DNA of 64,000 nucleotides from Sclerodactyla briareus (Eukaryota > Echinodermata > Holothuroidea > Dendrochirotida > Sclerodactylidae). The stretch lies in NCBI GenBank assembly GCA_026419785.1, contig JAODTK010004743.1, positions 1 through 64,000 on the forward strand. The letters are read 5' to 3'. Position 1 is the first letter of the stretch. Every line of letters starts with the position of its first letter. The position numbers were made by a program, and so were the translations under genes. Under the pieces are notes generated by a model. The model made no database searches and was not told the origin of the DNA. It saw nothing but the letters and a program-made list of their open reading frames with translations. This document shows, piece by piece, positions 1-64,000 of the stretch.

Positions 1-250
1 CCGGTACCCTTATCCCGCTCCTCTCGTGCGTATGCCTGTATTATGTCTGCCTCGTTGGGCGTGTGATGGTGTGTGTGAGATGTCTGATTTGGAGTGCGGC
101 ACTCATCAATAACCCTTACATTTAGGGGTACTACATCTGTTAGGAGGGCGATCTCCACCCCGGTGCGCTCGGCCGGAAGCACCCGGAGGTCGAAACCTAG
201 CAGTAGGCCTCCCTGAAACGATCGTTTATGTATGTATGTATGTTTGTATT
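1..250. repeat. GC-rich satellite fragment with GTAT microsatellite
   Basis: This stretch resembles the satellite monomers at 39405-40500. Both contain a GGTACC...TATCGC/TATCCCGC segment, then GTGCGTATGCCT, then a GTCGAAAC..AGCAGTAGGC segment. As in the larger array, the repeat runs into a tetranucleotide tract (TATG/GTAT, about 226-248). The monomer is cut by the window edge. No coding potential is seen. Confidence 0.6.
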
Positions 251-471
251 TTTTCGCATACTCTTTGCTAAATAACTTTCAACTTTCAAACACATTATAT
301 TGCATTCTATTGTATCCAGCATGTATCGTATCATGTCAGTATTGTTCTTTACTGTGGGTAAATGCATTTACCACGGAAACTATGTTGTATTTATCCACAC
401 GAGATTTTCACATACACATCGCATAACTACATACCCTGTTATTATCAACTATCTCTGCTTCCCCTCCACAG

Positions 472-731
472 TTATTGCGCGTCCGTTCTGATGGACTGGT
501 CCACTTCAAGTCGCAGCTGGGAGAGAACTACGATCTGGGTTTGGTTTTCCCGTCTCAAGAGTTTTGGCTAGGCAACGAGAGACTCTCACATTTAACGAAC
601 CAGAAAAGGTTATCAGCTTCATATCGATGTTGAACTTAACGATGGTTTCGTATTCTCGTCACTTATGACAGTTTCCGCATATCTGACGACTACATAAACT
701 ATACTGTCATCAGTATAGTGGCAGCATAACG
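472..731 (+). pseudogene. Fibrinogen C-terminal domain exon (FReD copy 0), frameshifted
   Basis: This is an internal exon of a fibrinogen-related (FReD) protein, the globular recognition domain of ficolins, tenascins and angiopoietins. A pyrimidine-rich acceptor ends in CAG at 471 and a consensus donor (GTGAGT) starts at 732. In between, the translation gives SDGLVHFKSQLGENYDLG, then EFWLGNERLSHLTNQKR. After a +1 shift it reads QLHIDVELNDG, and after another YDSFRISDDYINYTV. These are the FReD core motifs (FWLGNEKL..LT; YELRIDLEDWDG; Y.SFRI). The length of 260 nt nearly equals the homologous exon at 3064-3322 (259 nt). The frame breaks may be decay or read errors. It is probably the remnant of a separate upstream family member, because the TIL exon of the next copy follows. 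Confidence 0.8.
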
Positions 732-1895
732 GTGAGTAATTCGTTCAATTTACAATGAAGCATTTCGCTTCGTTTTGGTCGCCTCCACAGGTAGAAAACA
801 CTTGCTGCACGGTTCGGTCCCGTTCGTCCCCCACTTGCGCGGAAGTCGGTACGATCAGCGATAGTCAGAATATTATATGGTTCTTGAATTTCCTGTTTGT
901 GTTTTTCAGCGTGACCAATTGCCTGCTCGATTAGCCTTAACCTATGTGATCTTCAGGCAGTGAATTCAGAGAAAAATATAAATTTGTATTTGCGGTTTTA
1001 ATGGAAGCCTTCTAAGCAGTGGCTTGATTGCTAGAAAAGGTGATGGGATTAGTTGAGCGTCATTTTCGATATCTTGAATATTGTTGTTAGGCTGTACAGC
1101 ATTCGGTATAGTCTCACCTGATATTCAGTTCAGATGTGGAATTAAGTTTTACTATCATCTAACAGACACCACTCGAAGGAGGGCTACAGATTATTGGGAA
1201 TTGTCTGCGAGATTTGCGGTTGTATAGGGACGATTGAAACGATAGGGCTAAACAATCGTTCATGACTTCGAGACATTTTCTTCGAATACTTCTTTGAATT
1301 TGCCAATGTTAACACTGATGGTCATCGTCCCAGCTTCGTGGTGAATCATTACATCGAAATATTTACTCTTCGCAAAAGTGACCACGAGTTGAATAGCCTA
1401 CTGCCCTTTCCGAAAGTTGTTTGGCCCGGCAAAGTGTCGCTAATGCCTGCGAGAGCAGTTTGGATTTCTTCTTGGAAAATACAATGATTCCTGTTTCCTG
1501 GTTTCTCCTCCTCTCCCTGTTGCTTGGAACGGGGTCGTTTGCGGAATTCTTGCTTTACTGATTGGCCCTTTCTTATATTGTATGAAAATAATATAAACTG
1601 GCAGCATATATAGTTTTGTCTCCACTAATATTACTGATTCACCTGTTTTCAGGCCTAATTATTTCATTCTATATAATTGTTCATGATCAGTGCTACCTTA
1701 CGACATCGTAACGTCTTGGCGTACACAGTGGCCGACTACCGCTGATTCTCATCCACTCTGGGTCGAATGCCCATCGATCCATTTTCTTGGTCAAATTGTG
1801 ATCTGAATTGGGTCAAATCTAGTTCAACTTGGGTCAACATTTTACCCAGAAGAATAGTTCATTTTGTTTCATATTTGTTTCTTCTCCATGTACAG
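732..1895. other. Sequence between FReD copies, one weak exon candidate
   Basis: No clear gene. An acceptor (CCTCCACAG) ends at 790, and the frame behind it reads LLHGSVPFV then GSRYDQR before a stop. That loosely resembles the next FReD exon (normally a FSTYDRDND-type motif), but it would need an intron of only 59 bp, so I give it about 0.3. The rest of the interval shows no domain or obvious repeat. Confidence 0.35.
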
Positions 1896-2101
1896 AAGCC
1901 GTAACCTCGTGTCCGACGAACATGTACCAGGCACCTGTACCTGTCAGCGGTCATGTGCTGACCCGAATCTATGCATCCTTCCAGCTGCCACGCGACTGGT
2001 TCGTGTGTGTGCCCGATGGATTTCTGCTGAACGACGGTCCACTGTATACTCAAGTGAATGCTGCTGCTTCTTGACCCAAGCAATCACGAACTGTTCTACC
2101 G
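1896..2101 (+). CDS. TIL (trypsin-inhibitor-like) domain exon of a TIL-FReD protein, frameshifted
   Basis: This exon encodes a cysteine-rich TIL domain, a small disulfide-bonded extracellular module found in zonadhesin, von Willebrand factor and related proteins. A strong acceptor ends at 1895 (CCATGTACAG) and a donor begins at 2102 (GTAATT). Read across two or three frame shifts it shows SCPTNMYQA, CTCQRSCADPNLC, CVPDGFLLNDG and SSECCCF. This order of cysteines, with the CVCPDGFLLNDG and SEC.C blocks, is the TIL signature. It lies upstream of the TILa/FReD exon at 2473 on the same strand and is probably the same transcription unit. The gene start and signal peptide exon are not identified. 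No single frame stays open, so the copy may be a pseudogene or carry assembly indels. Confidence 0.7.
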
Positions 2102-2127
2102 GTAATTTCTCATAGACCTATTTTCCC

Positions 2128-2440
2128 TTACCAGGAGCAGGAATATTATGGTTTGGACCCAATGGCGTAGCCAGTGGATGCAGGAGGACGGGGGACTGCA
2201 CCTGACAAGATATCAAGAGGGTAAATCGGGAAATTGAAGGCTTAAAAAACTGGAAGTGAAAGGGAGGGGAAGAGGAGACAACGAGAGAGAACTAAAAAAC
2301 CCCAAAATCCAGTCTCACATCCAATCCATCCAAAAATAATGGCGAGATGTGTTGGCCCCAAATGGATCGAGGAACTGGGGTTTATGGTTAGGTAATGAGG
2401 AGGCCCGCCTCTTCCGGGCCCTCATAAAGTTTCGTGCCCC
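2128..2440. repeat. Dispersed repeat inside the TIL-FReD intron
   Basis: This intronic stretch begins with a GGCGTAGCCAG motif. Its second half matches 47455-47660: a GGGAAATTGAAGG/GGAAATGGAAAGG segment, CCCAAAATCCA, then GGCC..AAATGG....GGGTT.ATGG and GCCT..CTCATAAAG. The colinear agreement of several blocks marks it as a dispersed repeat. An AG-preceded stretch at about 2129-2216 could be mistaken for an exon. Confidence 0.5.
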
Positions 2441-2472
2441 ACCGTGATATTGCCCTTCTCGTCATGATGGAG

Positions 2473-2733
2473 GTAACTACGTTTTCCCCAAGTGCAACAG
2501 GAGATGTTCGTGCACTTCGGAGATCAGCTAACTGTGTTGATACATTGCAGTCCCTATGGCTCTTGTATGCTGGTCGACAACCTGTGGAATTTGCCGTGAA
2601 ATGCTGGCGATGAGTACATGTACTTCACGTATATCTATGACGGCGTCAGACAGTCAAGTGGCCAGTACGAAATCCAACCTGAAGGGGCGGAGGTTCCAGT
2701 AGCAGTGTCCTGTAACATGGATAACGGTGGTTG
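2473..2733 (+). CDS. TILa-like cysteine-rich segment plus N-terminus of FReD
   Basis: This exon joins the TIL module to the fibrinogen domain. The 5' part, across frame changes, reads NYVFPKCNRRCSC, then C.PYGSCMLVDN with further cysteines. The spacing resembles the TIL-associated (TILa) or an EGF-like module. The 3' part reads IYDGVRQSSGQYEIQPEG, then VAVSCNMDNGGW. This is the FReD entry motif (DC.D.Y..G...SG.Y.I.P.......V.C.M...GGW). A donor-like GTGATT follows at 2734. The reading frame changes at least twice. The cysteine that normally opens a FReD (DCxD) is not clearly visible. Domain identity is secure for the FReD half and tentative for the TILa half. Confidence 0.72.
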
Positions 2734-3063
2734 GTGATTGGACAGGAAGTTTCATTTCATTTACATGGCCTGATTAATCATTTTTTTAATTAATAGAGAA
2801 CGCCATTGGATAATGTTAATAATTTAAACTACAATCAACAGATTGAGGGTTTAATGCCGTGAGACTGATAAAGCATATTCCGGGGGTCTCCATTGTTCAC
2901 CCTACCAGGCCAGTTATTGGGGACCTACCTGTGTGACCCGGGAGTTCAGCCTGCGCCCAATTATACCAGCAACCCCACTCCGAGGATGTTGGAGGATATC
3001 GCATAAACTACCGTCAATAAATTAATCGATTACAGCGATGTTGTGTCACACCCATCATTTTAG

Positions 3064-3322
3064 GTTTTCCAACGACAAGACGGACAGGAAACTTCCACGC
3101 GCAAACTGGTCTCGTGACTACAAAAACGGATTTGGCACATTGGTGGCGGGATGTGGGTCGGGAACGATAAGCTTCACAGCCTAAGACCAGAAGAGTATGA
3201 GCGCGTATTGATTTTGAGACAGAAATGGCAACCAGTTACACGCCCTTTACAGCTCCTCCGAATCGACAACGGAATCTGAGAAGTACAGTTAGCCTCGGTT
3301 GGGATATACAGCGGAACTGCAG
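3064..3322 (+). CDS. Fibrinogen C-terminal domain, central exon (copy 1)
   Basis: This is the central FReD exon, with acceptor ATTTTAG ending at 3063 and donor GTTAGT at 3323. It translates as VFQRRQDGQ, NWSRDYKNGFG, then after shifts WVGNDKLHSL, EYE(R)V, SSESTTESEKY and YSGTAG. These are canonical landmarks of the family (VIQRR.DGS..F.R.W..YK.GFG; FW.GN..L..LT; YELRI; SFRI...S..Y.L....YSGTAG). It is 259 nt long, like the exon at 472-731, and homologous to 25135-25358 including the first ~80 bp of the following intron. The exon ends in phase to pair with the next at 5137 (GCA G|GT). Frames are interrupted several times. Confidence 0.82.
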
Positions 3323-5136
3323 GTTAGTACTCCATAAATGAAGAAACTATTACCAGATAAATAAAATATCCAAACCCATTCTTAACAGGGTAAAACCTCT
3401 CATGAATCGAACATTTATTACGTCGCCAAAAATATCAGATTGTATATGTCGTTTGAGAATCGACCTGTTCATCGGAGCCTGATGTACAGCCATTCTCACC
3501 AATTGTCATGTCGCCGCGTGGCGTCGGCCATTGTTTAAACGATTAGCTTTGACTAGTCACTTCTGTATATTCCATTATTTGCCAGTGTGATTTTACTTTG
3601 ATTGTGCTTAAACCCGGACAAATCATTCAGGGATCAGTATCAGTTTCGTGTTGTACGTATTACGTAACAGAGGGTTCGCGTGCTTGTTGCAACCTGTGCT
3701 GGTTTTTAAAGCAAATCAGATTCAAGCGGAGTGGTTCGTATGTGGTGTCGATAGAACCATTTTCGAGTTTTGCCGCATTGTATGTGAGAGGTACACGTTT
3801 TTTTATTTAGTTTTGCAATGGACAATCCATTAATATGTACTTTTGTTCGCGTGCTATTTCCCAATAAAATGATTTTCAAAGCGGTTTCAAATGAGGATTA
3901 GTCGGAACCAGACAACAATGTAGTGAGGACTACAAATTTGAGACTGGTCTCGGCAGGCTTATGCAGTCTCGGAGATATTCACTCATTGAATGAACGCCAC
4001 CGTTTGTACGGAGGTCGGGTCCACAAATGACAATACAAAATAGAAGTCATCTTTTATAGAATGCATAGCTACTAGCTTATACTAGATATGTAGGAGTTTA
4101 TCCGATTTGGACGAAAAAGGCAGGAAACAGGAATGAACTGTCGTCATGAAGAATGCTCAGTCATGCCATATATAGCACGTGAACGAAAAATATGACAACG
4201 AGCAAACGACATTATTTGACAAAGAATCTATACCTCAATGAAGCAAACACTGTCTAGCTAGGCCGTTTTTACACTTTGTCTTGTCATACAATGAATGAGA
4301 AAATAAGACACTGCCTCATGAGTGTATATTCCTCGTCAGTAGCTAATTTGTAAAGAAAAAAAAAAAAGAAATACTTGGTTGTGGAGAAGAGAAATTTTTA
4401 TTTTGATTTTATTTGGCACTTGTTCGCACCGTTTGTATTTCGTCTCCGACACAAAACAAATTCATGTTATTACGCTGTACAGCAATGCAATCGCTGCGTT
4501 TTGTGAACCCGATTTGGAACATATTTTATATAGGGTGTGAATGAGGATTTGGATTGATTCTCATGGAACAATATGATAATAACTTTACCACAAAAATTGC
4601 AATCAGTTACGGCTAGCAAAGAATAGCATTTTACGAAAAATTCCCTTTTGATGTGCTACATGAATAGTGGAAACGATCAGCAAATTGTTGTTACTTTTCA
4701 CAGGCAAGCTATAGCATTCTTGAACAAATAACTCTGGTAGAGCTGATGAAAGGGCTCACCTGAAGTAGGAAGAGGATGTGATTATAGGGTAAACAAGGAC
4801 GAATCAGGTTAATCATTATAGGTCTCAAAATTCCAACTAATGCAGATTAATACGCCTGCGATGCCTGAAATACGACCTTGCGCAATAGAGGTTATTATTA
4901 CCGGAGTTACGAAATATTTTCATTGTGATAAAATTCGTTGTAGTGGTTTTAGGTATAAAAATTCTCTGGGACGGAGGGAAAAGAGAATGTAACAATACGT
5001 GGTGAAATTGTTTCGGGCATCATGTTCAAAATCTGATCGATAGTACCCCGCAATGAAAGATGCGGCTTTGTCATGAGATTTGCCACCTAAGATAATGTTT
5101 CTTTATTCGTGTTATGTACCCTTTCTCTTTCCATAG
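3323..5136 (+). other. Intron of FReD copy 1
   Basis: About 1.8 kb between the central and penultimate FReD exons. Its first ~80 bp align with the corresponding intron after 25359 (GTTAGTACTC, then GGT(A/G)AAACCTC). A short poly-A tract lies at about 4357-4370. I see no other exon or gene in it. Confidence 0.5.
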
Positions 5137-5245
5137 GTGACGTTAACTTGCAGTAGCACGTCAACGAACGTTTCGCACCTACGACCAGGACAACCGATGG
5201 ATGGAGCAGCGTACACTGTGCTAGAGAGATACAGGAGGTGTGGTT
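5137..5245 (+). CDS. FReD penultimate exon (copy 1)
   Basis: A pyrimidine-rich acceptor (CTCTTTCCATAG) ends at 5136. The exon reads GDVNLQ, HVNE, then FRTYDQDN and, after removing one base, DGWSSVHCARE and VWFY. This is the calcium-binding and cysteine segment of fibrinogen domains (FST.D.DND.W...CA....GGWWY). The counterpart in copy 2 (27469-27572) reads VHC.REMKGGWW. The 3' boundary is approximate. A TTA-rich microsatellite follows in both copies, so the short intron after this exon is shared. Confidence 0.75.
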
Positions 5246-5336
5246 CTATATAATTATTATTATTAGAGTTACTATTGCCGATTTCTGGATGAATCTTATT
5301 GTGACCTATTTCTTCGTCGGGACGCACGTTGTAGAG

Positions 5337-5495
5337 GCTGCGGTGTTTTACCAATCTGAACGGGACCCCGGCAGCACCAGTCGTGGTAAGGAACATATCT
5401 GGGATGGTCTCATGGATACGACTTGCGGCCTACAGACACGAAATGAAAATTCCACCAGTAAGGACGATAGCTAAAGATGTGATCTGGACCCGATA
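5337..5495 (+). CDS. FReD terminal exon (copy 1)
   Basis: This is the last FReD exon. Across shifts it gives RCFTNLNGTPAAP, then VVVRNI.WDG, HGYDLRPT and EMKIPPVRTIAKDV before a stop at about 5493. The family C-terminus is ..C..SNLNG.Y..............YW......YSLK..EMKIRP, so the position and motif order are right. Copy 2 (27668-27796) ends EMKIRPS then a stop. The longer tail here probably results from a frame change after EMKIPPV. An acceptor-like AG precedes 5337. The gap to the previous exon is about 90 bp and holds a TTA-rich tract. Confidence 0.75.
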
Positions 5496-6640
5496 ATGCT
5501 CCACGGAATAGCAGGACTCAGTTTATTATATTGTTAGATAAGTACCATAAAGCCCTCGATGGTGACATTACTATGCCACCGTAATAATCAAACAGGGATT
5601 ATCGACTGACAATTGATAGATGCCCAATTTCATATCATGCAACCAGTCTAGCCCATCCCTACCGGTGTTTCCTAGTGGGCTGATCGTATTGTATATCAGT
5701 GAACATGCCCTTTGTTAGAATGAAGGATTAGATCCGGATTCAGGGTTTAGTGTTACACAATAAGGTTTCAAGTTTCTTGTTGAGATGTGCATAGCGGCTC
5801 CCATCAAATGGGTTCATCAGTCCCGTGGCTTTTCGAAGAAATTCGGACATTTTCAGTTTCAGTTTAAATGAGTTTTGCTTAAACTGTTTAGTGGGCTCCA
5901 ACTTTTTCAAGCTGGAGCAGGAATATACAGGTTGGGGGGGGGGGGGGGTTTAATATTACCGTTTCGTACCTGATGAATTATGTCGGCACCAGCGTATTAC
6001 ACATTTTAGCTTTGAACTTATTTATGGTGGTGGGATGTGGAGTAATATCCAAGTCAGCATCATACTAGTGAAAAACGCAGTTACCCTGTGAATGGAATTC
6101 ATGATATTCTTCTATGTGTTGTGTTCGTTCAACTATGTATACTTGTTCTCACAAGGAACGTCAATGCAGTAAACGGTTGACAGAATCCCCGTCCTTTGAT
6201 AAACATTCACCTTTTTTTCTTTCTGAAGACCGATGACCACATTGTGATACACAAAATAACGTTGGTCATTGGCATTCTCACCGACAGATTGTAACTGCGG
6301 GAAGGCGGGTTCGGGGTTGTGAGTCCACCGTTCCATTGGAGTTATAATTTTACTTACTAAGTCACATTAGGATGTCATTCCGTCTCGCAACACTCGTTAA
6401 ATAAAAGACCGTGGCGTTTAACGTGATGTACAAAAAGACTTCTCACGGTGTATTCAAACTCATTTTACATGGTTGACATATTATTGTGGTGTCCCACATT
6501 GTACCGTATCGATATCGGAATGTACTTCCTTGGTCGAATATCCATCGTGACGCCAAGCAACGTCGCGATTGCTACCATATGACAATGCCTATTCAAAGGG
6601 GCACTGCGTGGCACAACTGGGTAAATATTTTCCATGTAAC
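5496..6640 (+). repeat. 3' flank of FReD copy 1, shared with two other loci
   Basis: This sequence is homologous to 27797-29165 and, in its middle part, to 41780-42400. Shared blocks include the TTAGTGTTA segment near 5750, CATCAGTCCCGTGG near 5818, the GGTGGGATGTGGAGTA segment near 6030, GGTTGTGAGT..CC near 6314, and ACCGTATCGATATCGGAA with CGTCGCGATTGCTACCA..TGACAATGCC near 6502-6590. It contains a G15 run at 5934-5948. No coding sequence is recognised. Agreement is patchy, roughly three quarters by eye, so the duplication is old. Confidence 0.7.
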
Positions 6641-7925
6641 ACACATTCTTACGACCGCGTTTATCACTCGCTGGTGCTGCGACATGATATTGTCTGTTTG
6701 AATGAAGTACACCAGAACAACATGTGCTCAAAACTATAAATTTTTGTTTCAGGTCATGAAATACGCTCTTCCTCATCTATGTAAGTTTCACAGCATCTTG
6801 CAGCCATCTCGGGTTATTAATTTAAACGATGCCACAGGCAAACGGAACCGTCCATTATTCTCCGGGTGTTGTGAGACGAGAATGTCTCTTTATGTCACCT
6901 CAACTAGAGGGCATTCTTCTGGGATAGTACCGTGTGCGTTTCTTTATTCCTCTGGGCGGATTATAATTGAAAAGGTGAGAGGGGGTCGTGACCATACTTA
7001 ACATTTTTGAGACACACAAATTGCTCCATTATTTCCAAATCCCCCCCCCCTTCACCTTGAGCTCGCAACATGTCTGGCACATATGCCTCGATATGTGAGT
7101 TTTATGGGTCGACACGGTATCAGACGCTTAGGCGTTTTCATACCGCGCAAAGCTGCTGTTATGAGTTTTCATGCTTTAACTCTATTAAATGGGCTCAAAT
7201 CATCAGATTTACATTGCCCAAGTAAGGATTGGTAGGATGGTTCTTTTAAGCCCGACTGCGGAAACCCACATGTTTTCTCCTTCCTATGGATTCACACCCA
7301 AAAATGCAGGCGCCGCTATTCGGAACGGAAATTAAACAACAGATATATCTCTGTTTGAACCCTCCCCCTCCAGGTTCGTTTAACTGACTGTCACTATCGC
7401 AGCGCGTAGAATACGGAGTCGGATCGACTGTTACTAGTAGTCCTTGCACAACTTGGCAGAAGAGCATAAGCCTTCAATTCCTGGAGTGTGAAAAGATCCC
7501 GATGTAATCAACGTACTGTCATAGAAAGAGAAATGAGTCCAAAGTTTGCACATACGACATCCATGTCTTCCACACATAATAAGTTTGCTTCCTAATCCTT
7601 TGACTTACTGGTTAGCTACGAGTAAACATGAATTACTCACGCAGACAGCCTACTAAGACTAGAGGAAAAAGGAAAACGATGCAGAATTTAAAGGAATAAA
7701 CTGCAACTGGGAGACTTTTTCTGGCGAATAAACAGTCGAGACTATGATTAGGTAAATAACGGATGAGGCGCAGCCGAGTTCTTTATTAGCTAAATTCAGA
7801 GGTCGAGACTGTTTATGAACCAGTAAAAGTCGACCTCTGTAGTTTCATTCCTATTCTCCAACCCACAATCAGGAATCACCCGAACGATTAAGATCTCTGT
7901 CTGTTCTCTAGATCTATTCTTGTAT
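6641..7925. other. No recognisable gene
   Basis: The open frames here are short and show no domain. A 10-bp inverted pair (ATAAACAGTC near 7728, GACTGTTTAT near 7808) lies inside a repeated GTCGAGACT context. A C-run lies near 7043. Nothing else is supported. Confidence 0.4.
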
Positions 7926-7949
7926 CTCTAAACAGTAAATAGCCTAGGG

Positions 7950-8250
7950 TAACTATGCGTTAGTGTTTCGATCGAAGTGAATTGGCATTGCGCACCATAC
8001 ACAAAAGATTGGCAGTGCATGCTGTGCGTACGTACTTTCACGAGACCGCAATACCAACCACGCCGTGTGCCGAACTGGCGGGTTCTGCGCATGTGAAAAT
8101 GACGTTCACCAATGCATCGAGCAACGCGTCGTTTCGTCCGTTTATATTCCGTTATAAATAGCTCCGTGATTCCTGTTGAGGGCCAGTGCGCCCTTTGAAG
8201 CGCGCGTAATACTGGACGGATCTGCGCGTGTAACCATGACTCCCCAAGGT
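7950..8250. other. CpG-dense stretch with CRE-like and TGCGCATG-like sites
   Basis: CG dinucleotides are clearly denser here than in the surrounding AT-rich DNA. The stretch holds TGACGT (about 8100), CTGCGCATG (about 8087) and CTGCGCGTG (about 8222). On the minus strand there is a TATTTATAA string, and a 108-codon open frame covers it without recognisable domains. It could be an unmethylated promoter-like region, but no transcript start or first exon can be shown. Confidence 0.25.
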
Positions 8251-8786
8251 TCACGCAACCTCACCATTTTGGTTTGAAAAGTACTGCGGTTTACTCATGA
8301 CCCCGCAAATCGAGCAAGTATTCGATTTTGTGTTACTCTGACCAGCTGCGTGGTATCCAAAATGACCGACAACTTGAACAAGTCTAATATAGAATACTGA
8401 CTGTTTTTGTTGCAGAATCAAGGGAAGTCGCGTGCCTGGGTTTAGCCAATCACATGTAGTATTCCGTAAAAACAAGGATCGGTGTGTAGAATAATACTAA
8501 CAGTAATTGATTTAAACAATAAAGTAGCGGTTTTTTCTCCCCAGTCGTGACACAATTCACGCTAAGTCACAAAATATACAATACTGCCAATCTCCCCATT
8601 TCGGTCGTCTGTCCTGCGACCTGTCCATAATTGAACTATCCGCCGTTCCTCGGAAGGCAGCACGAACAAATAACAAACAAAACATTTTTCATGTTTTCTT
8701 TTGATGCGCTAAGATGACCAAAGTCATACCATGCAATATCCAAATAGCTAGGTCTTGAATGTAATACAAGGCCTCCAAGGCCTCGG
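8251..8786. other. No recognisable gene
   Basis: AT-rich sequence with short, unrelated open frames. No repeat or domain was recognised. Confidence 0.35.
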
Positions 8787-8965
8787 GATTTTTTTTTTTT
8801 TTTAATGCTGTTCTCCTGCGTTTTCCGGGAAACGCTATTCCCAGCCCAAAAATCAACTACTTCCTCGCCAACCTATGGTGGCATTCCGCTCAGATTTCCT
8901 TAATACAAATTCGCCCACTCTTCGAAAAAACAAAAAAAAAAAAAAAATTCCTGGCTACGCGCCTG
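8787..8965. repeat. Repeat fragment bounded by poly-T and poly-A
   Basis: A poly-T tract (about 8789-8804) and a poly-A tract (about 8926-8947) bound a segment of about 120 bp. It is followed by CCTGGCTACGCGCC, the complement of the GGCGTAGCCAG motif in the dispersed repeat at 2128. It looks like a retroposed or recombined piece of the same family on the opposite strand. Confidence 0.35.
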
Positions 8966-9710
8966 TAACGTAATGTAGACCATGTTTTTTATAAGGCCCT
9001 TCGTGTTGACTTCAATTGCTCCACACAGAAAGCCAGATCTTCTGGTTCGTTATCGGATTAGTAGAAAGGCGTTTGTGTTCGACATTTCCTTCCTTACGAC
9101 CGCTTTTTTAAATCAACTTATGAGTCGAAGTTTCAGAAATCTCAACTGCTCACAATTATTCAATCAAATCAATTACGCTGGATACACCTCACTCCTGTAA
9201 AATAGCGTTTAGGTCATCGAAGTCGGGATGTGTGCATATCGGGCTGTTACGGGTAGGAAAAATGTTTGTTTGGCTTTCACACTGAAAAAGTAAAGCATTG
9301 GTCAAATTTCTTCCATTTAAATTTCTTAAAGTGCAACCATATGCTCTAACAAAGTTTGGAGGAGGCATGCCAAATGTTTAATCATTATAATTAAAGGGGA
9401 AACACTGGTTTCTTGTACTGAGCTGTTGCCCTCACCAGGATGGGGGGGGGCGTGGCGGACGATTTGAATACTATCTAATATCTAAGCGGAGCGGAGGTTG
9501 GCGCGTAACCTACATTTTTTTTTTTTCCTTCCTTCGACGACCGACCCCGTAGATTGCAAGGAACGGCACTTCCCGTGCCTTATGGGACAGTAAGGGCAGC
9601 ATTCCTAAAATTGATAACAGAATTTTTAATTTTAGAAAAGGTCTACAAAACTTAACGTCTTGGGATCAATTTGAAGGTTGGCGTTTGGCGCTTGACATTC
9701 TAAAATAATA
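8966..9710. other. No recognisable gene
   Basis: Contains a G-run near 9441 and a poly-T near 9515. I see no coding region. Confidence 0.35.
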
Positions 9711-9714
9711 AGCA

Positions 9715-11110
9715 CGTGAGGTTTACGGTCATGACTGGAGCACTGAATTGGCAATGGCAACAACCACTACTTTGGCGTGAAGCCGCGAGATCCGGTAAGA
9801 TCCATTTTGACCAACGACATTGCAATACCCTCTCTGACCGATCACTCAGAAAGGCCCTGTTTTCCTCTCAACGAATTACGGCTACGGCCCCATTTCTATC
9901 TTCCTTTGTGGACCACAGGCGCATGGGAGGACCTTCCCAAATACATGAACAAAAATTACAAAATGAGTATAGACCAAAAGTTAAATCGCAGTGCGCGCGA
10001 GTCGCGCGCGACATTTTTGCCTTTCGTACATTCCATTGACAGCTTGAAAAGGCAGGCATCTTTTGGGTAAAACTTATCTTCACCTGAATTTTGAATCATG
10101 ACTTCGCACGACTTTGTGGCGTTCCCCCCGAATGTTCGAAGGCCATTTTTATTGTTTCCCACCCACACTGTGTGCCTGTCCCCCTTACTATGTGCCCCGT
10201 GCACGCATCCAACCTTTCAACAAGTGGTCGCACCCGTAAATTGATTGCTGAATAATTTTGTTCTGAAGGACACTGCAGGTGATTATAATAGCTAATATAT
10301 TAGCTGGAGAAAAAACTGAATCGTCAGTCCAAACGTGAAGTTCATACGACTTCGAAGTTCCTCCGAAGTTTCATTGTATTTGCGCGAGATCGAAAAGAAT
10401 CCCATCATGTAATTATAAATTATGTCATACTTCACAACCCTGCACACATTCTTTTGTTTTTATATTGAAAATTCACACATTAATTCACTTCGAAAAGCAA
10501 TTGGTCCTATGGGAGATGTTGCTTAGTGGGTTGGTAGGTGTTGATTGTTACTTTGGTGAAGAAAGACAACATAACTTCTGCTAATATTGACTTAATCACA
10601 CAAAATTAAACAAGGAAATACATACCATAAATCCCGGGTTGTCCAAGTGTGACGCATTCGTTATTGCGCAATTGTGGATTCTCCCCCATGTCTCTGCATA
10701 ATAGACCAAACTTTAAAGGCCCGCATACTCCACACAGTTTTCAATTCTCCACGATATAACCTCTGTTGTATCCAAGGCCTGCAGTTGTCACTTCCAAATT
10801 TGCAGATAGACCATTTTTTGCCAAAAATTCACAGGTATCCCCGCCAGGTGGTAGACTTATCTTTAGTCGCCTCAACCTCCTTTCCCTCAAAAACCCAGAA
10901 AATTTAACACTCTTGGGCATTTCACACAATTCAGGCGATATTTTGGACCGTGGCCCTTCTTCACTTGATTTTGAATCATGTCTTTTTGACAACGCAATGT
11001 GTGGCGTTCCCTGGCTGCATGTCGATGCCGCACCGAGTGCCTTCATAGTGATAGTTATGTGAAAAACGCGCACCCAATTTTAACGAGTCGCACCCTAAAT
11101 AAATAAAAAT
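9715..11110. repeat. Diverged duplicated block (two partial copies)
   Basis: Segments around 10070-10260 and 10950-11100 correspond. Both have TTCAC(C)TGAATTTTGAATCATG or the near-identical TTCACTTGATTTTGAATCATG, then a GTGGCGTTCCC segment, then a TCGCACCC(G/T)AA end. Upstream parts agree weakly. Several open frames of 70-110 codons occur on both strands across the block, but none has a recognisable domain and they are not conserved between the copies. Confidence 0.4.
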
Positions 11111-12280
11111 CAACAGATCCCGCCAGGTGGGGGGTAGAACCACCGCCGTCGCCTCAACCCCCTCATCACAAGAAAGGGCTTTGCATGTTAGTTGTTTGTT
11201 CATTTTACTCACTGGGCCCCTAGCAGAAATCGACAACGTCCAATGATAAGGAGCAACACCACCAAGCTGGTGGAGCCAGTCTTAGGCAAACGATAGGATG
11301 AAGGAGAACCCTTCTTTCAGTGATAAGTAAGAAAAAACCAAAGTAAATTTTCAGGCATTTTTTGTAAGGAACATCATGTGTCTGCAAAGGCAAAGCATAC
11401 GTTTGAATACTACGGACATAAAATACCGCGAGCGTAGCGAGCGAAAATTTCCGGGAAAATGGAAGCAGCGGAATTCACTCAACTTGTATTGTCTTGTCTT
11501 GTCTTGTAATATGCAAACACCACTAGTGATTATCACTGCCATAGGGGACAGAACACAACAGGCACAAGCTTATAGAAGAGTCAGGTTGAAGATGGTGATG
11601 GAGAATTTAAACCATCACCAGAAACACCCCAGGACCACTTAATTCCTGCATGTGAGACTAGAGGATTCCAAGTCTGGAATGTTCTGGGCAAATGACCAAC
11701 TGAAGACGTGTTTAACAATAACTGCTAAAGTTAGTTAAGTGCATTCACTGATGATGATCGCTTCTGTGGGTGCCGATAGTTGTCTTGTAACTCCACCAAT
11801 AAGGAATCGTGCATTGAGCCTTTATCATAAGATCATTTAGGCGTTATGCATTTGTTTGATAACACGGGTAAGTTGGATATGTCGGCACAGTGTCAGCGAA
11901 AATAGCAGCCCCCAGATCGCCCGCCTTGGCCCTCACAGTTTCCTTCCATGACCTCTCTCTCTATATCTATGTGTTTAATCATATGATTGCATTGTATGCT
12001 ATCCGCATGTTATCATCCTGTATTCTGATGTTCTTTCTGTGTGGAAATTAATAAACACAGTGATCAGTATAGACCGAACGTAGAGAGTTATACTCCTGGT
12101 GAAGGAAGTGATATAGCCCAGGTTGCAGACTGGAAAGGGTTATTGTATGTATTGTATTGACAGCTGTTAATGCGAATAGTGGGGAGCCGAATATAATGAG
12201 TCAATATAAGGAGGAGCGGGTTGGACGGTCACCATCTGTGTTTGCGCTATTCCGGCGAACAGGACTGGGTTGTAGGGAAG
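11111..12280. other. No recognisable gene; TCTTG microsatellite
   Basis: A short pentanucleotide tract (TCTTG repeats) lies at about 11485-11508. A GAGCGTAGCGAGCGAAAA motif lies near 11429. Nothing else is assignable. Confidence 0.35.
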
Positions 12281-12284
12281 CTAC

Positions 12285-13645
12285 CTGAGATCATGGAATC
12301 GACGCACAACGGGAGGATTGTGCCGGGATCTTGGGCAACAACCCAATTCAATATGTAGGCCTGTGGCGTGAGTTGCCTCTTGAGTTGCAATTGTGTGGTG
12401 TTCGTCACAGTCAAATTGAAACGATACCTGGAATTGCTCGATAGGTGGGATTATGATGTTTTTTGTATGTCTAACAAGGGATGTGTTCATGTTTCATGGA
12501 GGCCCATGCGCCTGTCAATCGGCAATGGCCCGTCCGTGAAATTTTCAATCAGGCTAAAATATATAAAGCCGATTGAACAAATGATTACTTTGGGACCTTT
12601 TATTAGCCCAGGCCTAGTAAGTCAAGTTGGCGCAGGAAGGTTTAAAGTTCGTTTTAGTGGTATCTTTGTGTCGGCCCAAAAAGTGTTTATAAATGCCGAC
12701 TAAACCAATTTGGACCACTTCGGAAACCACATTCTAGGCTTGAAGCTTCAAACGATGGGTTGAACCGACTTTGGTGAGTTCAAGAACGCCCAGCGCCTGT
12801 CAATTTAGCAATATAGGGATATGTAATCAGGCTTAAAATACTATACCAGATGATTGAAACAATGCGATCACTTTGTAACCTTCTTTTTTTAGTAGCACGG
12901 GCATGGGCACGGCGAGTTGAGCAGGAGTGATTTGAAAGTTTAGAGTGGTACGCATCACAACGGATTGTTGTGACTGGCATCTTGGGCGAAAACCCAATTA
13001 ATATGTCTGGTTCAGTGGCGGAGATGCCCTCTTGAGTTGCCAAAGAGTGGTGTTTGTTCGTCACATCAAAATTGAACGATACCTGAATTGGCTGGACTAG
13101 TCGGATAGATGTCTTCAGTAGTCTTAACACGTGATGTGTTCATGTTCATGGATGCCCATGCGCCTGTCAATCGGCAATGGCCCGTCCGTGAAAATTGTCA
13201 ATCAGGCTGAAAATTATACAAAGCCGATTGAACAAATGATCACTTTGTGACCTTTTATTAGCCCGGATAGTAAGTCACGTTGAGCAGGAGTGTTAAAGTT
13301 CGTGAGTGGTATCGTAGTCTGGCAAAAAAAGTGTTTATAATTGCCGACACTTCTGGACAATTTGACCACTTCGGAAACCACATTCTATGTTGACAACTTT
13401 ATCAACATGGGTTGACCGACCTTCAAGATCTTCTGAGATCAAGAAACGACCATTCGCCTGTCAATGCAATAGTCCGTTCGTGATATGTTATTCAGCTAAA
13501 ATACTATACGGCTGATCGAACAATTTGATTACTTTGGACCTTTTTTTTTATTAGCACATGGCATGTCACGCTGAGTGAGCAGGAAGTGTTGAACGCTTAG
13601 GAGTGGTTACGTTTATCGAGCAAATATAGTGTATAATTGCCGACT
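12285..13645. repeat. Satellite array with two-subunit higher-order period of about 650 bp
   Basis: Related subunits carry CGCCTGTCAAT at about 12511, 12791, 13161 and 13456. Each is followed by an AATCAGGCT-like segment, CCTTTT.TTAG and a GAGTGGT..CG motif, and three of them end with AT(T)GCCGAC. Alternate subunits are more alike: 12511 with 13161, and 12791 with 13456. Long blocks such as GTCAATCGGCAATGGCCCG repeat 650 bp apart. The array is therefore about two copies of a two-subunit unit. The open frames crossing it (about 111 and 116 codons) are by-products of the repeat. Confidence 0.75.
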
Positions 13646-14510
13646 GCAAAATGACCACTTTGGATACCAAAAATTGATTAGTGTATATGAGTTAACAAAG
13701 TATGAGTGAGGTCAGGCGAGATCGTATTAGGTGACGGATTAGCACATTAAAGTCTGAAATTATGATAGAGATGATGCTTTGAATATGGGAAGTGTGGAAT
13801 GAGAGATTGTAAGGGAAAACAAACTTTCCTATCTAAAGTTATTATTTGCTGGACTGAATTATGTCCTGAGGTTTGTTCGTTTCTACCCCCAGGCGCCATT
13901 TGGGGTGAGGGGTAACACTGTCGGTCCTCAGTGATGTGGCATGGAATCACTTAGCAGTGGCTTCTCTTCTCACTCGTCAACGGAGTCAACAATTTGATTT
14001 ATTTACTTATTTACACTATTCAGGTCAATGTATCATGAAGAAACATGAATATGAAGTATAACAAGTGTAGATTCGAGAATCAATGATACCTGGACAAGAG
14101 CACCAGGGGCTGTTGGCGATTGTTGAGAGGGAGATGTAATCCTGACCGATCCTCATCTCGCTACACTTTTCGCCCAGCCATACTGCTCAACAGGCCACAG
14201 TCCTCAGAATCATGATGCACCGTCGTCTTGTAAGCTATGGTTACCCTGCGTTCCATACAGTTTAAACGCTCGTCTACGATTACTAAACAAATTGGAAATC
14301 AAAATCGGTCCAAAACAAACAGTTATTCTCCAATATTTTGTTATTTGAAACGGTAGCCGTTCATAGTAGCTGGATTTTGCTATACCGAACTTGTAAATAA
14401 GTTAGGTATATAGCACACCGAGCAGTCGGAGAATGGTTTTAGGAGTTCGAGTGTCTTTTTCTGTGTTGAATTAATCTCATTGGACAGTTGGCAGCTATAA
14501 CTGTCAATGC
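13646..14510. other. No recognisable gene
   Basis: AT-rich single-copy-looking sequence without domains or obvious repeats. Confidence 0.35.
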
Positions 14511-14789
14511 TCATGCGCGAACCACTACATAGGGTGAAGATGAATTAGCGAGTGCCATATCATGGATGAGTCTAATCGGTGCAGTGTATGGAACTTTGGA
14601 CCATGGAGCTTTTATATTAACTGGAGAGGGAATAAAACCGCGTATTGTATGCCCTGTCAAAGTCCCGTCAGAAACTACCAAGTGAAACTCAAAATGAGGA
14701 AGCGCCCTATAGTGTGTAACATCTGAAACAATTCGGTGCGTCGTGGATTTTATCAGAGATATACCCGACGCATACGTTTGTTGCTGCAT
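14511..14789 (-). CDS. Unassigned 92-residue open frame
   Basis: A minus-strand open frame of 92 codons with balanced amino-acid composition (for example FEFHLVVSDGTLTGHTIRG and KVPYTAPIRLIHDMALANSS). It has no low-complexity bias. I do not recognise a family. There is no convincing splice context, promoter or homologous copy in the window, so it may be a chance frame. Confidence 0.2.
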   Translation of the reverse strand: MQQQTYASGISLIKSTTHRIVSDVTHYRALPHFEFHLVVSDGTLTGHTIRGFIPSPVNIKAPWSKVPYTAPIRLIHDMALANSSSPYVVVRA

Positions 14790-15180
14790 GTATTTATAGA
14801 AGTCACAATGTGAAGATTATAACAACTTCAGTTAGTGTTACCCTGTTTCAAAATACACAGATAATATACCTGGAAGCCAGCTGATTCATCACGGAAACAA
14901 CAGAAAACAACATACCTAAGTTTCCCAAGATGATACTGGATGAGAGGCTTAGTCGCCTCTAGAAGTGCAAAGTTCCCGGAATCCACCGTAAGGTGGCGAC
15001 ACACGACGAAAACTTTGGTGGAACACTTTTCTAATGTTTAGTAGCCGATCGACGGTATGTTTAAAACGCCAAGTACCTTTGTTACAGCCTCCCTGAGGCG
15101 TTGGACGCCATGGTGGAATACCTTGTGATATTTTTAGGGACTGAGAAATCATTGAAATATTGCGGCAAGCGCGTTTTTAT
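14790..15180. other. No recognisable gene
   Basis: No domain or repeat was seen. A small CCTCCCTGAGGCGTTGGACGCC segment near 15088 is GC-rich. Confidence 0.3.
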
Positions 15181-15182
15181 TT

Positions 15183-15352
15183 TGGCCGAAATTAAGGATT
15201 TTAGGGCGATTACGTAATCTTTTGACCGTCACCCCCTTTATAGCCTATGACCCGGATTTACAGGCGATTACGTAATCGTTCTGAACCCTAAATATAACCT
15301 ATGACCGATTTTCGGGCTATTACGTAATTGTTCTGACCCGTCCATTATTATA
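15183..15352. repeat. Minisatellite, three units of 52-58 bp, each with a palindrome
   Basis: Each unit contains the palindrome GATTACGTAATC (15208-15219 and 15266-15277) or its variant TATTACGTAATT (15318-15329), preceded by GG(G/C)(C)(G/T) and followed by TTCTGACC-like sequence and a TA(T)AACC/TAGCCTATGACC segment. The core TTACGTAA is the consensus of PAR-bZIP/NFIL3-type factors. That binding is an inference from the motif only. Confidence 0.65.
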
Positions 15353-16360
15353 ACCATGAACGAGGTCATATGACGAAAACAAAACAACAAAACAATACAC
15401 AATAACAACAACCACAAAACAACACAATAACACGACAACAAGTCGGACAGCACAAATTGCCCCGGCTTGCCACGCAGGTCGTTAGCTGCACGCACATCGT
15501 ACGTGGGCGATGCTATGCATGCCATGACTGCGCTTGATTTGTGTATGTACCAGTGCGGGGAGTCGAAGGCATTACCAGACAGTGGTTACAATAATGCACG
15601 TGTCAACAGAACGTGACTTGGCATTTGCTTGCAAAGTTCTGGACTATGAAGCGGTTAATTTATATTGTAGGCGTATCGATTACGTGTTACCTGACCACGC
15701 TGAAGTGAAGGCTCCGACCTAGCTTAGGTTTAGCCTAACGTAGGCACTCAGCTTGCCGCCTAGGCGACATAAAATGTCACATTACAAATCTAAAATGACA
15801 CAGTCGCCGACAGAATAAAATGGCCTCAACACTACCAGCCCAATCTTCATCGCGAAAGCCTTACTTAGGACTTATTATTGTAATGTGTGTAGTAGAGATG
15901 AGTGTGAGTAATGATAGGGCGGTTGTGCTTGCAAATGTTGTTACTGGCCATACTGTTCTAACATCACTGGCCCTTGTGGAAAACAGGATGTAGGGTGGGC
16001 AACGTCAGTCAAATTGGGGGGGAAGGACCAAGTGAAAGCCTACATACAGTCTATGCCACGCTATAATCTTTGTGTGGAGTCACTAAAGGGGTCTTGACAA
16101 ACTTTCAATTGTAGCGCAACAAGTAAAAATATTGTAGCTTGTCTTCAATTACTTTACAGTTAATGTAAGAAAATACAACAAAGATGATTTATTCTGTTTT
16201 TTATAAACTCTAATGAGTTTTCGGTGACAATGTAACTTTAGCGTAACATTTACTTTCCAGTGAGAAAATCCCCCCAAATTTGATGAGTTGCTTATAAACA
16301 CCTAAGAAAAATTATTTCAATGATATCATGTTAAGTTCCTTTCTTAAACAGCACAAAATT
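15353..16360. other. No recognisable gene; A/C-rich low complexity at 15370-15430
   Basis: A run of AACAAC/AAAACAACA-type sequence lies at about 15375-15430. Frames that cross it are biased. Nothing else is assignable. Confidence 0.35.
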
Positions 16361-16364
16361 TAAT

Positions 16365-16640
16365 TTATGAAATAAAAATGAACCCTATCAGTAGGTGAGA
16401 GGATGCATTCCCTTAGGGTAAGGCATCCCTCACCCACCCCAACCATCTTCAGAAGATTCTCCATTGCCAAGTTACGCGACATATTCTCGGTATTATTAAG
16501 CAAACGAATTGCCCTCCAGGACAAAAAGGCATCGTGTGAAGAGGCAGGCCTTAACCACACTTGAAGAGTTGGGGGGGGCCAAACTGCGGTGGGGATAAAA
16601 TTATGGAGGCAGTAAAAGTAAAATGAGTCAAGTTATAGAT
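16365..16640 (-). repeat. Dispersed repeat, inverted relative to 43240-43530
   Basis: The reverse complement aligns with 43240-43530. Shared blocks are the TTTTACTGC.TCCAT.....TTTTATCCCACC segment, AGTTTGGCCCC, AACTCTTCAAGTGTG, GGAGGGCAATTC, and GAGAATGCCT..CCTAA.GGGAA.GCATC with CTGATAGGGTTC. Both copies keep a frame with RPAS then FLSWRAI here and FCWRAI in the other copy, so a decayed coding element is possible. Family unknown. Confidence 0.6.
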
Positions 16641-17875
16641 ATTATAACTAATAGTCACGCTACAGCATGCCATTAACTCCTGTCGTTAGTAGCATGGGAT
16701 GGAATCCTCGGCACAATTTATTGTTCACAACTTAATATAAAAGAGCTCATCACAAAGGCGAGTCATGACAGGTATGCCACTATTTCCCTATTCGCCACCT
16801 TTTCTCCCAACCCAGCCAATGACGAGTAGTGGTAGTTTTGTTGAAGAGGGAGACAGCGGATAGGTCCTGCCTACATAACGTACACTATCTGTCGTATATT
16901 AAATACCCATAGAACCGCCATTGACCACCCGCAATGAATGCTTTAAATTCTGGTTCCGAAAACGCTTGGGTCAGATCCAAGTTCTGTGTGCTCAATGCGG
17001 CCTCGTGAAACTGAAGCTTTCGCTGCACCAATGCCTAGTTAGATCTGGCTATTAAAAGTGTCCACATGTTCAATTCTGACATGTGGACACCCTCGATAAT
17101 GTCTATATGCCTTTTTTATTGGAGAACACACACAGTTCGAGAATTTAATATGAGGTCGGAGCCGTCGGACGAAACGCCTCATAACACTGCACCTGTCTAA
17201 TAGAAAGTTCTCCAAAGCCAGACCGGAAATCCTATTTGCTTATTACCTATCAACTGATATGCTGATGATAAGAGGGATGATTAAAAGCTTCGTCAAAGAT
17301 AACACGGCATTGTCCGGCTTTGTCAGCTGTAACATATGCTCCAACATATGTTCAAACATGCGGTGGAGCTTCAATAAAATTCATATAAATAACCATCAAC
17401 GATCTCATTGCTGTTCCCGGTAAGAGTGAATATCATTTAATAGGTGTAAAAGTAGATAGTTCATCAGCGCATCTCTTATAATTGACTCACCACAAGTTTA
17501 CAATATAACGCTGGTTATAACTTTCTGGATGGGCAGTTCGAAAAGCGTGATCTGTCCTTTCTTTGAGTATCGCATGTGAAAATATTGCAAAATTCCCAGT
17601 CAAGGGGGTACTAGCAATTTTGTTTTTATCAGACAGAAAGCTTGAAAAGTCAGTTAACGGGTGATAACGACACTCTGTGCCTTTACACTTGTGGGTGAAT
17701 AACACCAGGCCCACTGGTTAACCCCCCCAAAACCCAATCAGTTCTCAAGACAATTCGGGGAATAAAATGTCTCCTGTTTTAAGAGGAAATATAATGATTA
17801 TTAGACTGCCTATTTATTTTTCCCACGAAGCAACCTTGCCCCTTATGGAGAGATATAAGAGACATATGGAAGCAC
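16641..17875. other. No recognisable gene
   Basis: No domain seen. A 75-codon minus-strand frame (17487-17714) has unremarkable composition and no recognisable family. Confidence 0.3.
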
Positions 17876-18062
17876 TCACCGGATATACATGATATGATAC
17901 AGATACTCCAAAGAATCATTTGCCGTGATGGGCACACAATGGCCGCATCCATACACGTAATTGTACCTAGTCGGTATTCGTTCCATTTTATTTGGTGATT
18001 TTTCGCTGTACGGAACTTGTTCACATGTCCTCAAATGCGATTTTCTCTCTGAATCTGTGGCT
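17876..18062. repeat. Dispersed repeat, same orientation as 25930-26110
   Basis: Colinear with 25930-26110. Shared blocks include CCA(A/T)AGAATCA, GGCC(G/A)..T, CATCC(A/G)TACAC(G/A)..TAATT, TCG(G/T)T.TTCGTTC.ATTTTATTTGG and GGAACTTGTT. The copy at 25.9 kb lies inside the second FReD intron. Confidence 0.55.
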
Positions 18063-19705
18063 CTCTGTCAAATCGAATCGGACGGCAGTAGATTTTAAGT
18101 ATAAATCTCACTTTAAGAGGACTGCGGAGCCGCTCTCTCCACTTCTTAAAACACTAAATCGGTCTCCAAAACAAAAAATTGATTTCGCAAGGTTCACAGC
18201 CCTTAGATTGCGATTGTTGCTTCGAACATTGTGAAGTTTTTCTGTCACGAGGGCAGTGATTGTCCCTCGTTGGGGAACTGAGTCGAAGCTCTTTTCAAAG
18301 ACCGTTCAAGATCCTCCAGTTAGTCCATTCAGATGACCCGAATGGATTTTCTTTTTCCACGTTCCTTTTCTTCGACGTAAAGCTTAGAAAAAATCGCCGA
18401 ATATCATGAAGTTACAAAATTCCATCGAGTTACAGATGACGGGTACGTGAACTACACCAAGGGATATTGCGTGCGAAGCGCGCCAAAACGTTGCACCAAT
18501 TCTGTGATTAAAACAACATACTTCGCCTCATTCATTCCCTTGAAATTTTTTTTGCTATTGTTAGTTGAAATTTTGATCATTTCATATCCATTTCAGATTG
18601 TCTCCAAATTTGGACCATGTTGAACTTATTGTTGACCGACGTTTCATTTTAGCCTTTCAGATGGACTATCCAGGACGTATTTGTATATTTTTTTAATCCC
18701 CATGCACAATTACGAAATTCCACTAGCCTAATGTAAAAAAGCTTGAGGGTCAATTCAACAAAATTTTTACAAGCGATTTCTGCATCATTTGTACATGAAT
18801 TAACTTTCCTACCCTAATATAACGTCGAGGAGGGGGGAGGGGGTGGATGATACTTCCGCCCCCCGTCCACATTGTTCCATTGCTAGCCCCGCCACCCGGT
18901 TTCTACGCCCTTGGCTGTACCAAGTCAGGACAGAAGAGGCCCAGCACCATAAATGCATGAGAACGATTTGGGCGTTTCCAAGCCGAACTCGACCTTCAAG
19001 TGACCACGTAGTTGCAGTTACGAAGACGATATGCCTTATTGTTATCGGTAGCAGACAAGGTATAAGGAGAGACTAAAACAAAGACAATGCTTGGGACACG
19101 ATATCAGCAGATCATTCAAGCGCACAGCTGGCATGTAGGTTGCAAGAATGAAGAGGAAGGGATTATCATTCTTGGTATATGGCAGTTCGAGGTCATTCAA
19201 GGAAAGGGAGGCTAATAAACGAAAAATTGCCAAATTAGACGATCTGAAGAAGAGACCCAAAAAAAAAAAGGGGGCATCAATCAACTTGTGTTGAAGCGTT
19301 TCGTATCACCCTAACTCAACTTATTATGTAGGTTGCATACTTATCGTTGACAGTCTCGAGTTCAAAAGAGACAGGGGAGGGGGTTACTTGTGACGAAGGA
19401 ATGCTAGGGGGGGGGGTAGACCGATATTCTGACAAAGAAGACATTGTCAACTGTACATTAGGCACGAATATGTTGCAGATATGACGTTAGGAAGAGGACC
19501 AATCCCCATTGTTTTTCAAAGTTACCGAGAGGGTCAAATTCTAGGCGACATGTTCGTGCGGGTTGGCGACCATTTTTCAGGCAGGTGTGCGGGAATCAAA
19601 AGACCAATGGATCACTTTATTTGCATTGGCGACTCAGTTCAATGATATGCACGGTCAACCACAGGCGCATTTCGAAGTTTATTTACTTAGTAGGATATTT
19701 TGTGA
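18063..19705. other. No recognisable gene
   Basis: Several G-rich runs (18827-18843, 19408-19416) and short open frames. No domain is recognisable. Confidence 0.3.
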
Positions 19706-20146
19706 GTGTGCAAACGATTATCACGGTTAAAATGGGCATGTATAGGTCGCCAGATAGAGAGAGGTCTTTATCATTTTGGAGGCGGACCCCTGAATGACAA
19801 TACAGGGTCGACAGGTCGAGACAGGCCAAATCATGAAAACGTTGTGACACGTACTGTATCAAGTAGAATTCCATTTGAGGACACTAGTTCAGGTCACACA
19901 ACTCCCAAGGTCAAACAGAAGTCACACTCCTTAAGCAGGAATAAACTGGTGTGCGCAAACCGATTACCAAAGAGGAGAGAGGCAACAAACTTGGTATACT
20001 TTGGTTCAATGACGCCATCAATCAACTTCAAATTAGATAACGTTGGTGAACATAGAGATTTTCGATTATTGAAAGAGTCATTGTCTTCTGAAAGCATATG
20101 GCCGAAAAAAAAAAAACAACGGCGACGCTTGTTGATGTACAATTAG
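19706..20146 (+). CDS. Unassigned 146-residue basic open frame
   Basis: Among the longest uninterrupted frames outside the DIRS element and satellites. The product would be basic, ending in a lysine/arginine cluster (KKKKQRRR) encoded by a poly-A run. I recognise no domain. A short segment (GGAGGCGGACCCCTGAATGACAATAC-like) loosely resembles 4009-4035, so part of it may be a dispersed repeat. Start, splice context and expression are unsupported. Confidence 0.18.
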   Translation: MCKRLSRLKWACIGRQIERGLYHFGGGPLNDNTGSTGRDRPNHENVVTRTVSSRIPFEDTSSGHTTPKVKQKSHSLSRNKLVCANRLPKRREATNLVYFGSMTPSINFKLDNVGEHRDFRLLKESLSSESIWPKKKKQRRRLLMYN

Positions 20147-21110
20147 CCTCGATTACGGTGAAACGGTTTCGTAACTTCATCTCAAACGGGATGGCTTCAC
20201 TATTCGCCAGGTGTCGCAAGATTATTTCTCATAAAGTGTCAGTCGAGGGATGTTTTAAGGTATTAGTACAAATGTTTAGCTCTCATACATAAGAATTATG
20301 CACAATATGACTAAAGCAGAAACGTTTATCAGTGTTAGGTATACCATACACGACCAAACATACAAATATTTCAGGATCGAGAGTTGTTCATTATCAATAC
20401 GTTTCCAGAGCATCGTCAATTCCAATACAGCGCGTATCATGAGATTGCCAGGGCTGAATCACAACCCTTTTCCCACCCCACCCCATTCTGATGATTCTAG
20501 GGTTTTCGGATCATGTCGTGATGGAGTGAGCCTTGGCAACAAATGTTGAGTATGAGAAGTTTGTAGTTTACCAGAACCAACAACGAAATAGTTCTCTGCC
20601 ATTGCAATCATTGGCGTTGCTCCAGGTTCTGTTCTTCTCCAGTCCCCCACACAATGAAATAGGTTAAGACATATAGGAGTGGATTTGTCCATTCACCATA
20701 TTGTCCATATCAACCATTTGCATCAAAGACTCTTATTAAATAACAAACTATTTCGAAGCACGAGGGCTATTAGGCTTAGAGAGAAACCCGGGATATTCAG
20801 ACGTGATGCGTGGCAGGGCCAGATATAGCGAGGTCCCGGCAGAATCTCGAAAGAATGTATAGTACTGGCACTTTTGGATACGGACCTAGTTTCCGGTACA
20901 ACAAAACATCAATCGGTTGCTGGTTATGAACGCAATAAACTGCGTAACTCTTCCCATTCTGCATTCCCTCACAGGGGTCACTGAATTAGAGGCATACAAA
21001 ACAGTGATGCACGGTAGTTAAATTCATACTACAATGTATAAAATATCAAGATTTTGAATTTTAGGGTCAGAGATTTAATTTCCACAAACCTCAGAGGTCA
21101 AAGGTCCAAA
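20147..21110. other. No recognisable gene
   Basis: No domain or clear repeat seen. Confidence 0.3.
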
Positions 21111-21114
21111 ACGC

Positions 21115-21870
21115 TTATATTAACGTGATAATCTTTGCAACGAAACATTTCCGAGCAATGTTTGTAATGAAAAGTGTTTTGTTCGTGCAAAAAGGTGAAA
21201 CTACATCTGGTGACTCCTTTGACGTCATTTGACTCTTCAGCCTCATTTGAACCTAAAGACTTGTGACTTTTGGAGTAATTTTTTTCGTGTGACACCAACT
21301 CGTCTTGATGCACAACACCACAATAGTCAATTGGCACTGAGTGATACAAACACGGCCTATCACACCTATTTCAGCAATACAGGCTATTTCCTCTGTAAAA
21401 GGGTAAAATACTTTGAAAAAACTTATTAATATCAAATCTTTCACACCGAAACATTTAGGGGTTTGGCGTAAAGGAGAATTTTGTTCGTTTTGTGTCAAAC
21501 TCCATCTGTGACCTACTTTGACTTCCATTTGACTCGCTTTTGACCTCATCTGACCTAATGACTCTGTGACCCGTTCTGGGTCAGTTCTCCGTAACCGACC
21601 AGACTTGTCCTGTTGCAACCACCAATAATTCAATTGGCACCGACGTACTAAATCACAGACACTATCCCCCAGCTATGTCCACCTCTTCAAAAGGGTAAAA
21701 CGACGGCTTCAAAAAGCTGAGGGATTCCCATGTTATACATTCTTCTCGGCACTGAGACATTTTGGAGGATTAGCGTGAAGGGAAGTTCTGTTTGTATGTG
21801 TGGTTTCTCCACTGACCCCAACTTTCCATGTACACACAGAAGTGGTCAATGTAGTAATTGCAGTCTATTA
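21115..21870. repeat. Tandem repeat, period about 305-315 bp, two and a half copies
   Basis: Matching blocks recur: GAAACATTT (21142, 21448), TTTTGTTCGT followed by AAACT.CATCTG.TGAC (21177, 21479), CAATTGGCAC (21329, 21630) and AAAAGGGTAAAA (21396, 21690). A third partial copy runs from about 21745. Coding potential is absent. Confidence 0.65.
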
Positions 21871-24800
21871 AACCAGTTTTCTGAAATCTTTCACTGGGGT
21901 CTCTGAAGTGTCCCAGTAGCCGCACTTTGTTATTTTTGTTCTCCATGTCCAGTCAAGGACACACTATATGTTCGAACTTGCTCACTTAAGTCCTCTTCTA
22001 AAGTTTTATGGATTCTTCCAGCTCACCTTGTACAGTCACACTCACTTTTCTTTCTTAATATCTATGTTTTCTTAATTGTGAAAAAAAAAAAAAAAAACTG
22101 TTCATTTGTTACCGCCACCAACCCCGGGTACACTTCCTGCCTGGAGAGTGTGGCATTAGCCTAGACGGAGGGGCAAGCATCAATGAAGCCTGTCCCCCAC
22201 TTCAACAAAGTCCCCGCCCCCTCTCCCATCAACGACAATTCCTTTGTCTGATTTTGTTGAAGGGCCGGATCGGGTATTTTCATTTGCATTATTCCAGGAA
22301 TTTTCAAATAATAAATTTGGAAAAGGGAAATGAGAAGCGAGATGGGGGTCTGCGTGTCGGACAACCTTCTCACTTCCTCCCACCGTCATCGATCCCTGGC
22401 CCTCCTCGCCACCCCCCTGTTAGGTGTGTGAACCTCCTCATGCTTCATTGATGATTGTTCTCTGCCGGTTGTCTTTAATAGCCACCATTATGCAAGATTT
22501 AGGTTGGTGACTGTAGATTCCCCCACTTTGTCTCGAAAGTTTGAGTGTGTTGTGGTGTTAAGGGATCTCCTAAATCTCCAATTATACTATTAACCACTGA
22601 CCTGATATCTCTAGCAAGTCAAACAAACATTATATATTTTATAAGTCTGGAGTCGATGATCTATGTACACATGACATTGGTGTGTGGTAAGTTAATCATT
22701 CCGCTACTTGCATGCTCCGGATGATTAATCAGATATTAGATGCTTTGTGAAAGGCTCCTTTTGTTACATAAGATGGATACTACTCATGACAGTGCCCAGG
22801 CTACGCATACTGTCGTGTTTGTTAGGGAATATGCAGAAAACCTATACAAGCCTGAGTCGAGACTTTGCCAAAACCGGGCCCCTTCCTAAACTCTCTCTCT
22901 TAAAAAAAATCAAAGATGAATCTCAATTATTGCTGGATCAAGTTTGGAAGTGATTTTTAAAACCTATTGGCGGAACCTTTTCCTTTTGGGAATCATTGTT
23001 GACATAGTCAAGACTGCCACAAAGGACACTGGATTTCATCGCCGGAAACGATAGTACCATACGGTGGGTATACTCAAGCGAGCGGTTTAATGTTACAAGA
23101 AAACTGGCAGGTTACGGAAAGTTTCATGAATTGTGTTCAAGCAAGCTCATAGAGTTAATTACTTTAGTGCATTACGGATACCGTGATGGGAGACTCAATA
23201 ATCGTGGTGGAAGGGATGTATCCCCGATGGTCTTGTTTCTATTAATATAAACCATGTCATTTAACCGTATTCAAGGATCATTTTCACTGATAGAAGACGA
23301 TGAGCACCATGAAAAAACTGATCATGAAAAAGACATAGTCCTGTTTAGACCATGTCATGTGAAGATCACTTTATGAGGTCACAATAGTTATAGTTGCATT
23401 GTAATATGGTGGATTTCGTTCACGTAAAGGAAACGTTTGTGCCTCGGAAGACAAAATTACAAACAGAGTGACGAGCCAAGTCCGCCGTTTATTAAATAAG
23501 CTATTAGCGTCACAGGCATACAGCTAAACAGTGTATAATGTTGTGAGCATACAAATTGAATCGACATGGCCCTGCGTGAAACTGAGTTCGCGAACCTACA
23601 CAAGATGAAATAATTTATTTCAACCGTCAATTGTGAGGTGGATCGAAACTAGAAAGCTACGGTCGTATAGTAGAATTCTACGGACTATAGATACTACCAG
23701 TCGTCTGTAACACAATTTTCAATTATTTACAATTCCAATTGTTGTCACTCTATTGCGAATATTCTTTAACAAGAAATAATGGTGCCTGGGCCTCCTTGTA
23801 AGAATTTATTACACTGAATTACGACGTAGCCGTCACGGTGACATGCAACGTTGCTATTATATGAGTTACGACATGAGTAATTATTCAGCTGGGACAATGT
23901 CACATAAAATGGCCATTCATTGCTTCTGTGCAGAGCGTGGCTGGATGTATGCGAAACGTGTCATAAATTGTAAATCGCTTCAAGATTGAATAGGGACGTG
24001 GGGCGAGACTATCAAAAGGATTCTCAAATCGAGACAACGTTTTAGCCGTCTTGTGTTTTGACTTTGATTCTTGTTGTATTTGAGGAGGAAATGTTTCGCA
24101 AGTAAGGTGTGAGTGACTTATGTTTCTTGATCATGAATTAATTGCAAAATGTTTCAGAACGCATTATCTTAGGATTCGTCTTTGAATTTCTTTTTTCCAG
24201 GACAAAATTGATATATTTTCTCTCAAATTATATCACCGTTATTGTTTTGCCCTGTATGAAGTCGATGTTATCTTTCTCGATATTTGTCCATATCACAGAA
24301 AAAACAAATCAGATCTCGTTCAGACCTGTGGATTTCAACCATCTCGAATTCGTAAAAGTTTCGGGCAATATTCTACCCTTAGCGTGCTTGATGTTTTGTA
24401 TATGTTTGCTTGTCTTGCGATGAAATTACGATGTGCTTTTTTTGGTAGGCCCATAATATTTGCTTGGGTTCAGTTTTCGTCTTAACCGTCCTGTAAAAAA
24501 AAAAAACCTCCGGTAATAACAGTTGTACTTCACGGCCGTGTTTTCAGTTGGGGATAATGGCTGTTTTCCTGTTCTGTTCCACGATACACGATCTTTCAGC
24601 AGCTATCTCTTCATGTGTGTACACACAGAACTATGATGGTTAAATCGAAAACTCGCGGGGAGCCCTCAATGAGTTATGATGAATACCCGCCAGGCTCGAT
24701 TCCCATATGCTTTGCTTTTGATCAGCATCAACATAAAAAAAAAAAAAAACAATAAAAAAACTTACCTAATGAGTCATCAGTATCAGTGGTGGGCATAATA

Positions 24801-25130
24801 GCTATATACGCACATTTTTTTTAAATATCATAACAGATCCAGTGCAACAATCGTGTTTGATTCTTTTTATATTGGAGTACGCGTATTCCTAGTATGTTCG
24901 AAGTCACTTCTGATATCCACCTCATATATCTTTCTCAGAAACCGCCCTGCGGTCATTCAATTGTTTAGTTTTCAGTTCAGATGGAACCTAGTGACCTAAT
25001 ATTCTGTTAAAATTAAAGTCGAAACGCATATCATGCTCAACCATGGAGGTAAAAGACATGGAGAAACAACGCTATAACCCTCCCCATGCCTCTACGATCA
25101 ATCACTTCCAATTCTGAGTCCCACTCAGGC
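21871..25130. other. No recognisable gene
   Basis: About 3.2 kb without a recognisable exon. Homopolymer tracts lie at 22081-22097 (A17), about 24494-24506 (A) and about 24736-24750 (A). I searched here for the TIL and first FReD exons that copy 2 should have and did not find them. Confidence 0.4.
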
Positions 25131-25134
25131 CGTA

Positions 25135-25358
25135 ACCTTCTCTTCCGCTTCCGAGCTGTCCACCGCGGCAATTTGAATTCCCCGAGAAACCCATTAAGCC
25201 CTTTGAAAAGCGAGCTGCACCATGGAGCAGAGTATGAGCTGCGTATTGATCCAGAGACAGAAATGGCAGCAGTTACTACGCCTTCACAGCTCCTCCAGAG
25301 TCGAGAACGAAACTGAAAAGTACAAGTTAGCTCGTTGGATCATACAGCGGAAACTCAA
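25135..25358 (+). pseudogene. FReD central exon, copy 2 (5' part degenerate)
   Basis: Homologous to 3064-3322. The clear part reads KSELHHGAEYELRIDPETEMA, then SSSRVENETEKYK and SYSGNS across shifts, matching ..NEKLH.L....YELRIDFET and the Y.SFRI..E..KY.L..YSG block. The 5' third (before about 25200) is poorly conserved. The donor GTTAGT starts at 25359, as in copy 1, and the next ~80 bp of intron also align. Frames are broken, and no upstream TIL or TILa exon was found, so this copy looks truncated. Confidence 0.7.
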
Positions 25359-27468
25359 GTTAGTACTCAATAATGACAAACTATTAAAAGAGGTTAAAAT
25401 ACCCACATCATGCTCAACACGGTGAAACCTCAAAGTGAAATGAATATGCCTATGAGCGTAACGTCTGACTGCGGCTAACTATATTGATGAGTGGGTTCGA
25501 GCTTAGACTTAAATCCGGCAGTAAATTTCGGCAATTTTAGTTGCACTGACATATTGCTACTCCGCAACGTGGACGTTTTAAGTTGTCCCGTCGTTTTGTT
25601 GGTGTTGTTCCTCGTAGGTACGTTATCGAGTTCGCGCGAGTGGATTTCTTCATTCATAACGCAATATATGTGTTGACAGTCCTATTTTATTCTACCTGCA
25701 TTGTTATGGTCAGTAATTCTCTTTCCAAGCATTGAATGAAACCGCCCTTAAACTGGATTGCCAGATAATATGGTTAGGATTCCTACCATGCAGATGTGTC
25801 GTGGTGTGCGGTATGACTGTGAGAATCATTAATTTTTAAAACAACAGTGGTGATTTTTATAGGAGGAATTTAAACTAGTAATAATGTGAAAGACCGTAAA
25901 ACACCCAGCAAACTCGTGTATAAGACGGTAGACTTGATTCATTAGGACGATATTCCATAGAATCAATTGGCCATGATGCAGCATCATTGCTGCATCCGTA
26001 CACATGTAATTTGATCGGTGTGTTCGTTCGATTTTATTTGGAAGAGATATTTCCCCTTATGGAACTTGTTTATATCTCTGCAAATCAATTCGCAAATGTT
26101 TGAGATAATCCGCTATCCGCTATTGCGTGGGTCAAGTTGCATCTCACAGCCGCACATATGGAATCCTTAGCCTAAATCGAGGCTTTTGTCGAGTAGTTAC
26201 GGTTAAACCATTGATTAAAGAGCACATGAAGCGTTCACATATGCCTCAACGGCCTTCTGTGAACTTTGAACTGCTGTCTAATTCGGCTCGGAATAGGTAT
26301 ACTACAACTGGTAACTGGCTTCTGTGAACCGTTCAAAACTGTGCTGGCTATTTAGCTACAAAAGGTAACTGATAGGTGGGTGGGGGGGGGGGGGGGGTCC
26401 CGAGGGGCGAAGTGGGAAAGTCTGTTATTTTTGACTATGCTCCGACTCCCGCCGCACGTTGTTTAAAGCTCTGGCAAGCTCTTGCGGATACTTCCCTCTC
26501 AATCTAAAGAAACATTTCTATCAGATGAGTATTCAAAACATACGATGGGCTATCCATGTGCCTTCGGTCTGTTTGTGGTGTTTGCGTACATGGGTGAATG
26601 ATGAAGTGCAATAGTGCTAGTTTAGACAGATACGTGCAAAATCCTGATGAGGCATGAACGAAGAAATGAATTCACCTAGTGGTTTCAAATCTATTGAAGA
26701 GTACACGACTGCTACCGACATGGAGGTGTGTAGCATCTCAACTTCAGGGTAGAATTAGTATATTTGCCTGGCGAACTTCGGTAGCGTTGGTTATTCCTTG
26801 TCCTTGTTCGGAATTAATCTGTTCACGCATATCTCTCTCGGATGGGGCCATACAAATTAGAGGAAAGAAGGAAAAACTATTACCGTCAAAGGTAGGTGTG
26901 CTTCCTGTGGGGGGCGATTCGTGGAGGTACCCATAACCCGGTATCTGTCGTTGAAACGCCCAACTGTCGATAAGTATTATCAATTTAATGTGTTTTATCA
27001 AGACACGCGTGCCTGAACGTCATGACACTGCTTTATAGCGATACGATGGCTGTGTATTGTCATATTGTTGAAAACAATTTGTGTCAATTTCAGGCGCACG
27101 CTAAAGCATCTTTTTTCAAAGAAGAGGATTTCTGATCCAGAGTAACTTCTGCGTCAATATTTCAGGTCGTTAATTAGAAAAGGACAATTTGAACATGCAG
27201 TGGTCAATACGGAAACTCAACTGATACCACCTTGCTTAATACAAATTAACAAATAATCACTAATAACGATCAATTATATAAAACAAACATAGCGTGCGAT
27301 GTGGTAGGTAAGGAACAAGAAAATGCAATAAACACGGCGGAAAATGTTTGGGTTGGCATGTCGTTGGAATATGCATGGCACAACCCACTACAATGTATAC
27401 TCATTCATGATCGCCACCTGATGAAGATGATGCGTGCTATTCTTCCAACTTTTCCCGTGCTCTCATAG
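25359..27468 (+). other. Intron of FReD copy 2
   Basis: It contains the dispersed repeat at 25930-26110 (shared with 17876-18062) and a G16 run at 26382-26397. No other exon is recognised. Confidence 0.45.
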
Positions 27469-27572
27469 TTTAAATTATTTGAGTTATCACGTCAACAAAC
27501 GGTTCAGCAACCTACGGACCAGGACAACGATGGATCGAGCAGCGTACACTGTGGTAGAGAGATGAAGGGAGG
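27469..27572 (+). pseudogene. FReD penultimate exon, copy 2
   Basis: Homologous to 5137-5245. The acceptor CTCTCATAG ends at 27468. Across shifts it gives HVNKRFSN, then the YDQDNDGWSS-equivalent block, VHCGREMKGGWW. It is followed by a TTA-rich tract as in copy 1. Boundaries are approximate. Confidence 0.68.
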
Positions 27573-27667
27573 ATGGTGGTTAATTATTCATTATTATTAT
27601 TATAGTTAGTACTGCAGATCTTTGATGACATGATGTAAGTATTTTATTCGTCGGAAGAAAGTGTTCA

Positions 27668-27796
27668 CGCCTGCGCTTATACTAATCTGAAACGGGAATC
27701 ACGGCAGCCACCAGTAGTGGAAAGAACATATTACTGGAGAATTAGTGGATACGGAGCGGCATACAGTACACGGAGATGAAAATTCGACCCAGTTGA
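27668..27796 (+). pseudogene. FReD terminal exon, copy 2
   Basis: Homologous to 5337-5495. The reading across shifts is ACAYTNLN, then YYWRISGYGAAYST and YTEMKIRPS followed by a stop at 27794-27796. EMKIRP at the C-terminus is diagnostic for fibrinogen domains. This copy keeps the expected stop position better than copy 1. Confidence 0.72.
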
Positions 27797-28834
27797 AGAT
27801 GGATCGGGCTGATGATTCTGATAGTATCAGTACGCCTTAAAGTATTATTATAGAGTAAGGTTAATACCATCAATCTCGATGGTGACGTGAATCTGGCACG
27901 TGGTAAACTCAGCCGAATACACAGATAATAGTCGCCCAAATACGCCAGTTAGAAGCGGACCCCCCAAAACAGAGCGTTCCTAATCGGCTGATTTTATTGG
28001 ATAGGAGTGGGTAGTGTATTCTTGTTAGGGCCAGGGGTTAGATTAGGGATTAGTGTTAGCGACATCCAACTACTTTTGTTCAGACGTTAGTAGCGGCCAC
28101 GATTAAATAGGTTCACCAGTCCGTGGCTGTTCGAAGAATTTCGGACAAGCCTGTTTCAAGTTTAAATACTATTTTTTGTTTAGTTAGTTTGTAACCTCTC
28201 AGTTTCTCATGAGCTGGAGGCAGATATTTGTGTCTGTTAACCTTTCTTGACTAATAAAGTCACGTCAGCCACTAGCGTATTATAACGATTTTAGCCCGTT
28301 TCACCTTGGTGGGGCGTCGTATCATGAAACAGAATTATTTAGTATTTAGTTGGAAACGATCGCAGTGGACCTTTTATTCGAAACGCGATAGTCTATATGC
28401 TATCTGTTTGTTACAGGTTGTAATATGATTCATAGTGAATTTGCCGTGTGACGTGCTCAGCACAATTATTGGAACATCATCAGTGCACGGTGAAGAATAT
28501 TTCATGTTGGGAAATTCACTTGTCTCTCTAGAAGACCAATACATACATTTGAATCGGAAAAACGTTTAAACCTATCGTTTCTCAACGTATTGTGTGTGTG
28601 ACAGGCGGGGGGAGCGGGGCTCGAGGGTTGTGAGTGGCCACTGTTCCATTAGAAGATGGATGGAAGTTGGATGGATGCGATGGATGATTGGTTATACGGG
28701 TTTCAGAAGCCGACTAAGGTCATCAGAACTTCAGTAACTCCAACAGGACCGACCACTTTCTCGGAACCTGGAAGAGCGGAGTTCAACGTCACTGCTCAAA
28801 GCCGACAGACAAGACTTAATGCAAATAACCCGTA

Positions 28835-28985
28835 CAAATCCCATTAACCCAGAAAATCCAATGCATACGCGGAACAATGAAGTGAAGACCCAGACCTCGC
28901 CCATCCCATTGTAAGTGCAGTCACCGGGGGAAAATCGTCCGGTGAACCGCTGGAATTCGAACCCGGAATATTTGTAAAGTGTCAC
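28835..28985 (-). repeat. Possible SINE fragment with B-box-like sequence
   Basis: On the minus strand CCGGGTTCGAATTCC (about 28949-28963) resembles a pol III B box (GGTTCGANTCC) with one extra base. It is followed by a GC-moderate body. The block is absent from the matching part of FReD flank copy 1, which suggests insertion. The A box is not clear. Confidence 0.3.
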
Positions 28986-29024
28986 TTGATTTTACCCCCA
29001 CTCTACCATTTCTTTGCCCAATCT

Positions 29025-29056
29025 AGATAGATAGATAGATAGAGAGATAGATAGTA
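29025..29056. repeat. GATA microsatellite
   Basis: Tetranucleotide GATA repeats with one GAGA interruption. Confidence 0.85.
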
Positions 29057-29399
29057 GATCATGGTGGCATAAATACCGTATCGATATCGGAAGACAATAT
29101 TCACCGTGGACGTCAGGCAAAACGTCGCGATTGCTACCAGATGACAATGCCTTTTTCAAAGAGGGTATTGTCGTAGCAGCAACTGGAAAAACGAGCGACG
29201 GCTTCTCTTGCCATGACATAATGACGAAGATCCGACGGTTCAGTTCAAATTCAATTATACACACGGTGAACGTAACTAAGAATAAGCAAGCAAAAGTTCC
29301 ATGGTATACTGCCAGAGCGATATTTCTGCTGTAAGATCGATACATGCAAATTTGTGAGGGCGTTTTATTTCCATGGGATTGCTGTGTTCGAATGTATTA

Positions 29400-31250
29400 A
29401 TACGGTAACACAAGAACGTGATTCTCACAACTAAAAACTATGGAAAATTCATGAAAAATCATTTCCTAAAATACCCTTCTCTTCATGATATGATGTATGA
29501 AGGCGGGTAAACCGCCCGACGTGTTAACCCGCAGACAAGAATGAAAAAGAAAACAGCCTTTTGTGCGACCCAATTTAGGGAAGCACGATAAAATATTTGG
29601 ACTCAATCGACCTTTGGAAGACCTTCCTGTTGTTTAGGAATCGAAATCAACGTCAGGTTAGTCGGGACCAACGTTTGTCGCCACCCACCAAGTTTCGTTC
29701 AAATCGGGGTAAACTACAGATTTGAGTGAACCTGCCCGTAGAGGGCGCAGATAGGCAGAGTGATGCCCCTTTCAAACTCATCCGGGAATTCACCAGGGCA
29801 GACATATATACCAAGTTTCAGGTCAATCGAGACAAAACGTTGGAGTTATTGCAAATAAACACGCTTGAAGTTCTACATCACCCAACACCATACACAGTTA
29901 CTCATTTTTTTTTCCCCCACCGGACACTTTGTGTCGCGGGGATTATAATATCAGTTCTGTTTGAGGGTATCACGTGGTTGCTCACGTCTTGCTCTCTGGA
30001 CATCAGTGAGCAATTCAGCGGAGATTATGGACATGTCAATGTATTCATATTTTTATGAATTTGGGGGCGGGGGGGCAAAAAAATAGTTAACTCAGAACCG
30101 GTATGAAGTTCGATGGCCCACATGCAATCAAGTTGTAGGGATCCGACGTTGGTAGCACGTTTAAGGGACAGGGGTATTTTCGTTGGGATACTTGAAAGGA
30201 TCTCAAGGACTGTCTGACCTTCGAATGAAATCAACTCCATACGTATTCAGACGGCCCCGACTCCCGCGGATCATCGAGGGCGAAAGGACAACCTAGACCT
30301 ACGCACAAAATCACCACCCCCATAAGGGCAATGTGTGTGGCAAAACCAAAGAACGGGATTTACTCAATCAAAAACTATTGAAATTCATGAAAAAATTTCC
30401 ATAATTTAAATACCCTGTTTCTGTATATGTATGTATGAAGTTGAGGGGGTGTAACCGCCGACGTGTTTATCCCCGCAAAAACAGGCTTTGGGGACCTTCA
30501 GGTAGAGGAAGCACGATCAAATATTTGACTCAAATCGACCTTTTGGAACGACCGTCTGTTGTTTCGGACTCGAAATCAAAGTCATGTTATTCGGGACCAA
30601 CGTTTGGTCGCCACCACAACCAAGTTTCGTTCAAATCGGGTGTTTATGAATAAACTCCAGTATTTGGCAGTGCAGTGAACCTGCCCAGTAGAGGGCAGCA
30701 GATATCGCAAGTGATGCCCACTTTCAAAACTTCATCCGGGAATTCACCAGGGCAGACATATATACCAAGTTTAGGTGTCAAGCGGACCAAAAACGTTGGG
30801 AAGTTAGTGAACTAACGCTTGACCATTCGACACACCCAACACCATATTATCACCGGACACGTTGTGTCGAGGGGGAATAAATATGTCAGTTCTGATTTGT
30901 TGTGGTATCACGTGGTTGCTCACGTCTGCTCAGGGAACATCGTGAGCAAATCAGCGGAGATTGAATGTCAATATGACTCCAAATTTTTATGATTGGCAAT
31001 AGTTAACTCAGAACCTGGTTTATGAAGTTCGCTGGCCCACAGCAATCAAGTTTGTTTGTAGGGTTCGACGTAGCAGTTAAGACAATTCTGTTGGGATAAG
31101 AAAGGATCTCAAGACTGTAGCCTCGAATGAAACTCAACTCACTGTTATTCAGAGGACCCCGAATACAGCGGATTCCATCGAGATGCGAAAGACAACCTAG
31201 ACCCTACGCACAAAATCACCACCCCCATAAGGGCAATGTGGCAACTAGTG
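29400..31250. repeat. Tandem duplication, two copies of a unit of about 0.9 kb
   Basis: The unit at about 29400-30335 recurs at about 30336-31245. Matching blocks in order: AATTCATGAAAAA (29447, 30373), GAAGCACGAT (29580, 30508), GGACCAACGTTTG (29666, 30595), CATCCGGGAATTCACCAGGGCAGACATATATACC (29780, 30732; offset 952), ATCACGTGGTTGCTCACGTC (29969, 30908; offset 939) and CTACGCACAAAATCACCACCCCCATAAGGGCAATGTG (30299, 31205). Offsets vary from about 900 to 950 bp because of indels. The 110-codon frame inside copy 1 is not kept in copy 2. Confidence 0.85.
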
Positions 31251-32340
31251 GTGTTAATGAGTTAAGGACGATGGCGAAAAACAGTGCACTTATATATTTT
31301 GTGGATTAGAAAAGACTGCATGGTTGCAGATTGAGAAGCATTAAAAATAGCTCTTCACTGTTGTCAACCATTTGCCACACGGAATAAAAGTTAGTCGAGC
31401 AATGTATGCTCCTAGTTGTGAGAATTTCTATCACCGCTTTGTGAAAAATCAGGTGGTTATCGAAAAACGAAGAGGGAGAATTGAGATTTGGGGAGACAAA
31501 TAAGAGCCTGCTTGTGCCGAGTGAGGAGGTGAGAATCTGGCCGAGCATTGTCCCGACCTGGACTTTGTTTTAGCCCTCAAGGCCGCTCGGACATACAGTA
31601 ATAAACTAAAGAAATGGAGCCGGCTCGGCCTCAGTTGGCCGGCCTCGACACACCCCGGGTTAGAATGATGAAATCTTCACGTCCGACGACCTTCGCAGAG
31701 GCTGGTATTCACGCATCAGTGCGTTTCTGATATAAGGGTGACGTCACGGCCTATTTTAAGGGGGATGCGGGGAGAGGGGGTCATGCTGCCAAACTTCCGT
31801 GTGCCTTCTACACCCCTCCCCCATCCATCCTTTTTTAATAAATGCCTCATGTAGTTATATGGGTTTACTACGTTAGCTTGGTGTTAGTGGCGGTGGCACA
31901 GTAGGGGTAGGGTAGCAATATAGTAGTCAAGTACCATATCTGTGGAAATACAATAGTGGCAGAGACGTAGCTAGAATAATATGAATGCAATATTCAAATT
32001 ATTACCACAGTATTTAACAAAATGAGACAATCAATCAAAAATAAATTAGTCAGTCAAGAAGGATCAGGAAGGGGTCGAGTCTACCTTTGTAGTCGAAACT
32101 ACTCACAGCAAGAGTCTAATGTCCGAATTTTGTTTCGCGCGAGATATTGTGAAAACAGTGCCGGGAAGCTTTTTTTTCCCATGTATACTTGCCGACTAGA
32201 GGATCGATCCTATTCAAGAACAACAAGGGTGCAGACCTGGATTAACTGCCACATCATTGTCAGCGTGAATCCTTCACCAGGTACACGGAATAAGGCAATG
32301 CCTCGTTGCAGTTACTTAACGTGGGGTTGGGGTATTCAAC
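31251..32340. other. No recognisable gene
   Basis: A 111-codon plus-strand frame (32022-32357) shows no domain. Nothing else is assignable. Confidence 0.3.
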
Positions 32341-32344
32341 ACGA

Positions 32345-32535
32345 AGACGGCAATTGAAAATTGCCTAACCCCTCGTTTGTAGTTTGTCCTTGCTCAATCC
32401 CTAGTGATGACCGCCACTTGAGGTAACAGGTTCCATTTTTGAAGTCTAGCTATGGATTACCCGAACTGGAATCGAACCCAGGTCTCCGGGTGGAAGGCCG
32501 ACGCTCTACCAGTTGTTGCACACCACTCGGTTTGT
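32345..32535 (-). repeat. tRNA-derived SINE
   Basis: Read on the minus strand, an A-box-like AACTGGTAGAGCG is followed about 30 bp later by a perfect B box (GGTTCGATTCC, about 32465-32475). The tRNA-like part cannot form a full cloverleaf: the anticodon stem is mismatched and no acceptor stem closes. It is followed by a non-tRNA tail reaching about 32345. This is the head-and-body layout of a tRNA-derived SINE, not a functional tRNA gene. Confidence 0.6.
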
Positions 32536-33745
32536 TTGATAGTGGACCCTTGTGGGAAAACAAGTGGAGTGCCCTGCAATCGCACCCGGTGTTCTGTTGT
32601 ACTCACACACCGGTCAATGTCTATCCGCAATCATTACATGCAAGAACTGGTTTAATCGTCATACTGTTTAACGAAACATCAAACACTAACGTGTTTAATA
32701 CTGCCTTCGCTTCGGGATATCTGTTCACATGACAAAAACTTTTCCCCTCCATTCGTGGCATCTTAACTTCGGAAGGCATTCCGAGTAAGCTCAATAATCA
32801 GACCGGGTGGCTTCGTTATAGAAATTCATACCTTCAGCCATTGACCCTCACCATGGTCATTCAAGTACGGGAATGTTGCTAAGACACAGGGCTTCCAAAA
32901 TTATTTTGAAAAGGAGGGGGGGGGGGGGGGGCAACTAACTGGGGGGGGCATAGTGCATCTCTTTTTTCTCTTTAGAGATCAAAGGTCAAGTCAAAATCAA
33001 GAGGTCAAAGCAAAAAAAAAAATCCCCAAAATGGCAAGACCGAGCTCGCTTCACAGAAATTTATTGAAAAAAGAAAAAAAAAAAGGAGGGCAGCGCCTCT
33101 GGAAATGTAAAGAGGCCTCTTACATTAGTTAGAAAACACTTCCTGAGGCTTTTTAACCCTATTGGCCTGGATCAATCCTATACAAAAATAAAGAAGAACC
33201 AAAAAACCTTTTCCTTCAATTTGATCCAAAATTTCATTGAAATTTGACGGAATATGGTTCTGACCTAACCATACCCCCACCAATTTGTAGTTAGCCTTCA
33301 GTTGAAAGCTCACAAACTTCTGCATAGGAAAGTTGTGGAGTTGCGCCCTCAATTTGAGGAAGGAAACTGCATAAGCGATTCAAATTCGAGCTTGAGCCGA
33401 AAGTTCCGGGCTAGCCTAGTAACATTAGTCTAGCCTAAACCCTAGTTAGGACTATGGGCCCGGGCGGGCCTATGTTCTATTATAGCCCGTCACAAGATAT
33501 GAAAACTGAAAAAAAAGTTGTTATTCTTTGAGGGTTATGGCAGAAACTGTGCAAATTTGTGTGAAAAAAAATACTGCTGAAAAAAACAAAAATGACAGCT
33601 GATTCGCATAATTTGCACAAAATAATTTTTTTTTTTTACCTTCTCTGATTCCCAAACAAATTTTTCCCCACCTATCAAGTTGGATTAAACTTCTATAGAC
33701 ATACGTTCCTAGAGTGCTGTGAAATAGCTTTGAACTGAGGTGCAC
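32536..33745. other. No recognisable gene; homopolymer runs
   Basis: Contains a G16 run (32916-32931), further G and A runs to about 33085, and a GGCCCGGGCGGGCC palindromic patch near 33457. No exon was found. Confidence 0.35.
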
Positions 33746-33749
33746 TTCT

Positions 33750-35215
33750 CTTGTGAAAACTGCACACACTGGTGCGATACGAAACAATACGATACGATAC
33801 GATAAATTATAGGACCGTCGAGTTTTAAAAAGTGTTATTTTCAATAGCCAGTGTTCACACCTGTGCGTAACATAGATAGATGAATTTATCGGAAGTCAAG
33901 TTGAAACTATTTGTAACTTTATCGTACGAAAAATTTTATCGGATGCGATTAAATTGCGCAATGCAGTGATATACTTGGCAGCACTTCTGCGAAGGAAGAG
34001 TATGGAACGCCAACAGGCTTATGGGAAGTTTGGGCGTGAAAAGTGGTTTTAGTGATGAAATCAGGGGGTTTTTGACGCAGATTATATTGGGTAGTGACGT
34101 ATCAGGGAAAGACATTGGCGGTGTGAGCTTCGCGGCCCTATTCTGCCGCCTACATGGGACCTAAGAAACTATTATTTGTTTATTCGATCTTGTTTAATAG
34201 CAGCGTGGCCAGGGTGAAAGTAATGGGGAGAGGAGCATGTTGCGTCGCGTCGTCCACCAAATATCAGGTGGCATTCAAAAGCGGAGGTTATGCGGTGTAG
34301 TGAGTGGCCAGGGGAGGGGGGGTGGGGGTTGAGAGGGTCAGGGTAGGAGGAAGTTTCCAGAGGGGGTCGATACCACCGTTGACGTAATGACGGGAACTTC
34401 ACCCTAAAACCTCATGTGAGGAAAAGTGGCGGGAAAGGTCCGAAAGAAGCAACCGCTAATAAGCTATACGGGGGATATAATGTCGATTAAACGCCAAGTT
34501 AATAATGTCTTGTAGGTCAGTGAGGAGATTAGTAGGGTACACAGGTGGAGCCGCAGGCATTATTTTTACATGCATGTTATGGCAGGGAGTAACCCAGCTC
34601 CAATTTTCAGCTCAATTGACAAATTGATCCAATTGACTGAATGCTATCGTGGTTACATCACTTCACATTTCTTGGATCCCGATTTGCTAATGAAGATGGG
34701 TGTCCGTGCCTTCCAGGCATGCGCTCCCATGCTTGAGTGTTTTGGGCAGAAGACATGAATAGTGAGGAAATTATGTATGGAAAAGTTAGTTCAGTAATGT
34801 CCAGAAAACGGTTTAATCAGCTGCCCTTATTTGCGTCGTGATGTATCCACTACCTACTCCCCCCCCCCCCCTTCCCGAGAAAGGCTTTGTAACGGGTTTG
34901 TTTTAAAATTGAGTCGATAACCACTATTTACGAGCTCCTCTACACGTACTGAAAAGGAACAAGCTTAGGATTGCTTTGAAATTACACAATTCTTGGATTC
35001 AAAATCCCCATGCCGACCAGGCTATTCCACCGCTTGAAGCGACAGGGGAAACAATTTTGCTTTTCAACAACTAAAAATATCACCATTGTCTCTGGTAGTT
35101 ACGCCGAGAACATCCGATAAAAAATTCGTACGACATTTTTGTTTTTATGCCACAGGTGTGAAACACTCCATCGATAATTTATACGGTATCGTATCGCACA
35201 AGTGTGAACAGCCGC
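33750..35215. mobile_element. Candidate element bounded by inverted repeats
   Basis: The arm at 33755-33940 and the arm at 35113-35212 are colinear in reverse complement. Shared blocks are CCGATAAAA(A)TT(T)TTCGTACGA, CACAGGTGTGAA(A)CACT, ATAATTTAT(C/A)...GTATCGTATCG and GTATCGCAC(C/A)AGTGTG. The arms enclose about 1.17 kb. This layout fits a non-autonomous DNA transposon or foldback element. No transposase is visible. A 62-codon frame inside (34570-34758, with FLDPDLLMKMGVRAF) is not recognised. Exact ends and target duplication were not determined. Confidence 0.5.
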
Positions 35216-35339
35216 TTAGATTCACAATCTATGGAGGGTGACCCGGACCCATACCAAGTGGCCAATTTCTTTCTTTTGTTCCGGCTAGAAGCCAGTTGTA
35301 ATTAAAAGGGCCATTCATACTAAAACGATTTTTCCATCG

Positions 35340-35975
35340 ATACACGATAGGTAGGGGAAATAAGTGATTATCGAACGTAGGCAAGGGCTACGTCACATCA
35401 GCGCGTTCAGAAGTTGTTGTATTGAGCCACCTGTGATCGCGTCGAGTTTGTTTAGGCGCGCCATTGTGATGAACGACCGAGCATCGTTCCATGAAGATTA
35501 CGCTCGATTGTACGCACGATTGTAATGATATACCTCTCATACATATCGAGGGTAAGATCAACAGTAACCATTTGGTGGAACTGGGGCCGTTGTCTTGTTC
35601 AGCACACATCAAAATTCGGATTGTGTACGATACATAATCGTCGTAGTGTGCTGCAGCCTAACCGCGTCCAGGGAGCGGGAAGAGGGGCTGCTAATGAAAT
35701 GCAGGACACTTTGGGTTACCAATCCCATAGGATATAATGCATATATTGCGCGGCAAGCGTGTCCCCTGGACACATGAACTATGGTCATAAGTCGAATCCC
35801 TTTGAAAAATATACTTGTTTTAGGGGAAATGGGGGCGACGCAAAAAAATATTGGCCAAATTATCTACCCCTCAATTTTGTTTACTATCATAGGTCCTGAG
35901 TTTAAGAGGCACATCATCGATTTTCAATGTGAATAATAAAATCCTTATAAGATCAGTCCGTCGCTCATTAATGGT
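35340..35975. repeat. Duplicated block A (partner 40575-41310)
   Basis: Colinear with 40575-41310. Shared blocks include CGTAGGCAAGGGC.ACATCA, GTTTAGGCGCGCC.TTGTGATGAA, CGACC...G...TTGTTCCATGAAGA, TTACG.TCGA, GATTGTAATGATATACCT, CAGCACACA, GACACTTTGG.TT.CAATCCCATAG, CTTTGAAAA.TAT.ACTTGT and GAGG(C/A)(A)CA. No frame is conserved between the copies. Confidence 0.75.
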
Positions 35976-36485
35976 CGTCATCACACCCACCCAGTTTAAT
36001 GGAATTTTATGGCAATTGTCCATACCGCATGGAAGCTTTCCAGTTTTGAAGAAGGTTTGGACAACAGAGTCCTGACTGAAGTGGAAACTCTCTGGGCGAA
36101 GTGTTTTAATCATCGTGAGGAAAAACGTCATGCCATCGAAGCCATTAATTTGGCCTATGGACAAATACCTGCCAACTGACGGTAACTTCTGCAACAACTT
36201 TCATTCACGCAGCAGTGTCCTCAGTTTAAATTTATACCGTTTACTAAGACAGCCCTGGTCACGGATCATTGCAGATAAACGGAAGGGTCACCAACTAAGC
36301 TAGATAATATTGGTACGGTTCGTTCAGCACAAACTTAGAAATTGTCATTTTCTACAATTTACCAATTCTTGTAATGTATGTGGTTTTTACGTAAAGCAAA
36401 CGTGTACATTGGAAGTCTAATTTACGCAAGAGTAGCCGAGTACGCGTTTTCCGACTTTGCTAGCCTTCGCCACAAACGTCCCTTA
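35976..36485. other. No recognisable gene
   Basis: A minus-strand frame that crosses 35871-36197 (108 codons) has no recognisable domain and overlaps the end of the duplicated block. Confidence 0.3.
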
Positions 36486-36487
36486 AA

Positions 36488-36725
36488 AAAAAAATCTCGC
36501 GAGAATCATACGAGAACTCGTGAGAATCATAAGAAATTCATGAGGATCATACGAGAACTCGCGAGAATCATACGAGTCTACATGAGAATTGCACGTAACC
36601 ATGCGAAAAGTCGCGAGAATCTCATGAGATACATCATCTACAACACGAGAAATGCCCAAAGCAGACGAGAAGTCGCGAGATCACATGATTGAGCAAGTCT
36701 ATTCATAGACCTCTCGAGAATCTGA
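36488..36725. repeat. Minisatellite of about 21-22 bp units
   Basis: Degenerate units of the form GAGAATCATACGAGAACTCG, about ten copies, rich in TCGCGA/CGAGAA. A plus-strand frame through it (36378-36692) produces a biased peptide with repeated REN and RI runs, which is a by-product of the repeat. Confidence 0.7.
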
Positions 36726-36816
36726 TGCTAGTTCCTACGAGAAGCACACATGGCCAATATGAGAAGTCTTATTGGCATGGCATGCATATATGCATTTATA
36801 TAATATCCTATAGATT

Positions 36817-36912
36817 AAAATATAATATATATATATAAGTAGATATATTAATAAATTTATCTATATATATATATATATATATTATAATAATATATATAGA
36901 TATATTACTAGT
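36817..36912. repeat. AT dinucleotide-rich tract
   Basis: TA/AT repeats broken by short GATA and ATTA pieces. It is nearly self-complementary and could form hairpins. Confidence 0.8.
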
Positions 36913-39400
36913 ATGAGCGAACTTCCGAGGAACTGAAGGAATAATCGTCGTGCAATTTTTATTAATTTTTAACCCCCATAGTGGGGGCGAAAACTTAGTT
37001 TGGGGGTCCAAACAGCCCAAAAAAGAGCCATCAACCCGAACCCCGGCGAGTAGCGCTACCCTTCTACACTAGTGCAACGGCAGATTGCTATTGTTGGCAA
37101 AACAGTAGAATTAGGCACTGGTCTATAAAATGAATTGAAAAAATCACAATAACTTTCATTTGAATTTGATATCTTTATTCAGATATAAATCTAACTATTA
37201 TTTCACAGTTGCTCCTGTGAATATATGTATGAATTAAATGTTATACGGAACGCCCGATTACACACAAATGCAGATACAATGTACAACGTATCTCGAATGC
37301 AAAACTCACAGAACTGATATAATCAAAGTTATCCCAAAGCGAGACATGAATCACCTCTATTGCCTAATAGCTGCACATCACTTCGCAGCATCGAAATATC
37401 AGCAATCGAATGATCTTACCTAATGGTCTTCTAATATGGCTACCAACCACGCATCCTTTTGACTCTCAGAATATCTTTACAATACTGGTACATTAACACA
37501 TTATTGTTAATAGTGTACTCTCATGTCATCGGATTACAATGACCGAGTTTCAGCTCGTAGGATAATTCCCAAGTACTGGCAGAGTTCTTCTCAACAAGGT
37601 AACGAGTTTCATATGTAATTTCCAGCTCAGATTTTTCCAAAACCTCACAAAGTCTCGTCCATTTGTCTTTTCGGTGAATAATAGAATGACTTTTTTTAAC
37701 CTTCCCGAATTCTCCCTTGATAACAATCCGTGAACAATAAACATACGTGTGAAAACTGTTTTTTTTATTGTCAAAACCTCTTGTATACTGGAATATTTCG
37801 TGATCCATACAATTTCCCAAGGTTTCGGGTTTAAATTCGAACCAACTTCGAGCTGTTTGTATATCTGTTCACCATATCTACAGCTCACATTTAATACTCT
37901 ATAGAGCAGTTAGGTGGTGAAATCTTCTATTTCGATTCAGATAATTATCCGCAACGCTTCAATTTGTCCTACCAATTTCAGCAGACTCAAGTCAAATCGC
38001 ATCAAAGGTCAAACACTACAACAAAGATTATTTGTACAAAGCCGAAAAAAAAATTGTTTCCTATGCCGTACAGTCTGATCCTGACGACAGAATGCTATTA
38101 TTGATTTATTAATTATATCAGGCATACGTGTCACTTTGCTTTTGTTCACCCAAGAAATTCGTAACCATTAACCCTTCATAGGATTCGTACTACTATCACC
38201 ATTGTTAACCATTGAGATCAACTGATTAAATATAGGTGGATTTTTTTGTAGACTGGTATATACTTGATACCTTCGCATCGTTTCGTCCCTGTTTTGTTTC
38301 CAGTCTTGCTTAAAAAATAACATATTCACGACATGATGGTATATACTAAGGTATTTTAGATGCATGCATGTTTCGTGTGAAGGTTGGTGACTCATTGAGT
38401 CTGGGAAGTGTTGAATTTACCCACTCCCATCGATACGAGAATGAAAACCATGTTTAAGTGAGCAATGTAACCATTTGTCAGGCTAAATGTGTCTAATAAT
38501 GACGTTGTCTGGCAGGGAAATTGGGGTATGTCCCTGCGCATTTTTCTGTTATTAGTTTCTGGCATTGACTTTCTTTCTCTCTTTATCACTTATTTGATGC
38601 ATCATTTACCACTCTCAGTCATGAAACATCGCTGAACGAACACCTCGCATATCCATGTTAATAATCAGGCGATTGACTTTGTAATATATTGTCAAAGAAT
38701 TTTACAGCCAGGTTTCCCTAGAGTGATAAAGAAACATCATGTATATATGTTAGAGTTATAGAGCTGTTTGTGGATTAGTGACATCAGAAAGCACAAATAC
38801 AGCGTCTACCAAGAAAGATGAAATATTTGACTAGGTCCAGCTAGGTTTTTATCGCTTCACTCAATCAGCACAAACCGGTTCCGTAAGCCTTGCCACGCAG
38901 TGACTCAACAACACTGCTCCTAAATTTGTTAAGCTGAAATCGTCTCTACTCGTTTAAACATGGTCAACTTAACACCTCCTATCGCCTTCCCATTTACAAA
39001 TGACTTGTCATCATCATTTGTCATAACTGGTTTGGTCCATTCTGTCTAGTCCTGTCATAACTCTGTTCTCTATTGTTATCAACTGAGACAATAAAACCTC
39101 GTTTATTGGTTCTCGCTGAAACCTGTTGTCGATATATCTTTTTACATAAGATGTTTTTGACATTGAAGGCAGAGTATTTCCATTATTACTGTATATAACT
39201 TCCATTCGTATAATCACGGGAGTCACCTACATCCCCTTCAACTTGTCCTTATTCAAACATAACTTTAATAAAAAAGATGCTGTTTCGACAGTCGGGAGAA
39301 ATTGTCTCCTTTCTAGGAGAATTTTATTCATGAGACTGCTATATTACTTTTTTCCCATGGTGCAACGGTCACACATATGGAAATATATAGGGGCATCTAT
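36913..39400. other. No recognisable gene
   Basis: About 2.5 kb of AT-rich sequence. Overlapping minus-strand frames at 37521-37888 (99 and 112 codons) lack a recognisable domain. No repeats were noticed. Confidence 0.35.
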
Positions 39401-39404
39401 TTTG

Positions 39405-40500
39405 GCCCCGCTGCGCACTGGGTTGCCAACCGCCCCTGGGCGCACGTGCTGCAGGGGGCGCCGCAGGCGCACCCGGGGCTGCCGGTCCCCCTTAGCGAAA
39501 AACAGTACTTTGCTGGTAGCGCAAACTTATCGCTTCGGACTGCGTATGCCTTACTGAGCTCTGTCTCGTTAGCTGCTGCTGCTTTGGGAAAGTGCCCTTC
39601 GCACACGACTACCTAAGCGCGTACGCGAGATGGCACCCCCGACCTCGACCTCGCTCCTCGTCGTCACGTGAGGCGCTCGAAACTAACAGTAGGCTTCTCG
39701 CTAACTTCTCTTTAAGGCTGGGCCGCCACGCCCCGCTGCGCACTTGGGTTGCCAACCGCCCTGCCTCGGGCGCACGTGCTGTCAGGCGCGCCGCGGCGCG
39801 CTCCAGTTGCTGCCGTCCCCCTTAGCGAAAAAAGTACTGTTGGCTAGGTACCACTGTATCGCTTTTCGGACGTGCGTATGCCTTTACTTTACTGCCGTCT
39901 GTGTAGCTTGCTGCTTTGGGAGTTGCCCTGAACCCGCATGTATGTATGTATGTTGTATGTATGTCATGTCTGTATGTATGTATGTACTGTATGTATGTAT
40001 TACGCACGACAACTACCTTAGGGCGTATGTGGGGTGCCTGCCCCGCCCCTCCTCTCGGTCGCACAGTGAACATGCGAAAACCTTGGCAGTAGGCTTTGCG
40101 AACGTCTCTAAGAGAGCTGCTGCAGTTTTTCGGTATTATTTGACCTGGGGTTGCCAACCCCCTCGGGGCGCACTTGCTGCAGCGAGCCGACAGGCCCGCT
40201 CGGGCTGCCCCGGTTCCCTTGGCGAAAACAAGTACTTTGCTGGTACCCCATAGCGCATCGAACGTGAGTTGCCTGAAGTTGTAGTATGTATGTATGTATG
40301 TTATGTATGTATGTATTTATGTATGTATGATGTAGTATGGATGTATGTATGTATGTGTAGGTATGTATGTATGTATGTATGGATTGTATGTAAGTACTAC
40401 GACGAATACCGTATCGCGACGCGAGTGGACGGCCACAACCTCTATCGGTGCGCGTTAACATCCAAAAAAACTTAGCAGTAGGATTCGCAAACATCAAAGC
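39405..40500. repeat. GC-rich satellite, three monomers with embedded GTAT microsatellites
   Basis: Monomers start near 39407, 39732 and 40145, each with GGGTTGCCAACC.CCC..GGGCGCAC.TGCTG, then CTTAGCGAAAA, AGTACT..G.TGG, a GCGTATGCC-type segment, and end with GCAGTAGGC/ACAGTAGGCTTC. GTAT tetranucleotide tracts interrupt monomers 2 and 3 (39938-39995 and 40284-40392). GC content jumps sharply against the AT-rich flanks. Long frames here (up to 169 codons) are repeat artefacts. A fragment of the same family opens the window. Confidence 0.75.
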
Positions 40501-40574
40501 GTTTGCCGTCAGTGATTGTGAAAGAATACATCCTAAGTGAAGTAATATCGTGAAGTTCGTACGATAAATCGTTC

Positions 40575-41310
40575 AACCCACGAGAAATAGGAAATTATCA
40601 TACCAAACCGTAGGCAAGGGCGACATCACATCAGGGTCGTTTAGAATTTGGATGATCCCACTGTCATCGCCAGTCGGGTGTTTAGGCGCGCCTTGTGATG
40701 AAACGACCAGGGCCTTGTTCCATGAAGAATTACGTTCGAGTTTACGGGCTCGATTGTAATGATATACCTTCCCTAAATATCGAGCGTAGAGCAATAGTAA
40801 CGTACTCTCATGAGGAACGGAACCCCTTGTCTCGTTCAGCACACACATCCCACAAAAAAAAAAAAAAAAAAAAAAAAAAACGGATCGTAGTATCGATACC
40901 GATATCTTTGTGGTGTGACTGCAGCTAAAACAATGCCACAGTCGCGGGGAAGAGAGTTATCCTGCTGGTTGAAATGCGAGACACTTTGGATTTCAATCCC
41001 ATAGATCTAATGCACGAACCCATTCAATCATCGCGTTAATACCCCGCTAATCCTTGGCAATGGCACGTAATCAACTATATACAATATACAACCCCCGAAG
41101 CAGTGTGCATAATCACTGGAACCCATAGCCACACGGTCAAAAGGCAAATCTTTGAAAATTATAACTTGTCTCGGGGTGGAGGCAACGAGAAAAACAATGG
41201 ACACTAACTTCGCTTCAATCAGACTCTTGTCTTGAATCCATATACTCGAAGGAGCACATTATTCCTGTAGGTAGCTTTTCGATGAAAAGATTCAGTCATT
41301 ATAAAGATCA
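40575..41310. repeat. Duplicated block B (partner 35340-35975)
   Basis: See block A for the shared segments. This copy is interrupted by an A27 run at 40854-40880 that is missing from block A. It directly follows the GC-rich satellite. Confidence 0.72.
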
Positions 41311-41779
41311 ATTATTATTATGGTGCAGTCACCCCCCCCCGTCCCCCCCTTTGGGATTTTTATTTATTTTTGTTGTATTTATATTGAAAGCGCATCACAA
41401 CACACAGCAAAGAGGCACACACACACCACACACACACTAACAAACGCACATCATCATTTGGGCCTCCGCTTTAAAATTCCCCAAACAAGGATTGTGTTAT
41501 TCAAACAAATGTTCCGTGCATAATTTCCTCGATAACGTCGATACGGGGCCGACAAATAATTCCTTCCATCATTTTACAAGAATTAACTATCGTCAGACGG
41601 ACCACATGCGGGAGTTACTAACTTGTTTAAACTGAACGGATATACGCCCACAATGTTGAGCTAATTAACCGATCGGGTAAAACAACAACAACAAAAAACA
41701 ACCGATTTCCCTCCCACTGCGTGTACCTCGTGCAATATACTGTGGCATCATTACAATCTCGTGGTTGCGTGGGTAATTA
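41311..41779. other. No recognisable gene; CA repeat
   Basis: A short CA tract lies at about 41416-41437 and C-runs at 41331-41340. No exon was found. Confidence 0.35.
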
Positions 41780-42400
41780 ATCAGGGATTAGGGTCATGTT
41801 TTCCGCCAATAAGGAAGTTTCTTGTTCAGACGGAGGCCGTATCACCCTCAATTATAGGTTTTATATCAGTCCGTGAGCAGGCTTTCAAACTTTCATCTTC
41901 GCGGAAGCTGGATGCAGGTGGTTAACACGACAAGCAGTTCGGTGTTGTTTACGTTCGTAACCGATTAAACACGTCGGCCTCTAGCGTATTAAAAAAAATT
42001 AGGCCGATTCTTACCTTTGTGGTGGGATGTGGAGTATGTCATGAACAGCAATTATTATATTATTAACGAATGAAATATCGCAGTGACTTTTACTCCAATC
42101 GCGATAGTCTATATATTCATCTGTGAATGATTCATGGCTAATTATGCTAATGTCGTGTGCGGCTCAACTATTAGAATGTCATCACAAAGGACATTAATCT
42201 AGTGAATGGTTGACAGATCGTCTGTCATCGAGTAACTTCACTTTCTCCTTAAAAGAAGAAGACCAAAATACGTGAATAAAAAATAAACGTTTAGACTTAC
42301 CGATTCTCACTCATTGTGTGTGACGGGCGAGAGAGGCCCGGATTAACTGATTGGTTTTGCGCTGCCACTGTTCAATTTAAAGCTATAGAGTTATATTAAA
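41780..42400 (+). repeat. Third copy of the FReD 3' flank
   Basis: Homologous to about 5736-6340 and 28030-28640. Shared blocks are GGGATTAG, TCTTGTTCAGACG, CAGTCCGTG, GTGGTGGGATGTGGAGTA, ATCGCAGTGAC.TTT.A, GCGATAGTCTATAT, GTCGTGTGCGGCTCA and TGTGTGTGACGGGCG. I could not find FReD exons upstream of it (41320-41780), so this copy seems to carry only flanking sequence. Confidence 0.6.
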
Positions 42401-43235
42401 GCATGACGTCCACTCACTACGTTCTATAACGGAATAAGAACCATATACTTGCCAGCCATCATTGAACCCCCAGAGTTTCCGGTTTTCCGGACCGAATTTA
42501 AAGTAAAGCCTTCATGGCGGTTGGTCCAATGCAGTTATATTGGTGATAATATATGCAGCTAGTCAGTCTTACTTCGGCAGGACCTATCGCGCTATGTCTT
42601 CACAAACCTCCCTTCATTGGCTTGGGTTGGAGTCAAAGTGCCAATGAAATGGTGGCATGTATGTTATGCCTCACCTTAGTGATGAGCATCTTGTTATATT
42701 AGGTTGTGATGAAACAATGAGTGTGGCGGGGATTCCACCCCATGCTCTTTTTAAAAAAATAGTGTGGCGAGGAATTCCAGCCCATGCTACATAGTTACTG
42801 AATGTCATAGAGTTGAAGAAATTCCAGGCCAAATTAATACCCATTCTTGTGGTATAATGTTTAAGAGAAAAAAAATCATTCGAATATGCACTTTTGTTCC
42901 AGGGTTCATAGCCAGTTCGGTGGGAGGAAGATAAGGCTCCTCAAATTTCAAAAATTCGAGATTCTTTGGCCAACTGACAACCTTTTTGTGAGGTCATGTC
43001 TTTTTTTAAACAATTATTAGGGAAAGGACAATTTCTTAACATTTCTTTAAATTTTGGTAGATAGGACGTCATCAAATGGTGCCCAATTTGCAATTGCCAA
43101 ACTTAGCAGTGATTATTATTATTCTTAAAAATTCGAACTTATACTGAAATGTCATGAAAATGGAACAAAGTATGATTGGCATTATTTTCAATAACAATCA
43201 TATACATTTAAAATTTTTGGCTGGACTTGTCCTTT
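42401..43235. other. No recognisable gene
   Basis: A small local duplication (GTGTGGCG.GGAATTCCA.CCCATGCT, near 42722 and 42763) is the only structure seen. Confidence 0.35.
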
Positions 43236-43239
43236 ATGA

Positions 43240-43530
43240 TATGCTGTAGGTGACAAGTAGTTTATAATAGTTAGGCGCATAACTTGAACCATTTTACTGC
43301 ATCCATTCCATTTTATCCCACCAAAGTTTGGCCCCTCCCTAACTCTTCAAGTGTGCTGCAGGCCTGCCTCTTACGCGATGTATTTTTGTTGGAGGGCAAT
43401 TCAGTTCGCTTCAATACAGAGAAGATGTCGCTGTAAGCTGGCAGTTGGGAATTTTCGCTGAAGATGTTTCGGTGGTGAGAGAATGCCTACCTAAAGGGAA
43501 GCATCTATCACTAAATGATAGGGTTCCCAT
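43240..43530 (+). repeat. Dispersed repeat, inverted relative to 16365-16640
   Basis: Partner of the 16.4 kb copy; shared blocks are listed there. A frame with RPAS followed by FCWRAIQF is retained. It lies next to a plus-strand 91-codon frame (43583-43858, with THWSYEKQIVNQLVEIFLQV) that I cannot assign. Confidence 0.6.
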
Positions 43531-45285
43531 TTCGGAATACATATGTTGTCATGTTAAGTAGAAAAAAAAAACTTAAATACGATTGGCTGTATTACAATTG
43601 TTAGGTGTTAAAAAACAACCAATCAAAATTTGGGGATTTTCTCAGGGGAAAGTAAATGTTACGCCTGACGTTACATTGTCAGCCCAAAAAACTCATTGGA
43701 GTTATGAAAAACAGATTGTAAATCAGCTTGTTGAGATTTTCTTACAGGTACTGTGTGAAGTAAGTGGAAGACACCCTACATTTTTTTTACTGGTACGCCA
43801 CAATGAAAAGTTTGTTCAGCCTTTCGGTGATCACACCAAAGGGGGGGGGAAATTATAGGGTATGCATAGGCTGTACTGAGGCTTTCACTTGCCCAATTAT
43901 TGACTGACATGCCACGCCTAAAATAGTCCGTGTGACCTACACCCACATCATGTTTCCCACATGTCCAGGTCAAAATTATATATGTAAACAAACATTACGC
44001 AAGTACAAGCCTAGCCTATGGCATTCACTCACAACTTCATATTCTAATACACATTTACACGAGATTGTATAGGCCTAAAAAAAAAAAAAAATGTTTCGGA
44101 TAGGTAAAATAAAAATTAACTTTTGGTTGACATAGGATTAGGATGATGAACCCGGCATTTAACTAAATTTTAGCTCCAATAAAACCTAGATTTTATACTT
44201 TCGTTACTTACAATTGAAAACGAGTTCCTTCGAACCATTAATTCACACTCTAAAGCCTTCCCTAACTACCTTAGTAGGTGAGCACTAACGTTAGCTATGT
44301 GATACAGTAATTCAATATACCGAAGCCATAATCAATGTGATTTTTTGCAATATTTACACTGATAAGAGGTCACAGAATCCTTCCCTAACATACGGTCAAA
44401 TTTAATAACAACGTAAAGTACGGTAAAGCACCAACGCACAGCGCCAGCGCGAAGCCAATTTTTTGTATGGAATAATTTATACTAAAAAAAAACCCCCCAA
44501 ATGATCTTTTTCATAATATTCCAATTGTGGCGATCTATCAAGAATTATTGGAAGAAGAAGAAAAATAACACTCGGGTTGAACTGTCTCGGGTTGTTGAGA
44601 GTATTGAATATGCGAAACTTTATGTCAGTCAAAGTAATTAGCCGGCGCCACCTTAAAAAGAAAAAAAAAAGGAAAGAATGACGAATAATGGGGGTGACGC
44701 CCCCCAAAACCCCTCACCCCCCCCCTGTAGCATCGTCCCTGAATTACATGTTCAGCATTTTTGCCGTGCAATTTCGATAGAATTTGAGAGGGTAATGTAC
44801 GCTATAGTTGTCGAATTTCTGGACAACGTTGTGAATTTCTTTTACCGTAAGTTTCGGGAAAAGTTCAGAATAGCATTGCCAAACAAAACCAAACATTGTA
44901 AACTCTCTGTTCAGCTCATTTTCTTATGAAATTGCAAAATTACAGATAATTGATCAGCGAAAATCGACAATTAGGTAATGCAGGACAAATGATAATTTAT
45001 ATTGAAAAGAAGAGTAGATTTCCGTTTACTAATCCCTCAATGTATTAATGTGTAGAATAAAATAACACAACTGGTATCATTCATTGTACCTCATCACAAT
45101 GAAATTACCCCTTATACTTCTGTAATTTTAATAACATACTCATCTGAAAACAGTTTGAAGAGCATTGATACAGAAGGGGATAGCGAACCAAACAATATAA
45201 CTCAAATCAGTGGTCATACAAGATTGAGTAACCATTCTACCAAAATATACACAAAATGACAACGACAATTAATTATATAATTATG
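43531..45285. other. No recognisable gene
   Basis: Contains the unassigned frames 43583-43858 and 44678-44929 (plus) and G, A and C runs. No domain is recognised. Confidence 0.3.
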
Positions 45286-45289
45286 GAAA

Positions 45290-46740
45290 AACATCAGGTT
45301 ATATATCATCGGGTCCGAAGGGCCAGATGAGGTGGATATTGTAGTCAGTTTACCATTCATATATATATAGTGTTGAGGTTGCCATAGGCAACGGTTGCTT
45401 AGTAACGATAGTGGGGTTAAGAACTATCCACTGTGTGGTACCCTATGGTAGAGTGACCATGGGTTTTTTTGTAGGGTGTCCAGCAAATGAGGTGCACTCG
45501 CAAAGGTCGTCCGTTTGTGTTTGAATGTATGTGTGTGGCTCTTGGAGGTGTGTGTGTGTGTGGTGTGTGTGTGTGCGTTGCGTTGTCCGTCAGATTTTTG
45601 ATGGTTTTCGCAAATATCTCCACTTTGAGGTGGCCGAACATGGTAAATTTGCGTAATCCGAACTAGTCTCAAACACACGTGTTACTCATCCAAATTGGAC
45701 ACATTTCTCCAAAAAAAGGAATTCAGGGGAGTTGGAACAGGCCATTTTGGGGTAAAAAGTGAATTTTGCCCATTTCTCACTGTTGGTCAAGATGTTCGGT
45801 GTTACAAAATGATACCCGAATAATCTGAGACTTCATAACAAGGCAGGAAAGTAACGAAATATTGACGGCTTCCGTGCATGTAGCAAAAATTGCCAAAATG
45901 AATCGAATTTAGGGGGGGGGGGGTTAGGGGGAGCGGGTTAGAGGCGTGATTCAAGGATTCTCCCATGGAAGTACTACAATCATTCACATAAGAGCAAGAC
46001 AAAACCTGTAGCTGGAGACTCTAGAAGGGTGTTGTGAACAGCGGCTATCACGCCACGCCTGGCTACATGGTTAATTTAGCGTACGATTGCACCGATAGTA
46101 GTATACCCATGACTGGTAGGGATTATGGGTAGGGTTTAAGGTTAGTGAGGCTCTCAGGGTTAGGTTTTAGGTGTTGGTAGCGATAAGATTGCGGATATTA
46201 CACTCTGGAATCTGACTCCTGAACCATTCCATTCTGATAGAAAATTATCATTAACCCACTGTGGCTCACGCACGAAGGCATGACCACCCGTGAACAGGCA
46301 TGAAATAGGTCATTTTGGGACCCGAACTACCTCATTTTCGAAACCTTATACATATCTGAGCAGGAAATTGGAACCACAACAGTGAGAAATTCAATTGGAA
46401 ACAAGCTCCTAATTACATCATTCATACAATATAATGCAATGTCAGCCTTGCATGGGCACATTTCTATCTCATCGTGTCCCGAAGGACAGATGAGATATTG
46501 TAGCAGTTTACCATTTCACCTATATATACTGATGATGGTGCCATAGCAACGGTTGTTATGTAACGACAGTGGTGGTTAGAGCTAGCCACTGAGGGATACC
46601 CCATATGGTGGTGCCAATGGGTGTCGGGTTGGTCCATATCTTGATGGCACTCGCCAAGGTGTTAGTGAGGATCAGGTTTAGGTGTTGGTACGAAAAGATT
46701 GGGAATCTGGAATTGGAATCTAAACCTAACCCCCACCCTA
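45290..46740. repeat. Direct duplication, offset about 1.17 kb
   Basis: 45300-45520 and 46470-46660 match: ATC(A)TCG.GTCC(C)GAAGG.CAGATGAG, GTAG.CAGTTTACCATT, GCCATAG(G)CAACGGTTG, AGTAACGA..GTGG(T/G)GTTA, AGC(T)A(T)CCACTG and GCACTCGC.AAGGT. A second pair (46140-46220 and 46655-46715) shares GTTAGTGAGG, AGGTTTTAGGTGTTGGTA and AAGATTG. A GT microsatellite sits at about 45547-45575 and a G-run at 45912-45923. Confidence 0.6.
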
Positions 46741-47450
46741 ATTCCTAACATGAATCTCATACATCCAGTTAAACATGGCTATATACGGTATCAGGCTCAA
46801 TTTAGCCCCCAGCTTGCCTAATGTTACAGTAACAGTGTGAATTTCTCTTCAAGCAACAGTCATTACTAGCCCCGCCTAGGCTATAAGTTATAACGAGTAT
46901 ACTAAAGGCTAGGCCTAGCCTTAAGTTAGTAGACATCCACATTGAATGTTTTTATTTTCCCCCAGTCAAACTACTGTATTAGCCCAAAATGGCACCAGTA
47001 ACATACCCTTCACCCCACCCTTTCCTATAAGCCAGAGCACGTTATTACCAGGTATACTTCACCCTCGGTTTTTGAAGCTAACCAACCAAACCAGGCATGG
47101 CTTCTCAAATTTTCCTAATCCGTCTGGAGTGTGACCAGTGATGTTTGCGCTGATGACTGCTTGACGGTTTAGCGAAAGTTTTAAATATTTTGGAGAGAAC
47201 GAGAAAATACAGCAAACGGCAGCCAGCAGATTCATGTAAATGTATACAAATTGCACAGACGAATGGGTTCTTCCGAAATAAGGGCAGAAATGGACCAGCT
47301 AGAGGCTAAAACCCCCATTTTGGCTGAAAAGCGAAAACGGATATGGTCTATTTTTAAGGGGAACACCTGGCGGATGCATCAGGTTGTAAAGGTGGTGTGT
47401 GCTTCTCCAGGGTTATCGAGAGAAAATAGAAATTGACAGCACTGTCCGGA
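46741..47450. other. No recognisable gene
   Basis: A plus-strand frame at 47251-47436 (61 codons, with SSEIRAEMDQLEAK and KRKRIWSIFKGNTW) looks charged and coiled, but it has no splice context I trust and no recognised family. The TAGGCTAGGCCTAGCCTT patch near 46908 is a palindromic repeat. Confidence 0.3.
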
Positions 47451-47454
47451 GGGT

Positions 47455-47660
47455 CAAATGAAAGGTTAAAGAACGGGAAATGGAAAGGAGGGAAAAAGCG
47501 AGAAGATTTAGTGGAACTTGCTCCCAAAATCCAAGTTAAATTGGGAATAATTGAATAATCTATTAAAATTAGTGGGCCAAATTGGCTGAGGGTTAATGGG
47601 TTATAGTGAGTACGGGGAAGCCTGCTTTTTATGACGCTCTCATAAAGCTAGAGGGTAATC
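47455..47660. repeat. Dispersed repeat (partner 2225-2440)
   Basis: Colinear with the second half of the intronic repeat at 2128-2440; shared blocks are listed there. Similarity is moderate. Confidence 0.45.
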
Positions 47661-47704
47661 TTACCTGCATTCAACTGCATTTTAGCCAGCTATCCCAAGC
47701 GATT

Positions 47705-47760
47705 TCATGCAGTGTAATTTCTGAAGGTTCAGAACTTCTGAAGGTTCAGAACTTCTGAAT
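47705..47760. repeat. Short tandem repeat of about 21 bp
   Basis: Two and a half copies of a TTCTGAAGGTTCAGAAC unit. Confidence 0.7.
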
Positions 47761-47929
47761 ACGCAGTTCATGGATTCCGTGGATATGCAACTCCGGGGAT
47801 GGCCCTCTTGTCAAGTTCCAGTCCGTAGCGTTACAATTTGATTATTCAATCCGAGAAAATACAATTTTATTTGCATGATCACAATTATGTGATTCATAAT
47901 GTAGGGATGAGGGTGGAGACCCTCATAGG

Positions 47930-48330
47930 GGCTTGAATCCTTAGAGGGGCGCGCTGGCGCAGCCATCGTAGAGATTGATTTTTCGAGGGGCGTACTAGCG
48001 ACACCATCTTAGTCTTGAATCCGCGAGGGGCGCGTTGGCGAAACCTTCAAAGGGCTTGAATCCTTCGAAGGGCGCGCTGGCCCAACCCTCATAGAGATGA
48101 GTCCTTTCAAGGGGCGCGTGGGCAACCCTCATAGAGATTTTGAATTAGTCGAGGGGCGAGCTGGCACAACCCCTTGGGGCTCGAATCTACTAGGGCGCGC
48201 TGGCGCAAACCTCATTGGGCTTGAATCCTTCGAAGGCGCGCTGGCGCAACCTAATAGGAAATTGAAGGCCTTTAGGGCGCGCTGGCGCAACCCACATAGA
48301 GATTGAATCCTTCGAGGGAAGCGCGCGTAG
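47930..48330. repeat. GC-rich minisatellite, about eight to nine units of 40-55 bp
   Basis: Each unit reads roughly TTGAATCCTTCGAGGGGCGCGCTGGCGCAACCCTCATAGAGA, with substitutions and indels. Core GGCGCGCTGGCGCAACC occurs in most units. Frames through the array encode a repetitive peptide and are not taken as genes. Confidence 0.85.
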
Positions 48331-49360
48331 AGATGATGCTTACTGTCATACAGCCCGGGAAGAGCCTTTTCCTGCAATCGGGGAGGGGGAGAGTTTGGAA
48401 TGGAACATTATCAGGGCCGCTACGCGCAAACCTAAGGTGTGGGGCTCTACCCTAGATGATGCTAGATCAAGGTCCCCTCCATATCTATCACAACATCGTC
48501 GCCCATGCCGTCAGGAGTTTAGGACGAAGCTTATGGTACATCGTGTACCGGTGTGTAAGTGGCGGGAAGTTGGAACGATGGTAGTAGGGGAAATCTTTCC
48601 TGATGCTGGGGTGGTCTTCCAAGTCGACGAATAGACATCAGAGATGACTCGGAAATATCCAGCAGAACAAGATGTGTGTTATGGTGCCTGCCGCCCTTGA
48701 TCAGTCTCCAATAAGAACAATAGAGAAGAACAGCGGGATACAAAGAATTCTATGAGGCCCTGTAGTAAATGCCAACTAACATAATTAATTCGAGCTTGGC
48801 GTTCACAGGAAACTAAGACTCTAGCGAAGCGTTCCATTTAATCCGTGCGTAAACTGAGGGGACTTGAGCAGAGGCCTTCACGTGTGTTTAACTAGGTTTA
48901 TAATGTTCTATATAAACCAAACTTTCATATGCACACAGTGTGCTATTACCTGCCAACTTACCATAAGAGATGCTCGACCCTTACATCATATTTGTCTGTT
49001 ATCTGGTGAAAAGGGATCACAAAAACTGAATTTAATGATTTACGTCAAAAATTGTTATAAACGCAAATATTGCGTCCATGAAAACACAACGTGTATCCCA
49101 TACACAATTTAGTAACACAAAGCATGTTACATTCGTCCTCGAGGCTTTTTATTTGATTGGATGTCTGAATTTTTACCGAAAGTAATGACAGTTCGACCTT
49201 CAATGAATGTTGCTCATTGCTTTGCTTTAATATGGAGGCGCTTCATTGTTTGAAACATCGGGACTCCCGAAGCCACTTTTGAAGTCCGGGCTGCCGGAGG
49301 GCCGGGGCTAATCATCGAAGTTTACACGCTGGCCACCTAATATTTTTTTTTCTCTCGCAG
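48331..49360. other. No recognisable gene
   Basis: Left flank of the DIRS element. Short frames only, with no domain. A poly-T lies near 49342. Confidence 0.35.
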
Positions 49361-49388
49361 TTCGCGCCCGTCTCCAGTTTGAGGGGCC
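49361..49388. repeat. Left flanking direct repeat of the DIRS element
   Basis: CG..CGTC..C.AGTTTGAGGGGCC immediately precedes the CAGGGGG terminus. It matches 56923-56948 imperfectly in the same orientation. Confidence 0.5.
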
Positions 49389-49448
49389 CAGGGGGCATAT
49401 GACGTGAGTTAACCCCCCTTCGTTAAGGGGGTACTTACGAGGGGCACT

Positions 49449-49600
49449 TACCTTCTGACTTACTACAAATTGCATTTTAAGCCAAACGGCCGCTTCAAAA
49501 CACCTATACCACCACTAAAAAAGACTTAAGCACAGCCCCGGTACTGAACGCAGCCGTAACTAGCTGGGAGCGGTAAGGGGCTGCTACTATCATTCCAACT
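49449..49600. repeat. DIRS inverted terminal repeat, left copy
   Basis: Reverse complement of 56759-56902 with indels. Shared blocks: TACCTTCTG.ACTTAC, AATTGCATTTT, AACGGCCGCTTCAA, CCTATACCAC..CTAAAAA, CCCCGGTAC, GTAACTAGCTGGGAGCGGTAAGGGGCTGC and ACTATCATTC. The left end carries an extension of about 60 bp outside the shared part (49389-49448), which is found again in the internal complementary region. Confidence 0.9.
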
Positions 49601-49650
49601 AGCACCGATGTCCCCTGCTTAGTGGGCGGAGGACGGGTAGGTGCGGGGTC

Positions 49651-49742
49651 GAAGGTAAGTGCCCCTCGTAAGTAGCCCCCTTAACGAAGGGGGGTTATTT
49701 AACTTACTTCAGGCACTACCTTCTGGACTTACTACAAATTGC
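49651..49742. repeat. DIRS internal complementary region
   Basis: The first half (49651-49702) is the reverse complement of the left end (about 49400-49456): GAAGGTAAGTGCCCCTCGTAAGTA and CCCCCTTAACGAAGGGGGGTTA are both present. The second half (49703-49742) matches the reverse complement of the right end (CTACCTTCTGGACTTAC). Joining both termini in one internal segment is the template used for the circular junction in DIRS replication models. Confidence 0.85.
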
Positions 49743-50084
49743 AAGCCTCCACCGCAAGGATGGGGTGGGAAGCCGGGGAGCGATTTAAATCCAACTAGAA
49801 TAAAGACCACTCACCATAAGAGCAATATGCTCTGGAGTACCGTCCGCAGTCAAACCAGAATACAGACATCCGAGCGGGGCACCATCCGTCACAGGCAGGA
49901 TGTCCCGAGCCAGCCACAGCCCAACACAATACGCTCTACGACGAGGCCGGGGTTGGGGAGAAGGGGGAGAGGCACAGGGGCCGACGGTTACCGAGAGGCC
50001 AGTGACCCCCCCCCATGCGAGGGGCCACCAGACGCGGAACTCGGAACGCGACCCCCCGCGGGGAGGGGAAAGCGGTGGCGATCA

Positions 50085-51080
50085 CTCCGCAGGGGTGGGT
50101 CCCGAAGGGTAGGAAGCGATAAAGGTATTCTAGAATTCCATCTCGCAGCTTGTAGAAAATCCTCCAACGGCACACCTTTATAGAGCGCGAGGGAGGAGGC
50201 ACCCCACCCCGCACCATCGAGAGCTCGCCGGTCGAGGACGGACCAACGCCCGGCGGCGGGATCACGATGACGATACAGCGAGAGATTGTATCCGTGGAGG
50301 CGCGTGTATGAGGGTCGCTGCGTGAAACAAAAAGCGACGTACACGGACCACGAGGGACGGGTCCGATCCAAGGTTAACCCGAAGGGCCCGACCGAACCGG
50401 GACACCTCACTCGTCCCCCTCCATCCCCAAAAGCAGCGATGAAAACGGAAGCGGAGAGAAGAAGATTGACGGACTGCGTCTTAGTGAGACACGCCGGGTC
50501 CGGAACCAGGCGGACCCCTGTTAGGCTCGAAACGCATATGGCCGGGGAGGATAGACGGAGCAAGCAAGCCACCACGGCGCCGAGCCGATGCCGCGCAAGA
50601 AGGAACGCTGTCTCAACCCCAGCTGCTGCAGGAGAGCAGTCCGCTAGCAGTTCATGGGAGGCGCGCTAGTATCCGCAGGACGTCCCCAGCCCCAGGGCGG
50701 AAACTAGAGTGCGAACCTAGCACGATCCAAGAAACATGCTACGAAGGGGAAGGTCAAGTGGCTTCGCAGAAGAAGCACCGTTGACACTTCCCGAAACCGC
50801 TATGTATAGCCGCACCAACAGCGGCAGCGGTTAACCCCGGATCGTTGTTCACTTGCCGCCCTACCAAGGAAACAGTAGAGGAGAAACAGGCCACCTCCCG
50901 ACCGTGAACGCGGCCGGGGAAACCTGGCGATCCGCACCACCACCCTCGTTACATCCGAGTCGCGAATTCACACAGGAGAAGGGTGGAAACTCTCCGACCC
51001 GGGCCGCCATCGCGCAGCATTCTCCGAAAGGCCCGACGCACGGAGGGAATCCCTGACACTCGCCACGCAACCAGGCCCCG
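50085..51080 (-). pseudogene. DIRS tyrosine recombinase, frameshifted
   Basis: This enzyme would integrate the circular DNA copy through a covalent phosphotyrosine intermediate. The C-terminal signature is clear: YKGVPLEDFLQAARWNS at about 50132-50182, followed after one shift by NTFIASY and after another by YLRD, which carries the expected nucleophile tyrosine. Upstream, FLLA.H(A)S.RR.GAVVA (about 50560-50620) fits the helix that carries the first catalytic arginine, and HRDPAAGRWSV (about 50240-50275) lies where H-x-x-R is expected, but the second arginine appears only in another frame. The N-terminal part near 51000-51080 (LVAWRVSG-like) follows the RT/RNase H connection. At least four frame changes interrupt it. 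Confidence 0.75.
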
Positions 51081-51084
51081 AGCC

Positions 51085-51460
51085 TCCGGATGCGGACGCG
51101 TGTTCCCAGACCCGTAAGCCCAGGATGCGAAAGCCGGGGAGAATACGCGGAGCCCCCGCCAGCAACGCCCGGAGTGGCCGGAACCCGCTTAGGGTCGGCC
51201 AAACGACGCTATTCAGGGGGACCCAACACGGCCCCTGCAACCTTCGACTAGGCGGAACGGCGGGAAGGCGTACGCATCGAGAAAGGCCCAACCAGAGCAG
51301 AGCATCGACCACCCAGGCGACCCTCGACGGACTCGTTTGCAGAAGAGAGGCCCAGCTTTCGTTGCGAGGCGATGCGAAAAAGTCCACCTCCGGACGATGA
51401 AAACGACTGAACAACGCTTTGGCACAACTCCGACGTTGAAGAGACACTCTGAGGAGAATT
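51085..51460 (-). pseudogene. DIRS post-RNase H connection region
   Basis: The region downstream of RNase H in DIRS polyproteins is recognisable by VDFFASPRNES (about 51361-51390), then VDALLW and, after a shift, AYAFPPFRLVEG (about 51250-51285), with a WP.L.GFRPLRALL segment behind it. These match the conserved EVDLFAS.RN......VDALS..W....AYAFPPF.LI...L block. Its function is unknown. It links RNase H to the recombinase. Confidence 0.72.
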
Positions 51461-51820
51461 GAGTGAGCGCGAGAGCATGTCCGCGTGGATTTCTTTGAAC
51501 CCGGAAGGTGACCGCCTGATAACGCACCCCGTGCGTGGCGGCACCACCGGAACAGATCCTAGGTCAGTCTGACCATAAGACTCCGCGAATGCGTCCGGCC
51601 CTGCTGGGTTATGTACTATACCACTCGCGGTGACTGGTCGCAACGGACCAGTACAGATCGGCCCGCATCTCGTTGCAATAATTCACGTCGCGGACAACGC
51701 CCCCTCTCAACTCGAGCACAATTAATGTGGGGTTTCCCCGTAACTCCCGAATCCCACACGTGAGCCAAGCAACTCCAGCGAGGCGTCCGACGTGAGGCAA
51801 AAGGATGGACGGGAAGGCGG
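51460..51820 (-). pseudogene. DIRS RNase H domain, frameshifted
   Basis: The domain would remove the RNA template during reverse transcription. LTSDASLELLGSRVGFGSYG (about 51735-51800) contains the opening catalytic aspartate motif (TDAS..GWG...G). Later blocks are NYCNEMRADL, the QQGRTHSRSLMVRLT region (about 51560-51610 in a shifted frame) and HADMLSR (about 51467-51487), which is the closing ADALSR motif. The order and spacing suit DIRS/Gypsy-type RNase H. It is continuous with the RT upstream. Confidence 0.8.
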
Positions 51821-51939
51821 GAACCGTACCCCCTGCATTACGTTGTCCCTATTCAGCCACCCCACATGTATTATCAGTCCAGTGTGTCTGCCACTGCACT
51901 GCCTGGCGTCGACAATCCCGAGACGACGGGCGCAAACCG

Positions 51940-52760
51940 CCAAGAGGTGGTTCCTGGAGGGTCGCATGTTACAGCCGGCAAAAAGGGGCAGTTCCACTGG
52001 GTTCGCGCCATGAAGCCGAGGAGAACCAGCCACCCCCGCGCAGGCAGAGTTCTGCTTTGAAGCAGCCGCAACCCCACCCGGCTTTGGCAGGGCCTCCAGT
52101 CCCCCGGGTTGGGGTTTGGCCAACCCCCGTCCGCGTAAATCGCTCTGCGCAACCAGATAAACGATCCGTGGGGACGGTCCCAGGTCGGACTTTGCGAAGT
52201 TGACGAGCCATCCCAGGCGCCGCGCACAAGGTCCAGACCATGCGGTGCTCCTAGGAACCTCCGCCGCTGAGTCCACCACGATAAGCCAGTCGTACAGATA
52301 AGGAAGATCTGGAGCCCCCTGAAGACGAGAGATGGGCCACCCATGGCAATCGAGACACGTGTAAACACCCGGGCTGCCGTCGACCACCCAAACGGGAGAC
52401 TGGAAAGTCGGTAGGAGGAAGCGCTCTTGGTCGGGGAGACGGAAGTAAGGTAATCTTCCGCCTGACCGGGGATATGCAAGAGTATGAATCCGCTAGGTCA
52501 AAGACGTCCGCTCAGAGGCCCCTCCGGGGTGTTTGAAACTCACCGTGGGGTTCCATGCGGAAGTGGGTGGGCGGACGAAACGGTTTTGAGAGGACGCTAA
52601 GTATTCCAATATCGGGCCGCCAGAACCGTCCCAGCTAGGGCGAGTCAGGAAGAAGGACGACCACAAAACAGTGGGCACTTTCTTCCTTGTGGAGAGAGGG
52701 AGTAATGGACCCCTGGCCAAAAAGGTTTCGAACTCCCTCTCCAACGCCGACGCTTGGGAG
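51940..52760 (-). pseudogene. DIRS reverse transcriptase, YxDD altered to YLYD
   Basis: The domain would copy the element RNA into DNA. Blocks in order: EFETFLARG (about 52720), PILEYLASSQNRFVRPP (GGWRPILDLR..N.F...PPF type, about 52560-52620), YFHIP/HIPG entry near 52475, SLPFGWSTAARVFTRV (about 52360-52410), then LPYLYDWLIVV (about 52280-52305), VNFAKSDLGPSP and VYLVA (LG.L.N..KS.L.PS..I.FLG type, about 52150-52205). The catalytic box should read Y-L-D-D-W. Here the codon for the first aspartate is TAC (52286-52300), so one metal ligand is lost. Fingers and palm are spread over three frames. Confidence 0.85.
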
Positions 52761-53499
52761 CGGTCCGCGGGCCGGCGTTATTAGCCCAAAACGCCCGGCA
52801 GCTTTTCAAACCACACACTAGAGTACGGGGGAGGCGCCGTAAACTACAGACGATTTTACCCTGGGAGAGGTGGTTAGGATCACCGTCCCGAGGTGAAGTG
52901 GGCCAACCCCCGCAAAGCCCGGAGATGACCACACACAGGTGGGTCCCGCCCGGGCGGTTCCGGGACGGGGGGCCGGTAGTCACTTACCACCGGGCTGGCT
53001 GGAGGCATAGCCTCCTTTCTGCCAGGGAGGGAGAGAATTGACGCCCCCCTGGGCTGCCGGGCGCTGGCCGGGTTTACCCTCCGGCTACGGGGGGTGGGGC
53101 GAAGGACCATCGCCATCCGGGGGGGCCGAGACGCTGAGGGCTCCCCTGAGCGCGGCGGCACTATGACCAGAAGACTGTCCTCTAGGGCGAAACGTCTTGC
53201 CGTCTTCCAGTACGTTTCCACACGGGAAGCGCCTGTCCGGACCGGGGAAAACAGCTACCGAGGAGGGTCGGGGGGGACCAAAAATATGGGGCGCCGGAGT
53301 TCGCCGCTGCGACACGAGGAAGAGAGGTCAAGTTCCGTAGTAGGACCACATCTCCCCCCCTCCGCAAAGACGTTGCCCAACGGCAAAGCGGGCAAATGAT
53401 ATCGCAGGCCAGTCTAGAAAACAGCGCGTCCTGGCACATCTCGCCACTCACCTCCCCGCAAGGAGGGGCGTGGGGGTCTGCCGAACATCGTCACGGCCG

Positions 53500-55295
53500 G
53501 CGAACCACTCCGCTAAGAAAACGTGGAGAGACAGAGACTTGATACCGAATCCGTAACACGGTCAAAAACGGTGAGATCGGCGTTCTCGGTCCGCCGGGTC
53601 CGATCCCTTCCAAACGGAGGAAGGACCCTTCCCCATTCCTTGGCCGGGAGAACCGAATCCTCCCGACAGGACCAGCCTGTCCCACGCCTCCGGCGGCAGG
53701 TAGGGGAATGGAGAATGGGCAATCGACTGTGCCTGGGGTATATCAATGGATGCGGTCCTCCCGCTGTGGACGCTCGACGGGGACGCCCTGCCCTAGCCTG
53801 GAAACTGGAACACATCCAGCGACATAGGGAGAGTAGGAGCGGGCGGAGCCGGATCCCAGTGCTGGTCCAAACGCCCCAGCCTGTCGGATCCTCCGTCGCG
53901 GCCTTCTGGGTCTTTGACAAGTTCAGGGAAAAGCCCGACCAGTACCGGCACCGCCGCAGCGTAGTCTGCCTCAACGAGGCCCTAACAGGTGGTGTCCGCT
54001 TCGTCAACTGAAGGGGCTCCCTGGCCCGACGGGCCCCCCTAACGAGGGGGCAGGGAGATTCGCCGGCGAAGAACGGAGCGTCCGAACCCTGTACAACGTC
54101 GGATGCGTGCACGTCGATCTCCGGTTCGAGGACCGGCGGGGGAAGATCGAAGTCTGTGTCTGATGGCTCAATCGCCCGAACACATCGGAGACGTACGGGT
54201 AGGAACAACCGGACACTGAGAACCCTCCCGGCACGCGGGAGTTCCGGTGTCGTTCGAGGAGGGGAGGTGGACCAGCGAGCGCTTCCCGTCCCCGGGCGGA
54301 GAGGCCTCTCACTCCGGGCGTGCCGCCCTTTGAGCCACACCGTCGTCAGGGACTGAAGAGCTTCCAACGTTGAAGCTAATTGCCCCCTTGAAGCATCGCG
54401 CTTCTTCTAGGCTTACAAAACGGGACTAACGAGAGGGGACATGGACCTTGTCCTCCTTTTTCCATAAACCCTCCGCGGAACGACTTGTCAGGGTAAGTCT
54501 CAACCCTATCATTTCCCGCGCACGGACGGGCCTTGCAGTCTGGGGCGGGATCGGAACACGGAGACAACAACTCCGCCCGTCCCTGCAATAACAAATCCTG
54601 AACCGAATTCCCCGCATCGACAGGAGGGGGATGGGGGATCCCCGAAGAGACCCAAGGGGGAGAACCCGTCGCGAGGGTTGGTTGGGCTGCAGCCCCAGGG
54701 GGCACGCCCCCAAAACCCTGGTGTGCGCCATGACGGTTCCCCATTGGGCCGCCCGAAAAAACCTTGAGATCCCAACTGGGTGGGCGCACTAACATGACTA
54801 CGTCACCCGACGCCCTGTGGACGGCCGTCTCCTAACAGTTCCAGGGCCTGAAACGTACCGACCATTCCGGGAGAAACACCATACACATATTCTGTGGTGC
54901 TCCAGGCACTCGTCCCCCCTGGAGGAACGTTCCCTACCCTGTGCCCCCGGCGCAGGGGTCGTGCCAACCCCACGTAGAGCCAACTGTCCTGGTAGGGGGT
55001 GGCTGAGGCCGGAAACCCCGACACGCGCGGAGGCCCTGCCCTCACCCGGTTTGGATCATGACGACGGAATGGTGCGCAGCGCCACCGTAGTTCGTCTGCA
55101 AACAGCGTCCCCACCCCCCGGGGGACCCATTCCCCCCCCCAGGCCGACGCAGAACGGTCGCCTGAGGTGGAGGGAGAATGGAGGGGGACTGATACAAACC
55201 GAGGTGCCCCAGAGGGATCCGCAATGGTCCCTGAAGAACCCGGTGGTGGACGAGTATTAAGCCCGTGTCCCTTCAACGCAGTGACCGGCACCACC
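53500..55295 (-). pseudogene. DIRS gag-like region, frameshifted
   Basis: This region occupies the position of gag upstream of RT in DIRS elements. The longest open stretch (53513-54367, 284 codons) contains EALQSLTTVWLKGR and an acidic block with DFDLPPPVLEPEIDVHASD. In its second half the neighbouring frame becomes more protein-like. Upstream frames (54376-54795 and 54803-55294) are proline- and glycine-rich. No zinc knuckle is evident, which is not unusual for DIRS gag. The identity rests on position and composition, not on a conserved motif. Confidence 0.5.
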
Positions 55296-55299
55296 GGAG

Positions 55300-56758
55300 T
55301 CGTCCGGCCCCACGCGGGCCCATTCCCCCATTACTGGCGAACCCAACAAGGGAGCCGCTGGAGGGAAAGGAAGACAGGACTCAGGAGGCCCGACGCTCGA
55401 AGAACGGGGGGACCCGGAGGGATCCCACCAAGCATGGATTTGAGCGCCGCAAGCGCCGAAGCCGCAGTAAAAAACGGGAGGACCTCTGATGCTTGCGGGA
55501 GTGCGCTGGCTCGAGACACTGTAACGTAATGCTCTTCATCTTACAGAACTGAAAACAGCCAACGAAAACAGAGTTAGTAAATCAGTTAGTGTACTCACAC
55601 TAAGTACTCTACATAGACGATGTACTCGAATAGGTTTCAAAGGACCCGGGAGCGCCCGATGGGTCCCCAACAATGACCCCCTGCCGGCCCTACTCTGAAA
55701 ATCAAATTTGCACTTTGGACCCCTAAAAGGGCTTACTGTTTACGAGATATAGAGCAACACGTGAAAACTGGCAACGCAACCGGTAAAGGCCCACCCCCCC
55801 ACTTACCGGGGGGGTGGGGAGGGAAAAGCATGACCGGTCAGAGGTCCCCTTAGGGGGAACCCAAGACAAAACACCCAAACCCCAGGCCACCAGGGAGGGT
55901 AAACAGCCCCCGACGGGCGAATAAAGATTGCCGCCAAAGCTACTGGCTGTGACGTCCCGCTCCAAAGATGGCTCATCTGAAATAGGAACAAAAAATGCTA
56001 CAGGTCATCACATGAAAAGAAAATTTTGCCCCTACCCCCAGCTATAGCCTGCACACAGCGGGTAACATATGCGTGACATATTAATAAAAATAGGACTATA
56101 GACCACAACAATTATGGCACCCCAAGCGCATCCGTAGCAATGCTAAAAAAGGAACGTGAGGTGCCCTATTGATATGCAAATTAGGCACGGCCTGAGAGCC
56201 AGCGCTCTGAGCGCCTGAGGGCCTAGCCACACCGCCAACGGGGGAAAAAACACACAATTCACGGACGAAAACCCCCATAGCCACGTGTGTAACGTCCCAG
56301 TGCAAAGCTAGCGATAGGCGAGGAGGGGACCAAAAACCGCTAGCGAACTAGTGGATGGAAACAACCCCCTCCGGAGCCCAAGGGGGCGGACAGAGCCCAG
56401 AGAGGGCTCGAACGAACCGAAACAAGATAGGGGGAAGGAAACGCCCTTAGCCCGGGCGGGGAGGGAGGGAGAAAACCCAGCCCCCACGGAAGAACGGTCG
56501 GCCCAACGAATCCCAAAACAAAAAGACCCGGCAAACACAAGACCTGCACTGGCCCGCTAATCGAAAGTTACGATCCCAGAATGGGCAGAAATGAGTGAAT
56601 TAATTACAGAAAATACCCACAAACCCCCAAAAAGAATTATATCACCAATCCATATCACCTGATAGGTGGTTGGAAAGGTGGCAGAAAGTGGCGTGAGAAT
56701 CGTAAACTCAAACGAGATAACAGTAGGCCGTGTGTTGCTGTGAACCACACACCGAAAA
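55300..56758 (-). other. DIRS 5' region without recognised coding sequence
   Basis: Lies between the right ITR and the gag-like region. The open frames are short and proline/glycine-rich. I cannot tell a long leader from an extra, decayed coding region or a nested insertion. Confidence 0.4.
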
Positions 56759-56902
56759 GAATGATAGTGCAGCCCCTTACCGCTCCCAGCTAGTTACGGA
56801 TGCGTTCGGTACCGGGGCGTGCTGAACTCTTTTTAGTGGTATAGGTTGTGTTGAAGCGGCCGTTGGCCGAAAATGCAATTTTCGTAAGTCCAGAAGGTAA
56901 CC
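56759..56902. repeat. DIRS inverted terminal repeat, right copy
   Basis: Partner of 49449-49600. It starts at the AGAATGATAGTGCAGCCCC segment and ends at CCAGAAGGTAA. The outer 20 bp reach the CCCCCCTG end at 56922. Confidence 0.9.
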
Positions 56903-56922
56903 GTCCAGACACACCCCCCCTG

Positions 56923-56948
56923 CGAACGTCAATCAGAGTTTGAGGGCC
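56923..56948. repeat. Right flanking direct repeat of the DIRS element
   Basis: CGAACGTC...C.GAGTTTGAGGGCC follows the CCCCCCTG terminus directly and matches 49361-49388 in the same orientation, imperfectly. Confidence 0.5.
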
Positions 56949-59525
56949 ATTACACCCTCCCTGTTAATCTAAAACTAATTGTGAAAAACAACACAGCAGT
57001 TTTGTCAGTGTCCATCAGAGATCATATGATTGTACAAACAGTCTATTCCCCTAGATGAGGCCCGTAACGGCTTCCTTCAACGCAATGGAGGAGGAAAAGG
57101 AAACACCTCTTTCCCCCCCTTCCCCACCTTCTTTTCCCCTCCCCCCTCCTCTATATGTTTGTGTGTAATTCAAGTCCGAGATTGGTGTGAGGGATGCTTT
57201 TTTGCTCAGACCACAAACATTACTGTGTGGATATTGTCTGTGGGGAATATCTCCAAGCCATTGGTTGTTGATGGATATATTTCAAGTCCCGTATCGTTTC
57301 CATCGTAGTCACTCATGAATGTCAGGACTTTCCTTTTAAATATTTTCTCTTCTTAACAGCGTTTGAGTGTATCCGGATGTGAGCGGGGCTCCAGCGACCG
57401 GTGCTAACCTATGGCAGTGCCTGGACCGTGGGAGGGTCTCTCCAAGCTCTGTACTGTCAGGACCTATGCAGTGGGATACTCGGAGTACCCAGCTACCCAA
57501 AGGAGCCCAGAGAGTATGTATGAAAGCACAGTTTATATCAAAGTCAGCATTTATGAGAGGCCACATCTTCCATATATTCACTAGATCTTTCTTCACTTTT
57601 GGGTGTAGTGTCACCAAATCCTAACATTTGTTCTTAGCAACCCACCCCACCTAAAATATTCACGAAAACTTTGCTGAAATACAAGTGCAAGGTCGGAACG
57701 TCTTGGATAGCTGCGGACAGCAAAATTCCTGTGGCGAATACACTGCATGTTTTTCGCCATTCACATTTATTGTCGTTCCACATTCAAAATGTCTCTATGA
57801 CATCTGTCATAACCATGGAAATGACTTGGAACACATGTCCCCACAATTGGCCTAATTGCTATCAGTGCCCATTCTAGCTGGGCAGTGAACAGGGAAACCA
57901 CACTTCCCACAGAATGAATATCTGACATTGTTGACCCTCAATAAGTTATAGTTGAACCACCTCCACAAGTTTACCATTAAACAGCATTTAGGAGGGGGAG
58001 GGCGCAAGCCCCCCCATTTCCTAGGTCATCACTTAGAAATTGGACCGAGATGTAAAACAAATCCTGTGGAGGAGGGGCAATGTAAACTAGGGCAATATGT
58101 GAGGAAAGACAATCCTCTCCCCCTGGACCATAGTTTTTAATTGTCAACTAATTTTGAAAACATGACCTTCTGACAGTAGTAGGAATGGTAAACACTGCTC
58201 TCAGATATGGAGTATGTACACAACTTGTTTGGAGTAGGGAGCTCAAATAATTGGACATTGGGGTAATTAATTGGATTTAATTAAAATCCTAATACCACTA
58301 TACGAACATAAATTGTAGCTAAGGCTAGCTAGTATCAAGCTTCAATCCAACCCACCAAGTTTCAACCTGCTTCGCATGGATGGTTTAAGAAGTATGAATG
58401 AAGAACGTGCGAACAGAAGGTACGAACGACGACGAAAACGAACGAACGAACGAACGGCGGACGGAGAGACAACTGAATGACTTGTAGAGCTGCTCTCCTC
58501 CCGCAGCTACGAACAAATTGAATCAGTGATACTGTAATTGTTTGTTTTTTCCTTGACAAAGTCAGAGAATTTATGCAGTCATGGGAATCTATTTCAATTA
58601 ACTCACTTACACTACCACATATGCACTCCGCATAGGGTTGCCAGCCCGGACTACTGTAAAGATTGCCAGATTTTCAATGCGCGGGGTGGGGTGCAAATTG
58701 GCAATATGGGGTAAGTATTTCTATTTCACAGAATTCACAAACCAGTAAGTTTGTGGAGTGTGTTGGTGTGCGTGTGTGTTTGTATGTGTTACATATGTCT
58801 GTGATGCCTGGCATATACATAGGATTCATCAAAGCTCATACTTGCATCTGTGTTTCCCGTCCCATTAGTTCCTGGTCCCTATGTTTTTTTGGTCAGGTCA
58901 GGGGTCATTTGTTGTCCGCAGAGGCAAAGTCTGAAGTAACATCTGATTAAAAAAGTATTACATACTAAGACCACAACATTACTCGTGCCAGTATACACAG
59001 ACACCACCTTTTGCATGGTGGGATGGCCTTCTCGATCGTCGTGCAATACACAACTCACAGTTTCTAAGGCCTCTAACTCTCTAAAAAAATCATACAGACT
59101 TCGGTCAGACTGACACATTCATTTATTCCTCAGCTATTTTATGAGCCTCTTTTTAATTGTAAATCCCCGCAACACTGATAGTGTCAGGGATATTATGTTT
59201 TGACCGTGTGCCCGCCGTCTCCGCGGCGCACCACGGCGCCACCGCCCGCCACCGCCGCTGCCACCGCCGCGGAACTTTAGGCGTCAGCACTCTATTCTTA
59301 ACACTTTATCCGTTGACACAAAAATGGTACAAGTCTTATGAGTAAAATATCGGATATAAATTGAAAATGGGCTATAAGTATATTTGCTGCCCGCTATTTT
59401 GAAGGTTTCCGCCAAAATTTCAAGTTGTGGGATTTACACGAAATGTGTGGTTGGGGGTGTTTGTTGGAGCCAAAAAAAATGGGACAATTTCAATGGGTCA
59501 TCCGAGTAAGTTTGCATTTCTTTGG
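56949..59525. other. No firm gene; weak exon candidates
   Basis: An acceptor-like TTCTCTTCTTAACAG ends at 57359 and a GTATGT donor lies at 57514, but all three frames between them contain an early stop. A minus-strand frame at 58879-59118 (with TVSCVLHDDREGHPTMQKV) is unassigned. An ACGA tetranucleotide tract lies at about 58437-58456 and a CCG/CCACCG-rich triplet tract at 59211-59273. Confidence 0.35.
59211..59273. repeat. GC-rich CCG/CCACCG triplet tract
   Basis: Imperfect repeats of ACCGCC, CCGCCG and GGCGCC within AT-rich surroundings. Confidence 0.7.
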
Positions 59526-59529
59526 CTAG

Positions 59530-61090
59530 TAGCCTATTAGCATAATGTATGTGCTATTCACCAAAACTTCATTTGATTTTCTGAAAACTTGGGATAGGGC
59601 CAACTATCAGTGCCGATGAATTTTCCTAATGTGGCGAGGGTCATTGGAGGTCATCTTGCTGACTAATTTGCATAATAGTTGGACGACAGGACCCAATTAG
59701 CAATAGGCAAATTTATAAACTTTGTTGATCTCACGAATCTTAGTGAGTTAGGACCTTCTAACAGTCACGATAATTTATTCAATGGCGTTGAAATCCACTG
59801 AAGGTCATTATGCGTGTTTAATTTACATATGGTTAGCATAATTAGAATAAATCAATGCAAGTATTTTCTCAAACTCTTAGGGATTTGACAAACTTCGGAA
59901 TTGATAGGACCTACTACCGTACCTGATAAATTTATGCAATAGCATTCCAAGATCAATAAGGGTAAATTGTGGGACTAATGCTATTAGTTATCGTGATCAG
60001 TCCAAAATGTTGAGTTGAATACTTTTTCGAAAATAACATTGGAACATGTTAATTGGAATGCCATATGGCTTTAGGAGTGATGCAACACATGGAGTGTAAC
60101 AATTTTCATAGAAACCGCCATGTCATGAAGGTAATTAAAAGGTCACTTAGGGGTCAAAAACTGATTTTAGTACTTTGTCGGCAATAGACTGGGTGTGTTC
60201 ACAGAATGCAAAAGGCTCTAGGAGTGGATGTATCACAGGAGAGTAACCATTCTATGAAAAAACTGTCGTATCATGAAGTCATTCGAGGTCACTTAGGGGT
60301 CAAAAACTGGTTTGGGGCTATAATCGGAGAAGTCAGAATGAAATATGCGAAGGTGGATGGTTCCCCATTGTGATATAATTGTTGACTGCATGTGTGTGAC
60401 TCTGACCGAATTTGACCTTGTAGGGGGGTCATGTGGTTTAAAGGTCGGATCTGAATAAATGTGCTTATTTTAAGAGTTAACGGGCGCAAAAAAAATAGAA
60501 AAAACTGGGTATTTTTGGATATGTGATAGAGCTTTGTGTGCTGTATGGAGTGGGAAACAACTCCCGCTTCGATAGGACACTTACTTTGGTAGTTACAAGG
60601 GCGTGTCCAAAGTCAAGTGTTATACCTTTCGACAATAAAAACCAACACCCCCCAATTGGACATGTCATTGGAATGCCATTGCTTCTTGGAGGGATGCATT
60701 CACATGGAGTGTAACAATTTTCTAAAAAAACCTGCCATGTCATGAAGGTCATTAATTCCTTAGGGGTCAAAAACTGATTTTAGTACTTTCGGCAATAGCC
60801 ACTGGGTGTGTTCATCAGAATGCAAATGTCCTAGGGTGGATGTATCACATGGAGAGTAAACAATTCTCATAAGAACTGTCATATCATTGAAAGGTCATTC
60901 GAGGTCACTCAGGCGTCAACCACGTTTTTTGGCTATAATCGGAGAATGAATATCTGCGAAGGATGGATGGTTCACCATGTGATCTTAATGTTGACCTGCA
61001 TGCACGTGTGACTCGACATGAATTTGCCTCGCGGGTGGTCATGGTGTTAAAGGTCGAATCTTGAATAATGTTGGCTTATTTAAGACACAC
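59530..61090. repeat. Complex tandem array, subunits of about 150 bp and period of about 610 bp
   Basis: The block 60045-60475 recurs at 60655-61080 (GGAATGCCAT, CACATGGAGTGTAACAATTTTC, CATGTCATGAAGGT, AGGGGTCAAAAACTGATTTTAGTACTTT, GGCTATAATCGGAGAA, TGGATGGTTC, GGTCATG.GTTTAAAGGTCG). Inside each copy two subunits of about 145 bp share CTAGGAGT.GATG.A.CACA, GTAACAATTCT.AT and TC..GGTCACT.AGGGGTCAA. More diverged subunits of about 150 bp precede it (59580-59990; CATTGGAGGTCAT/CACTGAAGGTCAT/TTCCAAGATCAA). Confidence 0.7.
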
Positions 61091-62048
61091 TTTGTCAGGG
61101 GCTGTAGGGGTGCCTCAGACAATTAACAAGTGCATTTAGGGCCTAATATGCTTCTTATGGCCCGTACAAACCTGAAACTACATTAAATGAAGAATTTTTA
61201 ATCTCCCGGTTCAGAAAGTGACAAAATAATCAGATCAATCATTAAAAACAAATTACGAGCTTGTTTGGGGTTGATTTTATTTTAATAATTGGTTCCTCTT
61301 TACATATGAAACCCTGTATTATCCTTTTATTAGACCTGTATATCTATCGTTTCAATGCCAAATAGTATTATATATGATCAGCCTAGAATGAACCAATCAA
61401 AACAACAACTAAAGTCCTTCTGAGTAGAAATTGATTGAGCACTGGATGAAAAACCAAAACTGATTTTTGGCCTTAAAATATCCATGTCATAGTTTGGCCC
61501 TTCGTTTCAATTCATGGAATGGTCCATATACCTGTACACGCTGGCGCTTCACAGTCTAAATAAATGTCTTCTTTCTACGAATATTAGATCCCATTTCATC
61601 ATGTTCACCAAGTGTTTCTTGATATAATAGATGCGGGATAAATACGTCTGGCGTTTACCCTGCCCACATTTTCTAGTTATTGCGGCATTATCCTTTGAGG
61701 AATCCTGATTATATGGCAGCCTTTTGATGCAAATAAAGATTTCCATCCTCAATTGATATTTGAACCAATCAGGGAGGTCTCAATTTTCAATGTGTAGCAC
61801 CACACACAGAGCTCAACTATCGTCTCCGGGTGGGTTCATTTTTCAAGTGTAATGTAAAAGCATACCTAAGCAGCTCAGGAGGATCCAGTGGCCTTGCCCC
61901 TATCCAATGGAAAGGGGGGGCACACCACTAGTAATGGGTAGGGGCATACACCAGTAAGGGCATGAGGTTAGAATTGAGGCTCAGAGAGACAGTTCCCACT
62001 GTTGTGTTGTACTTCTGTATTCACTCTCATTTGCTTTCTGTTCCACAG
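61091..62048. other. No recognisable gene; probable intron 5' of the 62049 exon
   Basis: AT-rich, no domains. The last 40 bp form a good polypyrimidine acceptor (TTGCTTTCTGTTCCACAG). Confidence 0.35.
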
Positions 62049-62167
62049 GGTGGCCATAGACTACATGTTCAGAGTGCATGCCATACTGTAGTGACCTCTG
62101 GCCACATGCTCCATGTCCACCAAGGAAGAGAGGCACCTCGAACTGCTCGTGCTATCATTCATACCAG
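62049..62167 (+). CDS. Candidate internal exon, unknown protein
   Basis: A strong acceptor (CTTTCTGTTCCACAG) ends at 62048 and a CAG|GTACAA donor begins at 62168. Of the three frames only one is open through all 119 nt, reading GGHRLHVQSACHTVVTSGHM, then LHVHQGREAPRTARAIIHT. I do not recognise the family. No neighbouring exon was found, so the gene's extent is unknown. The good splice sites and the single open frame make it more likely than chance. Confidence 0.45.
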
Positions 62168-64000
62168 GTACAAATAACATCAGACCTCATCCATTTGAAA
62201 ATTACAGCTGAAATGACTCAATTACGACCGCGGGAAGAAATACTACGTCCCCACTAACATTACCCACCATTCACTATGGCATCTCCCACGTAAAAAAAAA
62301 AAAACCCACTATAGGCCAACTAACGTCTGTCAGGGTCAATGGGATAGATTCAATAAGAGGTTTTAAAAACTACACTGAAATATATATTAAAGCATATTCT
62401 CTGCCACTATATAAACATCTACATTTCTTATCCTGAAAACCAACTCCAATTGGGCTTACATGTACAATTTATAATTGCCTAAAATACAGCTTCTCACAGA
62501 AATCTCCTGGGAACCATTCTTGTGGCAAAAAACTGGTTTCTAAAAAAACAATAATTTTTGTTCTAAAATTCCAAGTGTACGTGTCTATAAAATGCTTCAG
62601 TCTCAGCCGGCGATATCCAGTTGTGACCGGTCGTATCCACGTAAAATTCCACAAGTATATATTCGTAGAGTGGCTCTCTATCAGTACAGGTAGCCAAAGT
62701 CTAGCTTCTACATAATGAATAGTTTATGTCGATCCAACATCAAATACCGAATAGCACAGCTCACCTCCATGGTAAACGACAGCAGAGTCTCACTCTGCTG
62801 ATACTCTACTAACATCACATCTTCCCTTCATATTACGGAACTCCATACACTCGCTTGCCATCTCTTCCCGACTAAAAGCCACTTGCCCCCTACAACACCC
62901 GACGGACTCGCTCAACGACACTCTCAATAACTGGTCGTGCCTATACTGAGGTTCCCTATGTCCAGGTATCACGGATTAACAACCTTCATATCCCAAAGGT
63001 TCCCCAGGCATTATGCAAGTACAAACCCAACCATGGCCATACCAAAAGAGCTGTCACAGCAAACCCTGGTAAATAACACGAACATACCCACAATGTAATC
63101 ACATTACAACTAATTGACACATATGCCATACCCAAATTATTAGCCCAATTGAACACTTGCCAATCTCCAAACCATGAAAATGGAGGGCTATACTTTGAAT
63201 ACCTCACCTAACTTAGGACCACCAAAGCCCTGCAACCTCCAAGTGATGGCCTCCAACACAACTAACAATACAAACTCCACTACGTGCAGAAGAGTCCTGT
63301 AGATGTAGCAAGGGCCTATTTTTACCCTTCCCACTTACAAGAACCCATAGTACCAGTCACAGTACTCTAAAACCCACACATAGACAATCGCCCTGCAATG
63401 TCAACTATTTCCGGTCCTCACAAATCCCAAAATCCACATACAATGTGTACTGTAAAATAAGAGGCTCTGTGAGGCACTCTCTGGTACCTCTCTGCCGCAG
63501 GCCGTCTCTTGTGGGCTGCAGTCTAGCCCACACACCTGCACTCGAAGTTCTAATGACCCATAATTAGGTCAACTTCAGGAAAACCATCGCCCAGCACGAA
63601 TAAAGCAGATATGATCCACAAAGAAAAAGGAAGTTCATTACCCGACTGTTTCATAGTGCATTTTAATATTACTTCACTAATAATTGGTAAAATGAGCATT
63701 CCGTCGCCCCAAACCGCAACAATGGACAGCTGTCAGTTTAGGCTCACGGGCTTTTTGATGTAAAGAAAGAAAGGGTCCCAAGTCCTTATAGAGGATATCT
63801 AACGTGTGATGAGCTGCTGACTTTGTTAGTAAACGGGAATAGTAGACGACTTTTAGAGTGTCAGAAACTTTGTACACCTTTGCTAGGATTGACTTCTTGT
63901 AACTATAATTTTGGCGATAGATATGATGTTTGTGGATATGAGAGGTTTTCTTGTGCTCAAAGTGTTTTAGGAATCAGAGCCTCATTAATTGTTTGCCTTA
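62168..64000. other. No recognisable gene
   Basis: A poly-A of 12 lies near 62293. Minus-strand frames at 62790-62972 and 62986-63207 (the second hydrophobic, WVCSCYLPGFAVTALLVWPW) are unassigned. No repeat was recognised. Confidence 0.35.

Follow-up and report, generated by a model that had tools for sequence, protein, structure and literature searches.

The window analysed here, 64,000 nt of contig JAODTK010004743.1 of the holothurian Sclerodactyla briareus, carries a long repeat, which raises the question of what kind of mobile element it is, where it ends and whether it is intact. Its termini, an internal complementary region (ICR), the pol motifs and the many copies elsewhere in the genome that share its ends together identify it with high probability as a copy of a DIRS1-like retrotransposon (order DIRS) on the minus strand, in agreement with the initial annotation (Table 1). 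The family is multi-copy, with at least dozens of copies in the genome. The element had been placed at 49389-56922; comparison with the other copies moves the ends to about 49408 and 56900/56901. Non-coincident ends in the genome copies had been named as an argument against a DIRS element, and the ends are shared instead: matches begin at 49397-49427 in 36 of the 39 scored copies and stop at 56882-56909 in 38 of them. Bases 56902-56922 are unmatched in the other scored copies, except for two matches running to 56909. The left flank has one match in the genome and showed neither an empty site nor a second haplotype; the right flank terminates in a short repeat that is very common. A tRNA search of the window found none.

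Table 1. Features of the DIRS1-like copy (positions in the window).
Feature	Position	Strand	Basis or remark
DIRS1-like retrotransposon copy	49408..56901	-	5' end right, 3' end left; genome-copy matches
3' right extension (rE), C-run/G-run palindrome	49410..49432	-	at left ends, not seen at the right ends compared
3' inverted terminal repeat	49448..49595	-	complement of 56759-56900, 132/150 columns identical
ICR half complementing the 3' (left) terminus 49410-49459	49648..49697	-	49/51 columns
ICR half complementing the 5' (right) terminus	49698..49743	-	49717-49743 vs 56874-56899, 25/27 columns
Presumed tyrosine recombinase region	49950..50950	-	ordered YR motifs, not chosen blind
DLFAS motif of DIRS1-like pol, reads DFFAS	51370..51384	-	motif from PMC2685390
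RNase H side of pol: LTSDAS, GSRVGFG, VLVRCD, ADMLSR, two frames	51467..51796	-	ordered pol-motif test
RT motifs SLPFGW, YLYD, LGWLVN, two frames	52199..52401	-	ordered pol-motif test
Presumed gag and upstream pol, G+C-rich, frames broken	52500..55540	-	by position only, without profile assignment
Presumed 5' leader	55541..56758	-	colinear in L055, L056, L057, L059, L060; boundary with coding region presumed
5' inverted terminal repeat	56759..56900	-	outermost ~16 nt missing

The inverted terminal repeats (ITRs) noticed earlier at both ends stand out clearly from background, since their pairing scores 196 and none of 500 shuffles exceeded 28, and ITRs were also seen within fetched genome copies. 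Equally, the segment near the left end that was said to join complements of both termini was recovered: its first half pairs with the left end (score 88, at most 25 in 500 shuffles) and its second half with the right end (score 42, at most 26 in shuffles). The rE is complementary to 49676-49697 inside the ICR and was not seen at right ends; a 3' extension whose complement lies in the ICR alone marks DIRS1-like elements. The stability of the folded 3' end was no better than that of shuffles (z -0.36).

The other copies also reveal what the right terminus has lost. Their right ends continue with GTGCCCTGAAGTAAGT or a close form, a stretch of about 16 nt that is missing in the window copy; all 17 of the other distinct right ends compared had it in the same or close form. 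ICR positions 49702-49716 are the complement of this stretch, and the match of 49699/49702-49743 to the right ends of L055 and L057 continues past the end of the window copy itself. The ICR thus retains the complement of about 16 nt that are gone from its own right terminus, as fits the replication model. A loose pattern caught the ICR joint GGGGGG-TTAAC-TTACTTC or a near form in seven distinct copies, only L011/L062 having the exact form; the joint of the window copy has four extra bases. Of 30 distinct left ends, counting that of the window copy, 13 read NTT-AACC, and 10 of the 17 other right ends stop exactly in GAAGTAAGT, a part that the right end of the window copy has lost. Both observations agree with PMC3266345, which gives NTT termini and an rE as features of DIRS1-like elements. 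No target-site duplication was seen by eye in 10 two-ended copies (L055-L057, L059-L064, L066), a view limited by sequence noise; the window copy's flanks share a 10-nt word at a distance, and one as good occurred in 32 of 2979 random pairs.

Coding capacity was assessed with eight ordered published pol motifs (PMC2685390), for which the window scored 156 against 118.8 +/- 5.4 (maximum 140) in 200 shuffles and 106 on the antisense strand. The annotated RT and RNase H motifs are thus present and correctly ordered on the minus strand; on the RNase H side the reference motifs are LTTDAS, ASKSGWG, IRLHCD and ADALSR (PMC2685390). Of a methyltransferase in pol, the DLFAS motif alone was seen, without a Dam profile match in the scanned window and copy pieces. 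L062 and L065 gave no clear chain of pol motifs (z 0.7 and 1.0), and some motifs of the other copies (e.g. RDTISR in L057) probably lie at non-homologous positions. With frameshifts allowed (gap 9/fs 8), alignment to a Ty3/gypsy RT from this genome gave a match that ended at 52297 and scored 68, compared with a maximum of 60 in 60 shuffles. With these penalties, RT similarity at the homologous place was obtained for the window, L056, L061 and L065, and 5 of 9 elements were not above their own shuffles. At the strictest setting the window signal was lost (z 0.8), L056 was still positive within the RT span, best ends just upstream of that span gave L061 and L065 scores above their shuffles, and L055 and L060 exceeded their own shuffles elsewhere. 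Very lax penalties were discarded because the background was high, the best of 40 shuffles reaching 159 and the window 166.

The signal of a tyrosine recombinase (YR) comes from the other copies more than from the window copy. A YR motif chain over the whole element gave z -1.0 in the window and missed the YR region; therefore, the test was confined to the homologous region, where the window copy alone reached z 0.4. From 29 loci (L010-L038), 26 passed the length filter and, together with the window, made up 27 sequences. In 22 of the 26 other copies z was above 2, and in 0 of 27 antisense strands, with motifs that were chosen after the translations of these copies had been seen and are neither blind nor an independent test. 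The annotated minus-strand YR is accordingly not confirmed in the window copy by itself, and a tyrosine recombinase encoded by the family is supported but not proven. In the inferred frame, the codon at the start of the HxxR box is CTC in 18, CAC in 2 and another in 7 of 27 distinct aligned copies; tentatively, the box expected to carry HxxR reads L-D-V-R in most of them.

Profile searches were less informative. Pfam/NCBIfam profiles for RT, RNase H, YR and Dam matched none of the single-frame pieces scanned, and the search proposed with the initial annotation yielded no RT or YR match in 10 window pieces nor in 81 other-copy pieces (chosen from 128 that reached 150 codons or more; L050/L052 duplicates, antisense and the shortest were omitted). 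Because the pieces are short and frame-broken, this failure is a weak refutation. Weak matches to Phage_Gp19, Oxidored_molyb, Dynein_C, Iso_dh and LEU3_arch were below cut-offs and biologically unlikely. RVT_1 had 1330 candidates in the genome, and the window contig was not among the 150 matches that were scored; Phage_integrase, searched across the genome, had 4 candidates and one match, and tblastn of window pieces against the best RT loci of the genome and this single Phage_integrase locus gave chance-level similarity.

As assembled, the element has broken frames, also where part of the DIRS1-like group shows a long overlap of the YR and pol ORFs; none is open over a domain, and self-mobility is not expected from it as read. 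Together with the incomplete right terminus, this removes the support for its description as structurally complete. Part of the damage in the window copy may be assembly or sequencing error. Differences among copies look like noise (ts/tv 0.45, and 0.62 indels for each substitution), and 5 of 6 HSP70 exon pieces of the assembly contain indels, with pseudogene status possible; family age and activity are not readable from divergence. Alternatively, divergence and frame damage would be real, left by an old family that expanded in a single burst and then decayed, its host lacking a transition bias and gaining many small indels. This reading, compatible with DIRS identity, we hold to be somewhat short of an even chance. 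It is favoured by other genome repeats, which look alike (11 pairs that are not identical, among them several overlapping registers of a single place, with ts/tv 0.57 and 0.44 indels for each substitution), by a second RT family with copies at 69-92% (16 other matches) and by a gypsy RT stretch whose copies reach just 66-70% (7 others). A 385-codon open frame in L001 further argues that the assembly is not noisy throughout, and by eye indels are denser in the DIRS copies than in the HSP70 pieces. However, in 29 left-end pieces insertions were as common as deletions (384 and 354 events), the commonest indel length was 1 bp, ts/tv was 0.57 and a second base was widely shared (at least 6 of the 29) in 22 of 771 columns; the HSP70 indels, possible pseudogenes notwithstanding, and the just 4 partial histone matches in the assembly point the same way. 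Such a picture resembles uncorrected long-read sequence. Since small indels reach HSP70 exon pieces, caution is advisable for pseudogene calls and repeat ages in this assembly. Were the apparent old age an artefact of assembly noise, a DIRS1-like family of about 7.5 kb with leucine for histidine in the second catalytic box of its recombinase would have multiplied to dozens of copies or more and may be young or mobile to this day, a combination that we consider rather unlikely.

The length of about 7.5 kb and the long interval that separates the right ITR from the coding region, pointed out earlier as unusual, are real but common to five colinear copies of 7.3-7.6 kb (L055, L056, L057, L059 and L060) and not specific to this copy; length is therefore a family trait. 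The same colinearity bears on an assembly chimera, in which pieces of several copies rather than one insertion would make up the locus. Misassembly may occur in this genome, as element segments are repeated or overlap in L062 and L065 and the left junction of L055 holds an Illumina-adapter-like 12-mer. However, over its whole length the window copy is colinear with L055, L056, L057 and L059 (with L060 in two pieces), both its flanks lie in one contig and the left one is without a second match, which makes a chimera very improbable. That the element is instead a YR retrotransposon of the PAT-like or Ngaro-like kind, which carry split direct repeats, can be dismissed almost entirely, even though RT, RNase H and YR motifs by themselves do not tell the groups apart and a direct repeat exists in the window copy (49433-49474/49702-49743): this long direct repeat is the ICR half matching the right end, the termini in the window and in other copies are inverted rather than direct and do not form split direct repeats, and a 3' extension with an end-joining ICR is the DIRS1-like signature in PMC3266345.

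As a DIRS1-like copy, the element would be organised in the order 5'-ITR, leader, gag, RT, RNase H, YR, ICR and 3'-ITR with extension. Under the accepted model for the DIRS group, its RNA would be reverse transcribed, the two termini would pair with the ICR to give a circle, and the encoded tyrosine recombinase would insert this circle at a matching trinucleotide without target duplication. Gag, replication, circle and insertion chemistry are thus predicted by analogy with known relatives. The order DIRS, for which knowledge of replication comes mainly from element anatomy, hereby gains a long, multi-copy family.

The DIRS class is well known, and the family described here is a further member, longer than those in one published survey (7.3-7.6 kb, compared with 3974-6283 bp for the 28 elements in the 2011 survey table of PMC3266345). 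GaDIRS1/2, SkoDIRS2 and TnDIRS1a (Table 3 of the same source) are alike in an ITR of about 150 nt and probably also in the start trinucleotide GTT and the circular junction AAC; their rE has 26-27 nt as against about 23 nt here, and their ICR halves 36-65 nt as against about 46-50 nt. Unlike in these elements, the HxxR box tentatively has leucine in place of histidine in most aligned copies. PAT-like and Ngaro-like elements have the enzymatic set of RT, RNase H and YR in common with this family but carry split direct or A-B-A-B repeats (PMC3266345 and PMC3783388), where inverted repeats and an ICR are found here. DIRS-1 of Dictyostelium discoideum, going by its description in PMC3266345, differs in size and host and shares the ITRs, the right extension, the ICR at the 3' end and the gag/RT/RH/YR logic.

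The element on the minus strand is very probably a DIRS1-like retrotransposon. When the region 49000-57500 was searched for repeats, inverted pairs running from end to end were obtained, together with an inner segment matching both ends. On local alignment, the inverted terminal repeats (ITRs) were identical in 132 of 150 columns (score 196, against 28 for the highest of 500 shuffles), while the internal complementary region (ICR) agreed with the left terminus in 49 of 51 columns (score 88; shuffle best 25) and with the right terminus in 25 of 27 (score 42; shuffle best 26). Since these scores exceed those of the shuffles, chance is excluded, and the ITRs and joined ICR described in the initial annotation are real. 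A loose pattern caught the ICR joint, GGGGGG-TTAAC-TTACTTC or near forms, in seven distinct copies, with the exact form only in L011/L062; the joint in the window carries four extra bases.

To define the termini, matches in the same genome were used, both searches giving lower bounds. With the leftmost 800 bases as query (40 of 276 candidates scored), 39 copies besides the window were obtained at 76-83% identity, and the main match started at window 49397-49427 in 36 of them. A query made of the right 500 bases (269 candidates, 40 scored) gave matches that stopped at 56882-56909 in 38 of 39 other copies, exactly at 56900 in 25. The copies thus share their ends, and the element lies where it had been placed, except that the ends originally proposed, 49389 and 56922, overshoot by about 19 and 21 bases because those of the other copies lie further in. 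The left end of these copies has the sequence (N)TT-AACCCCCCTTCGTTAAGGGGGGCT or a variant of it (of 30 distinct left ends, with the window's own counted, 13 show NTT-AACC exactly), and the right end finishes in ..AGAAGGTAAGTGCCCTGAAGTAAGT or variants. This last stretch is present in the same or close form in all 17 distinct right ends besides the window's, ten of them with the exact GAAGTAAGT finish. It is absent from the window copy, without trace in the right flank (score 10; random maximum 18), and the copy cannot be called structurally complete; the complement of the missing stretch is still found in its own ICR.

Features of the element and its surroundings in the window
Feature	Position	Strand	Detail
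DIRS1-like element	~49408-56901	minus	5' end at right
Left ITR	49448-49595
Right ITR	56759-56900
Segment matching both ends	49650-49740
Complement of missing right-end stretch	49702-49716		within ICR
Pol motifs SLPFGW, YLYD, LGWLVN, LTSDAS, GSRVGFG, VLVRCD, ADMLSR, DFFAS	52401 down to 51370	minus	frames 0 and 2
AGTTTGAGGG	49376-49385, 56937-56946		both element flanks
41-bp minisatellite	47934-48318		just left of element; ~7-9 copies; unit matches only 66-68%, indels 11-12%
TGTA microsatellite	40280-40396		11% indels
Short dispersed repeat, ~220 bp	57681-57900		1202 candidates at first look; 39 other scored loci among these, identity 81-86%
Repeat-rich stretch	60003-61085		matches flank of locus L036 in several registers, 72-78%

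Twelve stretches were retrieved for comparison; an RT-region search of the genome scored 40 of 130 candidates, a lower bound. L055, L056, L057, L059 and L060 (in two pieces) are full-length and colinear with the window copy at about 7.3-7.6 kb. Therefore, the length of about 7.5 kb and the long pre-coding stretch, both present as annotated, belong to the family and are not peculiar to a single copy. L061 has an internal gap, L062 and L065 contain repeated segments, and L058 is divergent in the middle, its match ending at 56845. Large internal deletions were found in L063, L064 and L066, derivatives of about 4.6, 4.1 and 1.2 kb that keep both ends. In L055 (7876-7887, minus strand) and at the same place in L012, twelve bases are identical to the end of the common Illumina adapter; this word, not found in the window, directly precedes GAAGTAAGTTAACCCC, whose sequence looks like joined right and left element ends.

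No open minus-strand frame spanning a domain was seen, and the longest open stretch among the copies examined comprised 384 codons (L063). Contrary to what the initial annotation led one to expect, Pfam profiles for RT, RNase H, YR and Dam gave no match in 10 window pieces, in 81 of 128 pieces from other copies, or, with E values as high as 10 allowed, in 10 pieces; NCBIfam gave none in 8 pieces, and the 150 RVT_1 matches scored across the genome did not include the window contig. Because the pieces are short and the frames shift, three frameshift-tolerant tests were made. For the eight pol motifs given in PMC2685390, searched as an ordered chain across all sense frames, the window scored 156 (200 shuffles: 118.8 +/- 5.4, maximum 140; antisense 106), bearing out the RT and RNase H motifs claimed for the minus strand. 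Among eight other copies, z was 2.7 to 7.3 in six, and the chain did not stand out in L062 (z 0.7) and L065 (z 1.0). When a Ty3/gypsy RT from this genome was aligned (gap 9, frameshift 8), the window scored 68, with the match ending at 52297 (maximum in 60 shuffles 60), and L056, L061 and L065 were positive at the homologous place; five other copies were not positive, nor was the window under stricter penalties.

For the tyrosine recombinase (YR), six YR motifs were sought in the homologous 1 kb of the window and 26 other copies. z exceeded 2 in 22 of the 27 regions (mean 3.8) and in none on the antisense strand (mean -0.5), in a test that is not independent because the motifs were chosen after translations of the copies had been read. 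All 22 are other copies; the window copy, for which YR motifs had been claimed, gave z 0.4. Searching the genome with Phage_integrase gave a single match, L054 (C1216:519173-519349; 171-codon open frame), possibly a Crypton-type recombinase; it resembles the window pieces only at chance level. Counted by word with the frame inferred, the expected HxxR site has CTC before GA in 18 of 27 distinct aligned copies, CAC in 2 and different letters in the remaining 7 (the alignment has 28 rows because L026 and L065 are the same copy). HxxR varies in the DIRS survey, with HSTR in 13 of 28 elements (PMC3266345).

Copies differed from the window by 9.6-16.0% substitutions (16 long matches, 11 of 12 retrieved stretches), with a transition/transversion ratio of 0.45; indel events numbered 0.62 per substitution, and two thirds involved a single base pair. 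Ordinary decay is usually rich in transitions and deletions. In pairwise comparison of 29 left-end pieces the ratio averaged 0.57, insertions (384) and deletions (354) were about equal, and a second base shared by at least six pieces occurred in only 22 of 771 columns. The few other repeats compared, 11 non-identical pairs of which about half are registers of a single stretch of the window, were similar (0.57; 0.44 indels per substitution). HSP70 exon pieces (L068-L073, contig C2424), judged by eye against the conserved protein and possibly pseudogenes, carried small indels in five of six, which suggests residual long-read error; a histone search gave four partial matches from seven candidates. 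That assembly error accounts for all differences between the DIRS copies is opposed by a 385-codon open frame in the locus L001, by the indel-free HSP70 piece L073 and by the lower indel density in HSP70 pieces than in DIRS copies. Assembly error probably contributes to the differences and damage, and divergence is no gauge of the age or activity of the family.

The window belongs to contig C2487 of a 319-Mb assembly. G+C reaches 60-62% in a block at 50-56 kb compared with 38-45% in 2-kb bins wholly outside the element. For the word shared by both flanks, equally good matches occurred in 32 of 2979 random pairs.

The observations are all consistent with the accepted DIRS model, and the element is a further DIRS1-like member of an already known kind. 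By analogy with the family, an RNA copy would be made and reverse transcribed, the ICR guiding the joining of the ends; a circle would form, which the YR would insert at a short matching sequence. The window copy as assembled is expected to be non-autonomous. Since length was compared with one survey table, no record is claimed; the element is longer than all 28 in Table 3 of PMC3266345 (3974-6283 bp, mostly NTT termini). Its palindromic 3' extension is the counterpart of the 3' right extension (rE) in Piednoel et al. 2011 (PMC3266345).
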